A stretch of 55,191 nt of DNA from Planctomycetota bacterium (GTDB lineage Bacteria > Planctomycetota > UBA1135 > GCA-002686595). Of the stretch, positions 1-55,191 are shown in pieces. Position 1 is the stretch's first letter. Every line of letters starts with the position of its first letter. The notes beneath the pieces are model-generated. The model saw only the letters and a program-made list of their open reading frames with translations. It did no database searches and was not told the DNA's origin. The position numbers and the translations under genes were made by a program. The stretch is taken from NCBI GenBank assembly GCA_029212845.1, contig JARGPD010000006.1, positions 5,799-60,989 on the forward strand. The letters are read 5' to 3'.

Positions 1-75
1 GACATGGGCGCGCACCACCGCGAGCTCGAGAACGGCCTGCTGTTCGAGGACGCCGGCACGCCTGGCTCGGTCTGA
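1..75 (+). CDS. C-terminal fragment of an upstream gene truncated by the window edge (ends ...ENGLLFEDAGTPGSV*)
   Basis: Frame 1 is open from base 1 to a TGA at 73-75, six bases before the ddl start; function not assignable. Confidence 0.5.
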   Translation, partial: DMGAHHRELENGLLFEDAGTPGSV

Positions 76-80
76 TCCCG

Positions 81-1160
81 GTGAGCGGGACCCAGCCACT
101 CTGCGTGGGGATCCTCGCCGGCGGTGCCACCGGCGAGCGCGAGGTCTCCCTAAAGACGGGCACGGCCGTCGAGGCCGCGCTACGAGACCGCGGTCACCGA
201 ACGATCCTGGTCGAGCTCGGTCCAGCGGCAGGCCGCCCGCGGTGGAGCGTGGCCGGCAAGGAGGGGAGCCCGCTCGAGGTGCTGGCCGGTCCGCTCGCTG
301 GGGTGGACGTGTTCTTCCTCGCCCTTCACGGTGGGGCAGGTGAGGGCGGGACCCTGCAGGGCTTCCTCGAGACCCTCGGCCTGGCCTACACCGGGTCGGG
401 GGTCGGGGCTTCGGCCCTGTGCCTGGACAAGCAGGGCTTCCTCCAGCAGCTGGAGCACGCGGGGCTGCGGACGGCCCCGCGGGTCCTCGTCCCGCACGAT
501 GCCAGCGAGCAAGAGCTACGAGACCTGCACGCGGCGGCGCTCGATCTTCCCGGCGCAGAGCATGGGCTGGTGGTCAAGCCACGCTGCGGCGGCTCCTCGG
601 TCGCGACCACCTGCCTGGCACCAGGTCCGGGCTTGGTGGGGGATCTGGCCGCAGCGATCGCGGCAGTGCGCGCGCAACCGGGTGGGGCGGACGACGCGGT
701 CGTCGAGGTCCGCATCGTCGGCCTCGAGGCCAGCTGCGGGGTGCTCGAGGACTCGAGCGGACAGCCGCGCGCCTTGCCCCCGATCGAGATCCGACCCAAG
801 GCGGGCGGCTTCTTCGACTACGAGGAGAAGTACGCCGAGGACGGAGCCCTCGAGTTCTGCCCACCTGTCGCGATCCCCGAGGGGGTCCAGGCGCGCATTC
901 AAGAGCTGGCCATGCTGGTTCACCGGGTGACCGGCTGCGCTGGCTACTCCCGGGTCGACTTCATGCTGCCTGGCCTGACCGTCGCGGGCGGCGGCCCCAT
1001 CGACTGCGAGCCTGTGCTGCTCGAGTCGAACACCCTGCCGGGCTTGACCCCACGCTCGCTCCTGCCCAAGGAGGCCATCGAGGCGGGCCTCAGCTTCGGC
1101 GAGCTGTGCGAAGCGATCTGCCATGCTGGCCTGCGCGCCCACCCACGCCGGGGTCACTAG
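81..1160 (+). CDS. ddl: D-alanine--D-alanine ligase
   Basis: GTG start; GILAGGATGEREVSLKTG N-terminus, FLALHGGAGEGGTLQGFLE, ATP-grasp segment VVKPRCGGSSVAT and C-terminal LLESNTLPGLTPRSLLPKEA are typical Ddl motifs. Confidence 0.93.
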   Translation: MSGTQPLCVGILAGGATGEREVSLKTGTAVEAALRDRGHRTILVELGPAAGRPRWSVAGKEGSPLEVLAGPLAGVDVFFLALHGGAGEGGTLQGFLETLGLAYTGSGVGASALCLDKQGFLQQLEHAGLRTAPRVLVPHDASEQELRDLHAAALDLPGAEHGLVVKPRCGGSSVATTCLAPGPGLVGDLAAAIAAVRAQPGGADDAVVEVRIVGLEASCGVLEDSSGQPRALPPIEIRPKAGGFFDYEEKYAEDGALEFCPPVAIPEGVQARIQELAMLVHRVTGCAGYSRVDFMLPGLTVAGGGPIDCEPVLLESNTLPGLTPRSLLPKEAIEAGLSFGELCEAICHAGLRAHPRRGH

Positions 1161-1233
1161 GGCGGCCAAGGCCCTTGCATGCACCGCGACCTTGGGGCAG
1201 AGTAGCGCCCCGCAGCGGACGAACCGTGGACAC

Positions 1234-1320
1234 GCCAGGGTGGCGGAATTGGTAGACGCGATGGATTCAAAATCCATTTCCCTCACGGGAGTAGGGGTTC
1301 GATTCCCCTTCCTGGTACCA
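1234..1320 (+). tRNA. tRNA-Leu(CAA), CCA encoded
   Basis: GCCAGGG acceptor pairs with TCCTGGT (G-T pairs at both ends); D-arm GCGGAATTGGTAGACGC; anticodon arm ATGGA-TTCAAAA-TCCAT (anticodon CAA); long class II variable arm; GGGGTTCGATTCCCC T-arm; ends ACCA. Confidence 0.95.
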
Positions 1321-1358
1321 CGTGTCCGGTGGCTCGCCGCGAGCAAGGAGCTTCGAGC

Positions 1359-1949
1359 ATGAACGCGGACACGCCACTGGTGGAACTGCTGCTACCGCGC
1401 CTCTTGGCGCGCCTGACGCCGCTCGCGGCGCGCATCCAGGTCCTGGTCACGGGTGCCGGCGCCGCGGAGTCGGCCGATGCTTGGGTCGTGGCCACCCAAG
1501 GCGTCGATCCCGTAGGAGCGCCCGGAGACGGTGAGCTCGAGCGCTTGCGCGAGGAGGTGGACCGCTTGGGCTGGGCCCTCGGGCGCGTGACCGCGGCGGC
1601 GGATGCCGACGCGATGGGGCCGCGCCATCGGCAGAACGGCCTGGCCGTGCTGCTGGCCGAAGTGGAGGAGCTCTGCGTGGTGGGGGAGCTGCCTGGGTTG
1701 GCGCCCGGCGGCCGTGAGCTCTGGATCGCCGCAGCGTTGGTCGCCGCCCAGCCCTGCGACGTCTTGAGCGCAGCGGTGGCGGGTGGCTGGAGGTTCACCT
1801 GGAGCGGGGCGGCCGACCTGGGCCAAAAGGCGTGCTACACCCGCCTCCGGGACTCCGATGCGCAGCTCGAACACTCCGCAGGCACGTGGAGCCTTGATGT
1901 CCCGGCCGCTTGGCTGCACGATGGACCACTCTCCGACGACCCGACCTGA
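1359..1949 (+). CDS. Hypothetical protein
   Basis: ORF with internal ATG start (MNADTPLVELLLPRLL...), 12 nt upstream of the NifU-like gene; no recognised domain. Confidence 0.6.
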   Translation: MNADTPLVELLLPRLLARLTPLAARIQVLVTGAGAAESADAWVVATQGVDPVGAPGDGELERLREEVDRLGWALGRVTAAADADAMGPRHRQNGLAVLLAEVEELCVVGELPGLAPGGRELWIAAALVAAQPCDVLSAAVAGGWRFTWSGAADLGQKACYTRLRDSDAQLEHSAGTWSLDVPAAWLHDGPLSDDPT

Positions 1950-1961
1950 CCCCGAGCAACT

Positions 1962-2252
1962 ATGGGACTCCTTGATATCCTCAACAACCTGGGCGGCGGG
2001 CCTGACAAGAGCCCGGCCGAGGGCGACGCGGCACGCATCGCCGAGGTCGAGGTGGTGCTCAACGAGGTTCGACCGAGCCTCGAGATGGATGGCGGCGGAG
2101 TCCAGCTCGTGCGCATCGACGACGACGGCGTCGTCCACCTGCGGATGTTCGGCGCCTGCTCCGGCTGCCACGCCCAGGGCATGACCTTGCACGACGGGAT
2201 CGAACCACGGCTGGCGCGCTTGCCCTGGTTCACGGGCGTCAAGTCGCTCTAG
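1962..2252 (+). CDS. NifU C-terminal-domain family Fe-S scaffold-like protein
   Basis: 96 aa; VEVVLNEVRPSLEMDGGGVQLVRIDDDGVVHLRMFGACSGCHAQGMTL, with the conserved CxxC, is the NifU-like domain. Confidence 0.9.
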   Translation: MGLLDILNNLGGGPDKSPAEGDAARIAEVEVVLNEVRPSLEMDGGGVQLVRIDDDGVVHLRMFGACSGCHAQGMTLHDGIEPRLARLPWFTGVKSL

Positions 2253-2284
2253 CTCCCTCGCGGGACGGCGCTAGCGAAGAACGA

Positions 2285-2318
2285 AGGCGCGCGCCGACCC
2301 AGGGGTTGGCGCGCGCCT
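2285..2318. terminator. Probable bidirectional terminator between convergent genes
   Basis: Inverted repeat AGGCGCGCGCC (2285-2295) / GGCGCGCGCCT (2308-2318) between the stops of the NifU-like gene (+) and the 2341-3669 gene (-). Confidence 0.7.
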
Positions 2319-2340
2319 CCTTCGATCCCGACTCGGTCGC

Positions 2341-3669
2341 CTAGAAGGGAGCGCTGGTCGAGGTCCCGAGGATGTCGAAGAGGTTCGTGTCCAGCAGGAT
2401 CGCCTGCAGGGTCACGAGGCCGGCGAAGCTGCCGGGGTTGAGGAAGCTCGTGCTGCTCGTGCCAGCACCGTCCACGGGCAAGACGCCGCCGAAGACCTGG
2501 AGGGAGCCGAGGTCCAAGCCGGTGAAGAGCGTCGGGACGACGCCCGCGAGGCTGTAGGCGCTCTCGGTGCCGGAGACCAGCGCCGTGGGACCGAAGAACA
2601 GGAGCGCGCCGCCGCCCGGCTCTGCACCGTTCACGGTGATGTCCACGGTGCCTGCTCCGGAGAGGCCGGCGCCGGAGAGCTGCAGCTCTGGGCGCTTCGC
2701 CTGGACCTCGTTCCGCACGGCCGGGTTCACGAAGTCGGTCGTCGTGTAGAACAGGCGCGCATCGTCTGCGGGCTGGTAGGCCCGCAGCTCGGGCGCGGCG
2801 ATGCCGGACTGCACCTCGAGGTTCGACATCCAGTTGAAGGTCTGGCCGTCGACCAAGGGCGCGCCAGAGGCGGGCCCGCCGGTGATCGCCCAGACGCGGT
2901 TGGCACCCGTGCTGAAGTTGTTCTCGATCATGTAGGCATGGCCGGTGCGCTTGTCGACGACGAGGGACGAAGCCCCGTCGTAGCCGGTCGCGAAGGGGAT
3001 CGCGTCGGTGAGTCCGAGGCAGGCCCCGAGGGTGCAGTCGGCCATCGCGAGGTCCGCCGCGGAGAACAGCAGCACGTCGGTCGAGCCCGCGGGCGCGGGG
3101 AACAGGTCCGAGATCGTGGCGTAGTAGAGGTTGCCGAGGGCATCGACGCCGATCGGGCCCGAGGCACCGGGCAGCTGGGCGAGCTCGGTGACGGCGCCAG
3201 TCGTGGTGTCCAAGCGGAGCAGGCTGTTGCCGGAGCCGAAGCCACCGATCGCGGCGCTCAGGTAGTAGTCCCCGCTGGCCGAGAAGGCCCCGTCGTAGTT
3301 GAAGACGATGTCGGCGAGCTGGGTCATGCCGCTGCCATCGAGGGCGACGCGGAAGACCGGGTTGGGCGTGGCGCTGCTGTCCGTGCGGCCGACGATGGCG
3401 AAGGTCTCGGTCGGATCGATGTCGAAGCAGCCACCAAAGAGGCTGCTCGGGAAGACGCCGAGGTTCTGGACGAAGGTGCCGTCCGCGCTCCAGCGATCGA
3501 CACCCACGGAGTCCACCGTGATGATGTCGCCGCTGCTGAGGGTGCGGCTGGAGGAGCCGCCGGGCAGCACCTGGGGGGATGCCGCGACGCCCTGATCGAG
3601 GACGTCGGTGGCGAGGGCGGGGGAGGTGCAGAGGAGGCCCACGAAGAGGGCCGATGTGGTGAGGTTCAT
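2341..3669 (-). CDS. Secreted protein, probable beta-propeller-like (repeat-rich), downstream of a cobalamin riboswitch
   Basis: Signal peptide MNLTTSALFVGLLCTSPALA|TD; recurring blade-like segments (VDRWSADGTFVQNLG, VFRVALDGSGMTQLADI, LLRLDTTTGAVTELAQLPGASGPIGVDALGNLYYAT, RVWAITGG); C-terminal LVTLQAILLDTNLF segment. Confidence 0.75.
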   Translation of the reverse strand: MNLTTSALFVGLLCTSPALATDVLDQGVAASPQVLPGGSSSRTLSSGDIITVDSVGVDRWSADGTFVQNLGVFPSSLFGGCFDIDPTETFAIVGRTDSSATPNPVFRVALDGSGMTQLADIVFNYDGAFSASGDYYLSAAIGGFGSGNSLLRLDTTTGAVTELAQLPGASGPIGVDALGNLYYATISDLFPAPAGSTDVLLFSAADLAMADCTLGACLGLTDAIPFATGYDGASSLVVDKRTGHAYMIENNFSTGANRVWAITGGPASGAPLVDGQTFNWMSNLEVQSGIAAPELRAYQPADDARLFYTTTDFVNPAVRNEVQAKRPELQLSGAGLSGAGTVDITVNGAEPGGGALLFFGPTALVSGTESAYSLAGVVPTLFTGLDLGSLQVFGGVLPVDGAGTSSTSFLNPGSFAGLVTLQAILLDTNLFDILGTSTSAPF

Positions 3670-3682
3670 CTTGAGGTAATGG

Positions 3683-3704
3683 GGTTCGATGACCGCGTCG
3701 AACC
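3683..3704 (-). promoter_or_regulatory. Hairpin just upstream of the start codon; candidate expression platform of the cobalamin riboswitch
   Basis: GGTTCGA (3683-3689) / TCGAACC (3698-3704), 13 nt from the ATG at 3669. A second hairpin GGACCAC-GGA-GTGGTCC lies at 3740-3756. Confidence 0.4.
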
Positions 3705-3798
3705 GGAGACCTCTGCAGGCCGCTCACCATGGGGCTCTGGGACCACGGAGTGGTCCTGCCTTGGGGTGCGCGGCCTCCTTCGGGCCCCGGGGATCCCT

Positions 3799-3973
3799 GC
3801 ACTTGGGTGGATATCCTGACTCGCCCATCCACCGCGCGGAGGCCTTCCCGGGCAAGCTGCCCAGTGACCGAAGGGGAGGACCCTTCTCCGGACCAAGGTC
3901 CGGCTCGCACGGCAACGAGCTCACAGTGGCGGGACCGTGCAGGATTCCAACCTGCTTCCCCAACACCAAGTGC
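3799..3973 (-). ncRNA. Cobalamin (B12) riboswitch, Cbl-I-like
   Basis: Minus-strand RNA: GCACUUGG...GGGGAAGCAGGUUGGAAUCCUGCACGGUCCCGCCACUGUGA...GGUCACUGGGCAGCUUGCCCGGGAAGGC...GAGUCAGGAUAUCCACCCAAGUGC. Contains the GGUNGGAAUCC...CCCGCCACUGUGA core, the P8-P10-like CACUGGGC..GCCCGGGAAGGC element, the 3' B12 box (AGUCAGGAUAUCC) and a perfect 8-bp P1 (GCACUUGG/CCAAGUGC). Confidence 0.9.
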
Positions 3974-4194
3974 AACTATTGCGTACCCGCGCATCTTACC
4001 GGGTCCCCCGTCCCGGGTGTTGCTCCGACTCCAAGAGCGTTGCTCACCGGCAGGCCGCTGCCTGACCCCAAGTCCCTGAAGCCAACCCCCTTGCGCGCCC
4101 AGGCCTGACGCTCGAAATCGTTCGAGCCGGCCGCCTGCTCGCGCTCGCCGGGCAGCTAGACTTGGCCCGTCCGATCTGCATCCCCCCAGCTCCC

Positions 4195-6375
4195 ATGCCC
4201 AGCTCACCGACCCGCAGCAAGCTCGCCCTCTTCCTCGTTGCCTTCGCGTCCGTCGCGATCCTGGCGCTCCCCGGATGCAAGGAAGACCCGACCAGCCAGC
4301 CGTCGGACCTGACGCTGCTCTACACGGGCAACGTGCACGGGTACATCGAGCCGTGTGGTTGCGCGGCCGGTCAGATCGGCGGCATCGATCGCATCGCGGG
4401 TTACGTCGGGGAGACCCTCGCCGACCTCGGTCCGCGAGGGCTGTTCATCGACACGGGAGACCTCCTGGCCTCGGGCCCGCCGACCGAGGAGCTGACCGTG
4501 CAGCAGCTGCGCATCAAGGCGCGGGGCTTCTTCGAGGTCTGGGCCGAGCTCGGCTGCTCCGCGATCGCCCTCGGCGAGGCCGAGGTCGCCCTAGGCGTGC
4601 GCGAGGTGGCGGCCCTCGCCGACGAGTTCCAAGTGCCCGTCCTGTGCGCCAACATCGTGGACGCCCAGGGCCAGAGTCCCCTGCCGGACTGGGTGATCGT
4701 CGAGCGCGGTGGCCTCAAGGTGGGGGTCTTCAGCGTGCTCGCGGGGACCTTGAACGAGGTGGCACCGAAGAAGAAGCCGGTGGATCGCAGGCGCTACCAG
4801 ATCTCCAAGCTGTTGCGGGCCCAGGGCCTGACCCTGGAGCCGTGGAAGGTGCGTGCCGCCGAGGTGATCGCGGAGCTTCGACCCCAGGTCGATGTGCTGG
4901 TCTGCGCCTCGCACCTCGGCTACGACAACAACGTGCTGCTGGCCGAGGCGCACCCCGAGCTCGACATGATCGTCGGTGGGCACTTCGGCAGCAGCAGCGG
5001 GCAGACGGACGTGATCGCCGGCACGCCGGTGCTGACCACGCGCATCAACGGCAGCCGGGTCGGGCGCATGGACTGGTGGCTGCCCAACCCAGGCGAGTAC
5101 CTCGCCAACGAGCGCGATGGCACCACCGGCGAGCTGGTCGACGTCTCGATGCGCGCCGAAGCCGAGATCGAGCTCGAGGTGGCCATCCAGGCCTACAGCG
5201 ACCTGGCTGGCATGGAGCGCAAGTACGGCACGGCCGAGTGGGAGCGCAAGCTGGCGACCCAGGAGGCGATGTACGAGCTCGCACTCGAGCGCCTGCGTGA
5301 GCTCGAGCCGGTCGGAGAGGTCAACCGCTTCGCCCACAACCAGGTCCCCATGCACCGCGGGGTCACGCGCAGCAACGAAGCCCTCGCCGCCGTGGACGAG
5401 TACCACCGCGCCACGACGGCCTACTGGCAGGCACGCGACGCCGAGTCGCCCGACCTCGGACCCCACCAGCGCGCCTTCGTCGGCCCAGAGAACTGCACCG
5501 CCTGCCACCCCGAGCAGGTCGAGTTCTGGCTGGGCACGCGCCACAGCCGCGCCTTCGCGACCCTCGAGGCCACCAGCCAGGCCTACGACGCTGAGTGCAT
5601 CGGCTGCCACACCGTGGGCTTCCAGGTGCAAGGCGGCTTCGACCTGCCGACGCGCTCGGAGGGCTTCCAGAACGTGCAGTGCGCGGCGTGTCACGGAGCT
5701 GGCGCCGCCCATGTCGCGGGCGGCAAGAGCTACCTGCTGAAGGGCCTGATCAACAACGGCATGAACGGCTGCGCACGCTGCCATCAAGGTGAGCACGACC
5801 CGACCTTCGAGCAGACCGGCGCCGAGAAGCTGCTCAGGGTCATGTGCCCGCCGATCTTGCCGGCTGGCATGCACACCTCCGCCATGGATGCTGCCTACCT
5901 CGAAGGCGCGACCGAGCTCCGACGCCGGGAGAACCCCAACTGGGACGTGGTCTCGCGCGCCTACAACGAAGCTGGCGAGCTCGAGCTGGCCCTCGAGGTC
6001 GCCAAGGAGTGGGTCGCCGCCCGACCGGGCAACATCCCAGCGCGGCTCAATCTGGCCGAGCGCGCGATCAACAGCGAGGACTACCAGCTCGCGATCAAGA
6101 ACTATCGTCTCGTGACCCACAACCAGCCGGACAACCCGCGCGGCTGGATGGGGCTCGCCATCTCCTTGTTCGAGCTCGAGCGCTTCGACGAATCCCTGGT
6201 CGCTGCCCGTGAGTGCTACGCCCTCTCGCCGAGCGAGTCGATGGCCGCACGCATCGTCGGGATGGGCCTGATGGCATGTGGCAAGCCCGACGAGGCGCGT
6301 GCTCACTTCGAGCGGCACCTAGGATTCCATCCCGAGCACGAGGGCTTCCTCGCCGACCTCATGAGCCAGCTCTAG
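4195..6375 (+). CDS. Lipoprotein: UshA/5'-nucleotidase-like metallophosphatase domain fused to a multiheme (4x CxxCH) cytochrome c domain and C-terminal TPR-like region
   Basis: LALPGC lipobox; LLYTGNVHGYIEPCGC..IDTGDLL..ASHLGYD..DMIVGGH; heme motifs CTACH, CIGCH, CAACH, CARCH; C-terminal helical repeats (AYNEAGELELALEVAKEW...). ORF opens at 4162 but the lipoprotein start is at 4195. Confidence 0.85.
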   Translation: MPSSPTRSKLALFLVAFASVAILALPGCKEDPTSQPSDLTLLYTGNVHGYIEPCGCAAGQIGGIDRIAGYVGETLADLGPRGLFIDTGDLLASGPPTEELTVQQLRIKARGFFEVWAELGCSAIALGEAEVALGVREVAALADEFQVPVLCANIVDAQGQSPLPDWVIVERGGLKVGVFSVLAGTLNEVAPKKKPVDRRRYQISKLLRAQGLTLEPWKVRAAEVIAELRPQVDVLVCASHLGYDNNVLLAEAHPELDMIVGGHFGSSSGQTDVIAGTPVLTTRINGSRVGRMDWWLPNPGEYLANERDGTTGELVDVSMRAEAEIELEVAIQAYSDLAGMERKYGTAEWERKLATQEAMYELALERLRELEPVGEVNRFAHNQVPMHRGVTRSNEALAAVDEYHRATTAYWQARDAESPDLGPHQRAFVGPENCTACHPEQVEFWLGTRHSRAFATLEATSQAYDAECIGCHTVGFQVQGGFDLPTRSEGFQNVQCAACHGAGAAHVAGGKSYLLKGLINNGMNGCARCHQGEHDPTFEQTGAEKLLRVMCPPILPAGMHTSAMDAAYLEGATELRRRENPNWDVVSRAYNEAGELELALEVAKEWVAARPGNIPARLNLAERAINSEDYQLAIKNYRLVTHNQPDNPRGWMGLAISLFELERFDESLVAARECYALSPSESMAARIVGMGLMACGKPDEARAHFERHLGFHPEHEGFLADLMSQL

Positions 6376-6395
6376 CGAGCTGCCGTGTCCGTCCG

Positions 6396-6986
6396 CTAGT
6401 GAACGATCGGCTTGGGCAGACCGCCCGCGTTCAGCTGGGTACCGATCCAGGCACCTTGGTTGGAGTCCACGATCACCGGCCAGCGTTCGCCGAGCACCTC
6501 CATCAGGTTGGCGCTCCAGCTTCCGTCCAGGGTCGTAGCCAGCCAGTCGGCCGGTGCCAGCAGGCTCATCGCCGCCAAGAGGGCGCTGTGGATCAGGATT
6601 GCGGTGAGGGCTCCCGCCAAGCTGCCGGTCACGCGATCGACCAGGCCGAGCTGCAAGGACTCCAGGAGGGTCTTGCCGAGCTTGCCCAGCAGCACGGCGA
6701 TGGCGAGGGCCACGATGAAGATCACCAGCCAGGCGAGGCCCTGGGAGAAGCGCGGGTCGGTGATGTTGAAGGTGTCGGTGAGCAGCGGCTCGACCTGGGG
6801 ACTGAACAGGCGGGCTGCTGCGAAGGCGCCGATGAAGCCGACCATCCGGATGACTTGCCACCAGAGCCCGCGCCAGAAGCCGAGCACGAGGAAGATGGCC
6901 AAGAGGACGACGGCCAGCTTGTCGATCCAGGGAAGGGCGGTCAGGCTAGGCCCGCTCTCGGCGGCTTGGAGGAGGATCGGCTGCAT
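6396..6986 (-). CDS. CvpA family membrane protein
   Basis: Four-TM pattern: IDKLAVVLLAIFLVLGFWRGLWWQVIRMVGFIGAFAAARLFSP...VIFIVALAIAVLLGKLGKTLLE. Confidence 0.8.
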   Translation of the reverse strand: MQPILLQAAESGPSLTALPWIDKLAVVLLAIFLVLGFWRGLWWQVIRMVGFIGAFAAARLFSPQVEPLLTDTFNITDPRFSQGLAWLVIFIVALAIAVLLGKLGKTLLESLQLGLVDRVTGSLAGALTAILIHSALLAAMSLLAPADWLATTLDGSWSANLMEVLGERWPVIVDSNQGAWIGTQLNAGGLPKPIVH

Positions 6987-7083
6987 AGGTGGGGGAGTTC
7001 GAGGGGAGTGGGGGAGAGTCTACTACTTGGGATCCGCTGGTCGGCCCTTTCGCCCTCGTCGCCGCTACAATCCCCGCCCGCTG

Positions 7084-8835
7084 ATGAGAACTATGGACAC
7101 CCTACTAAGAGAACTGGAGCAGGACCTCGACGAGCTAGCCGCTGGGCTGCTCGAGAGTCCTGAGCTGATCGAAGAGCACGAGGCCGACCTGAAGGCCTTC
7201 ATCGGACCGCTGCGCAACCCCGCGGCGATCGAGGCCGGGACCCTCCGGAGGCACCGCGAGTGGTTCTTGTTGGAGCGGGAGAGCGAAGCCATCGGCGGAG
7301 CCATTCCGCTCGAGGCCGCCTTCGAGCTGCGGACCACCGAAGACGCTGGAGCGGCCATGCGCTACGCGGCGCTGCGCGCCTCGCGCTCGGGCATCTTCGT
7401 CGTTGCTCGGCTCGTTCCAGGCGACGGATTCCTGCTCGACGAGCTGCTCGGCCGCGGCCAGTACGTCGTCGACGACATCGAGCTGTCCACCGAGCTGGAG
7501 CCCGGGGACCTGCTCGTCGGCCGCATCTTCCCGCGCGACATCGCCAACGAAGGCGAGCGCACCACCTGGTGCCTCTCCTCGGGGGCGGCCAACTTGCGCA
7601 ACCCCGAGCTGCTCGAGGCGATCGAGCGCGATGTCGAGGCGATGCGCAAGCGCGCTCGTGGCCCGCTGCGCATGACCCAGGCCGAGCTCGAGGTCATGTT
7701 CTTCAACGAGGTGATCGCGCCCGAGGCGACCGAGCCCGTCGCTGTGCCTGACGCCGTGCTGCCGGCCCCGGTCGAGGCCAAGGCGCCCCTGGCCGAGCAG
7801 CTCACCGACCTGCGCGAGCTGCTCGTCGAAGGCGGCTTCGGCGACGAGCGCTGGAGCGAGATCGTCGACGTGCTGCGCGCGCGTCCGATGCCAGTGGCTG
7901 ACCTGGCGGTCGGTGGCGATGACCCCGTTGGCTGGATCCTCGAGGAGCTGGCCTTCGAGACGGACCTCGACCTGGCCGACGTCCGCACGCGCTTGCTGCT
8001 GCTCTGGCGTAGCCTCCACGATCCGCACAGCGGCGTCGAGTCGACCCACGAGCTGACCCCAGCGGTGCGCCTCGATGACGAGGACGGTCCCTCGCCCGAG
8101 GCCATCCGTGCCGCCCTGGAGCGCTTCGACGCCGCGCGCCAAGCCGGCGGCGATGTGGACGCGCTCTTCGCGGTGCTCGAGACGGAGCTCGGGCTCGAGG
8201 TCGACGCGGATGCTGATGACCACCTGGTCCCGGACTTCCCCGGCGTGCTGGGCGCACTGGTCCAGGAGTACCTCTGGGATGGCGCGCGCCTGGCCGAGGT
8301 GGACCTGGACGAGTTCGTCGCGGCCAACCGGGACCTGGAGCTCTTCGTCCAGTTCGGCGCCTTCCTCGGCATTGCCGAAGAGCTCGAGCTGCGCCACCTG
8401 CGCGTGTTCCTAGGGCGCTGGCTCTGGGAGCAGGTCTCGGTGCTCAGTGGAGAGCGTGACCTCGGCGCGATCGGGACGGCCCTCGAGGCCTTCCTGGTCT
8501 GGATGGGGGAGCACCATGGGCACTCGGTCGGCGACGGGGTCGAAGACCTCTTCGAGATCTTCCAGGCCGAGCAGGCGCGTGTGCTCCAGCTCAACCAGTC
8601 GCTGGCCGAATCGGTAGGGGACCTGGTCGCCGCGCGCGAGCCTGTCACCTGGGAGTTCTTAGGTGGCAAGTGCTGGCTGGATCAGGTGGGCGAGCGCATC
8701 GACTGCGTTCTCACCGTCGAGCTCGGGGAGCTCGCCATCGGCGACTTCGTCGTTGGGCAGAGGACGCCGATCGGCTTCGCGCCGCGGCTCGTCCTGCCGC
8801 CGATCTCGGGGCCCCATACGAATGCGACTTCCTAA
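7084..8835 (+). CDS. Conserved-looking hypothetical cytoplasmic protein, about 583 aa
   Basis: Long ORF; likely start MRTMDTLLRELEQDLDELAAGLLESPELIEEHEADLKAFI; acidic; no recognised catalytic motif. Upstream ORF extension to 6412 overlaps the cvpA-like gene and is unlikely. Confidence 0.7.
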   Translation: MRTMDTLLRELEQDLDELAAGLLESPELIEEHEADLKAFIGPLRNPAAIEAGTLRRHREWFLLERESEAIGGAIPLEAAFELRTTEDAGAAMRYAALRASRSGIFVVARLVPGDGFLLDELLGRGQYVVDDIELSTELEPGDLLVGRIFPRDIANEGERTTWCLSSGAANLRNPELLEAIERDVEAMRKRARGPLRMTQAELEVMFFNEVIAPEATEPVAVPDAVLPAPVEAKAPLAEQLTDLRELLVEGGFGDERWSEIVDVLRARPMPVADLAVGGDDPVGWILEELAFETDLDLADVRTRLLLLWRSLHDPHSGVESTHELTPAVRLDDEDGPSPEAIRAALERFDAARQAGGDVDALFAVLETELGLEVDADADDHLVPDFPGVLGALVQEYLWDGARLAEVDLDEFVAANRDLELFVQFGAFLGIAEELELRHLRVFLGRWLWEQVSVLSGERDLGAIGTALEAFLVWMGEHHGHSVGDGVEDLFEIFQAEQARVLQLNQSLAESVGDLVAAREPVTWEFLGGKCWLDQVGERIDCVLTVELGELAIGDFVVGQRTPIGFAPRLVLPPISGPHTNATS

Positions 8836-8844
8836 AGGGGGTCT

Positions 8845-9450
8845 TCAGGAACCCCAGGGGATCTGGACCTCGGTGACGAGCTGCTCGACGGGGACTCCCG
8901 CGGGGCTCACCAGGTAGATCTCCCGGATTGGGGTTCCCGGCGACCAGCCGCGCTCAGCCATGTAGGCGAAGATGCCCGGGTAGGACCGCGGGACCTCGGA
9001 GTAGGCGCCTCCGATGGCGGCATAGGCCACGGGCCGAGCTTCGAGCTGGTCCATGTACAGGGGCGGCAGGCTGGAGAAGTCCGTGGCCAGGCCGACGCAG
9101 ATGCGAGCGCGCAGCTGGTCCAGAGGGGTCTTGCCAGGGTCGTCGTAGAACAGCAGGAACGGTGCTCCTCGAAGGTGCGCGCCCTGGGCCTTGGCTTCGG
9201 CGAACAGCTCGGCGATGCGCGCACCGGCCAGGCGGTAGTCACCGACATGGTTCAGGTAGATGTAGGCCTCGCCGAGGGGCTGCTTCCAGTCGACGTGGAC
9301 GACGTCGAAGGGTGCGACGGAGACGGGCACGTCGGGCAGCGAGACCGTGGGCGACGCCCAGGCCGCGTCGAGCTCGTCGTCGGCGGTCGCTGGGTCGGTC
9401 GAGGTGCAGGCCGTGACGGCCAGGGAGCAGAGCAGGATCAGGTGGCGCAT
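8845..9450 (-). CDS. Putative lipoprotein with GyrI-like (AraC effector-binding) domain
   Basis: MRHLILLCSLAVTACTST lipobox; C-terminal YMAERGWSPGTPIREIYLVSPAGVPVEQLVTEVQIPW matches the GyrI-like fold signature. Confidence 0.7.
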   Translation of the reverse strand: MRHLILLCSLAVTACTSTDPATADDELDAAWASPTVSLPDVPVSVAPFDVVHVDWKQPLGEAYIYLNHVGDYRLAGARIAELFAEAKAQGAHLRGAPFLLFYDDPGKTPLDQLRARICVGLATDFSSLPPLYMDQLEARPVAYAAIGGAYSEVPRSYPGIFAYMAERGWSPGTPIREIYLVSPAGVPVEQLVTEVQIPWGS

Positions 9451-9556
9451 GTTCGGAAGATAGCGAGGGTCGAGGGCTGGATCGACCAGCGAGTGGGTTT
9501 GCTTGATGATCCAGGCCACCGGAACCGCACTTGGTTCGCCTCGCTCTGTAGTGTCT

Positions 9557-9562
9557 GATAAT
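9557..9562 (+). promoter_or_regulatory. Candidate -10 element (GATAAT) in a locally AT-rich patch
   Basis: TCTGATAATGTACGTTATGTTGCA is AT-rich against a very GC-rich background, in the intergenic region upstream of the MaoC gene; no clear -35 at ideal spacing. Confidence 0.3.
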
Positions 9563-9611
9563 GTACGTTATGTTGCACTGTAGACCGACCCAAGTGGACT
9601 GGGGGCCGATC

Positions 9612-9648
9612 CGGCCTGGATTGGCCCAGGCCGTCGCTTGGCCTGGGC
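9612..9648 (+). promoter_or_regulatory. Leader with two mutually exclusive hairpins (possible attenuator)
   Basis: A = CGGCCTGG (9612-9619), B = GCCCAGGCCG (9624-9633), C = GGCCTGGGC (9640-9648); B can pair with A or with C but not both. Confidence 0.4.
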
Positions 9649-9673
9649 TCTCTCGATCCCTAAGGTCCCCCTC

Positions 9674-10165
9674 ATGAGTGACTCCCCTTCGATCGAGCTG
9701 CCGGCCGACGTGACCTGCCTCGAGACCGGCCTGACCTTCGACGAGCTCCAGGTCGGTCAGCGGTTCCTCACCGGCACTCGCCTGGTGGACCAGGCCGCTG
9801 TGCAGGCCTTCGCCGAGGTCTCGGGCGACGACAATCCGGTGCACCTCGATCCGGACTTCGCCAGGCGGACCTTCTTCCGGGGGGTCGTCGCCCACGGCGC
9901 CCTGACCCAGGCGGTGGCGACGGGCCTCGGTTGGCGAACGGGGATCTTCAAGGACACCCTGATCGCGATTGCCGAGAACCATGCCAACTACAAGAAGCCC
10001 GTGCGGCCTGGCGACGAGCTGCGGGTCGTGTTCGAGGTGCTCGAGCACGAGGCCGACCCCCAGCCGAAGTGGGGTCACGTGCGGTTCGGGCTGACCGTTC
10101 TCAACCAAACGGACGAGGTGGTCGCCCTCGGTACCTGGTACTGCCTCCTACGTCGCTCGCGCTGA
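9674..10165 (+). CDS. MaoC-family dehydratase (R-specific enoyl-CoA hydratase-like)
   Basis: FDELQVGQRFLTGTRLVDQAAVQAFAEVSGDDNPVHLDPDFARRTFFRGVVAHGALTQ carries the hot-dog/MaoC D-x4-H type motif. Confidence 0.88.
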   Translation: MSDSPSIELPADVTCLETGLTFDELQVGQRFLTGTRLVDQAAVQAFAEVSGDDNPVHLDPDFARRTFFRGVVAHGALTQAVATGLGWRTGIFKDTLIAIAENHANYKKPVRPGDELRVVFEVLEHEADPQPKWGHVRFGLTVLNQTDEVVALGTWYCLLRRSR

Positions 10166-10235
10166 CTCCGGGAAGGTCGCGAGCTTCCGGCCTTCCGCGC
10201 GGTAGGATCAGGGCCCAACGAGGAGCCCCCCCGAA

Positions 10236-10478
10236 GTGACTGAACCCAAACGCTGCTTCCTATCCGCTGAGCGGACCTGCGACCTGACCTGCAAGGCCGC
10301 CTTCGAGGTCGACGATCCTGTCGACAACGTGGACTGCCACTTCGTGTGGCTCGCGTACCACTTCGGCGAGGGCATGTTCAACGTGACCCAGATGCTGCAG
10401 TCGAACGGGCCGGGCATGCCTGGTGGCAAGGCGGGTCCGGGCAAGACTCCCCCGCCGGGGTTCTCCTCGAACAACTAG
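10236..10478 (+). CDS. Small Cys-containing hypothetical protein (80 aa)
   Basis: ORF MTEPKRCFLSAERTCDLTCKAAFEVDDPVDNVDCHFVWLAYHFGEG..., C-terminal Gly/Pro-rich tail; sits between two well-supported genes. Confidence 0.5.
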   Translation: MTEPKRCFLSAERTCDLTCKAAFEVDDPVDNVDCHFVWLAYHFGEGMFNVTQMLQSNGPGMPGGKAGPGKTPPPGFSSNN

Positions 10479-10486
10479 CTCACGAG

Positions 10487-11119
10487 CTAGGTCTTGGTGT
10501 TTCGTGCCAGGACATCGTCGACGTTGCCCAGGGTCTTGGTCGAGACCAGCTCGGCCGGGCCATCAGGCGTCCAGTGAAAGTGCAGGGTCGCCGCCGTCGG
10601 GACCTCGAGCTGCATCGCGGCGGGCTTGCCGAGGGCCCGCGCGATCGCACAGCGAACCACGTGGCTGTGGGCGACGACGGCTAGGCTGCCCTTCGGGAAG
10701 CGCTCCGTGAGCCGGTCGAGCGCGGGCAGCACGCGGGCGGCCAGGTCGTCCATCGACTCGCCGCTCGGCGGTCGCGTGGTCCACGGGTCGGCGCGCCATG
10801 CCGACATGGCGCCGGGCCGCTGGACTTCCAGCTCCTCGAAGGTCATGCCCGCCCAGTCGCCGCGCTCGAGTTCGCGCAGCTCGACATCGACGAGCAGCTC
10901 CAAGCCGCGGCCCTTGGCGATCGTCTCGGCTCCGTAGCGCGTGCGGGACAGGCCCGAGCATGCCACGCCATCGAGGTGGATGCCGGCGAGCTGCTGGGCT
11001 GCACGCCGGGCCTCCTCGCGACCTTGGTCCGAGAGCGGCACGTCGAGGCATCCATAGATGCGGCCTTGCCAGTCGGCGTGCACCTGGCCGTGCCGGACGA
11101 GGTAGAGGTCGGTCACCAT
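10487..11119 (-). CDS. Histidine phosphatase family protein (phosphoglycerate mutase-like)
   Basis: LYLVRHGQ N-terminal RHG motif, ELRELERGDWAGMTFEEL and VVAHSHVVR. Confidence 0.9.
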   Translation of the reverse strand: MVTDLYLVRHGQVHADWQGRIYGCLDVPLSDQGREEARRAAQQLAGIHLDGVACSGLSRTRYGAETIAKGRGLELLVDVELRELERGDWAGMTFEELEVQRPGAMSAWRADPWTTRPPSGESMDDLAARVLPALDRLTERFPKGSLAVVAHSHVVRCAIARALGKPAAMQLEVPTAATLHFHWTPDGPAELVSTKTLGNVDDVLARNTKT

Positions 11120-11303
11120 CCAAGCATGATGGTTGCGATCGGCGATCGACGCAGCGACACCCCTCGGATTTCTTGGCCCTCGGGTCCGATTTCATCCGCG
11201 AGGCCGGAGATCCGCCCATCCTCGTTCCCTAGAATCGAGCTCTCGTTGCAGCGGGGTCGCGTGACCCCCAACGACCTCGGATCTCCCCCACCCCCCCACT
11301 TCG

Positions 11304-11319
11304 TCCGGCCTAGGCCGGA
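11304..11319. repeat. 16-bp perfect palindrome TCCGGCCTAGGCCGGA at the sdhC start region
   Basis: Self-complementary sequence centred on CTAG, ending 7 nt before the sdhC ATG at 11327. Confidence 0.6.
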
Positions 11320-11326
11320 AAGCCTC

Positions 11327-11988
11327 ATGCTTCGCTGGATCGATCGCTTCGCGAATTCATCGATCGGCAGGAAAGCGCTGATGGCCGTCACAGGCCTCCT
11401 GCTGATCGGCTTCCTGCTGGCCCACGTCGCGGGCAACCTGACCCTCTACGCTGACCAGGATGGTTCGGCGTTCAACGCCTACGTGGAGTCGATCAGCGCC
11501 CTGCCGATCCTCCCCCTGGCCGAGGCGGGTCTGGCCCTGCTCTTCCTGGTGCACATCTATCTTGCGGTGCGCACGACCCTCGAGAACCGCAAGGCGCGTC
11601 CCGTGGCGTACCAGGCGACCGGGACCCACGGCCAGAAGACCCTGGCCTCGACCGGCATGTTCGTCAGTGGTGTCGTGATCCTCGGCTTCTTGATCAAGCA
11701 CCTCTTGGACTTCCGCCTGCGCAAGGCGGAGTTCGATGAGGCGCCCCACGAGTCGATCGTCGAGGCCTTCCAGCACATGCCCACCGTGGCGATCTACGTG
11801 GTCGGCTGCACCGCCCTGGGCTTCCACCTCTTCCACGCGATCCAGAGCGCAGCCCAGACCCTGGGCTTCAACCACCCGAAGTACACCCCCGCGATCTTGT
11901 GGTTCGGACGCATCTTCGGGATCGTGCTGGCCCTCTTGTTCGCCTCGTTCCCCCTGGTCTACATGGTCAAGAACGGAGGGACCCACTG

Positions 11989-11989
<1 letters not shown>
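11327..11989 (+). CDS. sdhC: Succinate dehydrogenase cytochrome b subunit
   Basis: [30 protein letters not shown]...; TM helices with conserved His; overlaps sdhA by 1 nt. Confidence 0.92.
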
Positions 11990-13917
<1,928 letters not shown>

Positions 13918-13925
13918 GTGGCAAC

Positions 13926-14681
13926 ATGAAGCTGAACCTGAGGATCTGGCGTCAGAAGGACGCCGCCGCCGAAGGAGCCATCGAGACCTTCGAATTGGAT
14001 GGCGTGTCCCCCGACATGTCCTTCCTCGAGATGCTCGACATCCTGAACGAGAAGCTGGTTGGTGAAGGCACCGATCCCGTCGCCTTCGACCACGACTGCC
14101 GCGAGGGCGTCTGTGGATCCTGTGGCGCGGTCGTCAACGGTCAGGTCCATGGGCCCGACACCGAGACCACCTTGTGCCAGCTGCACATGCGTCGCTTCCG
14201 CGACGGAGACACGGTGCAGATCGAGCCTTGGCGCTCGCGCGCCTTCCCGGTGATCCGTGACCTAGTCGTGGACCGCACGGCCTTCGACCGCATCCAGCAG
14301 GCGGGCGGGTACGTCTCGGTCGACACCGGGAGCGCACCCGACGCCAACATCCTGCCCGTGCCGAAGCCGGATGCCGAGAGGGCCTTCGACTACGCCGAGT
14401 GCATCGGCTGCGGTGGCTGTGTGGCGGCCTGCCCCAACGGCGCCGCCATGCTGTTCACCGCCGCCAAGGTGGCCCACCTCGCGACCCTGCCCCAGGGCAA
14501 GGTCGAGCGTGACGCGCGCGTGCTCGCGATGGTCACCCAGATGGATGAAGAGGGTTTCGGGGCCTGCACCAACCACTATGAGTGCACGGCCGCCTGCCCG
14601 AAGGGTGTCCCGATCGACGCGATTGCGACCATGAACCGCGAGTACCTGCGGGCGACCTTCCTGAGCAAGGAAGGCGTCTGA
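13926..14681 (+). CDS. sdhB: Succinate dehydrogenase/fumarate reductase iron-sulfur subunit
   Basis: [2Fe-2S] [27 protein letters not shown] and [15 protein letters not shown]. Alternative GTG start at 13914 overlaps sdhA. Confidence 0.96.
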
Positions 14682-14692
14682 GCTCTCGAAGG

Positions 14693-14730
14693 GGTGGAGC
14701 CCCGTTACCGATTCGGAACGGAGCTCCACC
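14693..14730 (+). terminator. Probable terminator hairpin downstream of sdhCAB
   Basis: GGTGGAGC (14693-14700) / GCTCCACC (14723-14730) with additional inner CCGTT/AACGG and CCG/CGG pairing; no strong U-run. Confidence 0.6.
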
Positions 14731-14896
14731 TAGGTGGGACGCCAGGCACCCCTAGGGCCTCGCCTGCCCCCCCCAGCCACCCTCGCACCCCCGTTCCTAG
14801 ACTCGGGCACGACATTTGCTCTTACGCGGGCGGTGCCTAGTCTGTCTATCCTGGCTCGCTCCACTGGAGCCCAACCCAGCGCCCCCAACCACGACC

Positions 14897-16972
14897 ATGC
14901 GTAAAGCTCTCATCACAACGGCCCTGCTCTTCGGCGGTGCCTTCTGTTTCCAGCCGGCGGCCTTCGGCCACGGCGGCACCTCCCGCGGCCCTGGTGACAC
15001 CGTGCCTCCGGGCGGCGGTGGCGGTGGCGGCGGCGGCGGTACCCCCGCCACCCCCGGTAGCGGTGCTCCGGCCTCGCCCTCCCCGGCGTCCCCCGGTTCG
15101 CCCGCGCCCGCGACGCCCGGCTCCCCCGCCGGTGGCCCCGGCGCAGCGAACACGCCCACGACCGGTGGCGTCGAGACCGGCCCGGACCTGACGGTCTGGT
15201 CCTTCTGGTGGGAGTTCAACAAGGACCCCTACATCAACCTGAAGGCCGCCATCCACTCCGGCGGAACCAAGACCGGTTCGAGCGACTGGTTCCTGGGTCA
15301 AGGCACCGACTCCCAGGCGAAGGACTCCATGCGTCCGTCGCAGTCGGACATCGACAACAAGATCGTTCCGGCGCTCCTTGCTGCCCTCGAGAAGGAGACC
15401 AACAACGACATCATCACCGGCGCCATGATGGCCCTCGCCAAGATCGGCGACAAGCCGGACGAGGATGGCCGCAGCGCCTTCGCCGACAAGTTCACCGAGT
15501 TCCTCGGTGACAGCAACCAGGAGATCGCCGAGACCTCGGCCATCGCCCTCGGCATCCTGGCCAACGACGCCTCGGTCAAGACCCTCCAGGACCTCCTGGC
15601 GGACACCTCGACCGGTCGCAAGCTCGTCGGCAGCAACGAGGTCAGCATCCGCACCCGCTCCTTCGCCGCCTACGGTCTGGCGCTGGTCGGTAGCCGCACC
15701 GCGAGCCCCGAGACGCGCGTTGCCATCATCCAGAGCCTCCGTGAGGCCCTGGAGTCCGACGACACCGCGACCCGGGACATCAAGGTCGCGTGCCTGATCG
15801 CCATGGGCCTGGTGCCCCTCGAGAAGCTCGGCACCGAGGCTGACGCCGCGGCCGTCGAAGAGGGCGACGTCACGATGCTCGACACGCGCATGGCGCAGAT
15901 CGACTACCTGACCGAGTACTTCCAGGGCAAGGACCACTACCTGGTGCGCGCGCATTGCCCCACGGCCATCGCGCGCCTGCTCTCCGAGACCACCGGTGAC
16001 GAGGCCTTCGACGCCAAGAAGGAAGAGGTCGCTCGCATCTTCCTGAAGACCCTGAAGGGTAAGGAGCGCAACCAGGTCATCCAGAGCTGTGTGCTCGCCC
16101 TCGGCCAGCTGGGCGACGCCGACCCGGACGGCATCGACGCTGACATCCGCAAGGGTCTCATCAATGTCCCCAAGGACGTGACCGACACGCAGTCGCGGAA
16201 CTTCTCCGTGATCGCGCTCGCCCAAGTGGCCAGCCGTGTCTCCGACGGCGACCCGACCGACGCCATCAAAGAAGCCAGCAAGCACTTCCAGACCCAGCTC
16301 TCGAAGGGCAAGAACGCCATCCGTCCTTGGGCGGGTGTCGCCATCGGTGTCTTCGGCCGCAGCCTCGGTGAGGCCGCCCCGGTCGACGTCGTCGAGGCCC
16401 TCCGCGCGCAGCTGATCGATGAGCGCACCCCGCGCATCGGTGCCTACGCCATCGGCTCGGGCATCCTTGGCAACCCGGACTTCACCGAGACCCTGCTCGA
16501 CAAGCTCGATCGCATCAAGGAAGACGAGCCCCGTGGCTACATCTGTGTCTCCCTGGGCATGATCGGCGCCTCCGAGGCCATCGTCCCGATCAACGAGATC
16601 GTGAAGAACTCCACCTACCGCCCGCAGCTCCTGCAGCAGGCCTCGATCGCCCTGGGCCTGCTCGGCGACAAGAACGTGGTGGACGACCTGATCGACACGC
16701 TCGGCAAGTCGAAGAGTCTGGCGACCCAGGCTGCCCTCTCGGCCGCCCTTGGTTACATCGGTGACAAGCGCTCGATCGACCCGCTCGTCGAGATGCTCGG
16801 CAACTCGGCCCTGACCACCCGCGCCCGTGGCTTCGCCGCCGTCGCGCTCGGCATCGTGGCCGACAAGGAAGAGCTCCCCTGGAACTCGAAGATCGCGCTC
16901 GACCTGAACTACCGCGCCTCGACCGCTACGTTGAACGACACCGGTGGCACCGGCATCCTCAACATCCTGTAG
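14897..16972 (+). CDS. Secreted HEAT-repeat protein, paralogue 1
   Basis: Signal peptide MRKALITTALLFGGAFCFQPAAFG; HGGTSRGPGD; Gly/Pro-rich linker; DLTVWSFWWEFNKD; many HEAT-like repeats; C-terminus GTGILNIL*. Confidence 0.85.
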   Translation: MRKALITTALLFGGAFCFQPAAFGHGGTSRGPGDTVPPGGGGGGGGGGTPATPGSGAPASPSPASPGSPAPATPGSPAGGPGAANTPTTGGVETGPDLTVWSFWWEFNKDPYINLKAAIHSGGTKTGSSDWFLGQGTDSQAKDSMRPSQSDIDNKIVPALLAALEKETNNDIITGAMMALAKIGDKPDEDGRSAFADKFTEFLGDSNQEIAETSAIALGILANDASVKTLQDLLADTSTGRKLVGSNEVSIRTRSFAAYGLALVGSRTASPETRVAIIQSLREALESDDTATRDIKVACLIAMGLVPLEKLGTEADAAAVEEGDVTMLDTRMAQIDYLTEYFQGKDHYLVRAHCPTAIARLLSETTGDEAFDAKKEEVARIFLKTLKGKERNQVIQSCVLALGQLGDADPDGIDADIRKGLINVPKDVTDTQSRNFSVIALAQVASRVSDGDPTDAIKEASKHFQTQLSKGKNAIRPWAGVAIGVFGRSLGEAAPVDVVEALRAQLIDERTPRIGAYAIGSGILGNPDFTETLLDKLDRIKEDEPRGYICVSLGMIGASEAIVPINEIVKNSTYRPQLLQQASIALGLLGDKNVVDDLIDTLGKSKSLATQAALSAALGYIGDKRSIDPLVEMLGNSALTTRARGFAAVALGIVADKEELPWNSKIALDLNYRASTATLNDTGGTGILNIL

Positions 16973-17020
16973 TGGATCGCGCATGACCGCTGGGTAGACA
17001 GACGCCCACTGGTACCTGAT

Positions 17021-17050
17021 GCGGGCGCTCGGCTTCGGCCGGGCGCCCGC
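17021..17050 (+). terminator. Rho-independent-like terminator after HEAT paralogue 1
   Basis: GCGGGCGCTCGGC-TTCG-GCCGGGCGCCCGC (13-bp stem with one G-T, UUCG loop) followed by TCTGCTTTAA. Confidence 0.75.
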
Positions 17051-17252
17051 TCTGCTTTAACGCCCCTCCCCCACCGGAGCCGACTTGGGGAAGGAGGGTC
17101 GCGCTTTGGAAACGCCGCCTGGAGCCGTGGCTGCGGGAGGAGGGCAGGGGGCGGCTTGGCACGGGCCTTGCCTAAGTCGAACGAAGTCCCCCGGGACTCG
17201 AGCGCCTGTTGCGCTCGCTGCGCGTTCCGCACCAGCAACTGGACCCCGTCCG

Positions 17253-19316
17253 ATGATGTACAAGCTCCTCTCCTTCGTAGCACTGACCGCCTTCGGTGCC
17301 TTCACCCTCTCACCTGCCGCGGCTGCACACGGCGGGACCTACCGAGGCCCCGGGGACATCGTGCCTCCCGGCGGCTTCCCTGGTGGCGGCAACGGCGGCA
17401 ACCCCGTCACCCCGGCAACACCGGGTGGCGGCTCACCGGGTAACCCCAACTCGCCGAACGGGCCTGGGCCGATCACCCCCGGTACCGGACCCGGGATCAA
17501 TCCCGGTGGAGGCGCAGCCAACACACCTGGGATCGACATGACGGCGGACCTGACCGAGTGGTCCTACTGGTGGGAGTTCAACAAGGCCGGCTACCTGAAC
17601 CTGCGGGACAACCTGCGGGGCAAGGTCGTCGACACGGGGACCGCTGACTGGTTCCTGGGCAAGAACACCCAGAAGCAGGACCTGGATCGGCGCGCGCCAC
17701 GCAAGGAGGACATCGACCAGCTGGTGGTGCCCGCGCTGCTCGAAGCCCTGCACACCGAGACCCACAACGACATCATCACGGGCTGCCTGATGGCCCTCGC
17801 CAAGATCGGGGACAAGACCGGTGAGGACGGCAGCTCCCGATTCCAGGAGGAGTTCGTCGCGTTCCTCTCTGACTCGAACCCTGAGATCCGGGAGACGGCC
17901 GCCCTGGCCATCGGGATCCTTGGCAACGACTCGGGCCTCGACACGCTGAAAGCCCTCGCGATGGACGACCCCACCGGGCGCGAGCTGGTCGGTGGCAGGG
18001 AGGTCGACCGGCGGACGCGCACCTTCGCCACCTTCGGTCTGGGCATGATCGCGCGGCAGAGCGCCCACGACGTCGTGCGCGCGGACGTCTTCGCGACCTT
18101 GACGGGCTTGCTGGATGGCCAGTCCAGCGCGACCCGCGACATCGAAGTCGCCTGCATCAACGCCCTCGGACTGTTCCAGATGGACACGATCGGCGGGACC
18201 GTCGAGACCGAAGGCGGGGGCGAGTCCGCCAGCCTCCACGCCCAGGCCGAGTACCTGCTGGGCTTCCTACGGGACGAAGGTCGGAGCGACTACTCCCGGG
18301 CCCACTGCCCGGCCGCCCTCGCGCGCATGTTCGAGGCCCGTGGTTCGGACCTCGGGGAGCTCTGGCGCGAGCGCATCCTGCAGGCCCTGCTCGAGGGAGT
18401 GAAGGACCGCGACCTGGACAAGCAGGTGCAGCGCGGCATGGTCCTCGCGATGGGTCAGCTCGCGGACTGCGACTCCGACGAGGTCGACCGCGCCAGCCGC
18501 GAGTTCTTGACCAAGGGGCTGCGCAACGTGACCGACCAGCAGACCCGCCGCTTCGGTCTGGTCTCGATGGCCCAGCTCGTGGCGAACCCGGCCAAGGATG
18601 ACAGCGGTCTGCGACCGGTCGTGGGCGAGATCCTGCGCCAGCTCGCGGGCAACCGCAATGGAGCCCGTGAGTGGGCGGCGATCTCCGTCGGACTGATCGG
18701 CAACGAGGCACCTGACGAGCTCAGCCCGGACCTGGTGCACGCCCTGAAGATGGGTCTCGAGGAGCAGCGCGGACCGCGCGTCAGCGCCTATGCCATCGGC
18801 GCAGGCTTGACGGGCTCCGAGGAGTTCACCGAGCCCCTGCTCGAGCAGCTCGACAAGATCCGGGATGACACCGCGCGCGGGTACATCTGCGTGGCCCTGG
18901 GGATGATCGGCGACCCGACCGCGATCCGGACGATCCAAGAGGTGATCGCGGACTCGACCTACCGTGGTGCGTTGATGCAGCAAGCCGCCGTGGGCCTGGG
19001 CCTCTTGGGTGGCTACGAGTCCTCGGCACTGTTGGTCGACACCTTGGTGGCGTCCAAGTCCCTTGCGGTGAAGGCCAGCATGGCCAATGCCCTGGGCTTG
19101 ATCGGCGACCGCCGGTCCCTCGAGCCGCTGGTCGCCCTCTTGAGCACGAAGGAGCAGCCCGACCTGGCCCGTGGTCTAGCGGCAGCAGCCTTGGGCAACA
19201 TCTGCTCGGGCAGCATGCTGCCCTGGAACGAGCCCCTGGCGCGCAACATCAACTACCGCGCCGCGACCGAGACCCTGACCGGGCTCGGTGGCCGGGGGAT
19301 CCTGGACATCCTCTAG
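17253..19316 (+). CDS. Secreted HEAT-repeat protein, paralogue 2
   Basis: Signal peptide MMYKLLSFVALTAFGAFTLSPAAAAHGGTYRGPGD; Gly/Pro-rich linker; DLTEWSYWWEFNKAG; HEAT-like repeats; C-terminus GRGILDIL*. Confidence 0.85.
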   Translation: MMYKLLSFVALTAFGAFTLSPAAAAHGGTYRGPGDIVPPGGFPGGGNGGNPVTPATPGGGSPGNPNSPNGPGPITPGTGPGINPGGGAANTPGIDMTADLTEWSYWWEFNKAGYLNLRDNLRGKVVDTGTADWFLGKNTQKQDLDRRAPRKEDIDQLVVPALLEALHTETHNDIITGCLMALAKIGDKTGEDGSSRFQEEFVAFLSDSNPEIRETAALAIGILGNDSGLDTLKALAMDDPTGRELVGGREVDRRTRTFATFGLGMIARQSAHDVVRADVFATLTGLLDGQSSATRDIEVACINALGLFQMDTIGGTVETEGGGESASLHAQAEYLLGFLRDEGRSDYSRAHCPAALARMFEARGSDLGELWRERILQALLEGVKDRDLDKQVQRGMVLAMGQLADCDSDEVDRASREFLTKGLRNVTDQQTRRFGLVSMAQLVANPAKDDSGLRPVVGEILRQLAGNRNGAREWAAISVGLIGNEAPDELSPDLVHALKMGLEEQRGPRVSAYAIGAGLTGSEEFTEPLLEQLDKIRDDTARGYICVALGMIGDPTAIRTIQEVIADSTYRGALMQQAAVGLGLLGGYESSALLVDTLVASKSLAVKASMANALGLIGDRRSLEPLVALLSTKEQPDLARGLAAAALGNICSGSMLPWNEPLARNINYRAATETLTGLGGRGILDIL

Positions 19317-19333
19317 GGACTCGGATCTTCCTC

Positions 19334-19374
19334 GGAGCCGCGGTTTCCGCCCAACCAGCGGGGACCGCGGCTCC
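19334..19374 (+). terminator. Probable terminator hairpin after HEAT paralogue 2
   Basis: GGAGCCGCGGT (19334-19344) / ACCGCGGCTCC (19364-19374), 11-bp perfect stem shortly after the stop codon. Confidence 0.55.
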
Positions 19375-19419
19375 ATGCCGTGACTTTCCAGAAGGCTGGC
19401 CCTAGGGTGGTCAAACCCC

Positions 19420-21435
19420 ATGTCGACGCCCAATCTCCTCCGGGTCCTGCTGACCCTGACGCTCTCGCTCTGCCTTGGCGTGGCCGCCTCAGCAGCACCC
19501 CACGGCACCTTCTTCAAGCCGCCGCCGGAGATCCCTCCCAAGGTGGACCCGGGGCCCTCGGCACCGGCTCCTCCACCGCCAGTCATCCCCGGGCAGCCCG
19601 CCGGTGGCGGGAACCAGCCTGCGACGCCCGGCGCAAATCCCCAGACGCCGGTCGGCCTCGGCGTCCCCGGGACCCCGGACTCGATGAGCAGCGTCGATCT
19701 GACCCACTGGTCCTACTGGTGGTACTTCAACCGCGAGAGCCTGTTGAACATGCGCGTGCGCTTGATGGCTTCGATGGCGGTGACCGGCGGAGCGCCTGGT
19801 GGCATCCGTCCCCAGCTGCTGCCCAGCCAGGGGGTCGTCGAGCAGGTCGTGCTACCGAGCCTCTTCAAGGCGATCGAGAACGCCAGCTACGACGGCGTGG
19901 TCTCCGCGGCGGCGATCGCCCTGGGCCGCTCGAGCAGTAGCCAGCAGCGACGAATCGCCGAGGCTCTCGACGAGCTCGTGGCCTCGCGCGACCCACAGGT
20001 CCGCGAGGCGGCCCTGCTCGCCCGGGGGCTGCTCGGAGAGCTCGGCGGCGCAAACCTCCTGATCGGCGTGCTCGAGGGCAGCGATGCGGTCAAGAAGCAG
20101 CTGGGTCGCAAGCCCGACGACCGGATGCGGTCCTTCGCTGCCTTCGGCTTGGCCCTGCTGGCCGAGGAGAGCCCGATCCAGGAGGTGCGGCGCATGGCGC
20201 TCTTGCACCTCATGCGGGTCCTGCCCGACCAGCGCGAGTCCCGCGACCTGCGGGTCGCCGTGGCTGTCTCGATGGGCTCGATGACCATCCCCTGGGGCGC
20301 TCCCGGAGCGGCGGCTTCGGACGACGGCGCCCTGCGCGGTCGCGAAGACCTCGTGCGGGTGCTGCTCGAGCTCCAGGCCGAGGAAAAGGAGGACATCGTC
20401 CGCGCCCACGTGATCGTGGCCCTTGGTGAGCTCTTCGAGGATGGCGGGGCCCCCGAGGGCCTGCGCACGGAGGTCGTCAAGACCCTGATCAAGGCCCTCG
20501 ACAAGCGCGTCGGGCCCGATGTACGAACCAGCGTCCTGATGTCCCTGGGCCACATTGGCTCCGCCTGGGGGGGTGAGGCCGATGAGCTGTGCCGGGCATT
20601 CCTGGCCGAGCAGTCCCTGGAACTTCGGGACTTCCATGGTCGCCACATGGCCCTGATGGCCTATGCAGAGGTCTCGAGCCGCAGCAGCGGTCCGGCACCC
20701 CCACCGGCGGTCACCCGACACCTCTTCGAGCGGGCCATCGTCGATCGCCTCGCGGACGCTAGCGAGGTCGAGACCGCGTGGCTCTGCCTCGCGGCCGCCG
20801 CCTATGGTGCCCGCTGCCAGCAGCGCGGGATCGAGATCACCCCTGGCCTACGGATGGCTCTCGTGACGACCATCTCGGACCGGGGCTCCGCCGACCGCCT
20901 CTCGACGGCGGCCCTGGCACTCGGACTCTCCGGCTGCACCTCGACGGCCGACGAGCTCGTGTCCCTGCTGGGTCGCACGGGCAACCCGTCGGTGCGCGGC
21001 TACACGGCGCTGTCGCTCGGGCTCATGCGCCATGAGGAGTCGACCGACAAGCTCGAGTTGCTGCTCCATGACAACCGCTACCAGGCGGAAGCCCTCGAGC
21101 ACACCGCCATGGGGCTCGCGCTGCTCAACCGCTCGAAGGCCAACGAGGAGCTCAGGTCCCTCTTGAGCAGTGCGCGCAGTCAGACCCTAGCTGGCGGGAT
21201 CGCCGTGGCCATCGGACGCATCTCCGACCCGGCAGCGACCGACTACCTCGCTGCCTACGTTGCGAGCAAGGACACCAGCGGGGTGCTGCGCTCATTCTGC
21301 ACGGTAGCGCTGGGCCTGCTCGCGGACCCCAGGGACCTGCCCTGGCGCGTGCACCTCTCCGAAGGCGTGAACTACGCGGCCTGGTCGCCGAGCCTGTTCG
21401 ACGTCACCGGCAGCGGCGTGCTCAACATCCTCTGA
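19420..21435 (+). CDS. Secreted HEAT-repeat protein, paralogue 3
   Basis: Signal peptide MSTPNLLRVLLTLTLSLCLGVAASAAPHGTFFKPPPE; Pro-rich linker; DLTHWSYWWYFNRES; HEAT-like repeats; C-terminus GSGVLNIL*. Confidence 0.85.
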   Translation: MSTPNLLRVLLTLTLSLCLGVAASAAPHGTFFKPPPEIPPKVDPGPSAPAPPPPVIPGQPAGGGNQPATPGANPQTPVGLGVPGTPDSMSSVDLTHWSYWWYFNRESLLNMRVRLMASMAVTGGAPGGIRPQLLPSQGVVEQVVLPSLFKAIENASYDGVVSAAAIALGRSSSSQQRRIAEALDELVASRDPQVREAALLARGLLGELGGANLLIGVLEGSDAVKKQLGRKPDDRMRSFAAFGLALLAEESPIQEVRRMALLHLMRVLPDQRESRDLRVAVAVSMGSMTIPWGAPGAAASDDGALRGREDLVRVLLELQAEEKEDIVRAHVIVALGELFEDGGAPEGLRTEVVKTLIKALDKRVGPDVRTSVLMSLGHIGSAWGGEADELCRAFLAEQSLELRDFHGRHMALMAYAEVSSRSSGPAPPPAVTRHLFERAIVDRLADASEVETAWLCLAAAAYGARCQQRGIEITPGLRMALVTTISDRGSADRLSTAALALGLSGCTSTADELVSLLGRTGNPSVRGYTALSLGLMRHEESTDKLELLLHDNRYQAEALEHTAMGLALLNRSKANEELRSLLSSARSQTLAGGIAVAIGRISDPAATDYLAAYVASKDTSGVLRSFCTVALGLLADPRDLPWRVHLSEGVNYAAWSPSLFDVTGSGVLNIL

Positions 21436-21448
21436 GCAGGCGGGCGAC

Positions 21449-21970
21449 TCAGGCGACGGACGACTGCCGACGGAACCCGCGCCCCAGCAGGCCAAGGGCC
21501 GCGAGCCCGACCAGTCCCGAGGTCCACTTGGCACGGACCAGGGCAGCCTGGGCACCCGCAGCTCGGCCTTCGAAGTCCTCGAGGTAGACCTCCAAGTCGG
21601 CGGCGTGGGCACGCCAGCCTGGCTGGGCCTGAGGTCCCAGGTCGACGATCGCGAGCTCGAGCTTGGCGAGCAGGTCCCGGCCCGTGGTCGTGTCCCCCAC
21701 CCAGGTCGCCGCGGCGACCCCGCGTGAGAAGGTCAGCGCCGAGGAGTCGCCCCCATCGATCGCCGCGAGGGCCCGCTCGAGGGCGGCGTCGTAGCTGCGC
21801 GCGAGGTACAGCACGTTGGCTTGGCTCGCATCCCGGGCGACCTCGTTCGCGATGCTGCGGCTCGCGGCCATCGCCTGGCCGAACAGGCCCTGGTCGAGGG
21901 CAGCTTGGACCTCAGCGTCGGTGGTTGCAGACTGAAGGCTCGCGCAGGCGAGCAGGGCGAACGCGATCAT
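21449..21970 (-). CDS. Hypothetical secreted/membrane protein with C-terminal TM segment
   Basis: N-terminal signal (MIAFALLACASLQS), helical body, C-terminal GLVGLAALGLLGRGFRR; ATGA overlap with the upstream spermidine-synthase-like gene. Confidence 0.6.
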   Translation of the reverse strand: MIAFALLACASLQSATTDAEVQAALDQGLFGQAMAASRSIANEVARDASQANVLYLARSYDAALERALAAIDGGDSSALTFSRGVAAATWVGDTTTGRDLLAKLELAIVDLGPQAQPGWRAHAADLEVYLEDFEGRAAGAQAALVRAKWTSGLVGLAALGLLGRGFRRQSSVA

Positions 21971-23592
21971 CGCGCCAGGTTCCTACGTGCCAGGCTGTGC
22001 TCGACCGAGCGCTGCTGCAGGGCCTCGACGGGCGCATGGTTGTCCGTGAGCAGGTTCTCGAAGGGCGCGTCGGCCTCGAGCCAGTCCCACTGGCCGCGCA
22101 CCTCGCGCCCGCGCACGATGCGCTGGAGCTCCGCCGGCAGCGCGTACCAGGCCTCGTCGGTCGGGACGGGGGGGCGCGCCTCGCGGCGTGAGGTGAGCAT
22201 CAGGTTGCGGGTCCCTGGCACCCGCAAGAGCAGCACGGGGGACTGCATGGCGCGGGCCAGGGTGCCGGCTACGGCGCGCACCAGGGGGTCGCGGGTGTCG
22301 GCGCCGCCGACATTGACCTGGCACCAGCCGCCAGGCGCGAGGCGCTCGCGCACCTCCTGGAAGAACTCGAGGGTGACCAGGTGCGCGGGCAGCTCGACCT
22401 GGTTGGCGTAGGCATCGACGAGCACCTGGTCGAAGGGCCCGGACAGGCAGCGCAGGGCAGCGCGCCCGTCCAGGTCGGAGATTAGGAGGTCGTCGGGACC
22501 CTGCTCGAGGTCCATGTGCAAGGACCCGAGCCGGACGACCTCGGGATCGAGCTCGACCCCGGTGAAGGCCAGGGACGTGCCCGCTGCAAGGCTGCCCTCG
22601 AGCACGCGCTTGGCGGTCCCGGCTCCCATGCCGATGCAGAGGGTCGACCAGGTGGTGAGCGGTCCCTGTTCGCGGGCGGCCCAGGCTGGCGGCAGGGCGA
22701 AGTCGTTGTAGTAGTAGTCCCCGTCCAGCAGGCCGAGCTTGGGCTGCCACACCGACTGGTAGGAGTTCGTCGACTCGTTGACCGCCAGGAAGCGCACCCC
22801 CTGGTCGAGTTCCTCGACCACGCGCACACGCTGGTAGGGCGACTCGGCCGTGGCGAGCTGCCTGAAGCCCGCGGGGAGTGCGCGCGAGGCCGGGGACAGC
22901 ACGGCGCCGAAAAGGGCCACAAGCAGCAGGCCGAGCTGGGGCTTGCCGAGGGAGGCCCGCACAGCGCTGATCGAGACCAGGGCAAGGACCAGGGCACCGG
23001 CGGCGAGCAGTAGGGTCCCGCGCAGGCCCAGCTCGGGGACGGCCCAGTGGCTCGTGCCGAACACACCGATCAAGCTCCCGAGCGTCGATGCGAACAGGGC
23101 GCGGCCACCGGCCTCTCCGGCTCCGAGACCGGAGCGTCCGAGCAGCTCGACGACCAGCGGGCCGACGCAGCCGAGGATGGCGGACGCGGGGAGGAACAGG
23201 CACAGGGAGCTGGCCAGGCTGCCCCAGCGGAAGACGGACGAGGCCTGCTCGATGTCGAGCTCGGCGGGCAGGAAGAGCTCCGCGATGGGCCCAGCAAGGA
23301 AGGGCAGCCAGGCCGTGGCCACCGCGGCGAGTGCGAGCACCTTGGCCAAGGAACCGGCCGGGTCCGGGCCGCGGGAGGCGCGACCGCCGAAGAGGTAGCC
23401 GATCGACAGGCCGAGCAGCACGACGGCGATGACGTTGCTCCAGACCGGGAGGCTGGTGCCGAACCAGGGCGCAAGTAGCCGCACCGCGGACAGCTCAATG
23501 CACATCACGGCCGCCCCCGAGAGGGCAGCCGTGATCAGGAGCAGGGTCGCCTTCGACCCGGGCTCAGTCCGTGCCGGCGTCGGGGAGGTCAT
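21967..23592 (-). CDS. Membrane-fused spermidine synthase-like protein
   Basis: N-terminal TM domain (ALSGAAVMCIELSAVRLLAPWFGTSLPVWSNVIAVVLLGLSIGYLFGG) plus Rossmann methyltransferase-like GMGAGTAKRVLEGS...FTGVELDPEVVRLG...DQVLVDAYAN. Confidence 0.8.
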   Translation of the reverse strand: MTSPTPARTEPGSKATLLLITAALSGAAVMCIELSAVRLLAPWFGTSLPVWSNVIAVVLLGLSIGYLFGGRASRGPDPAGSLAKVLALAAVATAWLPFLAGPIAELFLPAELDIEQASSVFRWGSLASSLCLFLPASAILGCVGPLVVELLGRSGLGAGEAGGRALFASTLGSLIGVFGTSHWAVPELGLRGTLLLAAGALVLALVSISAVRASLGKPQLGLLLVALFGAVLSPASRALPAGFRQLATAESPYQRVRVVEELDQGVRFLAVNESTNSYQSVWQPKLGLLDGDYYYNDFALPPAWAAREQGPLTTWSTLCIGMGAGTAKRVLEGSLAAGTSLAFTGVELDPEVVRLGSLHMDLEQGPDDLLISDLDGRAALRCLSGPFDQVLVDAYANQVELPAHLVTLEFFQEVRERLAPGGWCQVNVGGADTRDPLVRAVAGTLARAMQSPVLLLRVPGTRNLMLTSRREARPPVPTDEAWYALPAELQRIVRGREVRGQWDWLEADAPFENLLTDNHAPVEALQQRSVEHSLARRNLAR

Positions 23593-24799
23593 AGCCCTTG
23601 GCGGCCGTGTAGATCCGCGACGCGTCGTTCGAGAGGAAGTAGCGGTCGAGGGCGATGGTCAGGTTGCGCTTGAACGTGTCCTTGTGCTCGACTCCGTTAC
23701 AGATGACGGTGACCTCGCGGGACAGGTCGACGAGCGCATCGTTGAACCACAGGTTCGCGGTCGAGATGCCCTTGGAGGTGATCGCAATCACGTTCTTCTC
23801 GCGGTCGATCGTGGCGGTCAGCTCGGGGTTCTCCGCGGGGTCGAAGCCGTCGGCCCTCAGCCAGTAGCAGTCGCCGAAGGGCGTGGTGGGTGCAAAGGTG
23901 ATGCTGCTCGGGTTCGCGTCGCGCACGGTGGACTCGATCCACTTCTGCAGGTCGTCGAGGTTGCCCCCCGGGTCGACGGTCATGTTGTCGTAGCCGAGCT
24001 CCTTGGCGCCGTCGGTGAACTCCGTGACCTTCGAGCCGCCACCGGAGAAGTAGCAGGGCAGGTTGCGGAAGTTCTTGGGGGAGGTGTCGCCGAGCTCGCC
24101 GGAGCGACCGATCACACCGGCGAAGGTGAACGGGAACATCTCGGCGATCTCCCCCGCGGCTGCGACACCGGCTCCGCGGCCAGCGAGGAAGATGCGGTCG
24201 GGATCGATGGCGTAGTTGTCGCGCAGGTGGCGGATGCCAAACATGACGGTGCCGAGGCCACCGGTCCGCTCGGTCCAGGTCGAGACGTCCTCAGGCATCT
24301 GCAAGGAGGCTAGGATCACCGAGTCGCGCAGGCCCGGGTGGTTCCACTCCTCGTCCAAGTGACGGGCGCGGTCCTCGCCCTCGTCGGGGATGCACAGCAC
24401 CAGGGGCAAGGCGCCCTTGTTGGACTTGTAGGACTTGGGCAGGTGCACGCTGTAGGCAAGCTGCAGGCCGCGGATCTCCTCCTCGACGTCGAAGACCTTG
24501 CCGGTCTTGGGTCGACCGCTGTAGGTGATGGAAGCGGTGAAGGCAGCCGAGAGGTCGTCGTGCAGGCCGAGCAGGTCGACCTCAGACTTCTTGCTGAGCT
24601 TCTTGTTGAGCTTGGCGATCGCCTCGCCGACCTCGGCCTTGGCGGCCGCGATGCCTTCCTTCTCGGCGACGGCCGTGTAGTAGGCACCGATCTTCTTGCC
24701 CAGGGTCTCGTGATCCTTCTCCTTGAGGAGAAGCTCACGCGGGGTGGCGGCCGCAGCCAGGGCGGCGGCCATCAGGAGGAGTCCGAATCGACGGGTCAT
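23564..24799 (-). CDS. Secreted alpha/beta-hydrolase (esterase-like) protein
   Basis: Signal peptide MTRRFGLLLMAAALAAAAT; LPLVLCIPDEGEDRARHLDEEW; DPDRIFLAGRGAGVAAAGEIAEMFPFTFAGVIGRSGE. The usual GxSxG appears as GRGAG, so catalysis is uncertain. Confidence 0.6.
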   Translation of the reverse strand: MTRRFGLLLMAAALAAAATPRELLLKEKDHETLGKKIGAYYTAVAEKEGIAAAKAEVGEAIAKLNKKLSKKSEVDLLGLHDDLSAAFTASITYSGRPKTGKVFDVEEEIRGLQLAYSVHLPKSYKSNKGALPLVLCIPDEGEDRARHLDEEWNHPGLRDSVILASLQMPEDVSTWTERTGGLGTVMFGIRHLRDNYAIDPDRIFLAGRGAGVAAAGEIAEMFPFTFAGVIGRSGELGDTSPKNFRNLPCYFSGGGSKVTEFTDGAKELGYDNMTVDPGGNLDDLQKWIESTVRDANPSSITFAPTTPFGDCYWLRADGFDPAENPELTATIDREKNVIAITSKGISTANLWFNDALVDLSREVTVICNGVEHKDTFKRNLTIALDRYFLSNDASRIYTAAKGYDLPDAGTD

Positions 24800-24807
24800 G
24801 GTTCTTG

Positions 24808-25440
24808 TCAGTCTCGGGGCTGGGGGGCGGAGAGGAGCGCGAGGCCCCATCCCCGTAGGGCCCAAGGATGGTCAGGGGTACGGTTCAGCGCGGCTCGAAA
24901 GCCACTCTTCGCGCGGTGGAGATTGTGCCCGGCGAGGTCTTCCCGCGCCAGGATTGCCGTGGCGTCGGCGCTGCCGAGGCCCATGGCGCGCCCGAAGGCG
25001 GCCCATGCTGGGCCCCTGCGACCGTCGCCGAGGGCGAAGATGGCGCGCTGGTTCCAGAGGTTGACGCGGTCGCCAGGACCAGCGCTCGCCAGAAGGGCCT
25101 CGAGGAGCGCGTCTGCGCCCGCGGAGTCGCCGGAGCGGTGGCGGGTCACCGCGAGGTTGTAGCCGCTCCAGATAGCTCCCACGCGCTCGTGGAGGGGCTC
25201 CTGGATCGCCAGGGCGAGCTCGAGCTCGAGGGCGTCCGCGGCCCGCGTGGCGGCCTCGTAAGCAAGACGTTGGGAATCACCATCCAGCTCGCCTTGAGAG
25301 GACCGCAAGAGCTCGGCGACCAGGGCCCCGCGCTCGGGACCCGGAGCCAGGGCGGCCGCCTCGGCCCAGCCCTCCCCCACCAGGTCGGTGCCGGGAGCGC
25401 CAAGGGCCGCGAGGGCGAGGCAGGCGGCGAGGGTCGTCAT
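24808..25440 (-). CDS. Secreted TPR-like hypothetical protein
   Basis: MTTLAACLALAALGAPG signal; tetratricopeptide-like helices ending DHPWALRGWGLALL; ATGA overlap with purM. Confidence 0.6.
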   Translation of the reverse strand: MTTLAACLALAALGAPGTDLVGEGWAEAAALAPGPERGALVAELLRSSQGELDGDSQRLAYEAATRAADALELELALAIQEPLHERVGAIWSGYNLAVTRHRSGDSAGADALLEALLASAGPGDRVNLWNQRAIFALGDGRRGPAWAAFGRAMGLGSADATAILAREDLAGHNLHRAKSGFRAALNRTPDHPWALRGWGLALLSAPQPRD

Positions 25441-26474
25441 CCCTCGAAGCGCACGTCTCCCGTGCCGGCCACGAGGCGACCGATCGTCCAGGGCGCTTGG
25501 CCGCTCGCGCGCAGCAGCTCGGCGGCGCGCTCGGCGTCCTCGGGGGCGACGGCGATCACCAGGCCGACGCCCATGTTGAAGGCGCGGAAGGACTCCTCGC
25601 GCTCGATCCCACCGCCCTCGACGAGCAGGCGGAAGAGGCCCGGGACCTCCCACGTGCTGCGGTCGATGATCGCATCGGTGTCGGTCAGCATGCGGTTGAC
25701 GTTGCCGGGCAGGCCGCCGCCGGTGATGTGGGCCATGCCGGTGACGAGGCCCTCGTCGAGCAGCGGCCACATGGCGCCGAGGTAGGAGAGGTGCGGGGCC
25801 AGGAGCGCTTCGGTGATCGTCTTGCCGCCGAGCTCTTCCGGCTTCGCGTCGAGCGCGAGGCCGAGGCGCTCGAAGCAGACCTTGCGGGCGAGGGAGTAGC
25901 CGTTGGTGTGTAGGCCGGCCGAGGGCAGCGCCAGCAGCGTCTGGCCGGCGGCGACCTTGCTCCCGTCGAGCAGGCGCTCGCGCTGCACGGCCCCGACGAT
26001 GAAGCCGACCAGGTCGAAGTCACCCTCGGCGTACAGGCCGGGCATCTCGGCGGTCTCGCCGCCGAGCAGGGCCAGGCCGGACTCGCGGCAGGCCTCGGCG
26101 CAGCCACGGATCAGGTCGGAGACGACCACCGGGTCCAGCTTGCCGGTTCCGACGTAGTCCATGAAGAACAGCGGGCGGGCGCCTTGGACCAGGATGTCGT
26201 TGATGCAGTGGTTGACCAGGTCGCGACCGACCGTGTCGTGGATCCCGGCGCGCTTGGCGACGTCGAGCTTCGTGCCGACGCCATCGGCGCTCGACACGAG
26301 GATCGCGCCCTCGCCGAAGCCCATCTTGGCCATGTCGAAGAGGCCACCGAAGGCGCCTACGTCCCCGAGCACGCCCGGGGTGAACGAGGCGCGGATGGCC
26401 TCCTTCGAGCGCGCGAGGGCCTCGTCCTGTGCGTCGATGTCGACGCCGGCGTCCTTGTAGCTAAGAGAATCCAT
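25437..26474 (-). CDS. purM: Phosphoribosylformylglycinamidine cyclo-ligase (AIR synthetase)
   Basis: YKDAGVDIDAQDEAL..., LVSSADGVGTKLDVAKRAGIHDTVGRDLVNHCINDILVQGARPLFFMDYVGTGKL, GGETAEMPGLYAEGDFDLVGF, MAHITGGGLPGNVNRML. Confidence 0.96.
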   Translation of the reverse strand: MDSLSYKDAGVDIDAQDEALARSKEAIRASFTPGVLGDVGAFGGLFDMAKMGFGEGAILVSSADGVGTKLDVAKRAGIHDTVGRDLVNHCINDILVQGARPLFFMDYVGTGKLDPVVVSDLIRGCAEACRESGLALLGGETAEMPGLYAEGDFDLVGFIVGAVQRERLLDGSKVAAGQTLLALPSAGLHTNGYSLARKVCFERLGLALDAKPEELGGKTITEALLAPHLSYLGAMWPLLDEGLVTGMAHITGGGLPGNVNRMLTDTDAIIDRSTWEVPGLFRLLVEGGGIEREESFRAFNMGVGLVIAVAPEDAERAAELLRASGQAPWTIGRLVAGTGDVRFEG

Positions 26475-26502
26475 GGGCTCTTGGGTTCGGTGGGCGGGGG
26501 GA

Positions 26503-27051
26503 TCAGGGGTGGCGCGAGCCAGGCAAGGGCAGAGGATATCCGGCGCCCTTGGCCAGAGCTTCGAGGATCCTCCTGTTGTTGGGGAAGCCGAGGTCGGCCG
26601 GGAGGCCGTCCAGGGGGAAGTAGCGCGCCTCCAGGGCGTCGTCGGCGCCTCGGGGGATGGCGGTCGGGTCGTCGGGCCGGCAGAGGAACACGGCGACGTT
26701 GGCGGGCTTGCGCGGGTCGTCCGGCACGTGCAAGACGTCCAGCAGGCCCACCGGGGTCACCGCCAGGCCGGTCTCCTCGCGGGTCTCGCGTATGGCCGTC
26801 TCGGCGGGCGCTTCGTCGATCTCCTGGTAGCCCGCCGGCAGGGCCCAGCGGTCTTGGAAGGGCTGGATCGCGCGGCGCACCAAGAGGACCTCGCGGTCGT
26901 CGTTCAGGACCACCGCCGCGGCGGCGCCGGCGGGTCCGTGGAACAGGACGAAGCGGCAGGCCGTGCAGGCCTTGCGAGCGCGGCCACGGAGCGTGCGTTC
27001 GGCGAGCGGCGCGCCGCAGAGCGGACAGAAGCTGGCTTGGACTTGCCACAT
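26503..27051 (-). CDS. NUDIX hydrolase with N-terminal zinc ribbon
   Basis: CPLCGAPL...CTACRF zinc ribbon; Nudix box GYQEIDEAPAETAIRETREETGL. Confidence 0.92.
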   Translation of the reverse strand: MWQVQASFCPLCGAPLAERTLRGRARKACTACRFVLFHGPAGAAAAVVLNDDREVLLVRRAIQPFQDRWALPAGYQEIDEAPAETAIRETREETGLAVTPVGLLDVLHVPDDPRKPANVAVFLCRPDDPTAIPRGADDALEARYFPLDGLPADLGFPNNRRILEALAKGAGYPLPLPGSRHP

Positions 27052-27145
27052 GGATCTGGTGGGTCGGGTCGAGGTTCAACCCTGCAGCGATGGCACCCGC
27101 GCCTCGCGATCCACTAAGCTACCAGCCAAGGGCCAGCCCCACCCC

Positions 27146-28312
27146 ATGCGTTCCCTCATCATCCTCGGCTCCACAGGCTCCATCGGGCGTCAGTGCTTCG
27201 ACATCCTGCGCGAGTTCCCGGGCCGCTACCAGGTCACCGGGATCGCCGCGGGCTCGTCGATCGAAGCCCTCGCCGCGGACGCCATCGAATTCGACGTGCC
27301 CTGCGTGGCCCTCGCGGACGCCTCGCTCGAGGCCGACCTGCGCGCCCTCCTGCCCGAAGGGGTCGAGGTCCTCGCCGGGCCCGACGCCGCCGAGCGCCTG
27401 TGCGGCGAGGTCGACTTCGACGTCGCGCTCAATGGCATCGTGGGAGCGGCTGGGCTGCGCCCCTCGGTGGCCGTGCTCGAGCTCGGACGCATCCTGGCCC
27501 TCGCGAACAAGGAGTCGCTGGTGCTCGCCGGCAAGCTGCTGATGGACCTGGCCGAGAAGCGTGGTGCGGACTTGCTGCCGGTCGACAGTGAGCACAACGC
27601 GCTGCTCCAGTGCCTCGGCGCGGACAACATCACCGACGTGCGCCACGTCTACCTGACCGCGAGCGGCGGCGCCCTGCGCGACCTGTCCCTGGAGGAGCTC
27701 GCGGCGGTCACGCCCGAGCAAGCCCTCGCCCACCCGAACTGGGACATGGGGCCGCGCATCACGGTCGGCTCGGCGACCCTGATGAACAAGGCGCTCGAGG
27801 TGATCGAGGCCGCGCACCTGTGGCACCTCGGCGCCGACCGGATCAAGGTGCTCGTGCACCGCCAGTCGATCGTCCACGGCATGGTCGAGTTCATCGACGG
27901 CTCGATGCTGGCCGAGCTCGGCCCGCCCGACATGCGCCTGCCGATCCACCACGCCCTCTCCTGGCCCGAGCGCCAGGCCACGAACCTACCCGGATTCGAT
28001 CCGCTGCTGTTCGCCAACCTGACCTTCGAGGAGCCCGACCTCGAGCGCTTTCCCGCGCTCGGCCTCGGCTACCGCTGCGTGCGCGAGGGCGGCAACGCCG
28101 GTGCCGTACTCAACGCCGCCGACGAGGTCGCCGTGGCAGCCTTCCTCGCGGGCGAGCTGCCTTTCGACCGCATCGTCCCGCTCGTCACCGCCGTGCTCGA
28201 CCGCCGGCGCGAGTGGCCCGAGTCCACCATTGAAGACCTGCTGGCCGCTGACGCGGCCGCACGCATCGCGACCGCCGAGCTGGTCGCTGCCGCCAGCGCG
28301 GCCAAGAGCTGA
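27146..28312 (+). CDS. dxr: 1-deoxy-D-xylulose 5-phosphate reductoisomerase
   Basis: ILGSTGSIGRQCFDILREFP, LANKESLVLAGKLL, LLPVDSEHNALLQCL, TASGGALRDLSLEEL, HPNWDMGPRITVGSATLMNK. Confidence 0.97.
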   Translation: MRSLIILGSTGSIGRQCFDILREFPGRYQVTGIAAGSSIEALAADAIEFDVPCVALADASLEADLRALLPEGVEVLAGPDAAERLCGEVDFDVALNGIVGAAGLRPSVAVLELGRILALANKESLVLAGKLLMDLAEKRGADLLPVDSEHNALLQCLGADNITDVRHVYLTASGGALRDLSLEELAAVTPEQALAHPNWDMGPRITVGSATLMNKALEVIEAAHLWHLGADRIKVLVHRQSIVHGMVEFIDGSMLAELGPPDMRLPIHHALSWPERQATNLPGFDPLLFANLTFEEPDLERFPALGLGYRCVREGGNAGAVLNAADEVAVAAFLAGELPFDRIVPLVTAVLDRRREWPESTIEDLLAADAAARIATAELVAAASAAKS

Positions 28313-28318
28313 TCCTCC

Positions 28319-30163
28319 ATGTTCCACATCCTCCTGGCCGTCCTTGGGATCGGCCTCGTCATCTTCGTCCACGAGCTCGGGCACTTCCTCGCAGCACGCC
28401 TCTGTGGCGTGCGGGTCGAGACCTTCAGCATCGGCATGGGGCCGAAGATGCTGGGCTGGACGCGCGGTGACACGACGTACCAGATCGCGGTGCTGCCACT
28501 CGGCGGCTACGTCAAGATGGCCGGCGACGAGCTCGTCGATCCCACGGACCCGAACGCCCCGGCGCGCGAGGCGCGCTCGGACGAGCTGCACTCGAAGAGC
28601 GTCGGCCAGCGCTTCTTGATCTTCTCGGGCGGCGTGATCATGAACGTGGTCTTCGGGCTCGTGGTCTTCCCGATCGTCTTCCTGGTCGGCGTGCCCTTCA
28701 CCGCGCCGGTGATCGGCGCCCCCGACGTGGGCTCGGTGGCCTGGCACGCAGGCCTCGAGGCGGGCACCGAGATCGTCGCGGTCAACGACATCGAGGTGCA
28801 CTGGTTCGACAACATCCCCACCGCGATCGCCCTGGCCGAGCGCGGTGGGCTCGACCTCACGGTTCGCGCGCCCGGCGCGTCGGAGACCTCCGTGGTGCGC
28901 GTCGTGCCCCAGACCGACGAAGCGATCGGGGTGCCCATGATCGGGATCCGGCCGGACTTCGAGCCGGGCATGCCGATCGTCCTGACGCCGGGCAGCCCGG
29001 CTGCGGAGGCCGGGGTGCTCGACGGCGACCACCTGCTCGCCGTGCGCGACGGCCTCCCGGGGCTGAACCCGCTCGTGAACATCCTCTACCAGCAGGACCG
29101 CGGGCGCGACATCGAGCTGCAGGTCGCGACCCCCGGTGAGGCGCCGCGCTGGGTGAAGATCGCCGCCCCCATGGTGGCCACCGAAGAAGCGGCCTTCGGC
29201 TTCAACGCCCTGCTGCGCGTCGTCTCGGACCTGCGCACGGACTCGCCCGTGGCTTCCTTCGGCCTGCGCAAGGGCGACCGGCTGGTCAGCCTCGGCGGGC
29301 ACCCGATCGCGCGCTCCTTCGACCTGCGCGAGGCGCTCTTCCAGGCCCTGGGCACCCCGGCCGTGCTGGTGGTCGAGCGCGGCGGCGCGCTCGTGCAGCT
29401 GGAGCTCGGCAGCTTCGACGAGGCGCGCATCGCGAGCTTCTGCAACGACGTGGCGATCCGGGCGGACACCGACTCGGCCGAGCTGTTCGTCTACGAAGGC
29501 GGCCCAGCATGGGCTGCGGGTCTGCGCACGGGCGACCGCATCTCGCGCATCGACGGCGCTCCGGTCGAGTCCTACGAGGACATCGCCGCCGCCGGCCGCG
29601 CCGGCAGCGAGGACAAGCGCGCGCTCGTGTTCTCGGTGCTGCGCCAGGAGGTCACGGGCGGCCCCTTGGTCTCGCTCGACCTGCGGGTCACCCCGGCCGT
29701 GCTCGAACTGCCCGGGGAGCTCGGCATCAACTTCCGCCCCCACGGGATGATCTACCGCGCCGAGGGTCCGCTGCACGCGCTCCAGATCGGCACCGAGAGC
29801 ACCTGGCGCTTCCTGGCCGACGCGTGGGTCTTCCTGAAGCGCATCGTCAGCCAGGACGTGTCGGCGAAGAACGCCGGAGGCATCATCACCATCGGGATGG
29901 TCTCGAGCCACTGGGCGTCGGAGGGCTTGGCCAAGCTGTTCTTCTTCCTGTGCATCCTGAGCATGAACCTGGCCTTCCTGAACATCCTGCCGGTACCCCT
30001 CCTGGACGGTGGGCACCTGTTCTTCTTGCTGGTCGAGAAGCTCAAGGGGTCGCCGGTCTCGATCCGCATCCAGGTCATGAGCCAGGCGATCGGCCTGGTG
30101 ATGCTCCTGACGCTGATGATCTACGTCACCTACAACGACGTGGTCCGGTGGTTCTTTCCCTGA
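28319..30163 (+). CDS. rseP: Site-2 protease family (RseP-like) zinc metalloprotease with PDZ domains
   Basis: FVHELGHFLAAR HExxH motif; FSIGMGPKMLGW; LPLGGYVKMAGD; C-terminal LNILPVPLLDGGHLFF. Confidence 0.93.
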   Translation: MFHILLAVLGIGLVIFVHELGHFLAARLCGVRVETFSIGMGPKMLGWTRGDTTYQIAVLPLGGYVKMAGDELVDPTDPNAPAREARSDELHSKSVGQRFLIFSGGVIMNVVFGLVVFPIVFLVGVPFTAPVIGAPDVGSVAWHAGLEAGTEIVAVNDIEVHWFDNIPTAIALAERGGLDLTVRAPGASETSVVRVVPQTDEAIGVPMIGIRPDFEPGMPIVLTPGSPAAEAGVLDGDHLLAVRDGLPGLNPLVNILYQQDRGRDIELQVATPGEAPRWVKIAAPMVATEEAAFGFNALLRVVSDLRTDSPVASFGLRKGDRLVSLGGHPIARSFDLREALFQALGTPAVLVVERGGALVQLELGSFDEARIASFCNDVAIRADTDSAELFVYEGGPAWAAGLRTGDRISRIDGAPVESYEDIAAAGRAGSEDKRALVFSVLRQEVTGGPLVSLDLRVTPAVLELPGELGINFRPHGMIYRAEGPLHALQIGTESTWRFLADAWVFLKRIVSQDVSAKNAGGIITIGMVSSHWASEGLAKLFFFLCILSMNLAFLNILPVPLLDGGHLFFLLVEKLKGSPVSIRIQVMSQAIGLVMLLTLMIYVTYNDVVRWFFP

Positions 30164-31125
30164 GCCCCCGCAGCCTGGCTTGGGGTCGGCTCCTGCGCGT
30201 CTCGCTCTTCGCGACGGCGGCCGCTGACCCCGTCGTCGGCGCGCTCTTGGCCAAGGCTGCGCTCGGGCTGGAGCTCGGGCCGCGGCTGCTGCTGGCGCCC
30301 CTCGCGAGCCTGTGCGTCTACCACGGGGCCATGGCCCTGAACGATGTCGCCGACCTCGAGGCCGACCGCTGCGCTGGCCGTGCGAGGCCGCTCGTCGAAG
30401 GCAGCATCTCGCGGCTCGCTGCGGTGGTCGCGGTCGTTATGCTCTTGGCCAGCGGTCTCGGGCTGGCTTGGCTGGCCGGCGGCCTGGGTGGGCTCGCCTG
30501 GCTGGGCGCCGCTGCGGCGATCGCCGTGGTCTACGACCTCTTCGGCCGGGGCGGGGTGGTCGGTCCCCTGCTGCTGGCCGCGGCGCGAGCTGCGAACGTG
30601 GGCTTCGGTGCGGCGTGCGTGGGTTGGTCCTTGGACTCCGGCTCGCACCTGCCGCTCTTGGCGGCGCTGCTGTATGGAAGCTACGTGCTGGTCGTCAGCA
30701 GGCTGGGGCGGATGGAGGATGGCGAGGACGAGCGCGAGCTCGGCCGCCGCCCTTCGGTGCTGCTGCTGCAGCTGGGCGTGCTGCTGGTGCTCGGGCCGGC
30801 GGTCATCGGTGCCAGCGCATGGCTGCAGGCGCCCGGTGGGTGGCCCACGGGCGCGGCGCTCGGGGCGGGTCTCCTGGGCCTGGCCTTCGGGCTGGACCAG
30901 CTGCGCCGGTCAGCCCCCCCACTCTTCCGCGCGGCCCAGCGGGGCGACTGGACCCCGGCCAAGGTCGAGGGCGTGATGGGGCTCTGCCTCTCCAGGCTGC
31001 TGCCCTTCGGCGTGATCGCGGCGCTGCTCGCGCGGGCCAGCTTCACCACGCTCCTTGCTTGCCTGGTCCTTTTCGGGCTCGGTCTTGCGGGGCGGCGGCT
31101 GATGGCGACCTTCCCGCCGAGCTAG
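30148..31125 (+). CDS. UbiA family prenyltransferase
   Basis: YHGAMALNDVADLEADRCAGRARPL (NDxxD motif) and multiple TM helices. Probable GTG start overlapping the rseP end. Confidence 0.82.
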   Translation: MVLSLSPRSLAWGRLLRVSLFATAAADPVVGALLAKAALGLELGPRLLLAPLASLCVYHGAMALNDVADLEADRCAGRARPLVEGSISRLAAVVAVVMLLASGLGLAWLAGGLGGLAWLGAAAAIAVVYDLFGRGGVVGPLLLAAARAANVGFGAACVGWSLDSGSHLPLLAALLYGSYVLVVSRLGRMEDGEDERELGRRPSVLLLQLGVLLVLGPAVIGASAWLQAPGGWPTGAALGAGLLGLAFGLDQLRRSAPPLFRAAQRGDWTPAKVEGVMGLCLSRLLPFGVIAALLARASFTTLLACLVLFGLGLAGRRLMATFPPS

Positions 31126-31138
31126 CCCGAGCTTCGCA

Positions 31139-31166
31139 CGCCAGGCGGACCTGGCACGCCCTGGCG
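31139..31166. terminator. Possible bidirectional terminator
   Basis: CGCCAGG (31139-31145) / CCTGGCG (31160-31166) between convergent ubiA-like and cca genes. Confidence 0.35.
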
Positions 31167-31274
31167 ATTGGTCGGGCCAGCTCGCTCGCTTTGGCGGCCA
31201 TGGAAGGCCTTGGGTTGCGGGCGGCACCATCGGGCGAAGGTGGCCGCTGGTAGGGTGCGCGACCTCGGCTCCGG

Positions 31275-32588
31275 CTAGCGCTGCTCGGCCAGCCAGGCCA
31301 GGGCGACCTCGCGGCGCCGCAGCACGGCCTGCAGCTGCAACTCCTGGGCTTCGGCCAGAAGCTCGCCCCAGCGGCGACCCCGGGGGATGCCGCTGGCCTC
31401 CAGGTCGGCGGAGCTCAGCAGGGGCTCGGGCTCGAGGGCACCTGCCGGGAGCTCGGCCCCGAACTCGGCCAGCTCGCGGCCGTTGCGCCCGAGGTGTCCG
31501 CCCTCGTGGTCCTGCTCGGCGCGGCGGTGGTCGCCCCAGGCTGCCGTGAGGTCCCGGGCGCGCGGCCAGCCGGGTGCCCCCAGGATCCGGAGGCGCGCCG
31601 AGCGGTCGGGGCCGCGTTCGACCTCGCTCTCCTCGAGCAGGGCGAGGTCCTCGATGGCATCGCAGAGGTCCCAGCACTCGAGCACGTCCCGGCGCAGCTC
31701 GCGCGAGGGCTTGAGGCCGTCGAGCAGGGCGATGCTGGAGTCGCGGCCGCCGTCCAAGGGGTCGAGCAAGAGCGCCAAGGAAGCGGCTAGGTCGCTGGTC
31801 TCGAGCCACTCGAGGGCCTCGACGCGGCGCTCCATGGCCTGGTGCTCGTCGTGGCCCGTGCCGTGCAGGTCCGCGATCCCTGGGAGGGCTGCCTGGAGGA
31901 TGCCGGTGTTGGCCATCAGCGAGACGGCGACGTGGGCGTTGCGGCGGGTCAGGATCTTGCCGAGCTCGGCGAGGATGCGCTCGGGGCTGACCCGGGCGAG
32001 CCCCGGGGCCGAAGCGCGCGCTGCCTCCAGGGTCTCGGGCTCGACCTCTAGGTCGAAGCGCGCGTGGAAGCGGGCCAGTCGCAGCAGCCTCAGGGAGTCC
32101 TCGTCGAAGCGCTCGCGGGCGTCGCCCACCGTGCGCAGGACGCCCGCCTCGAGGTCGGCGAGGCCACCGGTCGGATCGAGCAGCTCCTCGGTGAGCGGGT
32201 CGAGGAACAGGGCGTTGCAGGTGAAGTCGCGGCGCTCGGCGTCCTGTTCAGGGGTCTCGCTGTAGGAGACCTCGTCGGGACGGCGCCCGTCGCTGTAGCC
32301 CCGCTCGGCCCGGAAGGTGGTCACCTCGACCGAGACGCCTTCGTGCAGCACGATCATGGTCCCGAAGGCCTTGCCCACCGGGATGGTCGACTCGAAGAGC
32401 TGCTCCAGGTCCCCGGGCGGCAGGGCCGAGGCCATGTCGATGTCCTCGACGCGGCTGCCGAGGCACAGGTCACGCACGGCGCCGCCGACGATCCAGGCGC
32501 GCGCGCCGCGTTCGGCGATGCGCGTGGCGATCGCACGTGCGGCTTCGGCGAGCGGGCGCGAGAGGTGGCGTGTGTTGGGCGTGGCCAT
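31275..32588 (-). CDS. cca: CCA-adding tRNA nucleotidyltransferase / poly(A) polymerase family
   Basis: AWIVGGAVRDLCLGSRVEDIDMASALPP, RRDFTCNALFLDP, FDEDSLRLLRLARFHARF. Confidence 0.9.
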   Translation of the reverse strand: MATPNTRHLSRPLAEAARAIATRIAERGARAWIVGGAVRDLCLGSRVEDIDMASALPPGDLEQLFESTIPVGKAFGTMIVLHEGVSVEVTTFRAERGYSDGRRPDEVSYSETPEQDAERRDFTCNALFLDPLTEELLDPTGGLADLEAGVLRTVGDARERFDEDSLRLLRLARFHARFDLEVEPETLEAARASAPGLARVSPERILAELGKILTRRNAHVAVSLMANTGILQAALPGIADLHGTGHDEHQAMERRVEALEWLETSDLAASLALLLDPLDGGRDSSIALLDGLKPSRELRRDVLECWDLCDAIEDLALLEESEVERGPDRSARLRILGAPGWPRARDLTAAWGDHRRAEQDHEGGHLGRNGRELAEFGAELPAGALEPEPLLSSADLEASGIPRGRRWGELLAEAQELQLQAVLRRREVALAWLAEQR

Positions 32589-32772
32589 GGCACAACGTAT
32601 AGCCTTCCCATGGCGTGTGGCGTGCGTGCGTCGCACGGCTTTTTGATTGGAGTTCTCTGGCGCGGGTCCGCAGAATCCGAGGGTGGAGCACGAAGCGAGA
32701 AGCAAGGGACGTGGCCTCGGGGCCGAGGGGCGGACTCCGCTCGCCGAGCGGCCCATCGCCGGGGTCTCGACC

Positions 32773-33219
32773 ATGGGCTGGGCGACGATCATCGCGGTCA
32801 TCTCGGTGGTCTTCGTGGTCACCTTCTCGAACCTGCGCGGCATGGCGCTGCGCGAGAACGAGTCCCACGCCGAGGCGCTGCTGCGCGCCCTCGGCGAGGT
32901 GCTCAGCTCCGAGGTGTTGGCCGCCGAGGCAGCGCCGAGCCTGCGCGAGTGGACCGACGAGCGCACCGAGCTGCGCGGCGAGCTGACCGATGCGCGCTGG
33001 CTCGAGGGCGACGTCCTCTTACGCCACGGCTACCTGGTCGAGTGGCGCTTCGGCAGCGCGGGCCCGGTGCTGGTGGCCTGGCCCACCGAGCGCGGCCTGT
33101 CGGGCAACCGCGCCTTCACCTGGAGCCCGGACGACGGCCTCGAGGTGCGCGCCAACGAGGACGAGGCCTGGAGCGGCCTCGACCAGCGCCCGGGCGCGAG
33201 CCTCTCCGCTGCTCAGTAG
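32773..33219 (+). CDS. Hypothetical protein with single N-terminal TM helix (pilin-like topology)
   Basis: MGWATIIAVISVVFVVTFSNLRGMALRENESHAEALLRALGEVL; the stop overlaps the convergent HEAT lipoprotein gene by 7 nt. Confidence 0.55.
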   Translation: MGWATIIAVISVVFVVTFSNLRGMALRENESHAEALLRALGEVLSSEVLAAEAAPSLREWTDERTELRGELTDARWLEGDVLLRHGYLVEWRFGSAGPVLVAWPTERGLSGNRAFTWSPDDGLEVRANEDEAWSGLDQRPGASLSAAQ

Positions 33220-34844
33220 GCGGCCCAGAGCAGGCACTGCATGGCGGCTCGGACGTCGCCTTGCTGGACGCGCAGCGTCACGCGCTTGAGCACCGGCGCC
33301 ACCTCGCTGGTCGGGCCCATGCGCACCAAGCGATCCGCCGCGAAGAGGACCTCCTCCGGCACCGCATCGGACTGAACGAAGTCCATCAGGAAGGCGCGCC
33401 CGAGCTCGTCGCGCTGGGACGAGACGGCCCAGATCAGATCGAGCCGCCGGGCGGGGTCGGCCTCTTCGGCCAGCTCGTCGATCAGGTACCGGCGCCCCTC
33501 CGTGCCGGCGTTGCTGGCCTGGAGCATGCACCACCAGTGGGCGCGCTGGCGCAGGATCGACTCCTCTTCGGTGAGCCCGACCTGGCGCAGGTAGGCGGCC
33601 GCGTCGGCCGAGCGCAAGCGCCCCATGATCTGCTGAAGGGCCTGGCGCTTCTCGGCGGGCAGGTGGTTCTGGGCGCGGTCGAGCTCGATCGCGCGCTCGA
33701 GCAGGCGCTCGAGGAAGGGGTCGCCGGCCTCGACGCTGGTGGGCAGGATCGCGGCCAGCTCCTGCAGCGCTTCGCGGCCCTCGGCGAGCATCTCGATGCA
33801 GCGATCCTGGGCGACGGGGTCGTCGCCCTCGAGCAGGGCCCCGAAGACGATCAGGCGCACGGCGCTGACGGGATCGTCGAGGGCCTGGCGCAGCTTGGGC
33901 ACGACCCAGTCGGGCCTCGGGTCGAGCTTGGCGAGCTCCTCGAGTAGGGCCCCGCGGATGGTCGGGTCCGGGTCCGTGGTGGCCATGTCGGCCAGCTCGA
34001 CACCGCGGCCCACGCCGACCATCGCCGAGACCGCCGCGAGGCGCGCGGAGGGGTTCGGACCTTCGAGGTGGGCTTGGAGGAACGCCTTGGGTCCGGGTTG
34101 CTCGAGGACGAGCGCGCCGGCGGCCAGGATCAGGCCGACCTGCAGGTCGACCTTGTCGTACATGGCCAAGCAGCGCTGGGCGATGGGCGTGGTGTCCTTG
34201 GTCAGGATGCGCGCAGCGACGAAGGGCCAGAGGCCCTCGAAGCGGCGCTCCTCGATCCAGTCGAGGACCTCCGAGCGGGCGCGCTCGGGGTCGGCCAGGA
34301 ACATCGCCGTGGCGGCCGACTTGCGCAGGGCCTCGGGCTCGACCGGGATGTGGAAGAGCAAGCGCTCGAAGTCCTGGGGACGGGCGGCGCCGGTGGCCAG
34401 GGCGCGCAGGGCAGCGCCGCGGATGATGTCCCGCGGGTGGTCCAGGCACTTGATGATCGTGTCGTGGGCGAGCGGGTCGTCGATGCGCCCGAGCACCTCG
34501 ATCGAGTTCTGGATGTGGGCGCCGCCGAACTGCCCGTCGAAGTTGCGGTTCAAGAGCCGCGCGACCTCGGGCACGGCGACCGGGCCGAGCTGGCTGAGCT
34601 CCTCCTTGGCGCGCCGCAGGGCCTCGGTGCTGCCATGCTGCAGCTTGTCGAGCAGGATGCCGAGGGGATCGCCGGTGTCCCGGTCGTAGTAGCCGCCCTG
34701 GGAGCAGGGCTCGAGCAGGGTCTGGAGGCGCGGGTCCTCGGTCACCGCGGCCGGGACCTCGGGCTGGGGCTCGGTCTCGGAGCCGCAGGCGCCCAGCAGC
34801 AGCGACAGGCCCAAGGTGGGAGCTGCCAGGTGTCGGAAGTTCAT
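33213..34844 (-). CDS. HEAT-repeat lipoprotein
   Basis: Lipobox LLLGACGSE; repeated helical pairs (NSIEVLGRIDDPLAHDTIIKCLDHPRDIIRGAALRALAT...). Confidence 0.8.
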   Translation of the reverse strand: MNFRHLAAPTLGLSLLLGACGSETEPQPEVPAAVTEDPRLQTLLEPCSQGGYYDRDTGDPLGILLDKLQHGSTEALRRAKEELSQLGPVAVPEVARLLNRNFDGQFGGAHIQNSIEVLGRIDDPLAHDTIIKCLDHPRDIIRGAALRALATGAARPQDFERLLFHIPVEPEALRKSAATAMFLADPERARSEVLDWIEERRFEGLWPFVAARILTKDTTPIAQRCLAMYDKVDLQVGLILAAGALVLEQPGPKAFLQAHLEGPNPSARLAAVSAMVGVGRGVELADMATTDPDPTIRGALLEELAKLDPRPDWVVPKLRQALDDPVSAVRLIVFGALLEGDDPVAQDRCIEMLAEGREALQELAAILPTSVEAGDPFLERLLERAIELDRAQNHLPAEKRQALQQIMGRLRSADAAAYLRQVGLTEEESILRQRAHWWCMLQASNAGTEGRRYLIDELAEEADPARRLDLIWAVSSQRDELGRAFLMDFVQSDAVPEEVLFAADRLVRMGPTSEVAPVLKRVTLRVQQGDVRAAMQCLLWAAY

Positions 34845-34855
34845 GGGAGTGGTCG

Positions 34856-36364
34856 CTACAGCGTGTCTTCGAGGCGCCCCTCGGCGCGTGCCAGGGCCGT
34901 CCGGGCCTTGGCGTAGGCGACCCGGGCCGCCACGAGGTTGGCCTTAGCCTGGGACAGCTGCTGCTGGTACTCCAGAACCTGGAAGTTGGTGGAGAGTCCT
35001 TGCTCGAAGCGCGCCTCCTCGGCGTCCAGCTGGCGCTGGGCCAGGTCGTAGCTGGTCCCCGCGGCCTTCACCGCCTCGGCTTGGTAGAGGCTGTCGCGCA
35101 CGGCGGCACGCACCTCGGTCAGGATCCCGGTCTCGCTCTGCTCGTAGACCAGGCGCGAGGAGCGCAGGCCGAGGCGCGCGGCGGCGAGGGCGTTCTCGGC
35201 GGCGCGGTTCCAGAGCGGCGCGGAGTAGGTCAGGGATGCGCTCGCGGTCGGGAAGTCGAAGCCCGCTGCGGTCTGCACGGCCTCGCTCGCCTGGCCGTCG
35301 GCGCCGGTGCTGCTCAGGCCGATCGTAGCGTCGAGCCCGGGGCCTTCCTCGGAGTCGGCCTTGAGCAGGTCCAGCTCGCCGATCTCGATGTCCAGCCGGC
35401 GCTGCTCGAGCTCGGGTCGCTTGGAGAGGGCCGTGCCGAGGGAGCTGGCCCAGTCCAGCATGGCGAGGGCCTCCGGATCGGCCTCGGGCAGGGGCGTCGT
35501 GGGCAGGATCGGCTCGTCCCACCAGTCGAACCAGGCCTGCCAGTCGTCGCCCTCCAGGCGCGCGAAGATCAGCGCCTTCAGGGCATCGTCGGCGGCTCGC
35601 ACGGTGGTCTGAGAGCGCAGCAGGACCTCCATCTGGGTGGCCACGTTGGTCTCGGCCTGCAGCACCTCGACCTCGGTGCCCACGCCGACCTCGAGCCGGC
35701 GCTGGTTCTGGGCCAGCTGCTTCTCACCGAGGGCGACGGTCTCGGCCTGGACCGCGAGCGCCTCGCGGGCGGCGACCAGGTCCCAGTAGCTCTGGCTCAC
35801 GTCCCGGATCAGGTTGATGCGCAGCTCGCGGTGGCGCGCCTGGGCCTGGCGCCAGCGCAGCTCGGCCTTCTGCTGCTCGACCGTGTTGTAGCCGCTCCAC
35901 GCACCGCGCAAGAGCGGCTGGGTGTAGCTCATGCTGATCGATGAGTTGGTGATCGTGTCGTCGATCGAGAAGGTCGAGTTCGTGGCCGTGTTGCTGTGGT
36001 CGTAGCCCATGTCGAAGCGGCCACCGCTCTGGAAGGGCACCTGCAGCTGGGCGTTGATCCCCAGGGTGTCGCTCTTCACGACCGAAGCGCCGGCGAGCGA
36101 GGTCGTCGCCGGCTGCTGGCTGTCGGTGTAGCTGCCGGTGATCGACACGAGCGGGTCGAAGCTGCCCCAGCTGCCCAGGTGGGTGTAGTACTGGACCTCT
36201 TCGGCGTTGGCATCGATGCGCAGCCCGATGTTGTTGTCGAGGGCCAGCCCGACCACGTCTTCGAGGCTGAGCGGCATGCCGGGCTCTGGGGGAGCCGGGT
36301 CCTGGGCCAGGGCACCGAGCGGGAGCAGGAAGAGGAGGGCGAGGGCGGAACTGGTGGCGTTCAT
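34856..36364 (-). CDS. TolC family outer-membrane efflux protein
   Basis: Signal peptide; MPLSLEDVVGLALDNNIGLRIDANAEEVQ; long coiled-coil segments with paired internal repeats (RDVSQSYWDLVAAREALAVQAETVALGEKQLAQNQRRLEVGVGTEVEVLQAET). Confidence 0.9.
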   Translation of the reverse strand: MNATSSALALLFLLPLGALAQDPAPPEPGMPLSLEDVVGLALDNNIGLRIDANAEEVQYYTHLGSWGSFDPLVSITGSYTDSQQPATTSLAGASVVKSDTLGINAQLQVPFQSGGRFDMGYDHSNTATNSTFSIDDTITNSSISMSYTQPLLRGAWSGYNTVEQQKAELRWRQAQARHRELRINLIRDVSQSYWDLVAAREALAVQAETVALGEKQLAQNQRRLEVGVGTEVEVLQAETNVATQMEVLLRSQTTVRAADDALKALIFARLEGDDWQAWFDWWDEPILPTTPLPEADPEALAMLDWASSLGTALSKRPELEQRRLDIEIGELDLLKADSEEGPGLDATIGLSSTGADGQASEAVQTAAGFDFPTASASLTYSAPLWNRAAENALAAARLGLRSSRLVYEQSETGILTEVRAAVRDSLYQAEAVKAAGTSYDLAQRQLDAEEARFEQGLSTNFQVLEYQQQLSQAKANLVAARVAYAKARTALARAEGRLEDTL

Positions 36365-36413
36365 CGTCGAAGGATAGCGGTCCGAGGGGGGTGGAACCAA
36401 CCTAGGCGAGCCC

Positions 36414-36428
36414 GGAATGCGGCATTCC
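36414..36428. promoter_or_regulatory. Inverted repeat GGAATGC-G-GCATTCC upstream of the tolC-like gene
   Basis: Perfect 7-bp arms with 1-nt centre, 50 nt upstream of the 36364 start codon and just after the ROK gene stop. Confidence 0.45.
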
Positions 36429-36430
36429 GA

Positions 36431-37405
36431 TCAGGCTCCGGCTGCGCGGCGAAAGGCGAGCTCGGCCGCGCCCAAGAGGGCAGCATGGCCAGGAGGCAGG
36501 GACGAGGCGACGAGCTCGATCTGGCCGCGGTGGCAGGGCAGGAGCCCGGCCTCGAAGTGGCGCTGCAAGGGGCCGAGGAAGGTGTCGCCTGCCAGGACCA
36601 GACCGCCGAACAGGACCACCCGTGAGGGCGCGGTGATGCTGGCGAGGTCCGCCAGGGCGCGACCGAGCATCTCGGCCGCCAAGGCGTAGGCCCGAAGGGC
36701 CAGGGGGTTGCCCGCGGCGGCGGCCTCACCCACCCGTCGACCAGCGGCTTCGAAGTCCGTCCGGAAGGCCTCGTCGTCGAAGGCGTCCGCGCCGGGCTCC
36801 CCGCGCTCGACCCCCTCACGGACCGTGGCCAGGAGCCCACGGACCGAGGCGTAGGTCTCGGCGCAGCCGCGCCGCCCGCATCCACAGAGGCGCCCGCCGG
36901 GCTCCACGATCAGGTGGCCGAGCTCGCCCCCGAAGCCGTCGGCCCCGCGCAGCACCTTGCCATCCACGACGACCCCCCCACCGATGCCGGTGCCGAGGGT
37001 CACCATGGCGAAGTGCTCGTGGCCGAGGCCCGCACCGAAGCGGGCCTCGCCGAGGGCCGCGGCGTTGGCGTCGTTGTCCAGGGTCACCCGCTGGCCGGTC
37101 GCCTCGGCCAGGAGCGCGACCACCGGCGTGACCCCGGGCCACGGCAGGTTCGGCGGGTTCTCGATCGTCCCGCGGCCGTGGTGTCCGTTGGGAGCGCCGA
37201 TGCCGACGCCGACCAGCTGGTGGTCCCGCGACCAGGTCGCCGTCTGGCGGGTCAGCCAGTCGATGAACTGCGCCGGTCGCTCCAGGCTCGAGGTCGCGAT
37301 GCGCTCGCTCTCTACCACACCCGTCGCGGTCGAGACCAGGGCGACCCGGGCGTTGGTGCCCCCGAGGTCGACGCCGAGGGCCAGCAGCTCTTTGGGATCC
37401 GTCAT
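36431..37405 (-). CDS. ROK family kinase (glucokinase-like)
   Basis: LGVDLGGTNARVALV; LDNDANAAALGEARFGAG; TLGTGIGGGVVVDGKVLRGADGFGGELGHLIVEPGGRLCGCGRRGCAETYAS. Confidence 0.94.
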   Translation of the reverse strand: MTDPKELLALGVDLGGTNARVALVSTATGVVESERIATSSLERPAQFIDWLTRQTATWSRDHQLVGVGIGAPNGHHGRGTIENPPNLPWPGVTPVVALLAEATGQRVTLDNDANAAALGEARFGAGLGHEHFAMVTLGTGIGGGVVVDGKVLRGADGFGGELGHLIVEPGGRLCGCGRRGCAETYASVRGLLATVREGVERGEPGADAFDDEAFRTDFEAAGRRVGEAAAAGNPLALRAYALAAEMLGRALADLASITAPSRVVLFGGLVLAGDTFLGPLQRHFEAGLLPCHRGQIELVASSLPPGHAALLGAAELAFRRAAGA

Positions 37406-37469
37406 GGCCGAACTCTAACGGTCCTCCCGGCCCCGACCCCAGCCCGAAGGCCGCGAAAACCCGGTCGGC

Positions 37470-37964
37470 CTACTGGCCGTCGAGCAGCAGCTCTTCGACC
37501 ACCTCGGGTGCGAGGGGTTCGAGCAGCTCGGGGGTGGGCTCGCTGGTGAGCGCCTCGGCGGGCTCCTCGAAGCGGATGAAGAGCGCGCGCTCGGGTGGCG
37601 CCTTGAAGTGCAGCCACGCGAGCACGGGCAGGGCCGCCATGTGGATCACGAGGCTGGCCGCGGCGAGGCGGATCCAGGGGCTGGTGCGCAGGCCGCCCTG
37701 GAGGTGACGCCAGAAGGAGCCCGGCAGCCCGGGGCCGGCGGCCGAACGGGCGGCGCTGCGGAGCTCGTCGATCGATGCCGCGCTCGGGGCGGCGGCGTCC
37801 AGGGAGACCTGGCTGCGTACGGTCTCGACGAGCCGGCGCAGGGCCTGGGCCTCGGCGGTCTCCACGAGCGCCGCATCGGGCTCGATCCGGCCGAGGCTGA
37901 AGTCGAGCGCGCGCTCCTCGGCCTGGCCGAGGGGGAGGTCCTGGGGTTCGTTGGCGTGGGTCAT
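37470..37964 (-). CDS. Putative anti-sigma factor / membrane partner of the ECF sigma factor
   Basis: Single TM (WIRLAAASLVIHMAALPVLAWLHF), ATGA overlap with the sigma factor gene; assignment by position and topology. Confidence 0.6.
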   Translation of the reverse strand: MTHANEPQDLPLGQAEERALDFSLGRIEPDAALVETAEAQALRRLVETVRSQVSLDAAAPSAASIDELRSAARSAAGPGLPGSFWRHLQGGLRTSPWIRLAAASLVIHMAALPVLAWLHFKAPPERALFIRFEEPAEALTSEPTPELLEPLAPEVVEELLLDGQ

Positions 37965-38560
37965 CGGAGCGGGCGGTCTGCGGTGAGGGGGGGCTCGGGC
38001 TCCAGGATGGAGCGCAGGGCGCGCAGGGCGTGGAACATGCGGGACTTGACGGTGCCGACCGGGATGTCGAGCAGGTCGCTGATGTCGGAGTAGGGCAGCT
38101 CTTGGAGGACACCGAGCTCGAAGACCTCGCGGTGGGCCGGGCTCAGGCCGCCGAGGGCGGCGCGCACGCGCTCGGCCTCGTCGGCGTCCTCGGCCAGCTT
38201 GGTCGGTCCCGCGGCCGGGTCCACCGGGTCGGGCAAGGCCAGACCGTCGTCGTCGGTCGCCATGCTGCCGAGCTTCGGGCGCGAGCCCTGGCGGCGGCGG
38301 CTGTCGATCCAGGAGTTGCGCGCCACGCGGAAGACGAAGGCCGCGAAGCGTTCCCTGGGTTCGTAGGTCTTGGCGTGTTGGACGAGGCGCATGAGGACTT
38401 CCTGGGCCAGGTCCTCGGCCTCCTGGTGCCCCGCTCCCTTCCGGCGAAAGAAGCCGGTCAGTCCCACCAGCCCCCGGGGCACGAAGCCTTCGAAGGGGGC
38501 TGAGTCCCCCCCTCGGAGGGCCTGCAGCGGGTCTTGGTCGAGGTTCCAGTCAGTGGTCAA
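37961..38560 (-). CDS. ECF-type RNA polymerase sigma factor
   Basis: Region 2 EAEDLAQEVLMRLVQHAKTYEPRERFAAFVFRVARNSWIDSRRR; region 4 LPYSDISDLLDIPVGTVKSRMFHALRALR. Confidence 0.93.
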   Translation of the reverse strand: MTTDWNLDQDPLQALRGGDSAPFEGFVPRGLVGLTGFFRRKGAGHQEAEDLAQEVLMRLVQHAKTYEPRERFAAFVFRVARNSWIDSRRRQGSRPKLGSMATDDDGLALPDPVDPAAGPTKLAEDADEAERVRAALGGLSPAHREVFELGVLQELPYSDISDLLDIPVGTVKSRMFHALRALRSILEPEPPLTADRPLR

Positions 38561-38611
38561 GGATCCGGTCCGGGGCTCACAACGGGCCGCCTTGGGCCCG
38601 GTTCAGGAAGA

Positions 38612-39148
38612 TCAGGAGCTTTCTTTGGGGTTCATGGAGATCCCCGCGGGCAGCTGGAGGCCGGCTAGGAGCCGCTCTGGGCCCGCCCCGAGGGCGCGCA
38701 GGACCACGGTCCGGCCGGCATCGGGGGCCACGTTGCCGTCCTCGTCGACCGTCGGCGTGCCCCGGTGCAGCAGCTCTACCTCTAGGCGCTGCTCCGGCAA
38801 CCAGGCCAGGACCCGGGAGGCCCACTCGACCACGGCGACGCCCCCCGCGTGCAGCCACTCGGCGCCACCCCCGTCGAGGAAGGCGGCCTCGCGACCCTCC
38901 ATCCAGGCGTCGAAGTGGTAGAGCTCGAGCCGCCCGGGGTAGCTGTGCATCAGGGTGTAGGTCGGGCTGGAGACCGGCTCGGTGACGTCCAGGCCCCGGG
39001 CGAGGCCGCGGGTGAAGGCGGTCTTGCCGGTCCCGAGGTCGCCGTCGAGGGCGAACACGGTGTCGGGCACGGCCAGGCGGCCGAGGGCTTCGGCGAGGGC
39101 CTCGGTGGCCTCGACGGAGTGGCTGACGAGGGAGAGCTCAGCGGCCAT
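38612..39148 (-). CDS. tsaE: tRNA threonylcarbamoyladenosine biosynthesis ATPase
   Basis: LDGDLGTGKTAFTRGLARGLDVTEPVSSPTYTLMHSYPGRLELYHFDAW. Confidence 0.93.
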   Translation of the reverse strand: MAAELSLVSHSVEATEALAEALGRLAVPDTVFALDGDLGTGKTAFTRGLARGLDVTEPVSSPTYTLMHSYPGRLELYHFDAWMEGREAAFLDGGGAEWLHAGGVAVVEWASRVLAWLPEQRLEVELLHRGTPTVDEDGNVAPDAGRTVVLRALGAGPERLLAGLQLPAGISMNPKESS

Positions 39149-40088
39149 GGATGAAGGCTCGTGGGTCCTTGGGGTCGTAGGCTTCGGGCGGCAGGTCCGG
39201 CACGGCGAGGTGCAGGCCGGGGGGGCGCTGGGTCGAGGGCGCGTGGACCCGACCGATCGGACTGCTGGACCTGGCGCTCGGCTCGCGAAGGAACCGCTCG
39301 AGGTCGGCCGCTTCCCCGCAGGCGATCAGCTCGTGGTCCTCGCCATCGAAGAGGGCGTGCTCCAGGGCTGGCCGACCGGTCGCCTGGGCGCGCAGCTCGG
39401 CGTCCGGATGGACGGGGATGCGCTCGAGCTCGATGGCGACGCTGGAGAGGCGCGCAAGGCGGTCGAGGTCCACCGCGAGGCCGTCGCTCACGTCCATCAT
39501 CGCGCGCACCCCGGCGGCGTGCAGCGCGCGGCCGGCGGCGATGCGTGGCTCGATCTCCAGGTGGCGACCGAGCAGGCTGCCGCCCACGGGGCCCGTGACC
39601 AGCACGGTCTGTCCCGGTCGCGCGCGGTCGCGCCCGGGCGGATCGGGGGGGGCCTCCCCGAAGGCGGTGACCACCAGGGAGAGGCCGCCGGGCCGGGCCG
39701 TGAGGTCCCCACCGACGAGCGGCGCACCGTGGGTCGCGCCGAAGGAGGCGAGGCCTTCGATGCAGGCACGCAGGTGTGCTTCGTCGTGGTCCCTCGGGGC
39801 CGCGAGGGCGAGCAGCAGGCCGCGTGGGGTCGCAGCGGTCGCGGCCAGGTCGCTGAGCGCGCGACCCGCGGCCTTGGCTCCGATCGCGCGGGGATCGACC
39901 CCTCTTGTGAAGTGCACGCCTTCCTCGCACCGGTCGCAGCACAAGGTGGGCAGGCCGGCGAGCCCGGGGAGCACCGCCGCGTCGTGGATGTGCGAGCGCG
40001 TGCTGCCGCCCAGCTGCACCCCCGGCAGGTGCTCGCGCATCCAGCCGTGCAGGCGCGCCTCGTCCCAGCTAGCTCGGCGCCCCACCAT
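39138..40088 (-). CDS. thiL: Thiamine-monophosphate kinase
   Basis: DAAVLPG...LCCDRCEEGVHFTRGVDPRAIGAKAAGRALSDLAATAATPRGLLLALAAP...GGDLTARPGGLSLVVTAFG...AMMDVSDGLAVDLDRLA. Confidence 0.9.
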   Translation of the reverse strand: MVGRRASWDEARLHGWMREHLPGVQLGGSTRSHIHDAAVLPGLAGLPTLCCDRCEEGVHFTRGVDPRAIGAKAAGRALSDLAATAATPRGLLLALAAPRDHDEAHLRACIEGLASFGATHGAPLVGGDLTARPGGLSLVVTAFGEAPPDPPGRDRARPGQTVLVTGPVGGSLLGRHLEIEPRIAAGRALHAAGVRAMMDVSDGLAVDLDRLARLSSVAIELERIPVHPDAELRAQATGRPALEHALFDGEDHELIACGEAADLERFLREPSARSSSPIGRVHAPSTQRPPGLHLAVPDLPPEAYDPKDPRAFIHGR

Positions 40089-40090
40089 GC

Positions 40091-40594
40091 TCAGAAGCGC
40101 AGCGGGAAGAGCACCCGCGCTGCGATCGCCTCGAGCGGGAAGGTCCCGTGGGCGCGGCTGTCGGGGATCGGGCAGGTGGGGTTGTCGCCCAACAGCCAGT
40201 AACCCCCGTCGGTGCGGATCGTGCCGGGCTCCGAGGCCGGCGGTGGGCTGATGCGGGCGTAGCTGACCTCTCCCGTGGGCAGCTCGTAGACGACGAGGTC
40301 CCCGAGGTAGAGGTGCTCGGGCGTGGGCTCCGTGTCGAGCAAGAGGTGCGTGCCGGGTTCGATGCCAGCGATCGGCGAGCAGGCCTCCTCGGGCACCGCG
40401 AGCAGCTCGTAGCGCCGGTAGAGGTAGCCGAAGGTGATCGCCGCGATGGCGATCACGACCAGGCGCAGGTTGCGCAGCAGGCGCCTGCGACCCCTGGGGA
40501 GCGTTGCGGGTCCCCGGCCAGCTGCGATCGAGGCCGGTGCAGCCTGGGTCGAGGCCGTCTCGGGCTGCTCGGGCGTGGCGTCCATGTCAGCCAT
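40091..40594 (-). CDS. Signal peptidase I (S26)-like protein, probably catalytically degenerate
   Basis: N-terminal TM; LYLGDLVVYELP, YWLLGDNPTCPIPDSRAHGTFPLEAI (box E GDN..DSR..G), but SM-x-P-type Ser and YVKR-type Lys positions look replaced (GIEPG, YARIS). Confidence 0.65.
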   Translation of the reverse strand: MADMDATPEQPETASTQAAPASIAAGRGPATLPRGRRRLLRNLRLVVIAIAAITFGYLYRRYELLAVPEEACSPIAGIEPGTHLLLDTEPTPEHLYLGDLVVYELPTGEVSYARISPPPASEPGTIRTDGGYWLLGDNPTCPIPDSRAHGTFPLEAIAARVLFPLRF

Positions 40595-41224
40595 TCAAGC
40601 GATCGCACCGAGTAGGTCAAGCAGGGCTTCGCGGGGACTTGCCGCGCCGAGTACCGCGCCGATGACGGCGATGCCATGGGCGCCGGCGGCGAGCAGGTCC
40701 GGGGCGTTCGCCGGGGTGATGCCACCGAGGGCGAGCATGGGCAGCTCGGAACGCGGCCGGCGCTCGAGGGCCGCGCGGAACCCGTCGACACCGGTGGGCT
40801 CGAGCAGCCCGGACTTCGACGGCGTCTCGAACACAGGCCCGTGGAACAGGTAGTCGACGCCGCTCCAGGTCGCGGGGTCGTCGCCCGCATGGGTCGAGAG
40901 GCCGAGTGCCAGGTCCCCCGCCGCGAGCCGCGCGTCGGCGGGTCGCAGCGAGCGGAAGCCGAGGTGCGCTGCGTCGGCGCCTGCGGCGCGGGCGACGTGG
41001 ATGCGGTCGTGGACCGCTAGCCACCCCAGCTCACCGCGCAGGCGGCTGGCTAGCTCGAGCAGCGGGCCGTCCGGCAGGTTCGGCTCGCGCAGCACGAGCC
41101 CGCCCAGGCCGGCGCCAGAGAGGCCGGCGACCTCGCGGGCGAAGGCCTCGGCCGAGCGGGCCTCGGTCAGGTCGCCGCGCGAGATGACGACCAGGCGTGG
41201 TGGCGCGGTGCGTGGCTCAGGCAT
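40595..41224 (-). CDS. thiE: Thiamine phosphate synthase (ThiE/TenI family)
   Basis: LVLREPNLPDGPLLELASRL, AAHLGFRSL, GLSTHAGDD, DYLFHGPVFETPSK, LALGGITPANAPDLLAAGAHGIAVIGAVLGA. Confidence 0.85.
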   Translation of the reverse strand: MPEPRTAPPRLVVISRGDLTEARSAEAFAREVAGLSGAGLGGLVLREPNLPDGPLLELASRLRGELGWLAVHDRIHVARAAGADAAHLGFRSLRPADARLAAGDLALGLSTHAGDDPATWSGVDYLFHGPVFETPSKSGLLEPTGVDGFRAALERRPRSELPMLALGGITPANAPDLLAAGAHGIAVIGAVLGAASPREALLDLLGAIA

Positions 41225-43280
41225 GGGCCTCGACCAGGTAGCCGAGGTCGCGCAAGAGGCCCTGCATGCGCAGCTGGGACATGGTCGACTTCAAGAGCAC
41301 GCGGCTGTCGTCGAGGCGTCGCTGCAGGTAGCTCTTGACGCCTGGGTCGGCCAGGAAGCGCGTGAAGGTGTCCGCGTCGGTGCAGGTCAGGATCATGCCC
41401 TCGTCGAGGGTCATCCAGCCGGCGCGCTCGGCCCAGTCGCGGATCGAGTAGCTGACGTTCTGGGGCACCGGCGTCTGGGAGTGCAGCTCGAGCACGTCGA
41501 GCATGCGGCCGAGGCGCATGCCCTGGCGCAGGGCTCGCACGACGCCTTCCTCGGTGATGCGGAAGTGCATCGAGTGCCCGCGCTTCTCCCGCGCGCTGAA
41601 GCGGTCGAGGTCGAAGATCAGCTCCGAGTCGTCGCCCGAGGGGAACAGCACCACCTCGAAGTCGGGCATCACGAGGATGCGCCCGGCGCCGCCGGAGAGC
41701 TCGGCGTCGCCTTCGCTGATGCCCAAGAGGCGCGCGCCGCCCGGCGTCAGGCGCATGGCGACCGGACGCCCCGCGCTGTCGTAGCCGAGGTCGATGACGC
41801 CGGCGAGGAACAGCCGCTGGCGAACCCAGCGCACCAGGTTCCAGGCCATGCGCTGGGCGTCCTCCATCGGCGTGTAGCGCGCCGACTCGCACAGGTCCGC
41901 GAAGTCGTCGCTGACCTCGAGCTCGTCGAGGCTCGCGAGGTAGGTGTTGCGCGTCAGAAACGGCACGTACATGAGGTCGTACCAGACGCCCGCATCGACG
42001 CGCTTGAGCAGGCGCAGGAAGATGCGGCGCATGCGCGTCTGGTGGTAGAGCTCGCCCTCGAAGCCGCTCTCGCCGACCATGAAGTCGACGATCGCCTGGA
42101 GCTGCTCGGCGAGCGGGCGCCCGGCCCAGGCGTGGCCCGCGCTGGTCACCGCGACGGTGCGCTCGCCGGTCGAGTCGATCAGCCCCTCGTGGCCCGCGAA
42201 GCGGTAGATCCAGCCGAGGACCTCTTCGCGCGCCAGCTCGCGGCCAGGGTTCGGGATCAGGTGCTGGACGATGCGCCGCTCGGTGGTCTTGAAGATCTGA
42301 CCCTTGACCGTGAAGCGCACGTCGTTCTCTTGGACGTAGGCCAAGAAGCGGTTGAGGTTCGAGATCAGGTCGACCCCCAGGCCGACCTCATCGTGGGGGC
42401 GGTCCGGGTCCCCGGGGACACCGACGCGCTTCAGCCAAGCGAGGGCGACCTCGTTGAAGACGATCAACGTCTCGTCCTTGTGGTTGATGCCGTACTGGCA
42501 CAGGTCGAGCCGCTGGACCGTGCCGATCAGCGAGCCCTCGAGCACCTCGCGCCAGGCGCGGGCCTGCCAGCTCGGGAGGCCGCTGTCCATCTGCTCGAAG
42601 AGCTTGCGCGGCAGGATGCCCCCGAACTCCATGACGGCCTTCTCGACCAGCTCGCCGAGGGGCGGCTCGAGCTTCTCGATGCGGCTGACGGCGGCGGAGT
42701 CGCGGCTGTACATGCGGTACATCTCGCGCTGGCGGCGGGCGTTGACGGTGTCGTCCTTGCCCGGGACCGCGTAGCGCTTGTCCAGGTGCCCGCGCAGGGT
42801 CAGCGCGTCGAAGAGCCCGTGGGAGCGCCCGCGAGCGACCGCCTGGAGCTGGTCGCCGACCTCGCGCGGCAGGGCGAGCACCCGCTGGCCGTGGGACTCG
42901 AAGCGCGGGTCCTCGGTCCAGACCACGAGCGCGCGCCGGCGCAGGTGGTTGAGGGCCGCCTCGAGGTCGCGCTGACCGACGCTGGCGAGGGCGTCCGCGT
43001 TGATCAGCTCGAGCCGATCGGCCCGGTAGCCCTCGCGCTGCAGCAGGAAGTCGACCACCGCGGACATGCGCCCGGTGAGCTCGCCGACCTTGCGCTCGAG
43101 GTTGGCGGGGTCGCTCATCCAGGACCGCGCTAGCTCGCGCAGGTCCGCGTGGTTCTCGGGCGCGTGTCCGTTGGGGTTCCAGAAGCGGATCAGCTCATCG
43201 AGGTCGGTACGGCCGAGCTCGGCAAGGGCCTGATCGAGGTTGCCCCCGGGAGGTTGGTTGGAATCGACAGGTCGGGACAT
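41217..43280 (-). CDS. Helicase-associated (XPB N-terminal-like / Helicase_C_3) domain protein
   Basis: 687 aa; immediately downstream of xpb; large DNA-repair-helicase partner-like sequence with WH-like segments; no Walker motifs. Confidence 0.7.
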   Translation of the reverse strand: MSRPVDSNQPPGGNLDQALAELGRTDLDELIRFWNPNGHAPENHADLRELARSWMSDPANLERKVGELTGRMSAVVDFLLQREGYRADRLELINADALASVGQRDLEAALNHLRRRALVVWTEDPRFESHGQRVLALPREVGDQLQAVARGRSHGLFDALTLRGHLDKRYAVPGKDDTVNARRQREMYRMYSRDSAAVSRIEKLEPPLGELVEKAVMEFGGILPRKLFEQMDSGLPSWQARAWREVLEGSLIGTVQRLDLCQYGINHKDETLIVFNEVALAWLKRVGVPGDPDRPHDEVGLGVDLISNLNRFLAYVQENDVRFTVKGQIFKTTERRIVQHLIPNPGRELAREEVLGWIYRFAGHEGLIDSTGERTVAVTSAGHAWAGRPLAEQLQAIVDFMVGESGFEGELYHQTRMRRIFLRLLKRVDAGVWYDLMYVPFLTRNTYLASLDELEVSDDFADLCESARYTPMEDAQRMAWNLVRWVRQRLFLAGVIDLGYDSAGRPVAMRLTPGGARLLGISEGDAELSGGAGRILVMPDFEVVLFPSGDDSELIFDLDRFSAREKRGHSMHFRITEEGVVRALRQGMRLGRMLDVLELHSQTPVPQNVSYSIRDWAERAGWMTLDEGMILTCTDADTFTRFLADPGVKSYLQRRLDDSRVLLKSTMSQLRMQGLLRDLGYLVEAHA

Positions 43281-43283
43281 GGT

Positions 43284-45058
43284 CTAGCTAGGGTCGATCG
43301 CGACTTCGTCCTCGAGGGTGCCGGAGTCGATGATCTCGTAGGAATAGCCCTGCTCCGCCAGGAACAGCTGGCGCTTCTGGGCGAAGTCTTGGTCGCGGGT
43401 GCCGTGGGTCACGACGGCGTAGAAGGTGGCGCCGCGGCCGTCGCTCTTCGGCCGCAGGACGCGGCCGAGGCGCTGGGCCTCTTCCTGGCGCGAGCCAAAG
43501 GTGCCGGAGACCTGGATCAGGACCTCGGCGTCGGGCAGGTCGACCGCGAAGTTGCCGACCTTGCTGACGATCAGGATCGACTCGTCGCCGTCGCGGAAGG
43601 CGGCGTAGAGCCGCTGGCGCTCGTCGTTGGGCGTCTTGCCGGTGATCAGCGGCGCCTTGAAGTGGCGCTGGAGGGCGTTGAGCTGGTCGATGTACTGGCC
43701 GATGACCAGGATGCGAGCTCCGGCATGCTTGCGGAAGAGCTGGGCGAGCACCTGGATCTTGGCCGGGTTCTCGGAGCTGATCCGGAACTTCTTGCGGGCG
43801 TCGGCGGAGGCGTACCCGGGCTTGAGGCTGGCCTCGAGGGGCACGCGCACCTCGACGCAGCGGGCCTCGGCGATGAAGCCGCGGCCCTCGAGCACCTTCC
43901 ACGGGACGTCGTAGCGCTTGGGTCCGATCAGGCAGAAGACCTCGTCCTCCTTGCCGTCTTCGCGCACGAGGGTCGCGGTCAGGCCCAGGCGCCGGCGCGC
44001 CTGCAGCTCGGCCGTGACGCGGAAGATCGGCGCGGGCAAGAGGTGCACCTCGTCGTAGATCACGAGGCCCCGGTTGTGGCCCGAGAAGAGCTCCATGTGC
44101 TCGAAGTCGGAGCTCTTGGAGCGACGCCAGGTGAGCATCTGGTAGGTGCTGATCGTGACCGGCGCGACGACCTTCTGGTCGCCGGTGTACTCGGAGACCT
44201 CGTGCTCCTCGAGCTCGGTCTTGTCCAGGATCTCCATGCGCCACTGCCGCACGGCGATGGTGTTGGTCGTCAGCACGAGCGTCTTGGCGCCGACGCGGTT
44301 CATGACCGCCAGGCCGACCACGGTCTTGCCGGCACCACAGGGCAGAACCACGACGCCGTTGCCCCCGGTCACGCCGCCGTCCTGGTGGAAGGCGTCGGCC
44401 GCCGCGTCCTGGTAGTCGCGCACACAGAAGGCCTTGCCGTCGAGGGTCGCGTGGCGCAGGGAGATGGGGTACGCGTCGCCCTCGGTGTAGCCGCCGCGAT
44501 CGTCGACCGGATAGCCGATGCGGATCAACGCCTGCTTGAGGGAGCCGCGGCTCAGCTCGTCGAGGTGCACCCGGTCGCCATCGCGGTGCACGAGCTTGGC
44601 CACCGAGGGGAAGCCGAGCACCTCGTCGATCACGCCCGGCTGCTCGGCGGTCAGCACGAAGCGGCCCCGGGTCTCGCCCTCCCCGGCCTTCTCGATGCGC
44701 AGCATGCCGTAGCGGCCGACCCAGTCGCGCACGTCCACGAGCACGTTCGGGGGCAGGGGCACGCAGGACAGGTCCTCGAGCGTGTCGACGATGTCGTCCG
44801 CGGTCATGCCGATGGCGGCGGCGTTCCAGATCGAGACCGGGGTGATGCGGTAGCTGTGCAGGTACTCGGGGCTCTTCTCGAGCTCGGCGAAGGCGGCCAG
44901 GCGGTCGCGCGCCTCGGCGTAGCGCGGGTGCTCGTTGGTGACGGGCAGGCCACGGTCGTCCTTGACGGGCCGACCATCGGCGCCGATCACGGCCCGGACC
45001 GTGTGCAGCAGCAGGCTGCGATCGCCCTGGACGATCAGCGGGTTCTCGGGGTGGAAGC

Positions 45059-45062
<4 letters not shown>
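43284..45062 (-). CDS. DNA repair helicase XPB (SF2)
   Basis: GTG start overlapping the uvrA stop; VVVLPCGAGKTVVGLAVM (I), YDEVHLLPA (II), RLGLTATLVREDGKEDEVFCLIGPKRYDVPWK (III/XPB-type), SRQEEAQRLGRVLRPK (VI). Confidence 0.92.
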
Positions 45063-50947
<5,885 letters not shown>

Positions 50948-51192
50948 CAGGCGGTCTCCAGGGGGGCGGATCGCTCGGTGGAGCGGGGGATGCCGGGGCG
51001 CGTTAGGGCGTGCTGGCACCGGGGTCCGAAGGACCCAGCGGGCCCTTGGGGACCCGGGACGACCGCGGAGGACTCCCGGATGCACCGGGTGTTCCGAGGG
51101 AAGAACACGACCACCATAGCCCAGCCACTGTAGCACGCCGAAGGGCCCCAAGGCCAGGAACGGGTGGCTTCCGCCGAAGGCTCAGATCGGGG

Positions 51193-51209
51193 CCTAGGGG
51201 GCCCCTAGG
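51193..51209. repeat. Inverted repeat CCTAGGGG-G-CCCCTAGG
   Basis: Perfect 8-bp arms with 1-nt centre spanning the stop codon of the IMPase-like gene. Confidence 0.5.
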
Positions 51210-52032
51210 GGCTAGTCGGCCCCTGGAGTCGTGGGAGCAGGGCCCGGTGGATGGGCTCGGGGGCGGCCAGGATCGAGACGCCGTCCAGCCAGGACTCGCC
51301 CCCATCGACGTCGGTCACCACGCCGCCGGCCTCGCGCACGAGCAGGGCCCCCGCCGCGACGTCGTGGGACTTCAGGTGCAGCTCCCAGTAGCCGTCCAGG
51401 CGACCGGCCGCGGTGTAGGCCAGGTCGATGGCCGCCGAGCCCATCCGGCGGATGCCGCGGATGTCGTAGAAGAGGTCGTTGAAGTTGCCGCGGTTGTCGT
51501 TGCCGAGCTCGCCCCGGCGGTACGGGAAGCCCGTGGCGAGCACGCACTCGGAGAGCTCGGTGACCGGGCTGACGTGGATGCGCTGGCCGTTGAGGTAGGC
51601 CCCGCGCCCGCGGATGGCGTGGAAGGTCTCGCCCAACTTCGGGGCGTGGATCACCGCGACCTCGGGCACGCCCTCGACGAACAGGGCCATCGACACGCAC
51701 CAGACCGGCAGGTTGTGGACGAAGTTGATCGTGCCGTCGAGCGGGTCCAGGAACCAGCGCGCACCCTCGCGGCGGGCGCCGTCGTCGACGACCTCCTCCT
51801 CGGCCTCGATGGCGTGGTCGGGGAAGGCCTTGCGCAGGCGCGCGACGATGGCGCGCTCGGCCGCCACGTCCGCCTCGGTCGCGAGGTCGCGCCCCGAGGA
51901 CTTGGTCCAGGTGGCGTCGCTCGCGAAGGTCGGGCGCTCGGCCAGCTTCGTGGAGAAGCTGCTGAGCAGCTTGCCCGCCTCGAGGCTGGCGGAGAGGGCG
52001 ACGTCGAGGACGTCGTCGTGGTTCAATTCCAT
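51205..52032 (-). CDS. Inositol monophosphatase family protein
   Basis: EAEEEVVDD, ARWFLDPLDGTINFVHNLPVWCVSMAL, GSAAIDLAYTAAGRLDGYWELHLKSHDVAAGALLVREAGGVVTDVDG. Confidence 0.94.
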   Translation of the reverse strand: MELNHDDVLDVALSASLEAGKLLSSFSTKLAERPTFASDATWTKSSGRDLATEADVAAERAIVARLRKAFPDHAIEAEEEVVDDGARREGARWFLDPLDGTINFVHNLPVWCVSMALFVEGVPEVAVIHAPKLGETFHAIRGRGAYLNGQRIHVSPVTELSECVLATGFPYRRGELGNDNRGNFNDLFYDIRGIRRMGSAAIDLAYTAAGRLDGYWELHLKSHDVAAGALLVREAGGVVTDVDGGESWLDGVSILAAPEPIHRALLPRLQGPTSP

Positions 52033-52037
52033 GGGGG

Positions 52038-53717
52038 TCACAGGGTGCCGGTCACGAGGCGCTCGACCATGGCGTCTTGCATGGGCTTCCACGCCCTCGT
52101 ATTGAGGCTGCTGATCGAGGGGTAGTTGACGAGGATCGAGAAGACGAGGTCGCGCCCGTCCGCGGTGCGGACGAGGCCCGAGAGGGAGCTCGTGCCGTCG
52201 ATGAAGCCGGTCTTGGCGAAGCAGCGGCCCTGGGCGGGACCGCCGCGCATGCGCCGCTCGAGGGTGCCGGTGACGCCCGCGATGGCCAGGGACTGCAGGT
52301 ACTGGCGGGCAGCGAGATCGCCCGCGTCCAGGTCGACCAGAGCGGCCGCGAGCAGACCGGTGAAGTGTGTCGGGGCCACCAGGTTGTCGCGCGAGAGTCC
52401 CGAGCCATCGACCTGCACCAGGCCCGCGGTGTCGATGCCGAGCTGCTCGAGGGCCGCGACCACGGCGCGCTGCCCGCCGGCGCGGGTCCCGCCTCCGCCG
52501 AAGTGGTGGCCGAGGGTGAAGAAGAGCTGGTCGGCGACGCCGTTGTTCGAGTGGGTGTTGATCGGGACCAGGCTGTCGGTGATCGGCGAGCGCAGGCTGC
52601 CGACCAGGCGCAGGTCCTCGGGCGGGCCGCGGCGACGGACCGTCTCGCCGTCGATCGAGATGCCGCCGCGCTCCAGCCGGTCGCGCAGCACGGCTCCGAA
52701 GAGCCCGACCGGGTCCGGGTGCCGGAAGGCGGCTTCGTAGGGCTGGTTGGAGGCGCCGTACTTGCCCGAGACGGTCACGCGGTTGGTGGTCGCCCCCACT
52801 AGCACGCGGCTGGCCGTGCCCGGGACCGTCATGACCCCGTACTTGGTGTCCAGGCCGTGGGGCGCCGGGTGCACCTCGAGGCTGGCCTTGGCCCCCACCG
52901 CGCCGGGCGTGACGCGCGCCTCGAGCACTCCGCCGTTGAGCGTCAGGCCGGCCGCCAGGGCGCAGTAGTCGGCCCAGTGCTGGTTGCTCGAGGGCCACGC
53001 GGGCCCGATGCCGGGCTCGAGGAAGTCGCCCTCGTCGAGCACGAGGTCACCGCGGATGTGGCGGATGCCGCCCTGGCGCAGCTGCTCGGCGACGGCATCG
53101 AGGCGCGCCTCCACGGCGCCCAGGCTGCCGTCCTTGCAGAAGGGGTCGCCGCCGGCGAGCACCACGAGGTCCCCATCGACCACGGCGCCCGACTGGCGGC
53201 CGGTGATCCCGAAGGGCGTCACGAACTCGCCCTCGGGGCCCATCAGCACCAGGCCGGCTGCCGTGGTGAGCAGCTTGAGGTTCGAGGCGGGCCGCATCAG
53301 TCGCGAGCCCCGCAAGTCGGCGATCGTGGCGCCCGTGGCGAGGTCGCGCACGTGCACGCTGACCTCGGTCTCGGGCCCGGTCAGCTTGCCGCCGGAGACC
53401 TCGCGGGCGCGGACGAACCACCGGTCGACCAAGGTCTCGAGGTCGGTCTCGAGGGCCGTGTCGGTGCGCGCGATGGGGTCGAGCTGCCTGGGCCGCGGGA
53501 CCCGCGGCGCGGCGGTTGCGTGGGGCTCGGCGAGCTCGCCCGGTGCGACAGCTTCGGCTGGGCCCGCGGGGGCTGGCGCCGGCTGGTTGGCGATCCAGCT
53601 CAGCTTGGGCTCGACAGGAGCGCGCTCCTGGCCGGCCTCGGCCGACGAGTCGGAGCCGAGCCAGAGCAGCAGGGGCGCCGCAACGACGGCGCCGAGGACG
53701 AGGGCTCTCTTGAACAT
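52038..53717 (-). CDS. dacB: D-alanyl-D-alanine carboxypeptidase/endopeptidase (PBP4/DacB, S13 family)
   Basis: LMRPASNLKLLTTAAGL (SxxK), THSNNGVADQLFFTLG (SxN), FAKTGFIDGTSSLSGLV (KTG). Confidence 0.92.
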   Translation of the reverse strand: MFKRALVLGAVVAAPLLLWLGSDSSAEAGQERAPVEPKLSWIANQPAPAPAGPAEAVAPGELAEPHATAAPRVPRPRQLDPIARTDTALETDLETLVDRWFVRAREVSGGKLTGPETEVSVHVRDLATGATIADLRGSRLMRPASNLKLLTTAAGLVLMGPEGEFVTPFGITGRQSGAVVDGDLVVLAGGDPFCKDGSLGAVEARLDAVAEQLRQGGIRHIRGDLVLDEGDFLEPGIGPAWPSSNQHWADYCALAAGLTLNGGVLEARVTPGAVGAKASLEVHPAPHGLDTKYGVMTVPGTASRVLVGATTNRVTVSGKYGASNQPYEAAFRHPDPVGLFGAVLRDRLERGGISIDGETVRRRGPPEDLRLVGSLRSPITDSLVPINTHSNNGVADQLFFTLGHHFGGGGTRAGGQRAVVAALEQLGIDTAGLVQVDGSGLSRDNLVAPTHFTGLLAAALVDLDAGDLAARQYLQSLAIAGVTGTLERRMRGGPAQGRCFAKTGFIDGTSSLSGLVRTADGRDLVFSILVNYPSISSLNTRAWKPMQDAMVERLVTGTL

Positions 53718-53722
53718 GGGGA

Positions 53723-55191
53723 TCAACGGCGGGAGTCGTCGGGTCGGTCGTCGTCCTGGGCCAAGAGCCAGGCCGTGTTGAACACGAGCCGGGCGGTGTT
53801 GCCGACCTTCTCGAAGTTCACGCCGGCTGGCACGTCGCGCCAGGTGTGGTAGTCCTCGTTGTCGCTGATCGGCAGGGCCTCGAAGAAGAACAGCACGGGC
53901 ACCCCGACGGCGTGGAACGAAGCGTGGTCCGAGCGCTGCCACAGCTCCTCACCCTTGTTGGTGATCGTCTTCTTGATGCCGGTCTTCTCCAGCTTGAGCG
54001 CGTCCTTCAGGACCCGGCCGAGGTCCTTGTTGTGCTCGACGCCCAGCACGATCGCCTCGGAGTCCTTGCCGCGCCCGATCATGTCGAGGTTGAGCATCGT
54101 GACCATCGCGCTGATGCTGACGGGCGAGTCCTTGCACAGGGCGCGGCTGCCGAGCAGGCCGTCCTCCTCGCCAGAGAAGGCGCAGGCCAGGATCGAGCGC
54201 CGCGGACCGGCAGCGGCCATGGCCTGGGCGACCTCGAGCATCGCGGAGACGCCCGAGGCGTTGTCGTCGGCGCCCGCGGCCAGGCGCCCGCGCGAGTCGA
54301 AGCCCAGGTGGTCGAGGTGCGCCCCGAGCACCACGTACTCACCGGCGAGCGCGGGGTCGCTGCCGGGCAGGACGGCGACCACGTTGTCGGCTGACATGGT
54401 GCGCTTCTCGGTCGCAGAGCCGAAGCGCACGGTCAGGCCGTCGAGGTCGCGCCGCACGGTGCGTCCGGACTTGTCCATCTTGGCCGCCAGCTCGAGCACG
54501 TCCTCGCCGAGCAGGCGCGAGGCCAGCTCCGGGGTGATCTCGATCGCGGGCAGGGCGGCCTTCTGGTTGCGATCGTTGCGCGGGTCGTTCCACAGGGGCC
54601 AGGTGTGGTGAAAGCCGAACTCCTGGAGGTCCAGCTCGGGCCCCTCGTCCAGGGGCTTGTTCTTGTCGTCGACCGCGTTGGTGGCCGCCGGCCGGCGCAC
54701 GAAGACGACCCCCTCGAGGCCCTCCTTCTCGAGCTCGGCGAGCTTGGTGTAGGCGTTGGCCGCCTCGGAGATCTCCGGGCCCTCGAGCTTCTTCTTGTGG
54801 CGCGGCTCCTCGGTCAGCACGAGCGCGATCTTGCCCTTGAGCCGACCACCCTTGAGGTCGTCGTACTTCTCCTTGGGTGCGTGCACCCCATGGCCCAGGA
54901 AGACCAGCTCGCCGACGGCCTGGCCGCCTGCGCCGGGGAAGGGCACGAAGTCCTTGCGCAGGGCCAGCTCCTCACCCTCGAGCTCGCCGGACTCGATCTG
55001 CAGGTAGCAGTCCTCGGCGACCGGGGTCTCGAGGGCCTGGGGGTAGGTCCAGGGGCGCAGGAACGCGCCGTCCTCGCCGGCGCCCTGGAAGCCGTAGGAG
55101 GTCAGCTGATCGATGACGTACTGTTCGGCGCGGTCGAGGCCGGCGCTTGGCGTGTCGCGGCCTTCCATCTGGGGCGAGGCCAGGACGTTGA
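53723..55191 (-). CDS. M28 family peptidase, 5' end beyond the window
   Basis: VVLGAHLDHLGFDSRGRLAAGADDNASGVSAMLEVAQAM, LACAFSGEEDGLLGSRAL, MLNLDMIGR. The reading frame (NVLASPQMEGRDTPSAG) is open past 55168 to the window edge. Confidence 0.92.
   Translation of the reverse strand, partial: NVLASPQMEGRDTPSAGLDRAEQYVIDQLTSYGFQGAGEDGAFLRPWTYPQALETPVAEDCYLQIESGELEGEELALRKDFVPFPGAGGQAVGELVFLGHGVHAPKEKYDDLKGGRLKGKIALVLTEEPRHKKKLEGPEISEAANAYTKLAELEKEGLEGVVFVRRPAATNAVDDKNKPLDEGPELDLQEFGFHHTWPLWNDPRNDRNQKAALPAIEITPELASRLLGEDVLELAAKMDKSGRTVRRDLDGLTVRFGSATEKRTMSADNVVAVLPGSDPALAGEYVVLGAHLDHLGFDSRGRLAAGADDNASGVSAMLEVAQAMAAAGPRRSILACAFSGEEDGLLGSRALCKDSPVSISAMVTMLNLDMIGRGKDSEAIVLGVEHNKDLGRVLKDALKLEKTGIKKTITNKGEELWQRSDHASFHAVGVPVLFFFEALPISDNEDYHTWRDVPAGVNFEKVGNTARLVFNTAWLLAQDDDRPDDSRR

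Follow-up and report, generated by a model that had tools for sequence, protein, structure and literature searches.

The window, a stretch of 55,191 nucleotides from a Planctomycetota bacterium (contig JARGPD010000006.1), harbours a single cobalamin riboswitch, followed after 120 bp by the gene of a secreted protein (Table 1). The RF00174 match covers the full model (positions 1 to 189, E-value 1.2e-14) and scores far over the gathering cutoff. RF00174 was the sole cobalamin-clan family in the cmscan output, which omits overlapping weaker members of the clan. Behind the aptamer, the only sizeable ORF on the minus strand starts with ATG and comprises 442 codons. The initial annotation had claimed a cobalamin riboswitch on the minus strand, with a signal-peptide protein described as 'propeller-like' as the only gene downstream. 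The covariance-model search and the reading of the ORF and its signal peptide bear out the first two of these claims. The 'propeller-like' description is also right, since the best fold matches of the model are SMP-30/gluconolactonase-type propellers and the designed protein Pizza6. The divergent plus-strand gene at 4198, coding for a nucleotidase/cytochrome c554/TPR protein, was rejected as a target of the riboswitch because it is on the wrong strand. In this neighbour (4198-6375), cytochrome c554/c7-type haem motifs and TPR repeats are preceded by an apparent nucleotidase-like N-terminal region.

Table 1. Features of the riboswitch locus (window coordinates)
Feature	Position	Strand	Basis or remark
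Cobalamin riboswitch aptamer, RF00174	3789..3984	(-)	cmscan, 67.7 bits; gathering cutoff 31.5
Hairpin ggttcgaCGCGGTCAtcgaacc, candidate P13/L13	3683..3704	(-)	14-35 nt 5' of the start codon
Gene for 442-aa secreted protein, six-bladed-type beta-propeller and C-terminal beta-sandwich	2341..3669	(-)	ORF, model, Foldseek, homologues
Sec signal peptide, residues 1-20 (MNLTTSALFVGLLCTSPALA)	3610..3669	(-)	Direct sequence reading
Beta-propeller domain, ~residues 28-315	2725..3588	(-)	Alignment A1 and DSSP of model
C-terminal all-beta (sandwich) domain, ~residues 316-442	2344..2724	(-)	DSSP of model: ten strands
Stable GC-rich hairpin between convergent genes	2284..2324	(-)	Fold -39.9 kcal/mol, z -3.07

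The 442-aa protein has no match above chance in Pfam searched to an E-value of 1 (the best being LRR_8, 0.24), no match in NCBIfam and no convincing relative in the PDB by sequence or profile search. We collected 28 homologues, including the window protein itself, in an alignment (A1) whose other members are 26-46% identical to it. Their propeller domains share the motifs GES(S), FNYDA, SAA, GPSGP, YYxT and YQP. The signal peptide ends in SPALA and lacks a lipobox; the homologues likewise start with signal peptides, among which no lipobox is obvious. Based on this alignment, AlphaFold2 produced a model of all 442 residues with a mean pLDDT of 90.4 and a pTM of 0.86. Its top Foldseek matches are six-bladed propellers of the SMP-30/Drp35/gluconolactonase type and Pizza6, those to Drp35 and XC5397 having E-values of ~1e-7 and target TM-scores of ~0.6. 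Both the strand count of the model and these matches fit six blades. A B12-independent isozyme or a biosynthesis enzyme was discarded, as the protein matches no such family and is exported. It founds a protein family under B12 control that has not been described before.

The gene is convergent with a gene coding for a NifU-domain protein (nifU), beyond which lie tRNA-Leu and a D-Ala-D-Ala-ligase-like gene. This layout, read from the sequence alone, agrees with the proposal that the gene is the sole target of the riboswitch. The terminator placed after its stop codon in the initial annotation stands only in part. A very stable GC-rich hairpin is indeed present (z-score -3.1), but no U-tract was found at it, so that it does not qualify as a canonical intrinsic terminator, although it may possibly act as one.

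Homologues are present in 46 of 61 related genomes of the order, in which an RF00174 scan detected 89 riboswitches. In 43 of these 46 genomes, the same strand carries a riboswitch 76-561 bp ahead of the gene, or ahead of its first copy where two are in tandem; chance would yield ~1e-4 per gene for an assumed genome size of 4.5 Mb. Two of the three unlinked genes are at contig ends, and the third (G038), on a short contig, has no upstream riboswitch. When 349 Planctomycetota genomes were searched with a profile, the family was found in 43, several other taxonomic families included. Our second set consisted of 30 family-bearing genomes outside the first 61, 24 from other planctomycete families and six from that of the window. 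There, the riboswitch is linked to the gene in 25 genomes, directly upstream in 22 and at the head of an operon in three; the exceptions are a sub-threshold match (G312) and fragments or no match in four genomes (G107, G114, G150 and G333). Altogether, a cobalamin riboswitch precedes the gene, directly or via an operon, in 68 of 76 Planctomycetota genomes, the majority of those surveyed being metagenome bins. Upstream riboswitches are thus consistently present among the homologues. A related-locus search with a smaller alignment returned 10 named loci, most of them from Planctomycetota bins and from Pla163, a cultivated strain carrying a homologue.

Linkage on this scale rules out a false or chance riboswitch match. 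Identity within the family reaches down to ~26% across the 76 genomes. A fixed syntenic accident was also rejected, because the neighbours change between taxonomic families while the switch remains: they are tRNA-Leu and nifU in the taxonomic family to which the window belongs, TIM and DAHP synthase in family f6, and btuCDF in genus g62. Diverged paralogues in three genomes (G015, G027 and G007) have no riboswitch, and B12 control therefore belongs to the orthologue and not to the fold. The propeller fold alone does not imply B12. Larger riboswitch-free paralogue frames, of 634-683 residues, are found at G015:C1:4085998-4087773 and G027:C152:89498-91258.

The leaders also offer a candidate expression platform. 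Of 28 homologous leaders, 17 contain the motif TCGA[CA]N3-7TCGA at most 48 nt from the start codon, compared with a mean of 0.05 and a maximum of 2 in mononucleotide shuffles. It corresponds to a hairpin of the form UUCGA-CGnGGnn-UCGAA just 5' of the start codon. In the aptamers of homologous loci, the L5 segment GGUCCCGCC is near-invariant, and the hairpin loop CGnGGnn could pair with its UCCCG given one bulged base. Kissing of L5 and L13 is an established coupling device in cobalamin riboswitches (PMC9600662). Judging from these leaders, translational repression by B12, through putative L5-L13 pairing, is the likely mode of control.

In all three genomes of genus g62 (G373, G197 and G238), the only riboswitch of the genome lies ~3 kb upstream of the propeller gene, with the order riboswitch-btuC-btuD-btuF-propeller. 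The intervening genes were read in G373 and G197, and G238 was assigned by the same spacing. Their products match FecCD (BtuC), ABC_tran (BtuD) and Peripla_BP_2 (BtuF). In G373, btuC, btuD and btuF overlap or are a few bases apart, and the propeller gene starts ~70 bp past btuF. Among the loci examined, g62 is the only genus in which btuCDF adjoins the family gene, and no TonB or outer-membrane receptor gene is adjacent to it. One locus of G107, which does not contain the family gene, combines a riboswitch with btuCD and a TonB receptor gene.

Apart from those at the propeller genes, the order has 46 riboswitches, which mainly precede genes for BtuF lipoproteins, BtuC permeases, or an adenosyltransferase with BtuF. 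Secreted proteins of the discoidin-like type (11) and YncE-like propellers (11) are further targets, as is a DUF6580 membrane protein, and a few riboswitches have no clear target, in some cases owing to contig ends. The only other riboswitch of the window's own genome precedes btuC and an ABC ATPase gene. Based on this genomic comparison, B12 regulation of the propeller family and its membership in the B12-uptake regulon are well supported.

Other members of this regulon deserve mention. The discoidin-like or 'cell surface' secreted family (alignment A4), found at L048:7420-8457, L081:5790-6812, L083:798-1826 and eight other loci, has no Pfam match and shows weak similarity to LIC_13355 lipoproteins. 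Its gene is sometimes in one operon with a propeller gene. A discoidin-like protein is encoded between riboswitch and propeller in G290 and after the propeller in G353. The DUF6580 protein is encoded immediately behind a cobalamin riboswitch (L072:572-1171), which makes it a candidate component of a B12 transporter. In taxonomic family f90, the gene following the propeller gene, and possibly sharing its operon, codes for a protein of ~1,400 residues with PKD domains and YVTN-like repeats (L143:5347-9597, L142:1640-6061).

The distribution of the YncE-like propellers is complementary to that of the window family. A YncE-like profile matches 13 of the 15 genomes of the order without the window family versus one of the 46 with it (G031), a difference with a Fisher p-value of 2e-10 in a test that ignores shared ancestry. 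Within the taxonomic family of the window, YncE-like proteins occur in three of four genomes lacking the window family and in one of 33 having it (p-value 0.002, shared ancestry again ignored). These proteins are secreted, combine a propeller with a C-terminal beta domain and are usually under a cobalamin riboswitch (L082:5158-6567, L098:642-2051, L067:458-1705 and others; alignment A3). In G004 and G031, a single riboswitch is followed by a discoidin-like gene and then by the YncE-like gene. Unlike the window family, they match YVTN, YncE and hydrazine-synthase-beta propellers and are modelled as a larger propeller. We rejected them as relatives of the window family: the alignment of the two profiles extends over 110 columns only, with 90% probability, and the common part consists of generic propeller repeats. 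Because their distribution is complementary, the two propellers appear to be interchangeable designs for one job.

The order, a large group of aquatic bacteria, probably cannot make B12 and lives on scavenged B12, as corrin-ring methyltransferases, all of which belong to the tetrapyrrole methylase family, are missing from its near-complete genomes. No member of that family scored over the cut-off in any of the 30, whereas all 14 controls were positive. The genome of the window likewise has no tetrapyrrole methylase, and it contains eight matches to B12-binding domains over the cut-off, MetH among them. TP_methylase (PF00590) is missing from nearly the entire order (61 related genomes). By implication, RsmI, which is normally widespread, would be missing along with B12 synthesis.

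The initial annotation had pointed to BtuG of Bacteroidetes and suggested that the protein may be a secreted B12-binding or scavenging protein of a different phylum. A scavenging function is strongly supported by the comparative evidence, namely the near-universal riboswitch, the co-operonic btuCDF, the apparent B12 auxotrophy and the replacement by another propeller. Like BtuG, the family consists of exported beta-propellers under a cobalamin riboswitch in B12-scavenging bacteria, with a link to btuCDF genes. A relationship to BtuG, in contrast, is not supported. BtuG is riboswitch-controlled and located outside the outer membrane (PMC6143338), and BtuG2 is seven-bladed (PMC10404256), whereas the window family is modelled as an apparently six-bladed propeller with an additional C-terminal sandwich. 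Furthermore, BtuG is a surface lipoprotein that pairs with BtuB, while the window protein has no lipobox and btuB does not adjoin the family gene in any locus read. Homology was rejected on the basis of Pfam, with no match to DUF5074 (PF16819, BtuG) up to an E-value of 1, together with the fold search, in which no BtuG entry is among the best 50 matches listed.

Similarities to other proteins are also partial. BtuH and DUF4465/BtuJ are exported, riboswitch-regulated auxiliary B12 proteins of beta folds (PMC8941943, PMC13398666), but the main domain of the window protein is a propeller and not a jelly roll, and Pfam gave no match to the DUF4465 HMM. The SMP-30/gluconolactonase/Drp35 proteins, six-bladed as well, are the closest solved folds to the N-terminal domain; the window protein differs from them by its C-terminal domain and its control by a cobalamin riboswitch. 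BtuG has been reported as exclusive to Bacteroidetes, with gut competition as the explanation given (PMC6143338). In the largely open-access literature searched, there is no description of the new family, nor of cobalamin-riboswitch targets or BtuG in Planctomycetes.

Given the near-universal B12 riboswitch and the importer operon of one genus, a B12-capture role is probable. We propose that the locus is one unit of the B12-uptake regulon of B12-scavenging Planctomycetota. Plentiful cellular cobalamin would bind the riboswitch in the mRNA leader, and the L5 loop would then probably kiss the P13/L13 hairpin, so that translation would be blocked. When B12 is scarce, the protein would be made, exported by Sec and serve as a soluble or surface-attached corrinoid-capture factor that concentrates B12. 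The captured B12 may then be handed over to an outer-membrane transporter and the BtuF-BtuCD ABC importer. What BtuG does in Bacteroides would thus fall to another protein, whose propeller, apparently of six blades, is followed by a beta-sandwich. We consider this explanation as a whole, with the protein as a non-homologous functional counterpart of BtuG, to be reasonably probable. That the family has a role in B12 uptake is highly likely. Among more specific readings, we favour direct binding of corrinoids outside the cell, to which we give fair credence.

The six-bladed SMP-30/Drp35-like fold is also found in metal-dependent lactonases. Instead of a binding protein, the product might be an exported metal-dependent hydrolase of the SMP-30/Drp35 type, which would act on corrinoids or another nutrient under B12 shortage, for instance by freeing bound corrinoids or remodelling them. 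Gluconolactonase and Drp35 propellers are its best fold matches and conserved polar motifs (FDG, GES, FNYDA and AEN) line the repeats, yet neither SGL (PF08450) nor any lactonase model of Pfam or NCBIfam matches it, and the TM-scores are moderate and common to non-enzymes such as designed Pizza proteins and WD40 propellers. We regard an enzyme as quite improbable. Alternatively, the protein might be produced upon B12 starvation without touching corrinoids, for example as an adhesin by which cells attach to particles or to algae that produce B12. Such a function would suit a secreted, all-beta protein with a C-terminal sandwich weakly similar to a fucose-binding lectin (E-value ~0.05). It fits poorly with the presence of btuCDF in the same operon in genus g62, with the fact that a single YncE-like propeller, controlled by the same switch, usually takes the place of the family, and with nearly one stand-alone copy per genome across large divergence, and is in our view distinctly improbable too.

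The remaining alternative concerns the place of action: the protein might work in the periplasm, together with BtuF/BtuCD or with the TonB machinery, and would then still serve B12 uptake, although not by surface capture. The propeller gene comes after btuF in the g62 operon and, because the signal peptide is cleavable and lacks a lipobox, the protein is not obviously anchored outside. Nevertheless, the analogous riboswitch-controlled BtuG propellers are located outside the outer membrane (PMC6143338) and the ABC genes do not adjoin the family gene in most genomes, which makes a periplasmic role unlikely.

It seems somewhat likely that a secreted B12-capture protein arose separately in Planctomycetota, on a propeller-plus-sandwich scaffold with no relation to BtuG, and that some lineages swapped it for a YncE-based design. 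If so, extracellular B12 piracy would be a convergent, riboswitch-controlled trait well past the gut, and high-affinity extracellular capture would be a general answer to B12 scarcity, including in an environmental phylum. A large unannotated protein family thereby gains a function-bearing context, with one cultivated strain (Pla163) available for tests, and it may offer a new cobalamin-binding scaffold.
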